64,000 bases of DNA from Mytilus galloprovincialis (lineage: Eukaryota; Mollusca; Bivalvia; Mytilida; Mytilidae). Made by a program: the position numbers and the translations under genes. Every line of letters begins with the position of its first letter. Position 1 is the first letter of the stretch. Positions 1-64,000 of the stretch are shown piece after piece. Location of the stretch: assembly GCF_965363235.1 (NCBI RefSeq), contig NC_134851.1:56176833-56240832 (forward strand). Reading direction: 5' to 3'. Under the pieces are notes generated by a model. That model was not told where the DNA came from and searched no databases. It was given only the letters and a program-made list of their open reading frames with translations.

Positions 1-205
1 AAATACTGTCATACAAGTTAGAGGTTTAGCTAGCTGTAAAACCAGGCTTAATTCACCATTTAAAAAATTAAAAAAGTCTATTCAAAGTCAGGAATATGGC
101 AGTTGTTATTTGATCAGTTTGAGTTTTTAATCTTGCAATTAGATTAGGAACTTACCGTTTTGAATTTTCCTCAGAGTTCGGTATTTTTGTGATTTTAACT
201 TTTTG
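1..205 (+). repeat. Dispersed repeat family E copy
   Basis: The segment opens with tgtcatacaagttagaggtt and runs through a gtcaggaatatggcagttgt core to a ttcctcagagttcggtattt end. The same blocks recur in the same order near 16.6, 30.4, 36.7, 45.2, 58.8 and 62.0 kb, and in reverse near 3.1, 6.2, 9.1 and 19.6 kb. No coding potential or target-site duplication was found. A SINE-like or MITE-like nature is inference; the recurrence is seen directly. Confidence 0.65.
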
Positions 206-221
206 TATTGTTTATAGAAGA

Positions 222-407
222 GGGAAGAAAGATACCAAAGGGACAGTCAAACTCATAAATCTAAAACAAACTGACAACGCCATGGCTAAAAATGAAAAAG
301 ACAAACAGAAAAACAATAGTACACATGACACAACATAGAAAACTAAAGAATAAACAACACGAACCCCACCAAAAACTAGGGGTGATCTCAGGTGCTCCGG
401 AAGGGTA
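222..407 (-). mobile_element. 3' tail of a Penelope-like RT element (family A)
   Basis: This block is nearly the same as 27354-27545, where it lies directly 3' of a recognisable reverse transcriptase C-terminus on the minus strand. Here only the tail remains, from a gataccaaagggacagtc block to ggtgctccggaagggtaag. A 5'-truncated retrotransposon copy is the simplest explanation. It carries no gene. Confidence 0.6.
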
Positions 408-714
408 AGTTGTTTTTCGTTTCTCGTTTTTTATAACGATTAGATCATTTGTTTTTACTGTTTGAATAATTTTATCCTAGTAATTTTTTGTTCCGTATAG
501 CTTGCTGTTCGGTGAGTGCCAAGACTCAGTGTTGAACATCATCCTCCTACCTATTATTGTTAAATAAAATGTACATTGTGACTTGAAAATTGAGTTGTCC
601 TATGGGCACTGATGCCACATCTTCTCGTTTATATTGACAAAAAAGTTATCAGTTAGGTAACAATTTCATGAGGACGAAGTTATGATAGAGTGGGATCGTT
701 CAGAAATTAATCTT

Positions 715-880
715 AATATGTTTTTCCTGTGTTGTTTAATCTTTTATGTATATTGTAGTTTTTCGTGATTGTTCAATATTTTGTTTATTGTTGAAGGCCG
801 TACGGTAACCTGTAGTCGTTTATTTCTGTGTCATTTGGTCTCAGTTATTTAAATTTTCAATCATACCACATGTTCTTATT
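715..880 (+). repeat. Dispersed repeat family C fragment
   Basis: A ttgaaggccgtacggtaacc block followed by tctgtgtcatttggtctca matches the 3' half of family C, best seen at 57140-57545. It lies just beyond the 3' end of opsin gene 1. The ends are diffuse. Confidence 0.45.
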
Positions 881-975
881 TTATAGCTTGCTTTTGTTAC
901 AATTCAAACATATCAAAGCTACCATTTGCGTTTTCGGTACACTTCGATAAATACCTTTTATATCAACTGTAAGTA

Positions 976-981
976 TTTATT
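976..981 (-). terminator. Candidate polyadenylation signal of opsin gene 1
   Basis: AATAAA reads on the minus strand about 88 nt past the stop codon of opsin gene 1. The hexamer is common by chance in DNA this AT-rich, so this is a plausible but unproven 3' end. Confidence 0.3.
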
Positions 982-1068
982 TCCCAAAATAGTTTTTAAT
1001 TGTGTTTGTTAGTGAACAAAAGATAACTTGATATTCTATCAATGTACAATAGTCAATTTCATTGTTCA

Positions 1069-2799
1069 TTAGAATACTGTTTGTATTTCGTCATAATTTT
1101 TCTTGGAAGAATGAGCGTGTGTTGTTGTTTCGTCTTTTACATCTACTGTAGTGATCCTTGTTTGTTCAATATTGTTAATATGATGAACTCTATTCTTTGA
1201 TTTAAAGCATGGGTATACATTCAACACATGTTTTCTAAAGACCTTGTTTCGACTCAAATAAACAAATGGTGTAAAAATTCCTGCTACTTTAGTTATCATG
1301 GAAGGTATTGCCATTGTAATGGGATCGATTTCAGCATCCTTATTCAATACTTTCCACAGAAGTAGGACTGCAAATGGTGTGTAACATATCAAGAAGAATC
1401 CTATAAAAGAAAAAAATAGATTTGAAATCACACAAATTCTTCCAATTTGGTTTTCGAATAAAATGATCCTAAAAACGATTCAACAAAATGAAGAAAAATA
1501 ACATTTATTAATTTGGTGCGTTTAATGCGCTTTTCACGATCTTCCTTCATCAAGATCGTTTAACTCAAAATTTGTTTTGAAAGCAAGATAGATCAAATCC
1601 CACAAATATATACTTGTAAAAAAAACGGTCCTAAAAACTAACCTATGATTATGGTCGTTGTCACTGCAAGGTCTTGTTCCATAGTAAGTTTCTTTCGACA
1701 TTGCTTTGCTTTGTAAAAGCATTTCTTCGTCAGATTCGATCTTAAGTGCGCCTTGGAATCTTTCATCACCTTTATTCATTTGAATAAAAGTAAAACATTT
1801 TATAAGAACGATAAAAAAAATAGCCTTTTTTTTATTTATAAAAGTTCGATTAACGACACGTTATAATTTATCTCGAGATTTCTCGACTATTTTTTCATAT
1901 ATCGTTTTTAACATTGAGAACAAATTTATAAACAAGGAGAAAGTGAAAGCATGAACGTATACAGCTATATTCATACAAACAATACATAAATAAATTTTGC
2001 CTTATTTGTATGTCATTTGTTGGCTGATGATATAAATTTCTCATTGTGTAAACGCAGGTTAGTTGAACGAAAGTTTAGGATTGGGCATGTTCACGCACAC
2101 CAAGACGGGTAAGTGTTTTTACAAAAATACTTTGTAGGATATACCAACCTTCGCGTAAATATTTCCATATGAAAATATCATCACAGAAACTGGCATTACA
2201 AAGTAGGTAGCAAAAAGAGCCAAGATGAATGATTCTCCGTTATTGCTATCTCCAACTAGATCCATCGCACACGAGGTACCAACTCCTTCGTACGTGTACT
2301 GGTTCCATCCCAACAAAGGACTAATTGCAAAACCAAATGTAATGAGACAACACACAATTATAGACATGATGCTTGTTGTGGTTGACAGGTATTTTGCTAA
2401 ATTTGGTTGAACAACATATATGTACCGGTCGATGGAAATCATGGTCAAAAGAAGCATTGATGCAAGACTGCAAAACGACATCAAAAATCCGTTATATCTA
2501 CAGCTAGATACACCAAAGAGCCAGACGTTGTTAAAGCAAGACATTACCACCATTGGTGTCCCAAACGTTGTCATTATTAAATTCAAACAACAAATTGCTA
2601 CAATATACAGATTTGATTTAGTTATACGTGTCCTTTCTTTAACCAGGAATACAAAAATGACAGAACCGTTCGAAATGAAAGATCCCAGCCCTGATATTAG
2701 AAGTATCAGACCGAAAGTTAAATGAAACCAAGGTGGCGTTTGTGCAGCTATGAGTTCATGATGGTATTGTATAGTATTTCCTGTTGTATTGCATGACAT
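1069..2799 (-). CDS. Opsin gene 1 (369 aa, three coding exons)
   Basis: Retinal-binding G-protein-coupled receptor of the plasma membrane. Coding exons on the minus strand: 2149-2799, 1643-1769 and 1069-1400 (651, 127 and 332 nt; 370 codons with stop). Visible features: N-glycosylation sequon at Asn4, helix 1 about residues 27-53, disulfide cysteines Cys100 and Cys177, DRY motif 124-126, Glu171 (bovine Glu181 position), Glu247-type acidic residue at the base of helix 6, CYTPFA in helix 6 (Tyr in place of Trp265), Lys297 as the Schiff-base lysine, then TPFVY in place of NPxxY exactly seven residues on, and a YPC palmitoylation-type cysteine. Oddities: Asn103 at the bovine Glu113 position, Ser at site 292, a short C-tail, a weak donor (GTTGGT) after exon 1 and a purine-rich acceptor before exon 2. 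It is divergent from gene 2 upstream. Opsin identity is strong; the subclass (xenopsin, Go/tetraopsin or other) cannot be settled by eye. Confidence 0.92.
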
Positions 2800-2830
2800 A
2801 ATTCACCTTTCAGTTGAGTACGTCTTTATT
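2800..2830 (-). other. 5' UTR of opsin gene 1 after a splice acceptor
   Basis: Immediately upstream of the gene 1 start codon the minus strand reads ttatttctttcag, a good acceptor, followed by about 31 nt of leader. Genes 2 and 3 have an acceptor at the same place, so all three appear to have a separate non-coding first exon further upstream. Confidence 0.6.
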
Positions 2831-2832
2831 CT

Positions 2833-4290
2833 GAAAGAAATAAAATTTCGTCTTTCTTAATAGGATTAACAAAAACTACAACATTTAAACTTTTTATCCA
2901 AGAAGTCTATTCTTTCTATCAATAGATGTTAGATTTGAGTATTTCTAAAAGACACAAGGTAACAAATATTAAAATACTCGAGTTGTTCATAAATAGTCGT
3001 TAAAATTGCCTTATTGTTCCATCAAATATATATAAGTAGAGGTACGTTTTACACTCAAATCTAATCTAACATTTAATTGTCAAAAGGGACAAACTCTGAA
3101 TGATACTGGGCTTCTAAAAAGTAAAAAAAAATATATTGAACTCCGAGGAAAATTCAAAACGGACAGTTACCAGTGAAAGGATAAAATTGCATTATATTGA
3201 CAACAATGTGTGAATAAAACAGATCGAAATAATAGGAAAACAATGTCTAAGATATACACGTCAGTCGGGTATTGCGTCTTCAAAATACTCATCAGGGATG
3301 CTAGAAAAAAATAAAAACAGTATTTATAATTAACAAAAGACCTAAGTATTTATGTAAATTAACCTATTTGATGTATAGAACTGTGAAAAGATCTGCTCGT
3401 CTCCTCAAAACGTTTTGTCTGGCATTGCTTAATTCTTTTATGCCTAAATATTTTGAAATGGAGGCTAAGCATTTTAATTACTTGATCATGTTGATCACAA
3501 ATTTAAATAATAACTGTCGAAAAAAAGTTTTCATACCCTTATTATAAAAATACTTTGCCAAAAAGAAAACAATAATAAAATAATTTGCATTTGTATAGTT
3601 TTTGTTTTAACAAAAAAAAAAACACATTCGGACTTACAGAAAACATATTTATTTTGGGGAAATTTGTAATGGTACCTATATTCCTTTTTAGTCAAATATA
3701 TCATTTAAATTTTATATGTATATGTCTTTTTCGTCTAATTGTTATTGTTTTACTTTAACACGCTTTTCAGTTTTTTTTTATATTATTATACTATATATGT
3801 ATAAATGATTTCAACCAATCTTTAATAACATCGATACAGAAAAGAGCCAATGATATCTTTCTGTACACCCTTGTCATTTAATGTTAGATCATACAAACAT
3901 CAATCTTTTCAATATTTCAAGATTGTTAAAAATGCAAACATTTGATTAAAAAAAGTTTACAGAATTTGTAACCTGCTAGTATGCTAGTATGACATCGTAC
4001 ATATTTTCTTCAGTTACTGTTGTTCGTTGATTTAAGGGTTGAATTTTGTATAAACAAATTAAATGTCTTTATTCTTTAATCTTTTTAAATTGACGTCGTT
4101 CCTTTTCATTTGTGAAAGTGAACTATTAATCATAACATGGTACATAGTACATTATATATATGTTTTGATGCATTGTATCCTCACTATTAAAAATGAAAAT
4201 AAATAACAATAATACAGCAATTCATCAATTAGATATAAGAAAAAGATCTCTCCAGTTTCTATTAACCGTGCCTTAATAATAATATCATAC
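2833..4290. other. Probable 5' intron of opsin gene 1; no gene seen
   Basis: AT-rich sequence without a convincing coding segment. A partial reversed copy of repeat E lies near 3116-3185 (a gaactccgaggaaaattcaaa block). If the candidate leader exon at 4291-4328 is right, this stretch is the first intron, similar in size to intron 1 of gene 2. Confidence 0.35.
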
Positions 4291-4360
4291 CTATGTCCAT
4301 GCGACAATTCTACTCCCACCAATTGAATTGACGTTACAGTAAAATGTTTCACTTTATATA
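4291..4360 (-). promoter_or_regulatory. Candidate TATA box and leader exon of opsin gene 1
   Basis: On the minus strand TATATAAAG (4360-4352) is followed about 60 nt later by a donor-like catag|gtatgat at 4291/4290. Gene 2 has the same order (TATATAAAT, short leader, donor) at 9582-9680. The layout fits, but the sequence similarity between the two leaders is slight, so this is a tentative call. Confidence 0.25.
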
Positions 4361-5179
4361 GATGATTACCTTTCTATTTCATTGTTATTAATTGTTATCT
4401 GTCTGATATCAATGTATTATACGTTGCTAATCGTATTCTCTATAAGAAGAATTATATACATGAGATGACATACGCTATGTCGTTGACTTCATGTTAATTA
4501 ATTTGCAAGTAAAGTTAGATTATGATGCATATAGCATGTAAAGTACTATTTAATATAATGTGTTATAACCTACGACTGAGAATGTAAAATAATATTATCA
4601 GCGTTTTCTTTTCAATTTTGTTACCACAAATCTTAAACATGGTTGTTAGATAATTAAACAGATAACAAATGTTATGTTTTGTATAAGTTAGAACCCATAT
4701 TTCGGTTTAAAATGTGTGAAGTCTAGATTTCAATTGGTAAGAATGCAAATATCAATGCTTTGTCAATAATGGTAAAACAAAATATTTTTCATTTTCCAAA
4801 ATATATCTGCAATTTCACTAACATAATGAAAACAAACAGGTAGTGTATGTTGTTATTTGAAGCCGTTGGCGTTGCCGTTTATTTATATGAGAAAGCTTCG
4901 ACATTGTCAGAGTTCATTTTTAACTTTATTCAAACAACAATTAGTTTGTAACCCGGATTTGTTTTTCCTCTATCGATTTATGAACTTTGAATAGCGGTAT
5001 ACTACTGTTGCCTTTATTTAGATAATAAAAGTGATACTTTATGCATGCTTTTTTTATGCGCATTTTGCAAACTACTGAATTGTATTGTCACTTGATATTC
5101 CATCATCTATATTTTCGACACTATATCTGGATTTTGTTATGACAGTTTTTGTCCTTTCATTGATGCTCAATAGATACAT
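4361..5179. other. Intergenic, AT-rich; family B 3' fragment at 4920-5030
   Basis: No gene is seen. Positions 4920-5030 carry gtttgtaacccggatttg and agcggtatactactgttgcc, the 3' end of dispersed family B, repeated near 29.7 and 30.3 kb in the same direction and near 20.9, 25.5 and 56.7 kb in reverse. Confidence 0.5.
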
Positions 5180-5345
5180 TTTACCAGAATTATAATTTAT
5201 TACGCCAGACGCGCGTTTCGTCTACATAAAACTCATCAGTGACGCTCAAATCAAAATAGTTATAAAGCCAAACAAGTTCAAAATTGATGAGCATTGAGAA
5301 CCCAAAAGTCAAGAACGTTGTTCCAGATACTAAAACTTGCATATG
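5180..5345 (+). repeat. Dispersed repeat family D copy
   Basis: It contains the acgccagacgcgcgtttcgt core and the atcagtgacgctca block that define family D. The 3' third of the full unit (42514-42870) is missing. Confidence 0.65.
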
Positions 5346-5493
5346 TGATGTTGGTGACTTTCAAACATTTCATACTTAACCAAAACTTCTTTACTTATCA
5401 TTAAGTAAGTACTGAAACTTTGGATCCTCATGATATAGCAGTGGTGTGAAGTTGCACTAAATTGAAAGTGAGTAAGATTAACCTTTAAAATTG

Positions 5494-5997
5494 TTTTAAA
5501 AATATGTCATGACGGTGCTTTTCAACACTGTCTATGCGGTAAGGACGTGTCTTAATGTTGATGGCTTTTAAAAATATGTCATGACGGTGCTTTTCAACAC
5601 TGTCAATGCGGTAAGGACGTGTCTTAATGTTGATGGCTTTTAAAAATATGTCATGACGGTGCTTTTCAACACTGTCAATGCGGTAAGGACGTGTCTTAAT
5701 GTTGGTGGCTTTTAAAAATATGTCATGACGGTGCTTTTCAACACTGTCAATGCGGTAAGGACGTGTCTTAATGTTGATGGCTTTTAAAAATATGTCATGA
5801 CGGTGCTTTTCAACACTGTCAATGCGGTAAGGACGTGTCTTAATGTTGATGGCTTTTAAAAATATGTCATGACGGTGCTTTTCAACACTGTCAATGCGGT
5901 AAGGACGTGTCTTAATGTTGATGGCTTTTAAAAATATGTCATGACGGTGCTTTTCAACACTGTCTATGCAGTAAGGACGTGTCTCATTGTTGCTGGC
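5494..5997. repeat. 72-bp minisatellite, seven near-identical copies
   Basis: Units begin with ttttaaaaatatgtcatgac at 5494, 5566 and every 72 bases to 5926. Copies are almost identical; the two outermost share gtctatgc where inner copies have gtcaatgc. Because 72 is a multiple of three, one minus-strand frame stays open through the whole array, giving a 187-residue frame (5485-6048) with a 24-residue repeat (KHRHDIFLKAINIKTRPY and onward) after a short hydrophobic start MKLLLGSVVLF. I do not recognise the protein, and an open frame is expected by chance for such an array, so no CDS is called. Confidence 0.9.
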
Positions 5998-6101
5998 TGT
6001 ACGAAAATGATGATAAAACAACACTACCGACCCCAAAAGCAATTTCAAAAAAGGAGATATTTATGTAACCTGACCAAATCAAACGCTATCAATCAACGAT
6101 A

Positions 6102-6350
6102 CAAGTGAAAGTAGAACTGCCATATTTCTGACTAAGTTCAAGTGAAAGTAGAACTGCCATATTCCTGACTAAGTACAAGTGAAAGTAGAACTGCCATATT
6201 CCTGACTAAGTACAAGTGGAAGTAGAACTGCCATATTCCTGACTAAGTACAAGTGAAAGTAGGACTGCATTATTCCTGACTAAGTACAGGTATTTTCCGT
6301 AGATAAACCCTTGTTTAAAGCTAACTTAACCTCTAAATCGTACCCTATAG
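6102..6350 (-). repeat. Repeat E copy with internal 37-bp array (five units)
   Basis: Units starting caagtgaaagtagaactgcc recur at 6102, 6139, 6176, 6213 and 6250, a strict 37-bp period. Each carries ctgccatattcctgacta, the reversed core of family E. After the last unit the sequence continues as ordinary reversed E (tacaggtattttccgtagat and onward). The array therefore arose inside an E copy. Confidence 0.75.
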
Positions 6351-6844
6351 TTGCTTGCATGCACCTAGTTGATAGTCATAAAATTGGCAATGTGTATGGA
6401 TACATCTACTTATATAGACATTTTATAAAACATTCCTTAATGGCCCAACAATGCTTTCAATTTGTTGGTTTATTATTACAATATTTTATAATTATTTTTT
6501 TTATATTTTTATTCATGTCTATTCCTTGTTTTATTCAACTTTCGGTTTTGTAAAATAACATTCCATGTATGTATTACCCTAAACCATTATGTTTTAAATA
6601 TATAACACTTTCTTCTCTCCTCACTTGAAATCATACAAATGTTATTTTTGTCCAATATTTCATAAATCGATAAGAAGAAGGATGTATATGAAACGATTAC
6701 TTTGGATTATTTTTAGTCGGCACAATATCGAATTGATTTGGGTGTTCAATGCATGTCATTGTCCGTTTACAGACGCAACTACGAGTTGGTTGACCGTTAT
6801 GTATTATCTGTTGAACAGGTGAGGACGCATATATTGCAATCGTC
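6351..6844. other. No gene seen
   Basis: Short AT-rich open frames occur on the plus strand, but none shows a recognisable domain, a splice context or low-complexity-free coding character. Confidence 0.4.
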
Positions 6845-7143
6845 GTAATAACAAAAAATAAAATCACAAAAATGCCGAAAAGCCGAGGAAAACCGTCCTC
6901 TTCTACCCCGAATCTGACCTACCGAATAAGACTTTTCGAAATGTACTAACACGATTTCTTATACTGCTGAATGTTTTTTTAGCCATGGCGTTCCCAGTTT
7001 ATTTCGACTTTTAATTTGAATGTCCCTTTGGTATCACCACCATATAGTAATGATATGATATGATCTACACTTGCATATTTATTGTCTGCTCTATGGTCGG
7101 GTTGTTGTCTCTTTGGCACATTCCCCATTTCCGTTCTCAATTT
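6845..7143. repeat. Mosaic of repeat fragments (E, A tail, and another)
   Basis: In order: a reversed E end (aaaaatgccgaaaagccgag), a plus-strand family A tail (agccatggcgttcccagttt ... gtccctttggtatcac), then a cgggttgttgtctctttggc block that recurs in reverse at 59445-59545. This is repeat debris without a gene. Confidence 0.5.
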
Positions 7144-7298
7144 TATTACGTTTTTGTCTTATAAGTCATTGAAAACTTTGTAAGTTACTATGGAGTTGTT
7201 AATTTGTCTATTGCATTCGAATTGTTAAAATAATGGTTCAGACATTTGAAATATAAAGTTTTAATACTGCATTGATTTGTTGGTATATTTGATTAAGG

Positions 7299-7982
7299 TG
7301 GTACCCAACACTATTACTAAAATTACTAAAATTAATTTGGCTGGTTTAATTTTGATAAAATTTTGACAAAATATTTACTTTGACTCTTTAACAAAAATGT
7401 AAAAATTTCAAAAAATTTGAACCAACCATTTTATCAGAAACATTACACTGGTTATATAGCAGTTTGACACACACCAATTTTGATCACTGATAAGCTTAAT
7501 ATTCCCTTTACAACACAACGTAATTAAAGCTTCACGTTTATCTTTTTGATGATCCCTTTGATATCTTTTCATAACACAATGGCGGACCGATTCATAAATA
7601 CCCTGTGAGGTAAAAAATCCTACGACAATAAAAAAAAGCATAATAGCACAAAACGAAATTACTTGAAAATTGTAAAGAAAAAACATAGATACACAACTTC
7701 AGCATTTAAGGTGTTACCTAACACTACAGGGAGATAGCTCTGTAATATCAGCTAACTGTTTTAATTACGTTTTATTGTGAAGGCAATATAAAGCTTCTGA
7801 ATGATCAAAATTAGTGTTTATCAAACTGCTATATAACCAGTGTAATTTTTCTGATAAAACGCTTGGTTCAAATTTTTTGATTTTTTGATTTTTTTGTAAA
7901 AGGGTCAAAGTAAATACTTTGTCAAAATTTTATGAAAATTAAACGAGCCAAATTGATTTTAGTGTAAGTGTTGGGTACCACC
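7299..7982. mobile_element. Non-autonomous DNA element, long terminal inverted repeats, TTAA flanks
   Basis: The left arm (about 7299-7498) and right arm (about 7797-7982) are reverse complements over roughly 190 bases. The ends are GGTGGTACCCAACACT and AGTGTTGGGTACCACC, with TTAA at 7295-7298 and again at 7983-7986. TTAA target duplication is typical of piggyBac-type transposition, but no transposase is present and the terminal bases are not diagnostic. The central 300 bases hold a reversed open frame of 92 codons that looks fortuitous. Confidence 0.75.
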
Positions 7983-7986
7983 TTAA

Positions 7987-9059
7987 AATACATATTTCAA
8001 GACCATTGCAAATAGTTTTTGGAGTAGACACTTACAATTTTTGCTCTTTTTCTCAGCATGAATAGTACTTTTCGATCAACTTTTTCAGAAAGTTTATTTA
8101 TTTCGATTTAATAGACCAAAGCAAATAAAATACAAAAACAGATCAATACCATCGTATTTGAATATATTCTCAATAACTAATTATTTGTCATGGTTAATGG
8201 TCATGTTTGTTTAAGAAAAAATCATGGCAGCCGTATTTTGTTTTCATTCAACCATTGGTAGGGCATTTATATTCGATTATTTTACCTTGAGCGTTACGAA
8301 TATAAATGCACAACCCATGGTTTAATGAAAACAAATCTACGCCTGCCATGCATTATTTCGATTCTAATAGGACAAATTCGGTAATTTTGTTAACTGTGAA
8401 AGCCCTAAACATACGATACTGGATTTGCTGTTCAGTTTTACCCACTTTTGATATTATTAGTAATATCATATAATTCAATGATTGTTTTTTTTTAATTGCA
8501 TTTGATGGTAAACAAAAGTAATACATATCAAACAGGCCGTCGGTGACCCTATGTGCTATATAAATAATATACTAGACAAGAGCGTATTTTACATTTACTA
8601 GCCGCGTATATATCATATTAGGTAATTGATTAATGTGAAAGAATAGAATAAACATCTCCTTCTAAAGTTATAACTTAAAAGCACATGACGTCTAGTGTGA
8701 TATACAAAGTTAATGTGTTAATTATTAGATAAAACAGATCAATATGAGGATATAGAAATTAGCATCACTAAACTGACATAAGGTCGGAATCACTTATCAT
8801 GTTTATTCCTGTATCTCTTAATTTTGAGATCTTTTTCTGTATTTTATGTTCTGTTTGCCAATTATTCATGTTTTTCTGATTTTATTTTTTTGTTCATTAT
8901 TCTCTCTATTTCAGCACCGTATTTTTTTCTCTTTTTTGATTTGTTTTCACATTTTTTCGCTGCTCATTATCATGTTTGTTGTATTCTATTTTTTCTATGT
9001 TCTTCTTTTCTTTTGTCCTCTATTCTGCAATTATTTCTCGTTATTCTGTTTTGAGAAAA
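7987..9059. other. Intergenic, no gene seen
   Basis: AT-rich, with a T-rich stretch at 8820-9060 that gives overlapping hydrophobic frames. These come from base composition and are not called as genes. Confidence 0.45.
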
Positions 9060-9290
9060 ATCCCATCTAGACATCCATAAAAAGTAAAATCACAAAATAT
9101 ACAGAGTGTCGAGGTAAATTCAAACCGGAAAGTCCCTAATCAAATACCAGGATCAAAAGCTTAAACACATCAAACACATCAAAGGAATTGTCTTGGTACT
9201 GGTATTTGCTTATGCAGATAATGATAGATTAAACCTGTTTTCAGCTAGCTAAACCTCTTACTTGTTTGACAGTCACACTACGTTTATAAA
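9060..9290 (-). repeat. Repeat E copy, reversed and diverged
   Basis: The order aaatcacaaaatatacagag, gaggtaaattcaaaccggaa, cagctagctaaacctcttac matches E read backwards. It lies just upstream of the gene 2 promoter. Confidence 0.5.
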
Positions 9291-9530
9291 AATACTGTAT
9301 ATCACACAGGACGTCAATGGCCTAATATAGAATAGAAATTGCAAGTAACTTGTAACTGGAGAGAGATACAAGTTTGAATTCACTTTTAACATGTACTGAC
9401 CTGTTTATAATATAATATTGACTATCTTATATGTATTTAATACTAACTTAGAACATTGAGACTATGACGTCTTACATTAGGAAATGTCAGTTATAAGTCT
9501 GGTTCATAACATGATACTATATATGGTAAG

Positions 9531-9590
9531 CACGTGACATCGACCAACCAATCAAAACCTCCGACAACATTGAAGGTAGGCTATATAAAT
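9531..9590 (+). promoter_or_regulatory. Core promoter of opsin gene 2
   Basis: A palindromic E-box CACGTG at 9531-9536, a CCAAT-type box (accaatcaaa) near 9547, and TATATAAAT at 9582-9590 lie in order ahead of a short non-coding exon that ends in a consensus donor at 9680. TGACGTC near 9467 could be a CRE-like site. The box order and spacing fit a TATA promoter; factor binding is inferred. Confidence 0.6.
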
Positions 9591-9611
9591 GTTCCAGTTC
9601 TAAATGCTCAA

Positions 9612-9680
9612 TGATCCTGAGCAATTTAATTTGTCAAAAGCAAGGTTCGGTCTACCACCAAAGAAGAGGATTTGAAAAAG
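9612..9680 (+). other. 5' UTR exon of opsin gene 2
   Basis: The start is estimated at about 30 nt past the TATA box. The exon ends gaaaaag|gtaagg, a strong donor. The next acceptor (ttttttttacag, ending 11150) lies 13 nt before the gene 2 start codon, so the leader is split by an intron of about 1.47 kb. Confidence 0.55.
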
Positions 9681-11150
9681 GTAAGGTATTTATCTTTTTT
9701 TTACCGATATGAATTTAAAAGGAAAAAACAGGACTTAGAAGGGGATTAGTAAAACAAGGGTAAAATTGGATCCGATGAAGGATTATGGGGGTAAAATAGT
9801 TTGAATTTTGGGTAGCAGAAATGATCTTAGGAAAAGAAGAGGAACAATTAGGAAAAGGCTCTCAACAAAACTGCAATTGTCAATTGCAGGTGGAAAATGG
9901 AATTTGAATAAAATGATATGTTTCAGTACCAAACATTTGATTGTACATTGTTTTGCAGTTTCTATTTCAAAATAAGTAAAATAACTGCTAAAATGCCATA
10001 CGTATTAACTGTCAAACCGAGGAAAGCCTTTTCAGACTAAGTCACCATCTCAAAACAAAATGATACTCAGTTAATACAACAGCGAAAACAGAAACAAGAA
10101 CAGATATGCAAATTTAATGGGTAAGATAACCTTATTGTAAATGTATTCAAATAATTTCTTAGAAGATCATTTTTCGGAAACACATTCATTTCTTTTTACT
10201 GAACAAACATGGTAATACATTGCCTTTTTTAGCCTCCTGCGTCCGTCCCGGACAGTTGGTTTCAAATGCAAACGGAAATCATCAGTTTACATCCTTGGCA
10301 ACTAAGGAAACTGTAAACATGATCTTTTTTTTTAATAAACAAGTATCTATAAAAAAAAATACCTGAACAGACATAAAATCGAATCGTCATATTATAACAA
10401 TATCATATCGACATTGTTTGTGAAATTATGGTCAATGTTTATGGATAGGAACCTATTGTATATAGACAGTGTGAGACAATGCAATTTATTTAGAAGTGTC
10501 AATCCAGTATTATTTCATTGTTTAACCAATGTTTCCCTTTCCTTTTAAATTTCGCCAATTTATCTATTCTATATTTTTTAGTACTACATGATATTCTATT
10601 CTTTATACTTGTGTTCTATTTTTCTCCATTAATATTAATATTAACTTTTTTTTATATTTTTTTCTGTAGTAATGACCTATCATTTTCTATTCGTATTATA
10701 CCCATGCAGACCCTCATTGAATGATATATATGTATATATTTATTTACATCTGCGTCAAATATAAAAAAGAGGAATACAACAAATGTTTAACCACTGAACA
10801 TCAGGTTCCTTATTTAATACGTTTATCTTGATACATAATGAAATGACAGATTGAGGAGGTAAAAATAACTACTGACTTAATTTGATAAATTTTGCTTTTT
10901 ATATTTGAAACGTAATTTTCTAATCCAACAAGGAAGGTAATAACTATGAACGTTGATCTGATAAGTCGTTAAGGTTTCTGTAAGTGATACAAACTATATG
11001 ATTATAGATTAGAGTAAAGTACAGTAAACGCAATATATTTTTATTTAATTTATCCATGAGTTTATATTTTATTAAATCTTTGCAACTTTCGAACTGATAA
11101 AAATTAAGTGTTTGGTTTAAAACTTGAAAACTTCCAACTTTTTTTTACAG
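9681..11150 (+). other. First intron (5' UTR) of opsin gene 2
   Basis: Bounded by gtaagg and a polypyrimidine-rich acag. It contains AT-rich sequence and no recognisable gene or intact repeat. Confidence 0.5.
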
Positions 11151-11163
11151 CTAAACAGCAGAC

Positions 11164-13266
11164 ATGGCTACCAACAGAAATATAATCAATATAATCAACC
11201 ATGAATTGTTAGCTGCGCAGACGCCTTCTTGGTTCCATTTCGTTTCCGGTGTGGCACTTCTGACAACAACTATTGTATCATTTATATCAAATGGTTCTGT
11301 CGTTTATATATTTTTTGTAAAAGATAGGAAGATGCTGTGTAGAACCAGAATGTATGTTGCAGCAATATGCTGCTTAAACTTTTTAATAGCAGCGTTCGGA
11401 ACACCAATGGTGGTATTGTCATGTTTTAACAAAGTATGGTTGTTTGGAAAATCTGGCTGTAGCTACTATGGCTTTTTGATATCGTTTGCAGGTCTTGCTT
11501 CAATGCTACTTCTTACCATGATTTCCGTTGACCGGTACATATATGTTGTAAAACACAATTTATCAAAACACCTGTCGACCTCACCAATCATCATTTGCAT
11601 ATCTATATGCTGTTTCATTACCTTTGGGTTAACCATTAGTCCCCTTATTGGATGGAACCAGTACACATACGAAGGAGTTGGTACAGCATGCGCAATAGAT
11701 CTAGTTGGTGAAAACAATAACGGCAAGTCATTCGTCTTGGCACTTTTTTCTATCTATTTTGCTTTTCCTGTTAGCGTGATGATATTTGCTTATGGATCTA
11801 TTTATGCAAAGGTAAGAACACCTTAAATATCTTTTGCCACCACAAAAAATAATAGTGGTAGAAAATTAAATAGTTGTACGCTGAAGGTCAAAAGGTCAAC
11901 AAGCAAATACCCATACAATACTTTAAATGTAAAATGGAAAGTGATTTTTCCAAGCACACACATTTAAAATCATAATAACTCATGATACTATTAATGAATA
12001 AAAACATTAAAAGTCTCAATCATATTGGATGTTCACGTTTTCTATTTTATCATATATTGATAATTCTGACCTTTAAGACAAATTCAAAAACTGATTAAAA
12101 AAATATCGTAATTTAAGGACGACAACTGTTTAAAGAGTCGCCATATAATTTTGACACAAATATGAAATATACAAAATTGTCTTTGGCTCTTGACAGGTGG
12201 TTAAAGATTCCAAGGCGCAACTGAAATACAATGGAAATATTGATTCAGTGGAAACAAGGAACAAGTTCAGAAAGAAATTGACTAACGAACAAGAACTTGC
12301 AATTACCGTGACCATGATTATTGGTAAGTTTCTAGGTAGTCTTTTATTAGTAAAATATACTTTACGACATTTTTCAATAGAATAATTATCCAAATAAAGG
12401 TAGTGAATTTAATCGCACAGAAAACAATATATCTAATAGATATACAAGTTAAACCAGTAAACTGTAACGAATTCATAAATAAAAATGAACTTTATAAACT
12501 GGTGCGCTCAAAGTACTTTTCTGAAATTATATACTAATGCTGAAACCATAAACTTTAAAGGAAAGCGACGAATATTTGCCTAAAGTAGTTGAGCTTTTTC
12601 GAATTTAGTCAGTAGTTGAACTTTTTGTTCCTTTAAAAATTCTAAAAATGTCAACCTATATTACAACTTGACACCAAATCTGATCAATTTTAGTAAAGGT
12701 TTAAAGATATAAGCATTTGTTTCAAAGAATGTGAAATACTCATGACATCCTAATATTAGTTTTGTATATTCAAATAATTGTGCATTTTTTTACTCTTATC
12801 TTCAGGTTTCTTTTTAATTAGTTACACACCATACACATGTGTACTTCTTTGGAAAGTATTGAGAATGGATGGTGAAATCCACCCAATTGCGATGGCAATT
12901 CCGGCTATGATAACTAAGATAGCTGGAATATTCACACCATTCGTCTATTTGAACAGGAGTAAACTCTTTCGAAAGCATCTGCTGAATTTATATCCATGTT
13001 TGAGATCGAAGAAAAGAGTACATGCCTCTAGGGGAATTGAGCAACGCGCAGTTATATCTGTAAACCTCAAAGGCGAAACAACAAAGGTGTATACTTCTAA
13101 CAGAACAGAAGGGAACAACTCAGATTGTCAACCGATCAAACATGACATATCAATAATCGACGACAACGTGCCAAATATGATTTCAAATATTCATTCTACC
13201 GTTGCTTTTTTCACTGTGGCCAACTCTGAAATCAATGAACATGATGAATATCAAGAGGATTCTTGA
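11164..13266 (+). CDS. Opsin gene 2 (411 aa, three coding exons)
   Basis: Complete retinal-binding GPCR. Exons 11164-11811, 12197-12323 and 12806-13266 (648, 127, 461 nt; 412 codons with stop), with clean sites gtaaga, gtaagt, tgacag and ttcag. Helices 1-5 lie in exon 1, loop 3 in exon 2, helices 6-7 and the tail in exon 3. Cys99 and Cys176 form the expected disulfide pair; Tyr102 is at the Glu113 position; DRY 123-125; Glu170 is at the Glu181 position; Glu247 at the base of helix 6 can pair with DRY; SYTPY has Tyr265 in place of Trp; Ala292 and Lys296 fall by coincidence at bovine numbering; TPFVY 302-306 replaces NPxxY. The long Ser/Thr-rich C-tail resembles that of gene 4. The ATG is preceded by cagcagac, much like gene 3. 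This is the best-formed gene of the window. The subclass is undecided. Confidence 0.95.
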
Positions 13267-13624
13267 TGTATCGGAAAATCGTCGGTGAAAATTACAGATA
13301 CACTTGCCTGAACCAAGACAAAAATGTGACAAGTTTATGGGAATTTTTTGACACGTTGAACCTTGGGTCAATCGTTTGAATTTGTCAAGGTTTATGAACT
13401 TCTGTTTTCATAATTGACCTAGAAGTTCTGATTTTTGTTAGACCTTTTAAAGTACAGACAGTATAACGATGCTATCGTAAATTAACAAAAACGGTGGCTT
13501 TGAACATTCTATAACATTGTAAGAGATGATAGTTCCCAAACATTCCGAAGTGCAACAGATAACAAATGTTATACAATGTATGATGTGATTGATTATCGTC
13601 TGATCTTATCCTTGATGTGCTTGC
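13267..13624 (+). other. Probable 3' UTR region of opsin gene 2
   Basis: No further gene is seen. The poly(A) site is not obvious: the first plain AATAAA on this strand is far downstream (14738), beyond two family C fragments. Confidence 0.35.
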
Positions 13625-13780
13625 CCATGAGACAACCCTCTCCATAAGAGAACCCATGTCACAGAACTTAACAAGTATAGGTCACCATACGGTTTTCAAC
13701 AAAGCCCGTACCTCATAGTCATCTTTAAAATTGTTAAATTATTCAAACCAGAAAACTAACTGCCATTATATTTTTAGACA
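13625..13780 (-). repeat. Dispersed repeat family C fragment, reversed
   Basis: It reads catgagacaaccctctccat, then taggtcaccatacggttttc, in the reversed order of family C. It may lie within the transcript end of gene 2. Confidence 0.55.
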
Positions 13781-13999
13781 CATTGCATTTGTGTTCGTTT
13801 CTTTAAACTAGCTGTAAGAACTGTGGATAATCTCAAATCAGTACTTTTATGGGTTTTTTAAAAAAAGTGAGGGATGCATTGTTTGCATAAAACGTCCGGT
13901 TTATGTCTTGATAGAGTTTTGCTTAATTTGTTTCGATCTGATGAGTAAAACCCTTGTCAACTGATTTTTATAGTTTTTTTTAAATATTGTACTGTTACA

Positions 14000-14215
14000 C
14001 CACTGCCCCTTGTTAGCGAGGGTTGGTGCCTTCAAACATGTTTACCTATGCCACATGCTGTGCCTGTCCCAAGTCAGTAGCTTTTGTATCAGTGGTTGTC
14101 GTTAGTTGCTGTACGTCATATTTGTCATTCGTTTATTATTTAATACATAAATCAGGCTGTTACTTTTCTCGTTTGAATTGTTTTGAAATTGTCATTTAAG
14201 CTTAATATGCACTGT
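14000..14215 (+). repeat. Dispersed repeat family C fragment
   Basis: It contains gttacaccactgccccttgt, tgtgcctgtcccaagtcagt, cagtggttgtcgttag and ctcgtttgaattgttttgaa, the 5' and middle blocks of family C as in 57140-57545. Confidence 0.6.
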
Positions 14216-16569
14216 GTGTATAGTTCATTGTTAAATTCATATCGATGACAATTTCTATGACAGTTGGTCTTTTGTTTGAAGTTTTTTCTATGACAATCAT
14301 ACCACACCTTCTGAGTTTTATATTGGCTTTTATTTTTAGACTGTTTTGTCAAGAAGGTCTTCAAGCTATACATTTTCTTTAAAACATCATGACAATATCC
14401 TTTAAAGAAAAATCTATACTTAACCGAAAGAGAAAAGAAATATATCATAAACTTCAAATCGCAAATTCGACATTTTGACAACCATTGATATTTTCAGCAT
14501 AAAAAGAATTGTGCTTGATTTGTTTTTAGTTTATTTTGACATAAAGAAAAGAATTGTAATAGGATATTTTGATGTTTATTTATAATTGGGACAATATTCC
14601 TAATGCGCCTTGAAATGAGGAACTCAAAAGTCACGTGTAAACAAAAATCCATGTGCAGTGATACTTGACACATTTGTATGATAAACAAATGACTGAGCTG
14701 AACCATTTGTGTTAATTGAGAAAGTTAGGGAACACAGAATAAATGTGTAAAAACTATTGAGCTGTTAAATGTGTTTAAAGTATTAAATTTTCAAAGAACT
14801 TATTGTGTTAAAATGGGATTGTTTTACAATGAGGAGCCACATCGCAAAAGGATACTCGGGGTTTGCTAATTTACGGAAAAATGAATCACACTTCGTACCC
14901 CGAAATTTAACCACATGTGTAAAAATGTCTCAGCTTTGAAACAAGCCATCATACATATACAAGTTTACGATATGGGCTGAGCAACAGAATAAAACGTTAC
15001 CATAAACGCCTATGGAGAAACAATTACGCATATTGCCCCAATTATGAAAATTTCAATGATAATTCATGGCAAAACAGAAGTGGTGACAACTAGGCTCGTG
15101 ATATAAGATTCATGTAGATTTTGGTGTTAATAACCTAATTTAGATTTTTAATCAGATTGTTATCAGCGACTTCAAAGCCTTATTCCATTTAGAAAGAGTA
15201 TCTACGTATTCTCACCACCATTTAATACATTGCCACAGAAACCTCCGGTATTTGGAATTAATTTTTGAAATGCACAATAATATAATCATGCCTCTGAAGT
15301 TCAATGTTTCATCTTTAGCTTCTTAAGTGCCAGTCTTTGTAAGAATCAGGCAATTTTGAAAAAAATCAAAACATGGCTGAAAAAACCCACTTACCCAGCC
15401 ATCCTATTTTGAAGTAACACTCATCCTGAGTTAGAAATGGTAAGTCTTTAGTGTCTGCGTGTCTGGTAACTTGAGAAATCTTTAGATAAACTTTGGTTAG
15501 AATGATAGCAAATTACAGAGTTAGCTCCCCTTAATTGTTAATTTCTAGTGCATTGTAACCAAATTTTATCTCCAATTACCAGAACAGGAAAGGAAACGAA
15601 TGGTATACTTTTGCATCATTATACATTTTGAACATAAATTAATGTCAACTTGAGTGGGTTTTTGTTTGTCATGTTTTCACCACTGCCTGATTCTTAGGTA
15701 GACTAGCACTTAATTATGTGTGGTAGTTGAGTATTACTGATAGTATAAAAGCTCTGAAGCTTAATGTTTTATCTTAAGTGTTTTAATTTTCTCTTATCGA
15801 TCTTAAGTTGTTGATCAGTCTGATCGCTGGCCATTCAATATTTGATCTGTGTATAACAGGATTCATGTAACGATCATTTGAAATATTCTTAACATTATGG
15901 ATCACCTGTTAAATCTCAAAAGTTTAAAGGTATTTGTATCTTTATTTCTGTGTTACTCCGTACCAATATTATCAATTTTGTATTAAAATAATTCGTTCTG
16001 ATTGTTCTATTATCATTAGTTTCCAATAAATTATCAGCAGTAATCACTTTCTATCTTATTATTAACGACCAAGATATAATTGTTTACTCACATATTGTTA
16101 TCAATATTATTGAATCATATGTCGTACAAGAGAGACTGTAGGTTGCACTGTAAATACAGTTGTTTCTAAAACCACGACTCTTTTGGGGAGATTTATAATA
16201 TTTATAGAAATGTTGATTTGTTAACGTACTGGTTCCCATATATGATCTATGTGTTTGATCTCACAGAGACATCACTTGGAAATGTAACCAGTATAGAACA
16301 ACATGGTAGCGCCTAAAGTTAAATTCTTAGGAATCCAAAAATGGAGGTAAGAGTAGTATAGAATTTTAGTATAAATTTAAACTGTTAGAAGTTTGAGGTA
16401 TATAAGTGTTGAAAATATGCCGCACAGCCCTATATTTTGACCTTTGAATAAAATTGTAGTGCATACAAACTTACCGTTCTGGGGTATTATCACCAAACTT
16501 CATAGTAAAAGTGTCACAGTTTTAGCAGCAAAGGGAGTTCCAATGGAAAATTGCATTGTCTATATTTAC
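14216..16569. other. Intergenic; no gene seen, one inverted repeat pair
   Basis: AT-rich sequence with only short, unrecognisable open frames. The inverted pair at 15324-15712 is listed separately. Confidence 0.4.
15324..15712. repeat. Inverted repeat pair, arms about 65 bp
   Basis: The left arm (15324-15392, taagtgccagtctttgtaag ... aaaacccactt) is the imperfect reverse complement of the right arm (15649-15712, acttgagtgggtttttg ... gactagcactta). Some 250 bases separate them. This could be a diverged MITE; no clear target duplication is visible. Confidence 0.5.
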
Positions 16570-16770
16570 AGAATTGCAATCTATAAAACCTGGTTTAATC
16601 CACCATTTTCTACAAAAGGAAATGCCTGTACCAAGTAAGAAATATAATAGTTGTTATCCATTCTTTTGTTGCGTTTGCTCTTCTGATTTTGCAATTTTAT
16701 AAAAAAAAAAAATCGTTTAAATTATCCTTCTTGGAGTTTGGTATTTATTTTAATTTTACTTTTTGTATTC
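16570..16770 (+). repeat. Repeat E copy
   Basis: It carries aaaacctggtttaatccacc, ttctacaaaaggaaatgcct and a ttggagtttggtatttattt end in the order seen for E at 61985-62205. Confidence 0.55.
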
Positions 16771-16880
16771 GGCTCCTTCACTTCAACAGTATTTAGCCAA
16801 AAAAATGTAATATGAGTAAATGATCAAGCTATTCAATGATTTTTTTATAGGTTTGTTGTGCATGCTTCACATTGGCAAAA

Positions 16881-17110
16881 TGGTTATCAAAGGAACCAGG
16901 ATTTTAATTTAGTACGCCATGCGCATCAGTGACGCTTAACCAAAATATTTATAAAGCTAATCAAGTACAAAGTTGAAGAGTATTCAGGATCCAAAATTCC
17001 AGAAATTTGTGCCAAATACCGCTTAGATAATCTATCTGTGGGATAAGAAAATCCTTAGTTTTTCAAAAATTCAAAATTTTGTTAACTAGAAATTTATAAA
17101 AGCTATTTGA
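16881..17110 (+). repeat. Repeat D copy lacking its GC-rich core
   Basis: It starts ggttatcaaaggaaccagg and continues atcagtgacgctt, tccaaaattccagaaa and aagaaaatccttagtttttc. The core between acgcca and catcag is largely missing compared with 42514-42870. Confidence 0.65.
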
Positions 17111-17246
17111 TCAATATGCAAACAAAAGAATGGCTAATTATGGCAAACCTTTAAAAATAAAGAAGTTCAGGTTCTTGTTGGTTCATGAACATATGATTTT
17201 TAAAGCTTCAAATTTAAACATTTTTTTTCTAAATGAACATGATTAA

Positions 17247-18845
17247 GAAGACAATAACAATAAAAACCAAAAAGTAAACAAATACTAAATAAACCCAAAG
17301 GACATTTACATCAACAGTTATAAATCAGAAATAAGAAACAACACGAACTCAACTAAAAACCGGGAGTGAAATCAGATGCTCCGGAAGGGTAAGCATTTCC
17401 TGCACCGTATACGGCAACCGTCGTGTTATTTCTTTGTTCAGTTCGGTAATGATGGAAAGTTATTATGACTGAGGAAGAATATCAAATATAATATCTTAAA
17501 CACTTTTGTCATAATGGTTAATCAGCTCATGATGATGACCGTAAAATTTCTTGAGTGATGACCTTAATTTGATTGATTCATAGCCCTGTATAAGCAACTT
17601 TTGAGAAAGCAGAATTCCTCGTTCAACAAAATTAACGTACTTTGAGCTAGCTCTAGAGTAACGCATCAATTGAGACACATACACTCCATATGCTGGTGCC
17701 GCTAGGTTTGCTAGACAGAAATGGAAAGTTGACTATAGGTAAATTAAAATCATCGCGTTTGTCATAAATTTTGATATTCAACATACCATCAGTAGTCGTT
17801 TCGAGAAAAAGATCTAAAAGTGAAGCAGATTTATCTGTGTCGGTAGTTTCTTTAATTACAAGTTCACTTGGATATATTAAACGTAAGTTATACTGAATCT
17901 ATTATTATTATTAAGAGACAGTACATCATCAATATACCAAAAGGTGAAATTAAAAAACCAGGCTTATTTTTTTCTCCTATCTGTGCAAGCTCTTGAATAA
18001 ATTCTGCTTCATAGGAATACAAAAACAAATCTGCAAGTAGAGGAGCGCAATTGGTACCCATTGGAATTCCAATAGTCTGTTGGAAGACCAAACCTCCAAA
18101 TTCAACAAATATATTGTCAATTAAAAAGTCCAGCATGGCAGTGATATCCTCTTCGGTGTATTTTGTCCTTGACTCTGTATGATTTTTCACAAAATAAGGT
18201 GAATTTCTGCCCAAAACTAGATATTTAAAAGGTCTAGTGCACTTTTTGTTAACGAAACATAAGCTGACGAGTTCTTGTAGTCGAGCTTTAAGTTAAGTAT
18301 GTGGAATAGTGGTATAAAGAGTTGAAAATTAAAGGTTTTAATGTTGGTACAATGATTTATTGATTGAAATTGTAAATTCACCAATAACTCTTTTGGAATT
18401 TTTAAGCATCCACATCTGATTGACACAACTTCTTGAATATTTCTGAAGTCCTTCTTTGGCTGCAGAGAGTATAGAAGTAAGAACTCTAGAAATTTGCTGT
18501 TAACTTTAGAAAGGTGTTTAGTCGAACCCTTGGAAGAACCTGCAATATACCTTTCCTTATAAGGATTCTTGTGAAGCTTAGGAATCCAATATAAGGATTG
18601 AAGATCCTGGTCTTCATCCTTTGGACGAACACCAAAGGAGATTAGAACCGATTTGTGATTTTCCAGGATCTCCTGCTCCGTAAGATTACTTAGTGTCTAT
18701 GTAGGTTTTTGAAGTGTGTTATTTATCCCGAGTTCCTTAATCAGGCAGTCTGTGTAGTGTTTCTTGCAAAAAAAATCAATATTGTTTGAGGCTTTGTCAG
18801 CTGGAACGACAACACATTTGTCATGGAGGAAAGAAATATCAATAA
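17247..18845 (-). mobile_element. Penelope-like reverse transcriptase element fragment
   Basis: Minus-strand frames carry reverse transcriptase blocks in the expected order: a VVVPADKAS block, a YWIPKLHK block, a motif-A-like LYTSIPH relative, the FQQTIGIPMGTNCAPLLADL motif, and a C-terminal QLMRYSRASSKY ... KKFYGHHHELI block. Downstream is a non-coding tail ending near 17247, a variant of the family A tail that is shared with 48209-48388. The copy is broken and 5'-incomplete. Assignment to Penelope-like elements rests on the PKLHK and motif-A style; another non-LTR class is possible. No endonuclease is visible. Confidence 0.7.
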
Positions 18846-20065
18846 CTTAATAATATTTCAAAAACAGAGACTTAACAATGTCAATTTTCCATCTAATTGT
18901 CCTCTGAGAAAATATTATGATTCAGTTAGAAACAACAACAAAGACTGTACAGAAGCAAATTAATAGCTATTTACATAATCTTACACATCAAATATATTAT
19001 TTTCTTGTAAGCTCACTTCATAATACTTAAAATGTGATGTTAAAAGTGAGAAAGGGACGTAATGACGAAATGTACTAGCTACATAATAGATGGTTGTCAT
19101 GGTAACTCATCAAACGTGAAGTGTATTTTTATTATCTAAAAATCTTTATCATTATTTAAATAAGGGAGTATTTAAGATGACGTATCTATATCGTCATTTT
19201 TACCAATTTAAAGATCCTTGTGGAAAAGGCATTATTGTCCCTCCCTATTTTAAAATCAAAACCAAGCGACTTTATCGTTTTTCCCCCCATTTATTCATTT
19301 AACTCATGTTTTGCTCTGTTACAAGTCACAAGACTGTAAAACAGTGGTTGTAGTTGGTAGATGTCTGTCATGTGATAGCTTTTGTTTAGTATCATAGCCT
19401 CATAGTTGTATATTCACATAGTGGTAGCACTTTAAAAGCGTTCTATGTGGTATTGTATTTGTCCCTTGTTGGAGGTCGACATCATTTATTTTCGTCATTC
19501 AAATGTAGTGTTTTATATGTGGCATAACAATAAAAATAAAAACGAACTCGAAGGAAAATTCAAATCGTAATGTGCCTAAAAAATCAAAAGCTCAAACACA
19601 TCAAACGACTAAAAAACAACTGTGATGTTGCTGATTTCTTACATGCACTTTTAAGAAGAAAATGGTGGACTAAACCATGATCCATAGCTACCCTAACATC
19701 TTTTGTATGACAGTGGCAGATACTATCTAATGAATGAATCTATTTTATTACCTTCCTTTATAATTTTATTATTGGCTTTCAAATGTTCGTTATATAAATA
19801 AAGCCAAACGAAGCGCTTCAAACATATGAAGTTTATAAATTTCATCCAAAAAAAAAAGTCCCACCTTGGATGTATTCCTTTTCACAATGTCATAACAGTA
19901 GAATATTTTATTAACAATTTCTGTATTTCAAAATATATAATAATGTGATAAGATACAATATGTGAAATTCAAATAATCAATGCTTGTCTATTAACACCCT
20001 CCCCAAAGTGAATCAATGCTTTTGTTTATATGTATTTTGTATCGAGTTAATAATGTTACACTACT
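18846..20065. other. Intergenic; reversed repeat E at about 19545-19710
   Basis: No gene is seen. The E copy shows aacgaactcgaaggaaaatt, caaaagctcaaacacatcaa and a final tatgacagt. A diverged family C-like block may lie at 19310-19500. Confidence 0.45.
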
Positions 20066-20069
20066 ATTT

Positions 20070-20385
20070 CAGGTTAAGGTGGAGGTTGACGTCTGTTAAA
20101 ACGTTTAAACCCAATACATTTGTAAGCACCTGTTCTAAGTCAGTAGCCTGTTGTTTAGTTGTTGTTTTTTTTTTCTTTATTTTCGTTTTTTTGTATAAAT
20201 TAGACCGTTTGTTTCCTGCTTGAATTATTTTAAAATAGTTATTTATTGGCTTTTTATACAAATAGCATGCTGTTATGTGTCAGGCTCTGTGTTGACGGTT
20301 GTTTTTTGACCTATAATTGTTAGCTTTTTTTTATTGAAACTTCGAACGACATTTGTCTCATTAGCATTCATACCACATATTTTTT
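20070..20385 (+). repeat. Dispersed repeat family C copy, diverged
   Basis: It runs from caggttaaggtggaggttga through gcacctgttctaagtcagta to cattcataccacatat, matching family C in order. Its reverse complement gives a spurious lysine-rich frame. Confidence 0.55.
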
Positions 20386-20829
20386 TTCATATTTAATGAG
20401 AAAAATCTCAGATATTAATAATATATCATAAAACCGAAACACGACACATTATATGTTGTAAATTTATAATTTATTTTATTAACATCTGATAAGAGATTAA
20501 AGAGACAAAGAGAATGTGAATGTGTACACTAGTGTTAACATGGTGTGCTTCTTGCAATGGCAAGCATATTTGGGAAAAAAGGGGTAAACAATAGGCTTGT
20601 ATAGTGAAGAGTGAGAGAAAATTTCATCTAATGGTAGTAAGGATTTTGGAGAAGTTAAAAATACAAAGATTTCATCGTAAATTAACCGTTACAGTCATGA
20701 AGATGGTGAAAAGAAACCACGTATTTACTGGCTGTGAAGTAAAAAGCAAGAATTTGATCAGAAAGTAACTGGTATATAATATATCTGACATATTTATTGT
20801 TATTTTGTTACTCTATTTATCAATGAAGA
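20386..20829. other. No feature seen
   Basis: AT-rich spacer without a gene, clear repeat block or RNA gene. Confidence 0.4.
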
Positions 20830-21185
20830 CGACAGTAGTAAACTGCTGTTCGAAACTCATAAATCGACAGAGAAAAAAAACAAATCCAGGTTACAATCTA
20901 AAACTGCGGGAAATGCATCAAATATAAGAGGAGAACACCGACACACAACGAACAACAGAAACACAACATTAAAATCTAACACAGAAACGAAGTATAATAT
21001 AAATGTGGCCATTTTCCTGACTTGGTACAGGACATTTAAAAAAAATGCTGGATTGAACCTGGTTTTGTGGCATGCCAACCTTCCCGCTTTTCTGGCAATG
21101 TTAACTATAAGGACAGGACTACAATACAAATAAATGGGAAAACATATAGGACAAAGAAACACACGAATAATAGCTAACAAAAAGT
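20830..21185 (-). repeat. Dispersed repeat family B copy, long
   Basis: Read on the minus strand it ends ... cagtttactactgtcg, the family B 3' end. Internal blocks (gtacaggacattt, ttgaacctggttttgtggca, ggacaggactacaatacaaa) match the plus-strand copy at 30000-30325. The open frame across it is not a gene. Confidence 0.6.
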
Positions 21186-22343
21186 ACCAAATTTAAAATT
21201 TTAATACACGAAACGTTCGCCTTGTCACTACAAGAATAACCAATTACACTCAGATGAAAAAAGTTTGGAAGCCAAATATCAAACATTTTATATTGCTACT
21301 CTTTCCAAATGCAATACGTGGGGTAAACCATTCTTAATAATAATATAAGGCGGACGACGTATACATTCAGACAAAATTAATTGTTTACTTGCGTCATAAA
21401 GAAATATCTACTTAAACGCTTTATTAATGTCATAATCACTGCAAAATATAGTCATTGACCGAACGCCAAATGATCAGCACATTAGCAGTATTAAAAGCCA
21501 ATCGGAAGTGTCAGGGATATTTGCTGCTTTTATTAATTCCCGTTAAAGCCTATTAACGGGTTGATAGTTTTTAAACCTACATGTATTGACCGGTTACCAG
21601 TTTTTTTTACAGGCGCATATACGCGTTCAGGAAAAAGTTGAAACCAGGATATAGTTTTTGAATTTTTTAACCGGTAAAAAGTCTTTTTTTTTCAGATAAT
21701 TTCATTAATTTATCTATAATTCATAATGAAAATACATTTTTGGGTAGAATAATACATTATTTGGTTAAGATTCTGTGACGGTTTGTTTGGGGACGGTGCA
21801 TACATACACCATATAGTATGGCTTGTAGTGACGAAAAGGTGGATGCATGGTCATACGGACGGACGGACAAAGGAATGGACATATAGACGTTGGGACTATA
21901 TCTAAGAATCACCAGCGTAATAATCAAAAAGCATTGTCATAATTAATTTGAAAGAAAAGATAGGAAATCAAATCTATGTTAAATATATTATATCTTTACC
22001 GCAAATTTAATTCATCTTTTAATTTACTGAAAGTATTTACCATATACCTTACTTTTCAAAGCAAAAATCAAGAATGCACAGCTTACATTTCAAAGCAGAA
22101 CCGATTTTGAATAATACAGCACATTTACTTGTACATACATGATTTAAAGGTATTATAGACCATATTAATATACGTTACTCTACTAATTGCAAATGACAAA
22201 CTAATGGTTTGAGTGCTGAATATAATAATGCGATATTGGTTGTGATCTGTCAAATGAAAGTGTGCTGTTAATCATTTTACCTGTATACAAATTGCCAATA
22301 TGCACGAAGGTAATCTGCTTATCAATGAATTTTGATTATTATT
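21186..22343. other. Intergenic, no gene seen
   Basis: AT-rich sequence with a short acggacggacggaca run near 21858. Nothing else is assignable. Confidence 0.4.
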
Positions 22344-22424
22344 AGGTCTATCCACCTTTCCGTGGAAAGACCTATTGAATTTGTTCTGATTAATAGGTCT
22401 TTCCACTTTTCCGTGGAAAGACCT
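22344..22424. repeat. Two hairpin blocks at the head of repeat G
   Basis: Two 30-bp imperfect palindromes, aggtctatccacc...gtggaaagacct (22344-22373) and aggtctttccac...gtggaaagacct (22395-22424), precede the first G unit. The half gtggaaagacct recurs just before the 3' end of both G units. Confidence 0.7.
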
Positions 22425-22443
22425 ATAGGTTTTGTTCTGATTA

Positions 22444-23465
22444 TTATTATTTTTCTTCTTCCGCCTAAATTTTTTTCTTGCGTAGTTTTGCTGTTTCAAA
22501 AGATGTCGCTTAGATATTTGGAATATGATATCGTATAGTTTATACGCTTTAAAAAATGACAACCGCGTAACAAAATACTTAACCTTGTAAGAGTTATCTC
22601 CCCAAACACTGTTTTTTTCTTGTGGCCACTACTCCTTCGCAACCGTAAAAGATTACGACAAATTTATTTTACCAAATTGCTCGTTACATCTTAAGGATTA
22701 GGATATTCATTTGGACCGAAGCTTTATTGAGACTCCATATGAGAGTTATCTCCCCAAACACTGTTGTGGCCACTACTCCTTCGCAACCGTTAAAGATTAC
22801 GACAAATTTATTTTACCAAATTGCTCGTTACATCTTCAGGATTAGGATATTCATTTGGACCGAAGCTTTACGGAGACTCCATATGAGAGTTATTGCCCCT
22901 TTTCCATTTAGTTAAGTGATATGCATTTCTAAATGGTAAACCTTAAGTGATAAAGACATAGGGTCTTTAGATTTGAGGTCCTTGGTCCAAAAAAATAAGA
23001 ATGAGGTCAAGGTCAAAGATCAAGGTCATATTCTAAATTTTGATTTTGGCTTATTTTCATTTATTTTCAAATACCTTATGACATATCGACAAATCATTTC
23101 TCATAAATTGTTAGTTGTGACATGTCCCTACTTGTATATTTTGGTTGAAAGGTTGCGCAGACAATAAATGGGAGTTTTTACCCATCTTACATTTAGAATT
23201 ACGCGTAAAGTGATATTACTCATAAACCAAACATATTAAAGACATAGGGTCTTTTGATTTAAGGTCCTTGGTTTGTGAACTTGAAATTGAGATCAAGGTC
23301 ATAGGTTAATATGACGTTCTAGATTTTGACCTTTGCTTTAAATTCATATAAATACATCATTAAGCCATAGGAACTAACATTTTAAACTGATTTTTTATTT
23401 TAATATCAAATAGATCTATACTAGTGGAAAGACCTACAATTGTTCTCTGAACAATTGGTTTTTAA
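22444..23465. mobile_element. Repeat G, unit 1 (with a 152-bp internal duplication)
   Basis: The unit runs from a cttcttccgcctaaat block to the palindrome caattgttctctgaacaatt at 23437-23457. A segment starting gagttatctccccaaacact at 22591 is repeated at 22743, a 152-bp internal tandem duplication absent from unit 2. It contains several AGGTCA half-sites. No protein is encoded. The type is unknown; it could be a non-autonomous DNA element. Confidence 0.65.
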
Positions 23466-24342
23466 TTATTATTTTTTTTTTTCTTCCGCCTAATTTTTTT
23501 CTTGTGTAGTAATGATGTTTCTCAAGATGTCGCTTAGATATTTGGAATATGATATCGTGTAGTTTATACGCTTTTAAACTGACAACCGCGTAACTAAATA
23601 CTTGGCGTTGTAAGAGTTATCTCCCCAAACACTGTTTTTCTTGTGGCCACTACTCCTTCGCAACCGTGAAAGATTACGACAAATTTAGTTTACCAAATTG
23701 TTCATTACATCTTCAGGATTAGGAGTTTAGTTTTGACCGAAGCTATCCGGAGACTCCATATGAGAGTTACTCCCCCTTATGTATTTGATATAAGTGATTT
23801 GCATTTCTAACTGGTAAACCTTAAGTGATAGAGACCTAGGGTCTTTTGATTTGAGATCCTTGGTCCCAAAAAATTAAAATAAAGTCAAGGTCAAAGGTCA
23901 AGGTCGTATTCTAAATTTTTATTTTGGCTTATTTTTACTAGTTTTCAAAACCTTATAACATATCAACATCTTATTTTCACTAAATTGTTAGTTGGGACAT
24001 GCCGTTACTTATAAATTTTGGTTGACAGGGTGTGTAAACAATAATAGTTTTCGCCTATCTTATATTTAGAATTATGCGTTAAGTGATATAACTCATTTAC
24101 CATACATAATAAAGATCTAGGGTCTTTTCATTTGAGAGCCTTGGTTTATGACCTTGAAATTGAGGTGAAGGTCATAGGTAATTTGCACGTTCTAGATTTT
24201 GACCTTTGCTTCAAATTCATATTAATACATTATAAAGCCATAGGAAATGACATTTAAAACTGATTTTTAATATTTTGATACAAAATAGATATGTACTGGT
24301 GGAAAGACATTCAATTGTTCTCTGAACAATTGGTTTTTAACT
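23466..24342. mobile_element. Repeat G, unit 2
   Basis: Head-to-tail with unit 1 and alignable across its length, ending in the same palindrome at 24312-24332. The end palindromes are 875 bases apart. Divergence between the units is visible by eye throughout, so the duplication or double insertion is not very recent. Confidence 0.65.
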
Positions 24343-24496
24343 GTATATATTTTTCTCTCTATTAAATCTGTCCAATTTAGTTCTGTAGCATTAAGAAACG
24401 TTCGGAAATTTAGTTACGGAATAATCAGCAATCGACTCTTTGTCTTCTCTGTGTTGCATTTCTAGTGTTCTCAATATAGCATGTAAATAAACTCAT

Positions 24497-24665
24497 CATA
24501 GATACCAGGACTAAATTTTATATATACGCCAGCCGCGCATTTTGTCTACAAAAGACTCATCAGTGACGCTCGAATCCAAAAAAGTTACAAAGCCCAAATA
24601 AAGTACGAAGTTGAAGAGCATTGAGTACCAAAATTCCTTAAAGTTTTGCCAAATAAAATGTAAGA
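24497..24665 (+). repeat. Repeat D copy
   Basis: Blocks taccaggactaaatttta, tacgccagccgcgcattttg and catcagtgacgctcgaatcc identify the 5' half of family D. Confidence 0.65.
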
Positions 24666-24737
24666 AAGAACAGTTTGTGTATCAATGATATTTTTTATTT
24701 TATTTAACAAATAGACGCATTAAAGAAACAAACAATA

Positions 24738-24905
24738 GTTATCAAAGGTACGAGGATTATAATTTAGTACGCCAGACGCGCGTTTCGTCTACATAAGACT
24801 CATCAGTGACGCTCATATCAAAATATTTATAAAGCCAAATAAGTAGGAAGTTGAAGAGCACTGAGGGTCCAAAATTCCAAAAAGGTGTGCCAAATACGGC
24901 TAAGG
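24738..24905 (+). repeat. Repeat D copy
   Basis: It starts tatcaaaggtacgaggatta and keeps the full acgccagacgcgcgtttcgt core and the tgtgccaaatacggctaagg block. It lies 70 bases after another D copy in the same direction. Confidence 0.7.
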
Positions 24906-25435
24906 TAAACAAGTGTGTTGTTTTTTTTTTCAAATATCTTCTAAGGAATTATCTGTTTACAATGATTGTCTCCTTTGGGGTCTGTCTGTATGACCTTAAT
25001 TGTAACCATGGTAACCCTTGAGATTCGCTGTTCTGTGTGCGTGTTGGTTTTTTTAAATATCTTATCAGGAACTATCTGTAATTTACACAGTTATTCACAA
25101 AACAAGAAAAAAAAATCATCTTTAAAAAAGCAGATCAAATAAAAGTGTGTGTGTATTTTTTTTTAACATAAGATATTCTAAACAGTTACGCTTTTCGACG
25201 ATATAAGCGTAATTAAAAAATATTCAAAAACCCTACATTAGCTGTTAAACCAAAAATATAAATATTTATAGACAATGCCGAGAATAGAATTAAAGCTTTG
25301 GATATCCTTTGACCATTTATTGTTTGCGTATTTGCTATATATACCTTAATTCAAAATACATTCGCAAATTTAAATGTTAAATTTTATGATAGTATTACCA
25401 TTGTTTCCCAATATTTTCAACTTGGCTAATTGCAT
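24906..25435. other. No gene seen
   Basis: T-rich and A-rich runs, with two loose direct repeats (caaatatcttctaaggaatt and aaatatcttatcaggaacta). Confidence 0.4.
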
Positions 25436-25660
25436 AAAAACAACAGCAGTATACTGCTGTTCAAACTCCATAAATCGATTGAGAGAAACAAATATGGGTT
25501 ACAAAATAAAACCGCGGTACCACATTTAATAAAAATGAGAAATAACGGAGCAACAAAAACAAATGCCAAACAAACTATTTGATAACAAATGTCATATTCC
25601 TGAAAAAGTGGTGGTGAGTTGACCTGGTTGTATGGCTGACCAAAACCTCCCACTTATATT
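25436..25660 (-). repeat. Dispersed repeat family B copy
   Basis: On the minus strand it ends with the cagtatactgctgttg block. Internal ggttacaaaataaaaccg and gttgacctggttgtatggct match other B copies. Confidence 0.55.
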
Positions 25661-27077
25661 GCAGTGTAATAAAATATCATCAGAAACGAGAACACGCTGC
25701 ACGGTGAAATCACGAATGAATAATATAATATTAGCAGTCGTTAAAACATGTAGCAATTAACGTGTTTTTGTCATGATTGGTCATGATTGGTATTTACTTA
25801 ATAAGACTGACTGTTAAATTCAAATCTTACTGTATCATTATCATCTTTGGTCTTTTATATACATTTGTAGTGGGTTTTTTTTAACTCAACGTGCATTGGT
25901 CATGTTGGTAGAGGGCATTATGTTAAAAATAAATAAGACTACAAGTTTTCATAAAATGTCATAATGTGCGTCATAATGACGTTAGATTGGTATCTTAAAA
26001 TAGGCAATGATAATTTATTTGTCAACCCAACCAGTCATTACTATTGCTCATCAATGATAACTATCATCAATGAAGCGTGTGTAGCGGACAAAATAGAATT
26101 ACACATTTTATTTGCTTTTTGCCTGGCTGGGGTGTAATCTATTCTTGTGCTATGAATTATTTAGAGAGCTGAATATCTATCACAAAATTAATCTATACTC
26201 TTCTTGGTAATATTGTTACATTAAAAAAACTGCAATATTAAAATACAAAACCAAGATCATGTGAAGCTATGAATGCAACTTTATCTATAATATCTTTAAC
26301 ACATATGTGCAGCTTCTGGTAATACTGATATTCCGAAAAGACATGAATATCAAACCCAGGAGACATGGTTAGCTATTATATGAGATAAGTATTTTAAACG
26401 AGACAAGATGAAGAGGTAGTAAACAGCTATCGTGCATCATATCAATGCAAAAAAAAAAAAACAATAAAGTATAGCAAAAAAGTAAAAGATTTCCACGGGA
26501 AACACATGGCTTACTTCAAACTTATTCAAGGCATATTATGGTTCAAGTTAAAGTGCAAACAATTTTATAAACAGTTTTAACATGTAAAAGTAGAAGAGCT
26601 TCATATTTGCTTTCGACAAAGCTATGAAGCATTTATAACTGCAGGAAATTAGTACTTTCTGACGCATGTCATTTAACTTGCTATAAGGGTGTTGAAAATA
26701 ACCACACGTATCATGGCGAGTTTCATAATGAATTGAAGGACAATAGACGTATTTATCACACAGAACAATTCTGTGATTTTGGATATTTATTTGATAATTT
26801 ATACTCTTCATTAAATCGGAATGAAATACAAGTAGCTCTTGAAAAATTGTGTTCGTGTCTCTGTTTTCACGAGCTGTTATTTTAATACTAAACCTAAAAG
26901 TATTTATATACCTGACCTATATATCTCATTGGTCATTACTTCTCTCGCAAATTTATCCAAAATAATTTTTACATTGGAAAACAACCCCACTCTTCACTTA
27001 TTGACCAAAAGGTAACACCTATGATATTTCCAGTCAGTTTTAACATTATATCAATCATTGCTAGTATACATTTATAT
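25661..27077. other. Intergenic, no gene seen
   Basis: An 87-codon minus frame at 26548-26811 is cysteine- and tyrosine-rich but matches nothing I recognise and lies in unremarkable AT-rich DNA. Confidence 0.4.
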
Positions 27078-27299
27078 TACCGTATAGCGGGTTATTTTTG
27101 CGGAGTTTAAATTTTCGCTTTTTTTCGCGGATAGAACAAAATCGCCGAATTAAATTCCACCAAATTATAAGTGTACATGCAAAGGTCTTGACAAAAGTTT
27201 TGATTCCGCCAAAATAATAACCGCTAAAATATTTCGTATACCTTATTCAATGAAAATCGGGAAATATTTTCATCCGGGAAAATAACCCGCTATACGGTA
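27078..27299. mobile_element. 222-bp MITE with 22-bp inverted ends
   Basis: The ends TACCGTATAGCGGGTTATTT and AAATAACCCGCTATACGGTA are perfect inverted repeats, consistent with TA target sites. The inside is non-coding and rich in cgcgg and ccgcc-type words. The non-autonomous DNA transposon reading is inference from structure. Confidence 0.75.
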
Positions 27300-27353
27300 T
27301 AAAACATGACATTCAATTAACATTTTTGATCCACAATTTAGAAATCTATATCT

Positions 27354-28117
27354 TTAAAAGAGGGACGAAAGATACCAAAGGGACAGTCAAACTCATAAAT
27401 CTAAAACAAACTGACAACGCCATGGCTAAAAATGAAAAAGACAAACAAACAACAGCACACATGACACAACATAGAAAACTAAAGAATAAACAACACGAAC
27501 CCCACCAAAAAACTAGGGGTGATCTAAGGTGCTCCGGAAGGGTAAGCAGATCCTGCTCCACATGTGGCACCCGTCGTGTTGCTTATGTGATAACAAATCC
27601 GGTAAATAGTCTAATTCGGTAGGTCACATTCATGAAAGGGAAGGGGATTGTAGTTACGACGTAAGGAACATATCCGATATCATTTGTGAAACGGTTATTC
27701 CATAACAGTCAACCAACTCGTGATGGCGTCCGTAAAATGTACGAAGTGATGATTTCAACTTCACCATTTGGAACTCTTGGTTTAATAGCTTCCTTGTGAG
27801 CAGCAACCCTCTATCAAGAGATTCATGATAGGAAATGCAAGCACGGGAATGTATCAATTGGGAGATATATATCCCGTATGCAGGTGCTGCTGGAATATTG
27901 CTACTTAGAAATGGAAACTTCACAATTGGAAAGCTGAAATCATCTCTTTTGTCGTAAAGTTTTGTTTTCAACCGACCTTCATTGTCAATTTCTAGATGTA
28001 AGTCAAGATATGAGGCCGACTAAACTGTATCTGTAGTATTCTTATCTCTAGCTCGATGGGATAGATGCGTTCCACATAGTCACCAAATTTTGAATTATTT
28101 AGTGAAAGAACATCATC
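27354..28117 (-). mobile_element. Penelope-like RT element, 3' fragment with tail
   Basis: The minus-strand frame at 27654-27971 gives the reverse transcriptase C-terminal region (KLYDKRDDFSFPIVKFPFLS, AYGIYISQLIHSRA, LRTFYGRHHELVDCYG). It is followed by a 300-base non-coding tail ending in a tctttcgtccctc-type terminus. This copy links the scattered family A tails to a reverse transcriptase. It is 5'-truncated and broken. Confidence 0.75.
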
Positions 28118-29644
28118 TTAACTGTAATGTTTATCCTGGATACTTGACAAAAGGTTTTACTGCTATATACAAATCCTCAATTCTATATAGCCTACAAATG
28201 AAGCAAATTAATGGACTTTTTCTTTGAAGATAAAATTGCAAAAAATATTTTTTTTTAGTAATTCATTGTCATGGTTCGAGTACATAGTTATTTCGTAGTG
28301 CATTTCTTAAAGACAATAAATGGAAATAAAGAAAAACCCACCTGCGCTTTCTCAATAATATGTTTACAGTGTGGTGTACTACTTTTGGGACAAATTTTAT
28401 CAAAATTATAGAAAACTTCATCGGCTCTAACTCACAATATGCACAATTTTATGTTCAGGGGGTCTTGAAATCTTTTGACCGCTTTCGAAATGCTTATTTT
28501 AAACTCGTTCAGCAGGACCAATTCACTACTTTACTTTAAAATTCATGAATCGAAATTTTTTTGCAGTGTAATTCTATCCCCCTACTTGCTATTTGAGGCA
28601 TAAAACATGAAGAAATAAATTTGGAAGGGATAAACAAAAGATTGGCAAGTAACACAATGTCCACACTACATTCGTAGACAACGAAAATCAGGGGACGATA
28701 ACTGTGTACACCGTCACGGACCTCATGTGAATGTGTGTATATCTTATTTCGATATAAAACATGATGTTGGTCTGTTTTCACTTATTCCTTTATGCTAAAA
28801 AAACCTGTACACAGTTTAAAACCAAAAAAACTCCGACAAAAAGAAAGATAACTCAGTTTTGTTTTATAATGCTTTTTCTAAATTTATTATACATAATTAT
28901 GTCATATTGACTGGTACAGTAGTAAATCATCCATTATTTTTTTTTCATTTTGTTAAAAGTTGATGGCAAACAAACACGGCTCTTACTAATCAATATTTAT
29001 ATCGATAAGATGATTTGTATGAAGTGATTACTTCGCATCAATATCATACGAAGGAAATTTATACATTAAAGGTTACAAGAAGGTTAAAGTTTTAACAAAA
29101 CATAAAATTTTATTTTAGCCATTGATGACGACAGTATAATAGGGGATTTCTTTCAAAAGGATATTCTACTTGAAGCTGATGACGAGCTATGGTCTTGGAT
29201 TTATCTGCAATGTAACCCATGATAGCAATAAAAACCCAAATAGATTCATTGTTTACAAAAGAATGTTTACAAATTAACAACATAAACATTTAATTATGAT
29301 GATTTCCTGTTTGGCCACAAATTTACCATACTATACTATATCCAAAATTGCAATTAGTTACGCATAATCAAGTACAAGTTTTTTATCCAGCTGTAGTACC
29401 TGATTTGTGAAAAGTTTTTAACCAAAATAGTGTCAAACTATATATAGCAAAAGTTGATATTTTTGGAATTTTATTCTTCTTTTAGGAAAATTAATTATCT
29501 TTGCATCTGCGCGTCTTTGCCCACCTGCCATTTGTTTTTTTTCAATATTTTCTATTTATAGAATACAACCTTGAAATGATCTTTAAGAAGTAACACAAAT
29601 TAACAGGTTCTTTCCCATCAGGGTTCTTTTAGTTTAATTATGTA
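28118..29644. other. Intergenic, no gene seen
   Basis: AT-rich. An 81-codon minus frame at 28536-28781 has no recognisable features. Confidence 0.4.
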
Positions 29645-29725
29645 ATCCGGATTTGTTTTCTCTAAATCAATTTATGACTTTTAAACACCGGTACACTACT
29701 ATAGCCTTCATTTAGCCATGCCAGT
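29645..29725 (+). repeat. Family B 3' fragment
   Basis: It carries aatccggatttgttttctct and accggtacactactatagcc, the last 80 bases of family B. Confidence 0.5.
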
Positions 29726-29999
29726 GCTGGAAATAAATATAAAAAAAATCATAACATTGCCATTAGCTCAAACAACTTAGATCTAAAAATACTGAACAGT
29801 ATCACAAAAGGGGCGACAAATACCAGACGGACAGTCAAACTCATAGGTCGTGCACCATTTTGTATGCTAATGTAACAATACGTTCCCTTCTCGAACATTT
29901 ATATCAACTATATAAAAATGCCATTCATTTTTTATCTTTTTATAGCTATAAACCCATGTTTAATCCTATTAAATCATAAGCTTTTGATAGCTATTATTT

Positions 30000-30325
30000 G
30001 TGTGTTTCTCTGGCTTGTTTGTTCTCCCATTTAATTGTATTGTAGTCCTGTCATGCAATGTTGTCATTTTCATGTTATATTAAGCATTGTCATAAAAGTG
30101 GGAGATTTGGATAGTTACGAAACTAGGCTCAACCAACCATTTTTTCTTAAAAATGTCCTGTATCAAGTCAGGAACATGGCCATTGTTATATTATAGTTCG
30201 TTTTTGTTGTGTCGTTGTTCTCCTATATTTGATGTGTTTTCTGAGTTTTAGTTTGTAACCCGGATTTGGTTTTTCCCTAATCGATTTGTGAATTTGAACA
30301 GCGGTATACTACTGCCTTTATTAAT
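30000..30325 (+). repeat. Dispersed repeat family B copy
   Basis: The most complete plus-strand B copy: tgtattgtagtcctgtcatg, aactaggctcaaccaaccat, gtatcaagtcaggaacatgg and a cggtatactactgcc end. It shares the gtcaggaacatgg word with family E, so B and E may be related. Confidence 0.6.
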
Positions 30326-30339
30326 CCCCAACTTTCTAC

Positions 30340-30470
30340 GTAAGAAAATGCTTCAACCAAGTCAGGAATATGACAGTTCTTATTCATTCGTTTAATGTGT
30401 GAGGGCTTTCAATTTTGCCATTTGATTACGGACTTCCCGTTTTTAAATTTCCCTCGACGTTCAAACTCGA
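30340..30470 (+). repeat. Repeat E fragment
   Basis: ttctacgtaagaaaatgctt, agtcaggaatatgacagttc and ttgattacggacttcccgtt follow the E order. It lies 15 bases after a B copy. Confidence 0.55.
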
Positions 30471-30982
30471 GTACCATGATACATTGTAATAATGCCACAT
30501 ATCTTGATCCCTGTTATTTATTATACATGAAAAAATGCTACAAAGCACGATCATACATTGTTTAAGAGCAACCCTTTTCGATCAGTAGCAATATGCTAAA
30601 TTTCTGGAGCATTAAGATATATATTTTGTATATCATGTATATTGGACAATGCAATTTACTGCAGCAATGCCATACTTCCCGATCACTAGACTCTTTTATA
30701 CATTTAACAATTGCAACAATCTCGGAGGAAGTTTTTGTATTTTTCGAATATTTGGATTCAAAGTTAAACCAAAAAATGCCAAAAATCTTGAGACGCAGAA
30801 GCTGTAGTAATGTTAACATTAAAATGTCACAAATTTGTACAACTGCAATCTTTTGGGCAGAATGTCAACGAATTTCGGGTACGAGGGTATATCATAAACC
30901 TTTCACTTTATAGAACACAGGCTTAAGAAATTACATTCATTATCTATTGCAAATAAATACGGTAGACTCAATTTTGATTGCA
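30471..30982. other. No gene seen
   Basis: Overlapping open frames on both strands (30562-30819 and 30593-30913) do not resemble any family I know. Confidence 0.35.
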
Positions 30983-31325
30983 AATAACTGGTATCTTTGC
31001 TGAATTTATTTACAACCACTGGGTTGATGCCACTGCATGTGGAGTTTTTATTACTCGAGGGTATCATCAGTCCAGTTGTCAGCATTTCTGTGTTGACCTG
31101 AATTATCATTGTTATGGTCATATTTATAAATAAACTGTTTACATAACTTATATTTTTGAAATACTAATATCCTTTTCTTTGCCGTATTTGACACAACATT
31201 TTTGAAATTTGGACCCTCAATGCTCTTCAACTTTGAACTTGTTTGGCTTTATAAATATTTTGATATGAGTGTCACTGATGAGTCTTATGTACTAAATCAT
31301 AATCCTGGTACCTTTGATAACTATT
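30983..31325 (-). repeat. Repeat D, near-complete reversed unit
   Basis: Flanked by aactggtatctttgct and ggtacctttgataact, the same terminal word at both ends. Inside, tcgagggtatcatcagtcca and gtcactgatgagtcttatgt match the full unit at 42514-42870. Degenerate D-like blocks continue to about 31630. Confidence 0.65.
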
Positions 31326-31631
31326 TCTACCTCCGGAATAGAATACCTTAGCTGTTTTTTGACAAAACATTTAGGAATATTTGGTTCTCAATGCCCTTCT
31401 ACTTCGTACCTTATTCAGCCTTTTTAACTGTTTTTTTATCGAACTTCACTGATGTTTCTTTTGTAGTCAAAATTTTAATCATGGTATCTTTAATGAGTTA
31501 ATTATTTACATATTCTAGAATTGAAGGTTATACAAACGATGTACAAATGACTCTTGAACACAAAAGACCTTTAACATATTTAAGAATATTTGGTTCTCAA
31601 TGTTTTTCAACTGCCTTCATTATTTGTGACC

Positions 31632-31895
31632 TACCGATTTAGACTATTACAGAGTTTGTAATAACATGAACGACTCGCCAGAATCTGCTAAACCTTTAAG
31701 AGCACCTGAGATCACCCCTGATTTTTCACGTAGTTCTTGTTGCTTGGTCTTTGGTTTTTATATGTTGTGTATTGTACATGTGTCCCGTGTATTACTGTGT
31801 GTCTGTTTGTCTTTGTCTTGTTTGGCCATGGACTTTTCAGTTTGTTTTTTATCTTTGAGTTTGAGTGTGCCTTTTGTATCTTTTGTCACTCTTTC
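31632..31895 (+). mobile_element. Penelope-like element tail (family A), plus strand
   Basis: It runs from gacctaccgatttagactat through gagcacctgagatcacccct to cttttgtatcttttgtcact, the complete non-coding tail in forward direction. No reverse transcriptase residue remains. The open frame across it is not a gene. Confidence 0.6.
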
Positions 31896-34800
31896 ATATA
31901 GCCCATGTCGGTTTTATTCTCACGACCCTAATGAGTAAATGATATACATCGTTTCAATCCTGGTAACCGATTTTTAGATTTTTTTTGGTACTTAACATCT
32001 GAAATACATAATAAAATCATGTTATGTTTTGTTTTAGACTTGAAGTAATTTCAGTATATGTTTTATTTGTACAGGTAAAAAACAAATCCTGAAAAGTCTA
32101 TTCATAAATTCCTTGCAAGAAATTTGTCGGAAAAGTACTGAATTTACCGCAGTAAATTAATTTGAAAAGTTACTGACAGACTGAAAGTGAAATAATTTAT
32201 TAATCATTTTTTTTTTAAATCTTTTAACACAAAAATGACTTAATCTGAGTTTTTGATGCATCTTATATCACCCCAGTTTTTTGTTGGTTTCATGTTGCTT
32301 CCTATTTACTTTTGTATATTTTATATTAAGTATACTAGTGTGGATTTCGTTGTTATTTCTTCTTATTTGGCAATGGCATTATTAGTTTGATTGAATGTAT
32401 GAGTTTGTATATCCCTGTAGTATCCTTCGCCACCATCTTTTACACTTTTCCTTTATCATGTTTATAGTCAATCGGTGATCAGATTGTTGCTGGGTGGGTA
32501 TCACATATCACTATTAGACTTAACAACATGATTAGCGTGTCAACCGACAATGCACCTTTAGGCAACATAAGTACTTAAACATGAGACGGACGCCAGTTAG
32601 CTATATCATTTTGTCAAACAATACAATCAACACCTTTATTAATTAGTCCTTTGTTGTCGATAGCTACATTTGTATAAAATATAATCAGCTGATTATTGAT
32701 TTTTTTTGTCAAAATCTTAACTACATGTAGTTCAATATGAATTCCGAGTATTGTCCGAGGTGAAGTCCGAGAAACCCGAAAAAAAGTAAATAAACAACAT
32801 GGATAAAAATAAATCGTTATATATATTTCTTTCGCCAAATTCTTTCGCTAAGGACGAATTTTCATCGCCACAATTATTATTTTTTCGCAAATCGCCAGCG
32901 GGAACACTGTCCATACCATTATCTACCCTTTCAGCTGCTGATATAATATATGTTTGCACGTGCACAGCTATAACAGTTATGTTCTTTTCCGACCAAGCCT
33001 AATTAGGTGGTGTTACATCTAAGTAAGTCTATCTGAAATATTTTGCAAAGAATTCCACTCAAGCCAGTGCTAGGGACCGGCTTCAACTTGAATTGGGGTG
33101 CTCCGTGTTAGAGATGAAGAACAGCGATACAAGTTCTGTTTCTTTGTTTTTTTTCTGTTTCGTTATGCATTAAATGAGTTTGTGTCAAGGATGGATAGTC
33201 CATACTCTCTGTTGTTCTATTATGTGAACATGCATGCCAGAAAAATAAGATGGTATATGTACACTTCAAAGCAGAACTCACGTCTCTATAAAGGATTTAT
33301 TAACCCCTTTACGACGCACATGTTTGAAGCAAACTTTTGACGCTTCTCTCCTTCTTTGATAGTCCAGATAAAAAACAGTTGTTATAACAAAACAGTTTTA
33401 AAAGCAAGAAAAATCTCCGATTTAAAACTAAATCCTTTGACTTTGATATATATAATTGATTTAAGAGAGTACTTTAAAGACGTTTGAGTGACACGACGGA
33501 TTTTAAGCATAGATTTACGTCTCAACATTTTCATTTACGATGGTGTAGAAAAAAAAAACTGTCGTTATGAAGATATATATGCAACAGGTTGAGAACAACT
33601 CCTTGAATGAGAGTAATCCTTCAATGTAAAGACTGAACCTTATATGAAGGATCAATTTCAAGTGATAAAAACTTTTGTTCTGTTGTAAAAACCACTTTTA
33701 GTACAAAAGAGCACATATTTTTCTCTTGAAGAAACTGTATATCCTTCTTGTATTATATGTTCAAAACATGGCAAAACATTTTGTTATATTCAGGGACTTA
33801 CATCGTCTTTATTATTAAAAGTGATTGACCCCTCATTTAGAAAAGAATAAATTATTTTCCCCCTTTTAAGTTAAAAAAAAGTTCTTTTTAAAAGAAAATT
33901 TTTAGTGTTTATTCATTACAATGTAGACTCCAAGATAAGTTTGGGAGAATAACTATAGACAACAATGGGGCAAACTCACCTTTTATTTGGGGGGGGGGAT
34001 AGAAAAAAATGAACATTTAAACAAAAAATATATTTATATTACTTGGCGAAAAAAAATAATATAGTGGCGAAAAATATATTGTTTTTCGCGAAAGAGGTGT
34101 CGAAGAAAATACTTGACCCAGGGATAACCCTGAGTCTGGAATTCGAAATCTTTGCCTTGACATTTTTTGTCAGTAAAATTAAGCGTTTTATTTCCATTAT
34201 TTGATTTCTTTGTTTGGCTTGCATAATCGGCATATTTCGTTTAGCTGTACCAAAAGTACAACAGACAATATTAACTAAATCATGTAAATGATTTGTTGAC
34301 TTCGGTAATAATTCTTTTTTTTAAGATTTATTGAAAACAAAACGACGTTTCTTAAGGGTAGTCTGTCACATTTGATCATTGCAAATGTCATTGTCTGGTT
34401 GTACTATCAAAGTCACATGATGCTTCGGATCTAACAAAGCAGATTTCTAAGATTTATGTAACTGAATTGCTAATTAACACATGTGTTTCAATTTAACACT
34501 TATACTTGTTATTGCAAATATTAGCTTTATCGTATTTAGCTAAATTTTTCTGAATAGTTTATCCTAACTACTGTTTAAATTAACATGCAGATGTCCAACT
34601 GTTAAATAACTGAAAGGCTAAATTCCATTTTGAAACACGTATACATAGATCTTTTTTAAACATCATTTTGTCGACGTAAAATGATGAAAACACTACATGG
34701 AAGTTATTCAGATGAAACTATTAACTCTTTTGCATTTTAAACCGTGCACCCCAGAAAATGTAAATACTCATGGCACTACATCTGTACCAGTTTTAAGCTA

Positions 34801-35171
34801 AGGGACCCTTCGAAATATTTATACTAATTATTAGTTACCTAAATTACAACTCGTTTCATCTCGGTTTCTAATAAGTTTTCTACAATTAATCTTCCTTTAC
34901 TGTTAACGTTTACTCCACTTTGACGGGCTTCAGCATTGGCGATTCGGCGATAAAGTGTATAGTCAATTTGTTTGTAATCCAATGGAAACCAATTGTGCCT
35001 CTTTTACATACGTAGTTCTTTTACAGCATATCTGTTTCTATAGTATTTTTAATAACATTTTCTGCGCCTAACAAACTGAGCGCCTCTCCTGGACAATCTC
35101 TTTTTATTTTTTTATTATGAGTCGGGGTTCTATCGATGATGTTCAATCCAAACTTTTTTAATTGAGTTCTC
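31896..35171. other. Long gene-poor stretch, AT-rich
   Basis: No exon, repeat family member or RNA gene could be supported. A run of ten G residues lies near 33994-34003. Short frames at 32614-33340 have no recognisable content. Confidence 0.4.
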
Positions 35172-35175
35172 TTAA

Positions 35176-35565
35176 GGGAGTTCGCTTCTCAGTTTCAAAG
35201 TAATTAACTTTTCAAAACACTAGCTTATATTGATAGGGGATTAATAAATGAATCCAAAGAGCAAATAAAATAAATAGGTCACCGTGCTTGTTTTCGAGAT
35301 ATTAGCAATTGAAATTTTGGCGGGAAAATATTCTCTCTTGACTTTTCATAGATTTATCATTGACAAGTTGAAGATCTCAAAAACTGTTAAAAAGTAATTA
35401 AAATTTTATAAAACTTTAACAGATGGCTTATCTTTATACATGTAAAAGATTTACAAAAAGAAAAATGGGGGTCACCGGGCAAAATATTTCAAGGCATTCA
35501 AATGGATAAAACCAGAGGATTCCGAAAATCTGACAAAAAATCCAAAACATGACAAGCCAGCTTCC
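35176..35565. mobile_element. Candidate TIR element flanked by TTAA
   Basis: Left end TTAAgggagttcgcttctc (TTAA 35172-35175) and right end gacaagccagcttccTTAA (TTAA 35566-35569) are imperfect inverted repeats. The interior is non-coding. The match is weaker than in the 7.3 kb element; the common TTAA suggests the same transposition style. Confidence 0.4.
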
Positions 35566-35569
35566 TTAA

Positions 35570-36010
35570 TACATTCTATAGAATTTATAAAAACAACATA
35601 CATGGCTCCTTTTTCCTAAATTTTAAATTTACACCTCATCTCAGTACAAGAATCAAGCACACACGGGACGATTTAAATTTTTAAATCATCTATTCCTCCC
35701 ACCTTCTTATAAATATACAAATTTCACCTGCGTATCAACTCATTCGGGATACAAAAGTTTCCAGCTGCTACTCAGACTGTGATGAATGTCACTCGTGTCT
35801 GTGCAGCTAATTGGTGAATATTTGAAAGCACGTCTCGACTATTTCTATTTTCATCCGGAGAAACCAATTTTTGTTGATAAATAGTCTGTATCAACATCAC
35901 ACATAATGCACTATGGTATAAAACTTACAGGTACTGACGTTGTTAATCATTTACCGTGTTATATTATTACTTTATAACTTTGTGTAAAGTATAACTTTTA
36001 TTGTTAATAT
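35570..36010. other. No gene seen
   Basis: AT-rich spacer without assignable content. Confidence 0.35.
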
Positions 36011-36378
36011 AAAAAAAAAGATGTGGTATGATTGCCAATGAGACAACTATCCTCAAAAGACCAAAATGACACAGACATTAACAATTATAGGTTACCGTAT
36101 GGCCTTCAAGCCCATATCACATAGTCAGCTACAAAAGGGCCCGATAAGACAATGTAAAACAATTCAAACGGGAAAACTAACGGCCTTATTTATATGAAAA
36201 AAGTGCACGCAAAAAAAATATGTACCACATAAACAAACGACAACCACTAAATTACAGGCATCTGACTTGGGACAGACACATACATAAATAATGTGGCAGG
36301 GCTAAACATGTTAGCGGGATCCCAACCCTCCCCTAACCTGGAACAGTGGTATAACAGTACAACATAAGAACGAACTCC
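36011..36378 (-). repeat. Dispersed repeat family C, near-complete reversed copy
   Basis: It begins with an A-run then gatgtggtatgattgccaat and ends aacagtggtataacagtaca. Read on the minus strand it ends in T-rich sequence like the 57.1 kb copy. The blocks are in exact family order. Confidence 0.7.
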
Positions 36379-36609
36379 ATGTGAAGTGGCTAGAGACTTA
36401 TCCATCCCGACATGATATTTTGATATGATACATTTTTGTACGATTTTATTAGTGTGCTTTGTCTGTATGTTTTATATTTATTCTTCTTTGGTGTACATGT
36501 TTGTGTCTAAAGTGATTAAGATTACACGCAAATGTTGACTGCTTTACCCCTATTTTTGACTATTGTCTTTGGTTTGTTCACATATCATAATCAATATAAT
36601 GGATTTTTA

Positions 36610-36830
36610 TGCAACTGTCATACACTTTAGATGTGTAGCTAGCTTTCAACAGGTTAATCCATTTTCTACATAAGTGTAGAAAATGTCTGTATCAGTCAGG
36701 AATATGACAGTTGCCATCCAATCGTTTGAAGTGTTTGATATTTTGATTTTGCCATTTGCTCAGGAGCTTGCCGTTAAGAATAATACTTAGAGTGCGGTAT
36801 TTTCGTTATTTTACCTATAATTTGATAACT
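36610..36830 (+). repeat. Repeat E copy
   Basis: gtcatacactttagatgtgt, ttttctacataagtgtagaa, gtcaggaatatgacagttgc and agagtgcggtattttcg occur in E order. Confidence 0.65.
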
Positions 36831-38239
36831 ATTCGTTTCGTTTTGTAATTTTGTTATCTCAATTAATAGAACTACTTCTTATTTCTTTCAAGGTTTTTTG
36901 CAGTACTTGCTGCAATTTTATTTTTACCTTAATGTGTATATAATAGCCAATAAATTAAGTTGCAATCCTTGCAAAGTCATCGATCCTTTAAAAAAAACTT
37001 ATTCTGATAATTCTAACAGGATAATAAAATCGGCTAACATTGTCTTATCAATACAAACATTGATTCGTGTTTTGAATTATTAAAACATAACTTAATTTAT
37101 GGTTCATGTATACACACACTCATCAGTGATAAATGTTTCAGTTGGTATATCTTTGAACCAGCAATCAGTATACTGCGAGTACTGTTACATCGGTGATTTG
37201 TGGTATTTTTTCTTTGCTAGCTGGTTTCATTTTGTTTTTGTTTTTTGTAGCAATCTTTCAGTGAACGCCTTTTCAACTAACATGTTCTGTTTCACACTAC
37301 CATGTAAAGGGGACGATAGATATTGTTAAATCCTCCATATCTTTTCATATGTTCATATATGTTTGTGTCGAGCCAGGAGTTAGTCATCTTTGAATTCCTG
37401 AATGCACACCAATGTTTGTGTCGATTGTATTTTATTTGTTCTTAGTATATGAATAATTAATTTTACACCAAATAAATTCATGTTTGGTATTAAAAATATT
37501 AAAATATCATGACATCCATAGGATATTTGTATTTTGTATTTCTTCCATACGGTGATAAACATAACAGTTATCGTGGAGTAAACTTTTCCTGGTTCACTAG
37601 AGGTAACTGTTGATGCGTCTACTTCATTACCCCCGGAACCCATGAGATAACTCTCGTTTTAAAGAGGGTAAAGTTGCTCAGTCTAGTTTTCTACATTTGG
37701 TTTTGTGTTTTGTCGTTTGTCTTTTTAACGTTTTCCAGGGTTTTTTTGTTACCATAACGTTATCAGTTTTAATATCCCTTTGGTATATTTTATCAATTAA
37801 CAAATAATAAAAAAATCAATGAAATATTTGTAAGCCATCGTTTATAATATAAATATTCCCATGCATACGACCGACACAATCACAAAATAAAAAAAAATTG
37901 TAAGAAATTAACATTTAAATCTGTCATTGCAAGTCCTTAATTCACAATTTAAGGAACTGTTTGTTAAAACAAGATATAGCAAAAAAGCAGCGTTAACCAT
38001 GTTAAAACATATATAAATACAACTGAAGTTACAATGAACAATGTTGCTGCTTCAATGAGGAATGACTGATGAGTAATGAATTATTATTCAATGTTTTTTA
38101 AAAACATTTCTGTGGAAAAAAACATATTATGGTACATCAACCATCTTTGAGATGAATGAATATCACAATTTGGATGAAATATATGATAAGACGATCTAGA
38201 AATCATTACTAATGATGAAATCGAAATATCTGTGTATGA
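36831..38239. other. Intergenic, no gene seen
   Basis: Several short frames at 36898-37643 have no recognisable features. AT-rich throughout. Confidence 0.4.
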
Positions 38240-38720
38240 CTTGTCTGGTAAGGCTACAATCGATCATACGTGCATTGAATGAAGTTATCTTATTTGCATA
38301 CGATCGACAAGTAGACATAACATGGAGTGATCTGTTTAGCCTATGGTTGGTTAGGCGACAGCTAATCATACATAGATGAAACTAATAGATTTATTTAATG
38401 TATGATAGGAAGACAATAATCACACATGATACAAACGGAGTAATATTCGTATCATATGATTGGTAAGACGAAAAATTATCACGCATAGATGAAATGTAAT
38501 TATTCGTTTTACCTCCTTTTGTTTATTCGACAATCACTTATCCATACATAATAAAAATGGATTGGTCTGCTTGGTCATAAGTTGGTAAGGCGACAATTGA
38601 TCACACTTATATGAATTTTTAAAGTGATCAGTTAAGTCTCTGATTGGAAAAGCGGCAATGATCATACACAATAAATATGGATTTCTTTGTTTGGAATATG
38701 GGTGGTTAGAATAGCACACC
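38240..38720. repeat. Degenerate tandem array, period about 60 bp, 3' of opsin gene 3
   Basis: A motif of the type gacaat...atcacac/atcatac recurs near 38255, 38364, 38413, 38472, 38530, 38592 and 38655, usually preceded by ggttggta(a/g)g. Spacing is mostly 58-63. Copies are strongly diverged. It ends about 190 bases beyond the gene 3 stop codon. Confidence 0.5.
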
Positions 38721-38912
38721 AGGATAAAGTGAATTTATCAATTTAGTTTACGACTGCTTATTCAATAATCGACATTTAAACTAAGTTAGATGATTACATA
38801 TTGCCAATAATACTAAATTTCCTTTTGAATATCAGATAATTCTACAGTGTACAAATAAACTGCGAATTTGATATCTTTTACATTTTGTCAATTAATGAGG
38901 TTTTTTTATAAG

Positions 38913-41900
38913 TTAGAATCTATCGTCAGGCTGCTTAGAGTTGTTGCCCTGTTTTGTATTGGAAGGACGCACGTTTGCTGTTTCATCTATGTTGTGTACA
39001 GTTGTCATTGTTGTTTGTTCAATACTTTCACGTGTATGTACTACGTTCCTCGGTCTAAAACACGGGTATATATTCAACATGTGTTCTCTAAAGACGTCGT
39101 TCTTGCTCAAAAAGACGAATGGTGTGAATACTCCCGCAATCTTAGTTATCATATTTGGTATTGCCATGACAATTGGGTCGATTTCAGCATCTTTACTCAA
39201 TACTTTCCATAAAAGTACACATGCATATGGTGTGTAACACATTAAGAAGAAACCTAGAAAAAAGAAAAATCATCATAATTCTATATATATATATATAAAT
39301 GCGAATGTGTAAAAGATTTTCACTAATACACTCAGTAATATGTATCATTGCGATTTGATATGAACACAAGAAGAATTAAACAATTTGACATTAATAAAAA
39401 GAAAAATCACAAAAATACTGAACTACAAGGAAAACTGAAGAAACTGCATGCAAATTGTATGGAAAGTTACAGAATTACAAAGGTTCCACCTTCCAAAGTC
39501 AAGACTGACCATACGTCACTGCGTTCTTTCGTCTGTCAGTTCGTCCGTTCTCTGGCTTCAGGTTAAAATGTTTGGTCAAGGTAGTTTTTAATAAAGTTGA
39601 AGTCTATCAATTTGAAATTTAGAACACATGTTGCCTCTGATGTGATCTCTTTAATTTTACTGCTTTCATCACGAACGCTCAAAGCCAAATATATGTACGT
39701 ACCGACATACGAGAGTATCTATATGCCATTAAGGGCCCTTAGAATAATAATAAAATAATCTATATGCAAGGATCGGTGGTCTGAGGGAGTTCCTAATTAA
39801 ATGTTATAATAGTTTGTAAAATATACAATTTAAGAATATGATGTCTATTCCGAAGCACTAACTCCTGTGCTGATGATCCTCTTAATGACTTATTTAGAAT
39901 GGACTATGGTGAAGTTTAGGAACTTGTGTCAGATGTTCGCACTAATTTTTAAAATATTTTGCTTCATAACATCCATTGTTTTTCCCTTCAATAATTCGTA
40001 AAAGGACATTTAGCATTTGTTTCATATTTTTAATAAGTAATTGATTTTCAAAATTTTGGCCTCAAACATCACAGAAGAGACATTGGCGGTTGAAATGCGC
40101 AAATGGTGCCAAAAATGGTACCGTTTATGTTATTAGCAAAATTTAAGCATGTTCTTGATTTCTATTCTTTTTATTTGAAAATAATAATGCCAACGTGAAT
40201 AAAAGGTTAAAGTCCGAGTCTTCCTTTTTTACACAAATTTTGAAAAAAAATATCCCGAAAAGGAGCTCCATAACCTATCAATATTGTAAGCTTATTTGTT
40301 CCTTTACTAATGCTCTTTCGACATAAGGTATCGGTTCTAAATTCTGGATTTTTTAAATTTCAACTAAGTTCATTCATTAGTTAGGATCAATTTGTATATT
40401 CAGTTGTCCGCAAATTATGGTATGTGATACGGTTGTCAATGTAACTGTCCATCTAAGACCAAATGGTAAGCCTGGGATATGTAGAATGTAAACTTTTATG
40501 TATCTATTTATTGAAACATATCAACATCTTTTTTTCTTGAAATTTAAATTGAGTTTAGATGTTATTTATAACTTACAAATATTAATGATAACTGTTATGG
40601 CAAGTTCTTGTTCCATGAATAATTTCTTTCGAAATTCTTTCCTTTGTAACGCGACATCCTTCCTTCGACTGTATCCCAATTTGGCCTTAGAATCTTTCAA
40701 CACCTTTCATGAAAAAAAAGTAAAATTATAAACTTACGATGAATTCAGCAATAATTCCGTTGACAAATACATACTAGTAGTCACCACATCTGTTCTGGTT
40801 TCTTCCAATGCGACCTGCTGAATTAGACTTATCACCTAGTTCGTTCTTACACGAGCGACATGGCGGGTGACCTTGAAGTAGTTTGTAAACATTACAGTAT
40901 TCTCTTTTCGAAAAGCTTTGTTTTACAACCGTTATCAATTTTACAAAGTTATCTAACATTGTTAAATTTCAAATTCATTAAGATTTCTGATTTTGTACAG
41001 GTTTACTGAAGACCATGTAGGATCAGCATGTTTTTTTTTTATTATTTTTTATTCCATACTGCTATAATACTACTGTAAACTGCAATCCTAAAGGTAGCAA
41101 TGGTGGTCATATTTAATAAAAAAAAAATATTTTTACTTTTTTTTACGTAGATTTGCAGTGTACTTTCTTTTCCTGATAGTCAAATGTTTAGTTTTGAGTA
41201 TATAATTGATGATGGCAAGGCAATGACAGTTTAGACGAATGCTATTAATGATTTTGTTTTGTATCATTAACATGATGTTGTTTGTTTTTCAATACATTTG
41301 AACTCCAGCCTATATAGCTAAGAAGATATGTTGATATAGCACCCAAAAACGTGTTTCATGACTATGTTTTGATACATTTTGAAGTTGTACATACCTTTGC
41401 ATAAATAGAACCGTAAGCAAATATCATCACAGAAACCGGTAAAGCAAAGTAGATAACACATAGAGTTAAGACAAATGATTGGCCGTTATTCTTCTCTCCA
41501 GTTAGATCTATCGCACACGAGGTACCAACCCCTGCGTATGTGTACTGGTTCCATCCAATTAAAGGACTAATGGTAAAACCAAATGTCATAAAAAAGCATA
41601 CAGTAATAGTTATAATGATAGGCATCGTTGACTGATGTTTTGATAAATTGTGCTTTACAACGTAAATGTAACGGTCGATTGAAATCATAGTCAAAAGAAA
41701 TATTGACGCAAGACCACCAAAAGACATCAAAAAGCCATAGTATGTACAACCGGATTTTCCAAACAACCATAGTTTGTTAAAACAGGATATTACCACCATT
41801 GGTGTTCCAAAAGTTGCCATTAATAAGTTCAAACAACATATTGCAATTATATAAACAGTTGTTCTGGTCTGTAGCTTTCTGTCTTTAAGCAGTAATGCAA

Positions 41901-42045
41901 ATATAACAAAACCATTTGAGACTATAGATACAACAGTCGTATTAAGTAGAATCACACCGAAAGTGAAATGGAACCACGAAGGCGTCTGTGCAGCTATAAT
42001 ATCATGATGGCTGTTTATGCTTATAAGTGTTGTGTTGTTAGGCAT
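38913..42045 (-). CDS. Opsin gene 3 (372 aa), counterion site changed
   Basis: Minus-strand exons 41395-42045, 40577-40703 and 38913-39253 (651, 127, 341 nt; 373 codons with stop), all with GT/AG sites (gtatgt, gtaagt; atgaaag, ttctag). Seven helices; sequons at Asn3/Asn4; Cys100-Cys177; DRY 124-126; Lys297 as Schiff-base lysine. Unusual: Ala171 at the bovine Glu181 position (codon GCA where gene 1 has GAA), Tyr103 at the Glu113 position, Asn at site 292, Tyr for Trp265, and TPFVF where the other copies have TPFVY. The codon split between exons 2 and 3 reads Cys instead of Gly. No stop or frameshift is seen, so it appears functional. The short C-tail resembles gene 1. A role as an opsin is strong; its absorbance and signalling are unknown. 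Confidence 0.93.
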
Positions 42046-42065
42046 GTCTTCTGTTCTTTTTAACC
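42046..42065 (-). other. 5' UTR of opsin gene 3 after a splice acceptor
   Basis: The minus strand reads ttatatttcag then 20 nt of leader ending agaagac before the ATG, closely like gene 2. The upstream non-coding exon was not identified. Confidence 0.55.
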
Positions 42066-42109
42066 CTGAAATATAAATATTGAATAAAAGTTTTATGCGT
42101 TACATAAAT

Positions 42110-42322
42110 GTTTTTCGTTCATTATTTTGTACATACATTTGGCCGTTACTTGTCTCATTGTAGCTATTTTATATTTGTCATTTATGAGTATTTTACAGTT
42201 GACTATGCGGTATAGGCTTTGATCAATGTTGAGACCGTACGATGACCTATATTTGTTTATTTCTATGTATTTTCTTTCTATTATGAGGAGGTGTCTCATT
42301 CACAGTGATACCACATCTTTTT
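42110..42322 (+). repeat. Repeat C fragment in the 5' flank of gene 3
   Basis: gaccgtacgatgacctat and cacagtgataccacatcttt are family C words in the right order. It probably lies in the 5' UTR intron of gene 3. Confidence 0.5.
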
Positions 42323-42513
42323 TTTATACATGATTATGAGATTATTGAACTTGTATCTACTGTCTTCTCTAATCAATTGTATCAAATGTGCAATCCAACT
42401 GAATATCATCAGTATTAATAAATCATTCGATTTACATTCAAAAACAGCACTTAGGAAAGATATGTGGTCTCTCATCGTCTGCTTCTAGAATCAAAACTTA
42501 AATTGTTTTGTGA

Positions 42514-42910
42514 ATAGTTATCAAAGGTACCAGGATTATAAGTTAGTACGCCAGACGCCCGTTTCGTCTACATAAGACTCATCAGTGACGCTCATATCAA
42601 AATATTTATCAAGCCAAACAATAACGAAGTTGAAGAGCATTGAGGATTCAAAATTCCAAAAAGTTGTTCCAAATACGGTTAAGGTAATATATTCCTGGGA
42701 TAAGAACATCCTTAGTTTTTCGATATATTCAAAGTTTTGTAAACAGCAAATTTATGAAAATGACCACATAATTGATATATTAATGTCAACACCGAAGTGC
42801 TGACTACTAGGCTGGTGATACCCTCGGGGACGAAACGTCCACCAGCAATGGCATCGACTCAGTGGTGTAAATAGTTATCAAAGGTACCAGGATTATAATT
42901 TAGTACACCA
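42514..42910 (+). repeat. Repeat D, complete 357-bp unit plus start of the next
   Basis: The word atagttatcaaaggtaccag starts at 42514 and again at 42871, so one full 357-bp unit is followed head-to-tail by the start of another, which is cut after about 40 bases. Within it: the GC-rich core, aagaacatccttagtttttc and gtgataccctcggggacgaa. The recurrent terminal word may be the element end or the junction of a satellite-like array. Confidence 0.7.
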
Positions 42911-43221
42911 GACTCGCAAATAGAAACATAATGATTGAACTGTTCTTCTTTTCATATATACTAGAACACACCGGCGTAATCGCGGACATTCAGAGCGTAG
43001 TTTAAAGTATCTAAAGTGTTGTTGGAAGAATTTTGTAAAATATTGAATGACTGGAGAATTTCAGCAAAAGTATCATAAGTCATAGGTTACTAGGGACAGG
43101 AAAATGGTTTTTTTTTATCCCTACTCCTTCATTTCCAAAATTCCCAATTTTTGGTTTTCTATCAATTTCAATATGAACATACATTTAGTATGTTATGAAT
43201 ATTTTAGTAAGGAGCCTTTAA

Positions 43222-43474
43222 TTCAGTGGTTGTCGTTTGTTTATGTGTTACATATTTGTTTTTCGTTCATTTTTTGAACATAAATAAGGCCGCTAGTTTT
43301 CTTGTTTGAATTGTTTTACATTGTTATTTCGGGGCCTTTTAAAGCTGAGTATGCTGTATGGGCTTTACTCGTTGTTGAAGACCTTACAGTGACCTTTAGT
43401 TGTTAATTTCTGTGTCATTTCGGTCTCTTGTGGAGAGTTGTCAACATGGCAATCATGCCACATCTTCTTTTTTT
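43222..43474 (+). repeat. Dispersed repeat family C copy between direct repeats
   Basis: From cagtggttgtcgtttgttta to ggcaatcatgccacatctt. It is flanked by related 48-base sequences at 43028-43076 and 43482-43530. Confidence 0.65.
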
Positions 43475-43530
43475 TGTAATCAATGAATTTTGTAAAAGAA
43501 TCAATGACTGGAGAATTTCACAAAAGGTAA

Positions 43531-45169
43531 CAAAAGTTCACATGAATAATTTTAGCGCTTATCTGTATATTATGAACATTCATTACCGAGTTCATTACTA
43601 TATAAATAAAGTGTATTTACTTTCAATTCTAAGTTATCTAATCGATCCATGATGGTAACAGATACAGACCCTTAATAAACTATGTGACCGCCGTGGATAG
43701 TAAACTTGAAAATGATAGCAGATAGAATTCTGAAAATACACTTTATTCGTTCAAAGTACATTTGTATACAGAAAAACGCAAACCGGAAGTCAAATCTGAC
43801 TTAAAATTTTCTCCAATGATGGGACAATATCCGGATGCCTTTTTTCTCGTTTTTCTTCCAAAATAACTCAATCTGAATAGTCATATGAATGGATGACAAA
43901 GGTGACTATGCACTGTACCTATAGGACACAGAGGCGTGTTGATTAATTTATTGTGGTAAGAAGAGAAGCGACACACAAAATGAGGTCTTCTCGTTTAATA
44001 GTATAGATTACAAATTTTAAGATCTTTTTACCGAAAAATCAAATATACCCATAAAATTGATACTTTCATTAAAATGTCACCAATTTTTAAAAGTGACGAA
44101 TAATCATCCGTTGTATCCATGGAAACATAAAAAAACTACATTACCTGTGAATGCTGAAATACTCTCATATGGTAAAAAAGCAACACGACCTTGCTGTTCA
44201 CATATTTAATAAAGAGTGATCAATAAACATGTATACATTTATCTGATAGATATTTGTATTTCTTGCAGGCTCAATGCTATTGGTTGACAGTATTTGGGGT
44301 CCGGAGGGGGTATAGAAAAGAAAGAATAAAAACAACATGTACAAGGAATTAATATTAAAGGCGATGAACAAAAAAGGAAGGAGAATAATCGGGCTCTTAA
44401 GTATATAAAAAGAAACTACTAGGCATGAAATATAAAGAGAGAAAAATTACCGAACATAGTAAGGAAACAAAAATGAATTCCCCATTCAGTCCCTCATATT
44501 GATCAATGCTGTCAAAAAGTGTAAAATGGTTGTAGGAAACAATTAACATGTAAAGACAAACTGTCTTACATACTTATATAAGAAATCAGACAGACTTTTA
44601 TAAATAGAATATGTATGTTAAAAAAATATAAACAAGTCTAAATTGAAAACAACGTGCAAACCTATGACTGAGTTGTAAAAAAAAGTATATAGGCAAGTTA
44701 TTTAAATAACTATTTTATGCAGACGAAGGAAACCATTAATTTTGATGTCAATGTACGTTTTTCTGAACCCTGTGGTGAACCCCTTGCATTGCAATCGTTT
44801 TGCCTGATGATCATTGGTCAGTTTCTACACAATGTTTCCTATTACACATTATTGGATGATCTACAGATCGATATTTTGTAAACAATATTATTATTTGGAA
44901 TTTAATTTTTTTTTTATTAATATTAAAAACTTATTAAAACGTATGGAGTGATTTTCCCTACAGCCCTACAAACACAATTTAAAGTTTGAAATCAGGAACA
45001 TGTATCTCCTTTATTTATCAGAAAACGTCATTATAGTATTAAGTATGAAATCGGTACAAGTAATGGGAAGTCCCGTGTACTAATCGCTACACATGAATGC
45101 CATTACTTGATATTAGTTGAATTTACTAGGCGGACGAACGTAGTAAATAAGAGTGATTAGTGTGCCTTG
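43531..45169. other. Intergenic, no gene seen
   Basis: AT-rich. The upstream leader exon of gene 3 may lie here or within the repeats just before, but no candidate is convincing. Confidence 0.35.
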
Positions 45170-45660
45170 TTGGTTTCACGAGGAATAGGTGTTATGGCTA
45201 TTGCACGGTCACTTTCCAGTTCAAATTGGAGGTTTGGTCATTCAGCGCAAAAGCAATCGTAAACATTTGTTTAAAATCGCTGAAAATGATGTGGCATATA
45301 TTTCGGGCAAGAAGGTGTGGATTATTTTATACGATTGTCATACAAGTGAGGGGTTTAGTGTGTCATATATTTCGGGCAAGAAAGTGTGGATTATTTTATA
45401 CGATTGTCCTACAAGTGAGTGGTTTGATGTGTCATATATTTCGGGCAAGAAGGTGTGGATTATTTTATACGATTGTCATACAAGTGAGGGGTTTAGTTAT
45501 CTGTAATCCCAGGTTTAATCCACATGTTTTACATAATGATTGTACATGTCAGGAATATCAAAGTTGTCTTCGATTCGTTTGATTTGGAATTTGTTCAGGG
45601 ACTCATCGTTTTGCATTTTTCTTAGAGTTCGATATTATTGTTATTTTACATTTTTCATAG
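45170..45660 (+). repeat. Repeat E copy with internal 69-bp array (three units)
   Basis: Units start at 45291, 45360 and 45429 (gtgtcatatatttcgggcaa ... acaagtgaggggtttag), period 69. The unit includes the usual E start, gtcatacaagtgaggggttt. After the third unit E continues normally (cccaggtttaatccac, gtcaggaatatcaaagttgt). A 69-base period keeps frames open, which explains the 140- and 105-codon frames here; they are not called as genes. Confidence 0.75.
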
Positions 45661-47284
45661 ATGTAATGTAAGCTTCTTTTTTGGTTGCTAAAATCCCAAC
45701 CTAAAAAAAAATAAACACTGGGTCCAGCAGCAACTATGAATCTGAAGCAATTTGGTATAACTAGACGTTGGATTAGGCAATTCGAAGATACTTGTAAAAC
45801 TGTGTCAGAACAAGTGTAACAATATGAGTGGTTATGTTCAACAAAAAAGCAAAGTATACGGGAAAATCTACAACAAATTTCATTTAATTTTGTTATTCAA
45901 TGAACACCTACCTGGATATGCTGAACAAAGTTAAATCGTTAAAAGTTTATTAATACCATCGATGACTTCAAATTTCGAATTTTAATATACAATTATGATC
46001 AAACTAGACTGGTGCCTTTATTGATGCGACATTTAAATAATCACAAAAACACTAAACGCCGAGGAAAATATTTATGTAATAAGCAACATCAACGCATTGA
46101 TATTCAAGAAAAACATCTTCCTGGAATAAGTGTTAGAGCAAGCTTGAGACATGGGTTTTTTGGAAAGAAATTTGGAAGATTAATGTCATAAAATAACTTC
46201 TAAGTTTTCTGATATATATATTTTTTGAAATATCTATGTGCTTTCACACAAATCATTTTATCTATGATAGATATTTATTATACAAATTGATCAGTATAAA
46301 CCAAAACGTAGTTAGTATTGTTGGTATGAAACCTGAAATTGCATGATTTTGCTGTGTGCTATTTTTCAAAATTGTTTTGTATATAAATAATGGTGTAGAA
46401 TTGGTTCCTAGAACTTCCAATGAGAAAGCAGATATCATTAGTCGTATTCTTAATTTCGACCCACGGGAGGTAAGAAACAAAGCAAATGCATTTAGGTAAA
46501 TGATTCTCTGTGGGGAACCCACGAGAAAGACTGTTTCCGAATTATGACAATCACATGTTACTGGTATTTTATTATAATTCATACTGGTATCTATTCATTC
46601 ACCATCAAATGGAATGTTGTGATTTGTTGGTTTAGTATGGAAAGCAATGAATGGCACCTTCAACAATAGTTTTGCCTTTCCAGAATTGGCAAAGGTATTG
46701 GCGGATATTAGCTCCTTTAGTTGAAGGTTTAGAAAAAAATGTGATGGTCTACATTGATTTACTAACAAAAAATACTATCCTCTAGTGAAGGAAAACACTC
46801 TGTATTTAGAAATATTGATTATCCTTTAAGGGTATTGGCATTGATAATGGTTTATAAGCATAGTAGGTAATAATTTGTTTAATTTATTTATTTGTGTTGG
46901 TTTATTCTATGTATATATCAGCGTTTGTGTCAATTATATATTTGTTGAGCAGTTTGAATTGGTGTGGTGGTGTTTAATTTCAGCGTAAGCACGGAGGAGT
47001 TGTTCGAAACATTAAGTTAAAAATTACTAAAGTTCCATATTTTTGTTAAAATCATAAAAATATTTATGTTTTTTATTCTTTTGAAAGCGATCTGTTGTAA
47101 GAACCAGAAACCAAAATTATTCTATTAACGGAGAGTGAATCAATGCATTTTTGTATGTTGAGATGGCCAACATGTGTTTTATGCAACATCTTCCATTCAT
47201 TTAAAAGGTCAAACCACATCACATGGTTTTATATCTTGCATCTTCAGTGCTATAAACCATAAGACCGGTACAACCAATTAAACT
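45661..47284. other. Intergenic, no gene seen
   Basis: AT-rich. A 106-codon minus frame at 46262-46582 has no recognisable domain. A reversed E end lies near 46030-46075. Confidence 0.4.
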
Positions 47285-47480
47285 TTTAATAAAATACGTT
47301 GGGCATATAAAGTTACCAGCGGCATTTCTCGAACTGATTCTAAGAGTGGATTTGAATGGTGGTAGATGGATGCAAAGTAGAAGGTACTTCTTTCTAATTT
47401 GGTGTTTTTTCTCGAGGGTATCACTAGCCCAGTAGTCAGCACTTTTGTGTTGACATGAATTATCATACCTATAAATTTTG
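47285..47480 (-). repeat. Repeat D fragment, reversed
   Basis: ctcgagggtatcactagccc and agtcagcacttttgtgttga match the 3' third of the D unit. Confidence 0.55.
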
Positions 47481-47599
47481 AATTTGGCCGAAGTCCACCA
47501 ACATGACTAATGGGTCTTCAATGAAGCGTGCTTCAGCTGGCCCCTAAACAAAAGTGTATATGAGTTCAGTGATAATGTGTGTCATACCAAACTTTGAAA

Positions 47600-47720
47600 T
47601 ATATATATAAAAAAAAATCAAATTCAAAATCATACAAGACTAACAAAGGTCAGAGGACAGGCGCAAAAATGCGACGGGGTTAAACATGTTTTTTTTTGTA
47701 TCTAAACCCTCCCCCTTTAC
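47600..47720 (-). repeat. Fragment sharing blocks with family C
   Basis: ggacaggcgcaaaaatgcga and ggggttaaacatgt resemble the reversed middle of family C (36.25-36.33 kb). Confidence 0.4.
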
Positions 47721-47812
47721 TTTTAGCCAATGTAGAAAAACACAAACACATAACAATACGCACAGTAAAAAACAGTTTAAAAGATGTCCGAGTCCGATGA
47801 CGGAATTGTTTT

Positions 47813-49328
47813 TTTAATGTTATTTATCATTAAATATTTTGCTGTTTACTGGTAAAATCATTGAAAAGAAAGAAAAGCGTCTGTTTTGAAATGACTTCTT
47901 TCAGGTTGTAAAATGCTATTTTAAATTTAGCCTTTTCTAAAAAGAAATTTCTCACTGTATAACCATGAAACAAAATTTTGCACAGAAGCAGTGACTGCAA
48001 GGAAAATTAGATAATCAAACAATTATCGTGACTAAAAAATAGTACGTTCTTTTGCTTACTTTATATTGTGTCTTATTCCGGGACGAAAAAAAAAGGATAT
48101 ATAAAATTGCCGATACTGAAACAACCAACTCAAACAACAAATGTATGTTAAACAGTTAAAATAATAAATACAAAATATGATTGAAAATTAAAAAGCAATT
48201 AAAAGGGTAATATGACGGGGGTCGTATACGGTGCAGGACATGCTTACCTTTCCGGAGCACCTGATTTCACTATCGGTTTTTAATGGAGTACGTTGTTGTT
48301 TCTTACTTATTATTTATAACTTAATGTATATGTCCTTTGATTTTGTGAGTCTTCGTTTACTTCTTGGTTTTGATTGTTATTGTCTTAAAATTGTGCGAGG
48401 CTGTTTTAGTACAAACAATATTGTTTCTTATTAATATCCCGGTCTAATTGCTTGGTCCTAGATAAAGCTGTTTTTATATTTTGATGTATTTAGTCACAAA
48501 AAAAATGATCAACTACTTTTATCATGTTTCTAAACGCTTTCTGACCTCAAAGAAGTTGAATTTGATATTTTGTTTCATCTGTTCATATATCCCTATTTAG
48601 CTTTGGGATATTTCAATGTGCTCCTACCGATCAATGAACTAACAGTGTAGACACATTATTAAGTAAATCAAAATTTCAATTCAAATGTTTATTTGACACT
48701 CACGATTTTATGGTTAAAAATATCACAAATCAGAGTAAAACAGCTGTCACATTAATATGAAACGGATGCCTTATACAGGAATAGCACACGTCTTTTAATC
48801 AAATATATACACGAACAGGTATAGCCCTGTCAACAGTAACACAATATATTATGGGTAAACAGTTTCCAAGTACATTAAGCCCTACAAAATAGCAACCATG
48901 GAAAATAACACAAATAAAATTTTGTAAATCAAAACCTATTTTTCATAATACATGTAATAGACAGAATTACTGTTTTCAAATGTGCCCTCATTTCAAGCCT
49001 TTGGTGTAGTTTATTGCGTCTAAAATAGTATTATTGATCGACTTATATGGGTCCTTTTAAAAAAATGTAGAATTATAAATTTGCCAAATTGATTTAAAGT
49101 TACTAATTCAAACAACTCTCGTCATAGGCAAATTAAAACAAAATAATCAGTACTCAGTAATCATTGCCTCAAAAAATTGCTTATCAAGCGTTATAGAAAT
49201 AACCACCAGTAATTAGTTCTATCATGTTTCTTTTTTGTCTATGATTATACCGACAGCAGAATTGCATCTGAAAATGCTTAACTGCAAAAATTAAGACGTT
49301 TTAACCTATAGATGAATTCAAACTACGA
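47813..49328. repeat. Segmental duplication, copy 1
   Basis: It aligns with 50176-51843 in the same order and direction. Shared blocks include tacgttcttttgcttact, taattgcttggtcctag, gtgctcctaccgatcaatga, gtaacacaatatatt and gcagaattgcatctgaaaat. No coding content is seen. It carries one insertion (48209-48388) absent from copy 2. Confidence 0.75.
48209..48388 (+). mobile_element. Family A tail inserted in duplication copy 1
   Basis: From gggggtcgtatacggtgcag through cctttccggagcacctgatt to gattgttattgtctt, the tail variant also found at 17247-17400. Flanking sequence is continuous in copy 2 near 50590, so this is an insertion. Confidence 0.65.
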
Positions 49329-50175
49329 ATTATAACACAAATAGGTGAAGAACGTTATGATTAAATCATTTTTAAAATCATCGGTTAAAAACGTTAAAAA
49401 AAACAGAACTCAAAATGCTTCCATGCAGTGAAAAAAGCAAGTTAAATTTCAAATCTACTTTTATTAGATATGACACTTTTTATAATTATAGCTTTACCCA
49501 CTACAACTAATGTTTGTGCTATTTTCATATTTCTTGAGTGGTGTGAGAAAATTATTTCTCCTCATTAGTGAAAGATCTGTACTCGGCAAATGATTTGTCA
49601 AAATTTTATTATGACGTCAAATTGTCTGTGTTTCTTCTGAAATTCTTATTGTGACGTCATGAAAAAATGTGATCTTGTCTGATGACGTCAACTATAAGGA
49701 ACATAACTTCTTAAAATCAGATTCCATAACTATAACTTTTGCGTTAAGATATTTCTCCACTCTCATCAGTAAAGTTTAAATTATCTAAATAATTAAATCT
49801 AACTGTCTCGAGTAGCAAATATCGTAACGCACTTGTTTCCATAGTGAAATCAATATTTCTTAACTCAAGACAGATACAATTTTTAAATCTTAAACCGAGA
49901 ACCGGTTTAGGAATATGTTTCTTTAATGATTCTTAGAATATATGCAACCTTAATCATTCTCCTAAAAGATCTGCAAAAACTATGTGTTCTGTGTACAATG
50001 TATATGACAACGATTTGTTTTGTAAAATCACAACCAGGGACTAAATGAAAGTTAAACTCATGACAGAATTCGGAAAAACAAATCGTACGTTACTAACATG
50101 TTAAACTCACAAGCAGGTCAAGAAAATGAATGCTATCCTATTTTTGTTTTATTTAGGTTTTTTCTTTTTTTCAGA
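49329..50175. other. Spacer between duplication copies, no gene seen
   Basis: AT-rich. Three gatgacgtca- or tgacgtca-like words occur at 49610-49700, within an otherwise unremarkable sequence. Confidence 0.4.
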
Positions 50176-51843
50176 TTAATTTATGATTACAATATTTTAC
50201 TGTTAATTCGGAAAAGCATTGAAAATAACGAAACCTGTCTGTTTTGAAATGCTTGTTTTTCAGATTTTAGAATGCTATTTTTGATTAAGTTATTTCTATC
50301 GTAACCATGAAGCATATTTTTTCACAGATTCTGTGACTGCACGGAAAGTCAGATTAATATCAACAATATTAACAATATTAAAAATATAAGTGACTAAAAA
50401 AAATATCAGTTCATATATATCATTTCAGTACGTTCTTTTGCTTACTTCAAATTTTGTCTGATTCCAGGGCCAAAAAAAAAAAAATACTGAAGATCAATTA
50501 AATTGCCTAACATCAAATTAACAATTAACAATTAAAAAAATAATAAATACAAGAAAGGATTGAAAATTAAAAAGCAATTAAAAAGGCTATTCAAAATCAT
50601 GCAAGGCTGTTTAAGTACAAACAATTTTGTTTCTTATTGATATGCCGATCTAATTGCTTGGTCCTAGTTTTTTTTTATATTTTGACGTATTAAGTTACAG
50701 AAAAAGGAAGCAACTAGTTTAATCATGTTTCTAAGCGCTTTCCGACCTCAAGGAAGTTAAATTTGGTATTTTGTATGTTCTGTTCAAATATCCTTATTTA
50801 GATTCGGGACATTTCAATGTGCCCCTACCGATCAATGAACTTACAGTGTACACACAGTATTTAGTAAATTTACATTACAATTCAAAGGTTTGAATATTGA
50901 CACTTTATAGTTAATAATGTCACAAATCTGAAAAACCAACTGCCATATTTGATATGAAACAGATGCCTTATACCAGACTAGCACCCTTTTAAATCATATA
51001 TATGCAATAACAGATGTTGCCATGCCAATAGTATCACAATATATGTTGGGTAAACAGTTCCCAAGTACACTAATCCCTTCACAATAGCACCCATGAAAAA
51101 TAACAAAAAACATGTTTGTCAATCAAAACTTATCTATTATAATATAAAGAATAAATGTTTTTAAAAGTATTCTCATTTCAAACATTTAGAGTAGTTTATT
51201 TCATCTAAAATTATATATTGGTCGACCTATATGGTTTTTTTTTTTTAATAAATGTAGAATTTTAAAATTGTAAAATAAGTTAAAGTTACTTATTCAAACA
51301 ACCCTCGTCACAAGCAAATCAAAACGAATAGGACATCATATAAAAAGATGCAATCTTGAAAATGTCATACAATAATATAATAAAACATTTTTGATAGGTG
51401 GTGCACTATTTTGTCTCTCCTGTTATCATGTTCCGAAGATATTTAGGGCCATTTAAAGCTTGTTTTTCTAACTCAATAAGATGGATTTCAAGTATATAAA
51501 CTTCTATATATTTGAATTCGGTAAAATGATAGATATTTGTCATTTTGTACTGAAAAATGTCTCTATACATTGGTTTTCAAAGGTTATAAAAACCACCATT
51601 AGTAATGCAAGTATAAGATAGTGCATCATTTATTTTATCTTCGATTTAACCCAAAAGCAACTAGTTCCCTCAAATTTTGGTTTACTTTTGTCTTTATGTT
51701 ATTGGCAAAAGGACTTGACATTAGTGATATGTTAGTATATCCGGTTTCCGTTTTGTCTATCCTGATATCGATAGCAGAATTACATCTGAAAATCCTTAAC
51801 TGCAAAGATAAAGACGTTTTTACCTGCAGATAGATTCAAACAT
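50176..51843. repeat. Segmental duplication, copy 2
   Basis: Diverged partner of 47813-49328, lacking the family A insertion but with some 300 extra bases around 51340-51600. Divergence by eye is considerable, so the duplication is old. Confidence 0.75.
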
Positions 51844-52011
51844 TTCATTGTGGTAACAACTATATCTAATTATAAACGCTTTCTGCGTTATATTGTCTAT
51901 CATGTTACTGTAACCATATAAGCTGAAGTAACAAAATGGACATATCAAGACAGATCAATATCTTTATTTATGAATGTTGATGTGAAATAACGACTCCCTC
52001 TGATGAATAAA

Positions 52012-52233
52012 TACTGTAAACCAACTTATTTTCGCGGATACTTTATTTCGCATTTTACCCTTTCTTGACCACTTCTCGGCTATTTAATTTCGTAATTTTC
52101 TGATTACTTGATGACGTTTAACAAGGAAAGATCAAATTTTTAACATATTCGCGACGATTTATATTCGCGTTATTTTTCTACTCTCGAATATCGCGAAAAT
52201 AAATCGCTCGCGAAAATAAGTTGGTTTATAGTA
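52012..52233. mobile_element. 222-bp MITE with 24-bp inverted ends
   Basis: The ends TACTGTAAACCAACTTATTT and AAATAAGTTGGTTTATAGTA are inverted repeats with one mismatch, extending into cgcg. The inside is rich in ttcgcg and cgcgaa words. Consistent with TA target sites. Its length equals the MITE at 27078-27299 but the termini differ. Confidence 0.75.
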
Positions 52234-52899
52234 ATTTTTTGTTGCAATTTGGGATACCATCACGTTACTGCAACATTTTACAAGTAAAACACTGGTGGTG
52301 TTGTTTATAGATATGTTGGTGGAAGCATAGACATGACTAAAGGGAAACTACTTCTTTCACTTAATGTCATAAGCTTGTTTTATTAAATGTTTAGGTTGCT
52401 TTGCACTTTTGAAATCAATACTGACTAGTTCAATAATAGATGGGAGTACAATTTAATTGAATTAAGTCGCGGTAACAGAATAGACATGGACTTCGTGTAC
52501 GCTAATTGAGTTTATTTTGTGTCAAAAAACATAACATAGAATAATAAAGAAGCTGCTATTTTTCGTCTCAGTTATAAAATAACATACTTGAAAATTCCCT
52601 TTTCTAGATATCAAGGCAATCCGAAAATAAGGAACAGATCATTAAAAATATGTTACTCTGACACTGTACGCACAAAAAATTCGCAGTATTTGGATTTAAA
52701 TATATTTCAATCTTATTAGATTATCTCTAAATCGTTTTTATAAGTTATGTTCACATATTCCTGAAACTTTCATTTAAACACTAACAACTGCATTTTTCTT
52801 TTTAAAAATAAATTCTTAAGCAAAAGTGTACTGAAAATTCAGCATTTCTTTAAAAATTCATCTATCATATGTTAATAAATTTCCTGCTGTTAAAACTTT
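52234..52899. other. No gene seen
   Basis: AT-rich spacer without assignable content. Confidence 0.4.
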
Positions 52900-53110
52900 A
52901 TTTTTCGAACAACTAAGGATTTTTTTATCCCAGGAATCGATTACCTTGGTCGTATTTGACACATGTTTTTTAAATTTTGGTTCCTCAATGTTGTCAAATT
53001 TATACTTATTGGCTTTAAAACCATTTTGATCTGAGCGTCACTGATGAGTCTTATGTAGACGAAACGCGCGTATGGCGTATTAAATCATAATCCTTGTATA
53101 TTTGATAACT
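52900..53110 (-). repeat. Repeat D copy, reversed
   Basis: gtcactgatgagtcttatgt, agacgaaacgcgcgtatggc and taatccttgtatatttgata are the reversed 5' half of family D with its core intact. Confidence 0.65.
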
Positions 53111-53494
53111 AATTATTCAAGTACAGACAGGGTATAAACTGTGCTGTTCCAGGGTTAGGGTCTTCTTATTCCTGAGCCGAAGGCCTCAGCGGGTAATTTC
53201 ACGTTATATAGTCTGCCTAAACAATGAATTACACATACATTACGAATTATCCCTGATTTAATGTTTTTAGATATTCGTTAAGTATTCACCATGCTTAACG
53301 AAAATTATAAAAGTTTCTTTCGATCATTCGTGAAAGATTTAGTAATTTGTTGTGAAAAAAATTCGTTTGTGGATGCAATAGTTTGTCTCAACACTTTAAG
53401 GCACAAATTAAGTTCTTAATGTGTAAATCGCCAAATTTTGAATGAAAAACGTATTATTCACAGATACACGTCAGTATTTTCCCTCTGTGCTGTG

Positions 53495-53627
53495 CTGTTT
53501 AGTGTCTTTAAATATCAGCTGTATGTGTACGAGGCTAGGAAACAAGGTGTATGCGAGCTTTTAGTGAGCTACTACACCTGTTTCGAGCCGAGTACAAATA
53601 CAGCTGATATTTAAAGACACTAAACAG
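53495..53627. repeat. 133-bp palindrome with 30-bp perfect outer arms
   Basis: The outer arms begin ctgtttagtgtctttaaata and end tatttaaagacactaaacag. The inner arms are imperfect (gaggctaggaaacaaggtgt against acacctgtttcgagcc). The loop is about 20 bases. It could fold as a long hairpin in DNA or RNA. Origin as a foldback element is possible. Confidence 0.75.
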
Positions 53628-54581
53628 TTATTGTCTTTATCCTGCAATTAATAATGTATATTATTTGTGTTTTGAAAGACACAAAAACACATGTTTTGCA
53701 TTTATTTTTGCTTTGAAATCCTTTGAGGCCCGTGTAGTAATACGATGCAGTGATCACACATTCAGCCGAAGACGGGTTCGCAAAAACGAATTTTGAATGG
53801 TCAACAATAATTCATCAATCAAGATGAATAATTACCGATTTGAACACAACAACTAAATTCAACAGCAAACATAAATAGCAAAACATTGTCCAATTTGAAA
53901 CAGGAGTGTACAAGTTGTCCTACGCTTCAGACTTGACATCCATTAAACATGCATGCTGAAATTGACATGGTTGTTTTTGTTACACAATCATACACATTCA
54001 AGTTTTGAAATCGATAGTTGTCATCGTAGAAAAGGCTGCTGTTCATGTGTATATGTTATCAGAAAATTGGTGTGATTCCTATTGCTCTAAAGAAATATTT
54101 GAAAACAGACAGAACGTTTAAAAGTAATCCTTAATTCGAAATTAATACGTGATTGGAATGCGATTGCAATACACATTCTAAGGTCACGGAGGTTCATTCA
54201 ATACTCAGTCCGGCAGTGGGTGGAGCTTTGAAGCGATATCTGTATAGTATACAGATACAGAATAGCGACATCTGTAGGCCTGTATCTGTATAGTAGAACA
54301 CCAAATTGCAGGATAACTATAAATAAATGTATCTTGTCTTTTTATAAAATTTATGCTAACATTTCTTTATCATTTTGAGGACTCACAGGAATATTAGTTT
54401 TTTACTAAATTGTCCTCTTGAAATAAAGTTTGTTTATATTATTTATTTAACCACTGTGAGAACTCTCAGATCTGTACCAAGTGGTTTTTATTTGTTGTTT
54501 TGATGTACACGTTCCCGGCAACGACCACTCTGTGTTTTTAGATATATTTCTATTTGTATCCATCGGATGAGTTAATATAAA
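53628..54581. other. No gene seen; 21-bp palindrome at 54237-54257
   Basis: tatctgtata g tatacagata is a near-perfect palindrome and part of it recurs at about 54280. Nothing else is assignable. Confidence 0.4.
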
Positions 54582-55015
54582 AAAGAAGATGTGGTATGAT
54601 TGCCAATGAGACAACAGGCTTTTTCGACTGATTTATGTAGTTCGTTGTTATGTCGTTCTGATACACCACTGTCCAAGTTTAAGGGAAGGTTGGGAGATCT
54701 CTAACATATTGAACCCCGCCATATTCTGTATGTGTGTGTCTGTCTAAAGTCAGAAACCTGTAATTCAGTGATTGTCGTGTGTTGCTGTGTTACAAATTTA
54801 ATTTTGTTTATTATACATGCTACATTCGTACACAAAAAAAGCCGTTAGATTTCTTGTTTAAATTTTATTTTACAATTGTCATTTCGAGGCCTTTTAATAG
54901 CTGACTAAGCCATTTGGGATTTGTCGTTATTGAAGGCCATACCGTGACCTATAGTTATCAATGTCTGAGTCATTTGGTCTCATGTGAATGGTTGTCTTAT
55001 TCGCAATCACATCCC
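54582..55015 (+). repeat. Family C copy with an inverted C 3' fragment at its head
   Basis: 54582-54625 is a reversed C end (gatgtggtatgattgccaat). The plus-strand C follows directly from ttcgactgatttatgtagtt to cgcaatcacatccctttt. Either two insertions or an inversion during insertion. Confidence 0.6.
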
Positions 55016-55358
55016 TTTTTCACGTTTATAAACTTCTAATTTGTAGTAGCTATTTATTAAGAGCTGTCACCAAAATAAATCATTAATGAAAGAACACTTC
55101 ATTCAAAACAAAAGACAACATATTGGCACCATTCTATATGCTAACAACAATTTTGTAATTTTAAACTTAAGTTTTATCCTTAAATTATAAAAAAATCCTC
55201 ATGATGTATCAAACAATTTTACCAGAGATATAACAAGTATTTAATTGTCAGGTCAATATTTATTTATATTGGGGACATGAGTTTTAGTAAGTGTAGGTTA
55301 ATTTAGATGTCAATTTGTGTAAAACCTTCCATCTTTAGATACCAAAAGAATATAATAT

Positions 55359-55510
55359 TGATACCAGTTAATAATATTTTAGAAAATACCGGAAAAGGTT
55401 GGTCCCTTATAGAGATGGTGACCAAGAGATTTTTTTTATTGATACCAGTTAATAATATTTTAGAAAATACCGGAAAAGGTTGATACTTATAGAGATGGTG
55501 ACCAAGAGAG
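55359..55510. repeat. 81-bp tandem duplication, two copies
   Basis: gataccagttaataatattt starts at 55360 and 55441 and both copies run to atagagatggtgaccaagag. Nearly identical, so recent. Confidence 0.75.
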
Positions 55511-55590
55511 GCGAAAGATACCAAAGGAACATTCAAACTCATAGATCAAAAATAAACTGACAACGCCATAGCTAAAAATGAAAAACAGGC
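55505..55590 (-). mobile_element. Family A tail fragment
   Basis: gaggcgaaagataccaaagg to gctaaaaatgaaaaacaggc is the 3' end of the Penelope-like tail, abutting the 81-bp duplication. Confidence 0.6.
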
Positions 55591-56644
55591 AATAAAAACA
55601 GTCATTCTCCATTTATTCTGTATACCTTACAACAATATTATGTTCATATACCTGTTTACATGATTGTATATTGCAGCTTTTTGTACCATGTTATTGTTGT
55701 TTAATTTAAAAAAATAATTGTATTCAACACCTCACAGCGCTTTACTACTGTTGCCTTATATATTCACTCCTTATGTTATTGATTTTGAATTTACAATGAA
55801 TCAATTAGCAAATTTATTCGTTCATATGTTTTTTGATTGAGTTAGGCCATTTCAATTGCTATTTTATGGTGCGTCTTTCTATAATGTGATGTGACATAAT
55901 TGTTTCAGATGAAGGTGAAGGTTAGTACATATTAGAATATTTAAGTCCGCTGCATTTGTTTGCACCTGATGTTCAGAAGTTATCTTTTGATGATATGGTT
56001 TATAAGTGCTTCTCATTTCTCGTGTTTCATGTTTTTATATAAATTACACCGTTGGTTATTCGTCTGACTGGTTTTACACTAGCCATTAACGAAGCCCTTG
56101 ATAGCTTGCTGTTTGATGTTAGCCAAAGAGCCGTGTTGAAGACCGTTCTTTGACCTATAAGGGTTTACTTTTACAAATTTGGATAGAGAGTTGTTTCATT
56201 GACACTTAAACCATATCTGTAACAATAGTTCTTAGGTGCTCCAGAAGGGTCATGAGGGTTAGCACATCCTGGTGTATATGTGGCTTCCGTCGTGTTGATC
56301 ATAATATTACAAACCCGGTAAATAGTCTTATTCAGCAGGTAACATTCGTGAAAAATAAACGAGATTGTAGTAACGATATATCCGATATCATCTGTGAAAC
56401 GGATATTCCATAACGGTCAACTCATCATGATAAAGTCCGTAAAATTAAATAAGGAATGATTTCAACTTCATTATTTGGAACTCTTGTATTAAAAGTTTGA
56501 TTTTGAGCAGCAACCCTTAAAACAGGAAATTTTTAAAGGAAATACAAAAATGTTGTTAACCGTGCCCGGAAATTTAAAACTGATACATGTAAACTTGTAG
56601 CTCCGTTAAATAAACTTATTCTAAAAGGTTATCTATTCAATAAA

Positions 56645-56760
56645 GGCAACAGAAGTAAACCGCTGTTCAAAACTCATAAATCTATGGACAAAAAACAAAA
56701 TCGGGGTAACAAACTAAAACTGAGGGAAACGCATCAAATATTAGAGGAGAACAATATGAG
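56645..56760 (-). repeat. Family B fragment inside the split RT element
   Basis: ataaaggcaacagaagtaaa, cgctgttcaaaactcataaa and gaaacgcatcaaatatta match reversed B. Confidence 0.55.
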
Positions 56761-57139
56761 AATAAGATCATTTAATATTGTTTTTATTGGTATAAACATT
56801 GATTTTGTAATCAGTAAATTAAAAGCCAACTAAATATTACTAGTATGTTATATACATATACTAGTACATATTCATGGATCTACAATCTGTCGATACCTGT
56901 AACTTGGCGTTGCACAAGGTCATGTTTTTCTCTGGCTGTTTATGACGTCTTTACACTAAATCCATTGGATGTTGGATGTGCACGGATTGATAGTTTAGTC
57001 TTAGATGCATGATTTTTATTAGTTGTTAGTGGCTTTGAACTAGTTGTCAGATAACTGCGAGTACTCTCATATCTGTTCATTGTGTCTTTTTGTGTCGGGA
57101 TGTATAAGTACCCGGCCACGTACCTCCACTTGTATTTTT

Positions 57140-57545
57140 GTCCATCTGATGAGTTAAACCTTTTTCAACTGATTTTTATAGTTCGTTTTTATGTTGTACT
57201 GTTATACCACTGTCCCAGGTTAGGGGAGGGTTGGGATCCCGCTAACATGTTTAACCCCGCCACATTATTTATGTATGTGCCTGTTCCAAGTCAGGAGCCT
57301 GTATTTCAGTGGTTGTCGTTTGTTTATGTGTTACATATTTGTTTTTCATTTATTTTTTTACATAAAAACAGCCGTTAGTTTTCTCGTTTAAATTGTTTTA
57401 CATTGTCATATCGGGGCCTTTTATAGCGGTATGGGCTTTGCTCATTGTTGAAGGCCGTACGTTGACCTATAGTTAATGTATGTTGCATTTTGGTCTTTTG
57501 TGGATAGTTGTCTCATTGGCAATCATACCACATCTTCTTTTTTAT
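57140..57545 (+). repeat. Dispersed repeat family C, reference copy
   Basis: The best-preserved C copy of the window: gttaaacctttttcaactga, taggggagggttgggatccc, ccccgccacattatttatg, agtggttgtcgtttgtttat, cggggccttttatagcgg, gaaggccgtacgttgaccta and a cataccacatcttctttttt end. The T-rich 3' end fits a retroposed origin, but no tRNA-like promoter was recognised. Confidence 0.7.
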
Positions 57546-57950
57546 AAGCCCTTCGTACAATTAGAAGACATATACTCCATATGCAGGTGCTGCTGGAATG
57601 GTGCTACATCGAAATGGAAAGTTAACAATTGGAAAACTGAAATCATCTCTTTTGTCTTAAAGTTTTGTTTTCTACCAACTTTCATTTTCAATTTCTTAGT
57701 GAAAGTCAAGATATGTGGCCGATTTAACTGTATCTAGTATGTCCTTTATTTCTAATTCGATTGAATAGATGCGTTCATCATAGTCAACAAATTTTGAATT
57801 ATTTAGTGAGAAAACATCATCTATATAGCGAAAAGTAAAGTTTAATGAACTTGCTAACTACTATTCCTTTTTTCTTAGAAGTTCCTGTATGAAGTCAGCC
57901 TCATAAGAATAAAGGAACAAGTCGGCAAGAAGAGTGGCACAGAACTATTA

Positions 57951-58339
57951 TGAAAAAGAAGAAATTGACACTTCTTAATTCTGTTGACAAATTGTAAGAC
58001 ACCCTAAAAATATATCGACATCAAGTTTTGTAATTATAAACTGCGTTGCTTCTTATGTTTTCCAAACATTAGTCTTGAGCTAGAACAAGGTAGGTACAAA
58101 TAAACCTGATAAAACGGTCAATCTAAATAACATAAAAAAACATATTGCCATTTTGTAATAATTGGCAACTTACGTTTTAGTAACCATAGACTTACATGAC
58201 TTATAAAGCCCTCAGTTTGGGTAAAAAAATATGAAAAATACACAATATTAATGCAAGTACTTATGTACTTATATGGAGTTATTTTCCTTCAATATGATAG
58301 GTTTGTCCTTGGAGGATCCATCCAGATTTATTCTAAGTT
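57951..58339. other. No gene seen
   Basis: AT-rich spacer. Confidence 0.4.
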
Positions 58340-58575
58340 TTAAAGAAATGTGAAGGCCGTACAATGAACTTTAGTTGTAAATGTCTGTGTCATTGTTTTT
58401 GTTGTGCCTTCTGTACTATTATTTGTCTGTTTTTTTTTTTTTTAATTTTTAGAAGTGGCGTTGTCAGTTTATTTTCGATCTATGAGTTTGACTGTCCATC
58501 TGGTATCTTTCGTGCCTCTTTTGGTCTCTTGGGAAGTGTTTTCTTATTAACAATCATACCACATCTTCTTCTTTA
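58340..58575 (+). repeat. Family C copy interrupted by a family A tail
   Basis: C sequence (gtgaaggccgtacaatgaac ... tctgtgtcatt) is interrupted at about 58396 by an A tail reading gttgtgccttctgtactatt to ctttcgtgcctctttt (58523). C resumes with ggtctcttgggaagtg and ends cataccacatcttcttct. This is a nested insertion. Confidence 0.65.
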
Positions 58576-58683
58576 TATTGATTAATTTATTTCAATGAAA
58601 AAAGAATGGAAAAATGTTTACATCTTAAATTAAATATAAAATTTAATTAAATTTATTAGTGATATCTTTTGTCGGAAAATATC

Positions 58684-58960
58684 GGTAAATAGTCTAATTC
58701 GGTAGGTCACATTTATGAAAGGGAAGGGGATTGTAGTTACGACGTAAGGATATAAGTTGTCAATAGAACGTAATTTTATGTGAATGGCATACAAGTGAAA
58801 GCTTTAGCCTGCTATACAACTAGGTTAAATCCACAAGAGCAAATATTTGTATTAAGTCAGGAATATGACAGTTGTTATCAATTCGTTTGCTATCTTTGCG
58901 CATTTGATTTTTTCTTTAGATTTGGTACTTTCAGTATGAATATTCCCCGGAGTTTAAAAT
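58684..58960. repeat. Family A fragment abutting a repeat E copy
   Basis: 58684-58751 is almost identical to 27600-27667 (ggtaaatagtctaattcggt and onward). From 58752 a plus-strand E copy runs (gcatacaagtgaaagcttta, gtcaggaatatgacagttgt). The 94-codon frame across E is not a gene. Confidence 0.6.
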
Positions 58961-59204
58961 TTGCACAGAGAGCAAGTGGTAAATACCTTGTTAACGTTTT
59001 TGGGTCGTTTAAATGTTATGCATTATATTTGGTAATTGAAATACTACAAAATCAAGGTTTTTGAAGGTATTTTTCATCCTATGGTTTCTTATATCTGTGC
59101 AATTGCCTTACTTTGCTGGTGAGGGAAAATGTGGAGAGATAAGTAGTTCCTGTTCTGTTTCCATTGACTATTTTGTTTTGAAATAACAACAAAAAAATAG
59201 TTTA

Positions 59205-59545
59205 AACTGAGAATGGAATCAGGGAATATCTCAAAGGAACAACAACCCAGAAAAAACAGAAAAAAAACAGCCCAAGGCAACCAATTGGTCTTTAACACAA
59301 CGAAAAATCCTGCATCCGGAGACGAGATTTAGTTGATCCATAATTACAAATATTGTATTGTGAACTATTTGTCTAAGCATCAATAGAGTTCATTGTTTTT
59401 TCGGTTTTGCAAAATTAATGTAATAATGTTTTTGATAAACTGAGTTTAAAATTGAGAATGGAAATGGGGAATGTGCCAAAGAGACAACAACCCGACCATA
59501 GAAAAATAAACAACAGCAGAAGGTCACCAATAGGTCTTGACTCTT
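59205..59545 (-). repeat. Two copies of a short dispersed repeat
   Basis: gagaatggaatcagggaata and gagaatggaaatggggaatg each lead into acaacaacccg or acaacaaccca and a caccaata/caaccaatt ggtct end, at about 59205-59300 and 59445-59545. A related block lies reversed at 7085-7143. Confidence 0.55.
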
Positions 59546-60384
59546 TTGATTCTACGTCCTATGTTATCAGATGACTTCATTTACGGCTGATTGATAATAT
59601 GCAATGATGTTAACGTTAACGCTAAGCAAAACACGATGTGGATTTTATTGACCCCATAAATTTCGTATTAAGACAATAGTTCATTTGCCAATTCCCGCAT
59701 TTGACCCTAAAATTAGAGATCCCTCTTTTAGTTGTCCCCCTTATAAAGGACCTTGGAGAGCTAGCAAAAGAAAACAAATTTACCTGTGCGAAATGTAAGT
59801 TATCTTTAAGGTTTTCAAGTCTTTTAATAACATGTATTTGTTGTGAAGCTAAACACTCTTAATATCAGAAATTATTTTTCATGAAAAATAAGTTAAACCG
59901 CCGATCCATCACATTCAATTCATTATGCTTTGCATTCGAAATAGCCATTTTTTCCGGTATAGAACCAGTCTACGATTGGAAAAGAGACGTAATTTGTTTA
60001 AAAGGTGTGTGATAACAGAATCAAATGGGTAAAGGGCAAATGAACCATTTCACAATGTGTAACGAATTTTTTTGATTCTGTTATCACACCACTTATTATA
60101 TTCAGATTTAATTTTAAGAACAAAATCAATCAAATATATTAAGATTTTTAATCCAAAACTGTAAAAAATGAAAGATATTAATTATTAGAATTAAAAAGCA
60201 AATTAAAAAAATAGTGTGTCAATAGTATAAGGGAGGTAATTTGATTTAACTTTATAAACAATTGCACTAAAATTTATTAGAACAATACAGCCAATCAAAT
60301 TGCAGGAGACACTGCAAATCAGGGTAATTTATAAAACGTGGATTCAAATGATGTCTAATACAAAAGTCAACGACTTTTTTTAAG
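59546..60384. other. No gene seen; inverted pair at 60004-60090
   Basis: gtgtgataacagaatcaaa (60006-60024) and tttgattctgttatcacacc (60071-60090) are inverted repeats around a 46-base loop. The rest is AT-rich. Confidence 0.45.
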
Positions 60385-61070
60385 GTAGAACTGCAATTGA
60401 TGATGAATAGATTTGATAGTTTGTTTCAAATATACGATTAGACAGCAAACAATTTTACAATCGGTAAGATTGCAATTAGTTATGGCAAGTTTTTACTGTT
60501 TGCTTCAGATCGTCGGTATAACAGCATTCGTTTCCACAATAGGCACATGTAAGACTGCAATCGGTGATGAATAGATTTGATACTTTGCATCTATTATGCA
60601 GTTTGGTGGCAATCGACAGGACAGGATTGCAATCGGTGATGGTAAGATTCGGTTGTTTGCTTCAAATACGCGATAAAACGGTAATCGACTATGCAATAAT
60701 TGGGACTGCAATCGGTAATGAATAGATTTGATAGTTTGTTAGAGATAAACGTTTGAACAGTAATCGTTCAAACAATAGGTAGTATTTCAATCAGTAAAAA
60801 TAGATTTGACAGTCTGCATTAGAAATGTGATATGACCGGTAATCGATTACACATTAGGTATAGAACTGCAATTGGTGATTGTAAGATTTGATAGTTTTCC
60901 TGAATTATGCTGTTAAGTTGCAATCTATTACATATAAGGTAGGAGTACAATTCATGATGAATGGGTAAAACAGTTTGCTTCAATTTTGTAGTTGGCAATC
61001 GCTTACACATAAGGTGGAAGTGCAATCGGCGATAAATGGGTTTCACAGTTTGTGTCATATATTTGGAGAG
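60385..61070. repeat. Degenerate tandem array, nine units of about 79 bp, 3' of opsin gene 4
   Basis: The motif ctgcaatcggtgatgaatag, or variants, recurs at about 60392, 60471, 60556, 60628, 60707, 60786, 60867, 60946 and 61021. It is followed by agatttgatagtttgcttca-type and gcaatcgattacac-type blocks. Units are well diverged. The array ends about 150 bases beyond the gene 4 stop. Confidence 0.75.
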
Positions 61071-61223
61071 ACGAAAATCGAGCAGAAAGTTAAACTATTG
61101 AGCCGTCTGTATAATCTATGATAGGTTAGGTGAAGATCAATAACAATGTAGTTGTCAACGTCCAATGTAAATTGTCGTTACAAACCAATTAAATTAGAAT
61201 GTATAACCAAAAACAACAATTTT

Positions 61224-64000
61224 CTAAACATCAGATACAATTATAATACTCTCTGTATCAATTGTATCTGCAATATCGACCAAAGATTTTTGAATAATTT
61301 TTGAAAAAGAAGATTCCTTTTGATATTCATAAATGTCAGATGTTTCTACAGTATACACAGCGACTTCAGAATGTCCATCTTCACGATGTTTTGAGTTGTT
61401 GCTCTCTTTAGATTTGGCAGAATGCACGCTAGGCGTTTCTTCTTTATGACTTACTGTTGTACGTGGTCCGCCGTCAATACTTGGATGTACTCTATTTTTC
61501 GATCTGAAACAGGGGTATATACTTAACAAATGTTCCCGAAAGGCTTTGTGTTTGCCCAAATAGACAAATGGAGTAAACACCCCTGCAATCTTAGTAAGCA
61601 TGGTTGGAATAGCCATGGCAATTGGGTCGATTTCAGCATCTGTATTCAATACTTTCCAAATAACTATAAATGCGTATGGCGTGTAACATATTAAGAAGAA
61701 ACCTAAAAAGAAATACACGTAATAATAAACTATATTTTAATGAACAAAAACAAGTTTATCCCTTTACAAATGCATTCATTCTATACAAAATTATAAAATA
61801 CATTTTCGAAAAAGTTATGATACACATTTAACAATTAGTTAACAAATTTATGCTAAGTTAGTGATGAAACAAAAAATGTTGCCAAATTCTTCATTGTTTC
61901 ATGTTTGTTTATTTTATAATTATTGAGATTATAGCACAGTTTTGACCTATCATGTCTGTTTGATTCGTTCATGCATCGTTGTCAATACAATGGAATTTGA
62001 TGCGACTGTCATACAAGAGAGAGGTTAAGCTATATATATAACACGTTTCAACCCATGATTTTCTACATAAGAAAATGCATGTACCGAGTCTGGAATATGA
62101 CAGCTGTTATCCATTCGTTTTATGTGTTTGAGCTTTTAATTTTACCATTTGATTATGGACTTTCCGTTTTGAATTTTCCTCAGAGTTCAGTATTTTTGTG
62201 ACTTAATAAAAATTGTTGTTATTCTCTAGGAAAATATACCCTTACCTGTATTTGACAAAACTTTCGGAATAATGGGTCCTCAATGATCATCAACTTGAGT
62301 TTTTTTTTAATTTGTTTATCCAAACGTCACGGATGAATACTTTGTAGATCAAAAATAATTTCATTTACTTAGAGCTGTATGCTTATTAAGTTATTATTTC
62401 AGACAAAGTTATTTCTCATAGCAAAATATTCCGAGAAAAAGTCAGAAATGGCTACCTAAATAAGTGTGGCTTGCATTGTCTACTGATATTCATTGTACAG
62501 CATATTTTAGAGCAATTTTGCCATATAGTGTTTTTTGAGACTCAATTCTATCAGAATATTTCATTTTTGTAATATTTCACTTAAATAGCATGAAATTTTA
62601 ACAAAAGAGAGAACTCAGAAGGTCGAAGGTGAATGTGCAGTTTCCTATTGATCAATTAAAGATCAATAATAACTCACGACAACACAAAAGCGTTAATTAC
62701 TGGGCTTTGGGAAATCTCTATCGTCAGGTAGGGTAAAAAACGTAGAACTAACCAATGTTAATGGATACAGTAACTGCGAGCCGCTTTTCGACGGTCATTT
62801 TCCTTCGGAGTTCTTTTCTTTTGTCCTCAGAATCTTCCCTCCGATGACTTGCCGATTCATTCTTGGCATCTTTCAACACCTGTCAAGAAACATGTATAAT
62901 TGTAAAATAAAGATAGATGTAAATTTCATCGATATCATAATTTTTTGGACAATTCGACGACGACTGCATCGAGTTAACTAAAACATTTCTGACATTTCAT
63001 AAATCAATGTTTCATTTGAACTTTAGAATAACATAAACGGTACCAATTTTCTGCAACATATGCGCATTTCAACAATCAATGTTTCTCTAACTATATGAAA
63101 ACCCCAAAAAGAGCTATAAACAAAAAAGGAACCAAAAGTATAGCCAAAGCCGGGCAAGGAATCAGAGCGTTTCATAATGGAGATACATTCCTTTCTTTTG
63201 TAACAGTTTCCTTAATTGTTTAACAGCAGTTTTTTATAACATAATACCATATTTTAATGTCAGTACAAAAGTTCTGTCTACTGGAACGGTGATACCCTCG
63301 GCCACTTTCAATACATGATAATTATATCAGTTTAAGTTCTATGCCATGTTTATTGTATTAAAAATTAACGGACAACGCCTTGTCTTAGAGGAAAAAGACA
63401 AACAGACAAACAACAGTTCACAAAACACAACATATACAACGAAAGATTGAGTAACACCATCCCAACAAAAACTGGGATGTGATCTCAGGTGCTCCGGAAG
63501 GATAAGCAGATCCTGCATCACATTTGTCACATCGTGGTAATCTTGTGAATAAAACCCGGTAATTGGTCTAATTCGGTAAGTCACTTTCAAGGAGAAGGGG
63601 GCCGGATTGTAGTTACGACATCTTAATCATATTTGCTGTATGATGCATTTAAAGGAGGCAAGTAAAATTTGTTTTTTCGATTTGTAGTTTTGAATGTCTC
63701 TTTCGCTTCTACTTAGCTAAGAAAATACTAGATAAAACATATGAAAACCAACATCATCTAATAACATCAGTTATATATGAGTTCTTTATCTAAAATGAAA
63801 TTCAAATCCATAGTCTGGAATGTATTTATAAGTTTTGAAAAAAGCACATCGGATTCACATTAAAAGAACGTTAATAATATTTGCTTCAATCGACGTACAA
63901 TTCACATAAATATTCAAATCGCGCTTCAAAATGTTTTCGTTTTAACAACTTCCGTAGATGATACCTACCTTTGCATAAATAGATCCGTATGCGAATATCA
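61224..64000 (-). CDS. Opsin gene 4 (5' part outside the window)
   Basis: Minus-strand coding exons 63969-64000 (only the last 32 nt of exon 1, ending Ile-Phe-Ala-Tyr-Gly-Ser-Ile-Tyr-Ala-Lys), 62753-62879 (127 nt) and 61224-61702 (479 nt). Splice sites gtaggt, gttagt, tgacag and tttttag. Exon 3 gives helix 6 with CYTPYA (Tyr for Trp265), helix 7 with Thr at site 292, the Schiff-base lysine, TPFVY, a YPC cysteine and the longest C-tail of the cluster (Ser/Thr-rich, ending SIIIVSDV). The tail shares a TVxxSxIxEYQxxS pattern with gene 2. If exon 1 has the usual 648-651 nt, the protein is about 417-418 residues. Residues of helices 1-5 cannot be assessed. Confidence 0.92.
61985..62205 (+). repeat. 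Repeat E copy in intron 2 of gene 4
   Basis: gcgactgtcatacaagagag, ttctacataagaaaatgcat, ggaatatgacagctgtta and cctcagagttcagtattttt: a near-complete E in the second intron, antisense to the gene. A reversed D fragment follows at 62235-62340. Confidence 0.7.
63340..63640 (-). mobile_element. Family A tail in intron 1 of gene 4
   Basis: Reads caacgccttgtcttagagga, ggtgctccggaaggataagc, ggtctaattcggtaagtcac and gtagttacgacatctta in the order of the 27.4-27.67 kb tail, in the same orientation as gene 4. The open frame across it is a shadow. Confidence 0.6.

Follow-up and report, generated by a model that had tools for sequence, protein, structure and literature searches.

The window analysed here, a stretch of 64,000 nucleotides from Mytilus galloprovincialis (C14:56176833-56240832), comes from one assembly of 1.38 Gb in 331 contigs, representing one haplotype. 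It contains a tandem cluster of opsin genes (Table 1). The three exons of gene 3 join at GT-AG sites to give a protein of 372 residues with no internal stop, and the borders of its exon 2 are those of the paralogs whose exon 2 was found. The protein matches the Pfam family PF00001 (7tm_1) with 133.7 bits against a cut-off of 30.5. The initial annotation had stated that the retinal-binding lysine is kept, and this was found to be so, as MITK in TM7 aligns to bovine Lys296. The Cys110-Cys187 pair and the DRY motif at 134-136 are retained as well. The NPxxY motif is missing in gene 3, which has TPFVF in its place, and the seven paralogs compared have TPFVY. A predicted model of exon 1 alone (TM1-5) has a mean pLDDT of 83.5, and residues 168-171 and 176-179 form two strands in it, matching the expected hairpin of the second extracellular loop (ECL2). 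Of the PDB structures, jumping spider rhodopsin-1 matches this model best, with an rmsd of 1.4 and a TM score of 0.86 (normalised by query length).

Table 1. Opsin features of the window (positions counted from its first nucleotide; residues in bovine numbering)
Feature	Position	Strand	Description
Gene 2 (paralog L015)	1099..2793	-	Exons 2793-2146, 1769-1650 and 1401-1099 (match borders) plus tail; Glu181, Asn113
Gene 1 (paralog L012)	11170..13266	+	Exon matches from 11170, 12197 and 12805; Glu181, Tyr113
Gene 3 exon 3	38913..39253	-	TM6-TM7, Lys296, Asn292, TPFVF at 302-306, tail; TAA stop 38915-38913
Gene 3 exon 2	40577..40703	-	Third cytoplasmic loop and start of TM6; AG acceptor, GTAAGT donor
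Gene 3 exon 1	41395..42045	-	Met1 to ..YAK; TM1-TM5 with ECL2; ORF and translation; donor GT after AAG
Gene 3 codon 181	41533..41535	-	GCA = Ala; GAA (Glu) in 7/7 paralogs at codon level
Gene 4 (paralog L014)	61224..64000	-	Exon 3 match 61703-61377 (ORF to 61224), exon 2 match 62879-62754; Glu181; exon 1 extends beyond the window end

The ECL2 region of gene 3 (minus strand, exon at 42045-41395) reads GWNQYTYAGVGTSCAIDL. Ala171 and Cys177 of the protein correspond to 181 and 187 in bovine numbering. Since the alanine stands six residues ahead of the cysteine of ECL2, and Cys110 and Cys187 are 77 residues apart as in bovine rhodopsin, this alanine is the residue at position 181. Thus the absence of Glu181, which had been placed at 41519-41536, was borne out by an alanine codon inside that interval, and so was the sequence QYTYEGVGT with its GAA codon in genes 1 and 2. 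Glutamate was found at 181 in all 21 of the other opsin frames of the same genome that are readable across the site, xenopsins being outside this sample. These frames are the 15 other rows of alignment A1, together with L019, L031, L032, L066, L067 and L011, the last counted through an exon protein identical to that of L010; the set consists of the best-scoring search candidates and is not a full opsin census. Another 17 receptor frames (L001-L008, L028-L030, L033-L038) were kept out of the opsin count. None of them has the opsin Lys296 in its TM7 context as far as they are readable, and L034, L036 and L037 stop short of TM7 in their readable sequence. L029 has Gln at the 181 position, yet Met at 296. 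A single lysine scored as Lys296 in L034, a fragment of 157 residues, was rejected as an alignment artefact.

It is certain that the assembly reads alanine at codon 181; that the alanine is fixed and has an effect is inferred. Alternatively, the assembly could be wrong at this codon, or the individual could carry a rare allele or have lost the residue very recently, with the gene in the population keeping its glutamate. The difference is a single base, seen in one assembly. In the genome search gene 3 was found as a single copy (the next best is 72% identical, among the best-scoring candidates). Against such an error, the surrounding frame and the splice sites are clean, and the unique residues at 292, 306 and 311 mark a distinct locus rather than a miscopied paralog, although they would still allow an error of one base. 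On balance we regard this explanation as quite unlikely.

The initial annotation had taken tyrosine at the Glu113 site as a second peculiarity of gene 3. The tyrosine is present, but it is not odd: six of the seven paralogs have it, and tyrosine is found at this site in most invertebrate visual opsins (PMC4289182). It was therefore rejected as a second oddity. In gene 2 (exon 2146-2793) asparagine replaces the tyrosine, with Glu181 retained. The view that opsins normally hold an acidic counterion at 113 or 181 was incomplete in its list of sites, as residues 94 and 83 and chloride acting with Glu292 have also been reported (PMC12401545, PMC12221356). As translated, gene 3 has Asn83, Val94, Tyr113, Ala181 and Asn292 beside Lys296, and is thereby shown to have no acid at any of the counterion sites named in the parts of the literature examined. 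The acids missing at 83, 94 and 292 make the case for loss of the counterion stronger than the earlier claim had made it. Asn83 is common to five of the seven paralogs, the other two having Ser. Asn292 occurs only in gene 3 among the eight genes compared, and the others have Ala, Ser or Thr. Gene 3 is likewise non-acidic at 117, 118 and 186, and at 179, 182 and 286, which are candidate sites tested in crustacean Opn5b.

The acids that gene 3 does have lie (bovine numbering) at N-terminal position 18 (26 in another alignment), 65, 134, 190 and 194/196, in the third cytoplasmic loop and the start of TM6 (232-249 and an insert), at 280, 282, 284, 311 and 315, and in the C-terminal tail. A search for a conserved acid that might serve all the paralogs, as had been suggested, was made in the eight genes, covering exon 1 beginning at AAQT and 70 codons from the start of exon 3, and none was found near the pocket that could obviously do so. 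Only 134, which belongs to the DRY motif, and 194/196 of ECL2 are acidic in all eight; neither is a convincing counterion, and a shared alternative acid was rejected. Residue 190 is Asn in gene 4, so that the acid at 190 is not common to all eight. It could be proposed that in gene 3 a different side chain has taken over as counterion, such as Asp190 or Glu194/196 in ECL2, acting through Ser186 and water. The acids are indeed present at these places, and relocation has precedents in Glu94 of jellyfish and Asp83 of crustacean Opn5b (PMC12221356). Gene 3, however, has no acid at 83, 94, 113, 117, 118, 179, 182, 186, 286 or 292, and the acids at 190 and 194/196 are also found in paralogs that retain Glu181. 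In addition, 190 and 194/196 lie in the outer loop, as judged from their position in bovine rhodopsin. A relocated counterion is thus improbable.

In the tree the cluster genes and a pair of genes on contig C1 form one clade (100/99). Human OPN5 falls outside it on a long branch, in a tree that has three human references and whose deeper tetraopsin forks are weak and have long branches. No Opn5 structure occurred among the best 60 matches listed for each PDB sequence search of the opsin exons. The cluster probably consists of derived tetraopsins with a neuropsin-like identity. Duplications of neuropsin (Opn5) have been described in Mytilus, which has four copies where the other species studied have one (PMC10982516), and neuropsin duplications in mytilids have been reported together with a Go-opsin expansion in mytiloids (PMC10733189). 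The present cluster resembles that expansion in its lineage-specific duplications, but it is larger; no mention of counterion loss was found in the available parts of these two reports. All eight cluster genes compared have Tyr265, a residue 83 that is not acidic, and TPxx(Y/F) at 302-306. Tyr265 separates the cluster from the other tetraopsin last exons that were read; the C1 pair has Trp265, but shares TP and the non-acidic residue at 83 with the cluster. In L024 and L026 residue 83 is Gly. Vertebrate SWS1 pigments likewise have tyrosine at 265.

Selection on gene 3 was estimated with a codon model of eight paralogs and 270 codons, covering the same parts of exons 1 and 3 as the search for a shared acid. 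These codon analyses did without exon 2 and without L011, the pair on C1 and the broken copy L019/L021; in them the row 'g10' joins exon 1 from L010 to exon 3 from L040. It was found that dN/dS is 0.193 on the gene 3 branch as compared to 0.202 in the background, and omega = 1 was rejected (LRT 35.6). Two alternative topologies gave the same result, and the profile of omega extends from about 0.12 to about 0.32 when its limit is set at 3.84 units of twice the log-likelihood. If lost constraint is taken as an omega of 1, simple arithmetic allows an unconstrained share of at most about 15% of the gene 3 branch. The omega is an average over the whole branch and may be compatible with a recent loss. 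Gene 3 is not simply decaying, and a pseudogene is disfavoured by its intact splicing and its dN/dS of 0.19.

At the 89 sites that are invariant in the other seven genes, gene 3 shows four changes of its own, L126F, E181A, Y306F and K311D. This is fewer than the unique changes of five of those seven genes. Three of the four (E181A, Y306F and K311D) fall among 11 functional sites, with a hypergeometric P of 0.005 on a list that was drawn up post hoc. Together with its short C-terminal tail, the unique Phe306 and Asp311 suggest that signalling by gene 3 may have changed too. E181A, Y306F, K311D and the short tail could fit altered or lost signalling as well as they fit a retuning to light.

This brings in the main rival to a counterion-less pigment, namely that gene 3 has a non-photoreceptive role. 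It might no longer signal light and might serve as a sensor independent of light, as a decoy that binds retinal or as a receptor with weakened G-protein coupling, in which the loss of Glu181 would be costless as absorption of visible light is unselected. In its favour are the changes Y306F (NPxxY-equivalent) and K311D (G-protein tripeptide), both unique to gene 3, the concentration of unique changes at functional sites, and the early end of the C-terminal tail, past whose stop the DNA continues to resemble the tail of a paralog. Tyr265 and TPxx(Y/F), common to the cluster, agree with it also. On the other hand, Lys296 is retained, purifying selection is as strong as in the paralogs, and the number of unique changes is small. 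Such a role is rather unlikely in our estimate. A related explanation, that gene 3 is a photoisomerase-like (retinochrome-like) opsin with no need of G-protein contact, would account for the weak NPxxY-equivalent TPFVF and the altered tripeptide NDV. It is highly improbable, because squid retinochrome itself depends on Glu181 (PMC6513861) and the DRY motif of gene 3 is intact.

Glu181 is thought to be the ancestral counterion of opsins. The reading that we prefer, tentatively and at a little under an even chance, is that gene 3 encodes a counterion-less pigment with a low Schiff-base pKa, which would be UV-absorbing and/or stabilised by chloride in the manner of coral ASO-II opsins. Gene 3 would be a functional-looking member of the tandem cluster in which the ancestral Glu181 gave way to Ala on its own branch, most simply by one A-to-C change in the middle base of GAA, resulting in GCA. 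The predicted pigment would for the most part be deprotonated and absorb in the UV, and a visible form maintained by chloride would exist in equilibrium with it. Chloride in the body fluid of marine mussels is close to the level of seawater, and such a level would push the equilibrium towards the form that has bound chloride. The anion could plausibly find polar partners in Ser186 and in Asn292, which lies one turn of the helix away from Lys296. In that case chloride and pH, and not a side chain, would determine the state of the pigment. Gene 3 has lost the acidic residue that normally gives opsins their sensitivity to visible light but seems intact otherwise, and it may be a UV- or chloride-tuned sensor. 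The explanations that had been offered for the missing glutamate (a UV-type Schiff base, a relocated counterion or a non-photoreceptive role) all still stand, relocation being the least likely of the three; the list lacked exogenous chloride.

In spider Rh1 the mutation E181Q lowers the pKa from 11.0 to 6.1, and the visible peak is nearly gone at pH 7.4 (PMC6513861). Cl- can stand in for the counterion in mutants that lack one, and it serves natively in the wild-type ASO-II opsins of corals (PMC12401545). In the coral opsin Antho2a carrying E292A the pKa is 6.1 at 2.8 mM NaCl and 9.0 at 500 mM, and this mutant binds Cl- far more weakly, with a Kd of 12.7 as against 0.079 mM (PMC12401545). As Glu292 of ASO-II helps to bind Cl- and gene 3 has Asn292, this counts against the chloride reading. 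The coral Antho2e is UV-sensitive even at 1 M NaCl owing to its Arg113 (PMC12401545), and its lack of response warns against an easy generalisation of the chloride mechanism. Mixed UV and visible responses have been described for Opn5A and Opn5B of a land slug, for which a mixture of protonated and deprotonated pigment is one explanation given by the authors (PMC10729476); these opsins retain Glu181 (PMC12221356).

Among the known systems, coral ASO-II opsins (Antho2a/2c/2e) come close to gene 3, since they have Lys296 and no acid at 94, 113 or 181 (PMC12401545). Wild-type ASO-II opsins absorb in the visible or in the UV, and in the two visible-absorbing ones that were tested the counterion of the dark state is Cl- (PMC12401545). 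They differ from gene 3 at 292, where those of A. tenuis have Glu or Asp and gene 3 has Asn (PMC12401545). Because gene 3 falls in the tree among mussel paralogs with Glu181, any likeness to ASO-II would be convergent. RhOpn5 of Rimicaris, a crustacean Opn5b, is also without acid at 94, 113 and 181 and has Phe181 (PMC12221356). Crustacean Opn5b, however, uses Asp83 and lacks residue 186, whereas gene 3 has Asn83 and keeps Ser186 (PMC12221356). Nematostella has opsins of other clades that miss several counterion sites too: Glu181 or Glu113 is present in only some of its opsins, and Asn83 occurs in some of its ASO-I and ASO-II (PMC10512536). More than 95% of cnidopsins are acidic at 181 (PMC5155618). 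As natural exceptions are known, the missing acid at 94, 113 and 181 does not exclude gene 3 from the opsins. No priority is claimed for gene 3 as an opsin without an acid at any of the five sites, as cnidarian repertoires vary at several of them. The E181Q mutants of spider Rh1 and retinochrome are the laboratory counterpart of Ala181, but they are engineered, have Gln instead of Ala and belong to other families (PMC6513861, PMC12401545). The gluopsins are natural relatives of opsins without a supposedly essential residue, in their case Lys296, which gene 3 keeps (PMC9368030). Razor-clam opsins are stated to have a Glu counterion (PMC10788561). In a full-text literature search, with subscription papers and supplements outside its scope, no report of a bivalve opsin without Glu181 was found in the parts of articles available.

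A bolder possibility, which we consider unlikely, goes further than the preferred reading. Gene 3 would be a natural bilaterian opsin without any protein counterion, in which the Schiff base is set by the chloride and pH of the fluid and the pigment shifts between UV and visible, as a convergent and more extreme version of ASO-II. A tandem duplicate without Glu181 beside sisters that have Glu181 is a natural pair in which it can be asked how a counterion gets dropped. It can also be asked there if its place is then taken by chloride or by a UV state, as has been proposed for early opsins. Gene 3 also bears on why eyeless mussels retain so many opsins.

Apart from the opsins, the window contains a tandem array of 72 bp at 5494-5998, with seven copies 98% alike in an open frame of 24-residue repeats. 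Pfam matches to this array (KID repeat and others) were discarded, as no stretch passes alone and they look like chance driven by the repeats. Another array, of three 69-bp copies in an open frame at 45290-45497, has no Pfam match at E 0.01. The open frames at 17888-18696 and 27654-28019 are mobile-element-like by eye, again with no Pfam match at E 0.01. Further copies lie outside the window. One cluster copy, split over two search matches (L019 and L021, C14:56149746-56150371), has its exon 1 broken by TGA and is probably a pseudogene. The C1 gene L018 may be a broken copy too; its last exon (L050, C1:73591546-73591686) has a TGA soon past the retinal lysine. At L010 and L011 (C14:56257217-56257870 and 56261488-56262141) the complete first exon lies in a block of some 1.2 kb that is present twice; a single exon 2 separates the two copies and a single exon 3 follows them. 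Every bin of the block has at least 99 of 100 bases identical, and the repeat is either an intragenic duplication or an assembly artefact.
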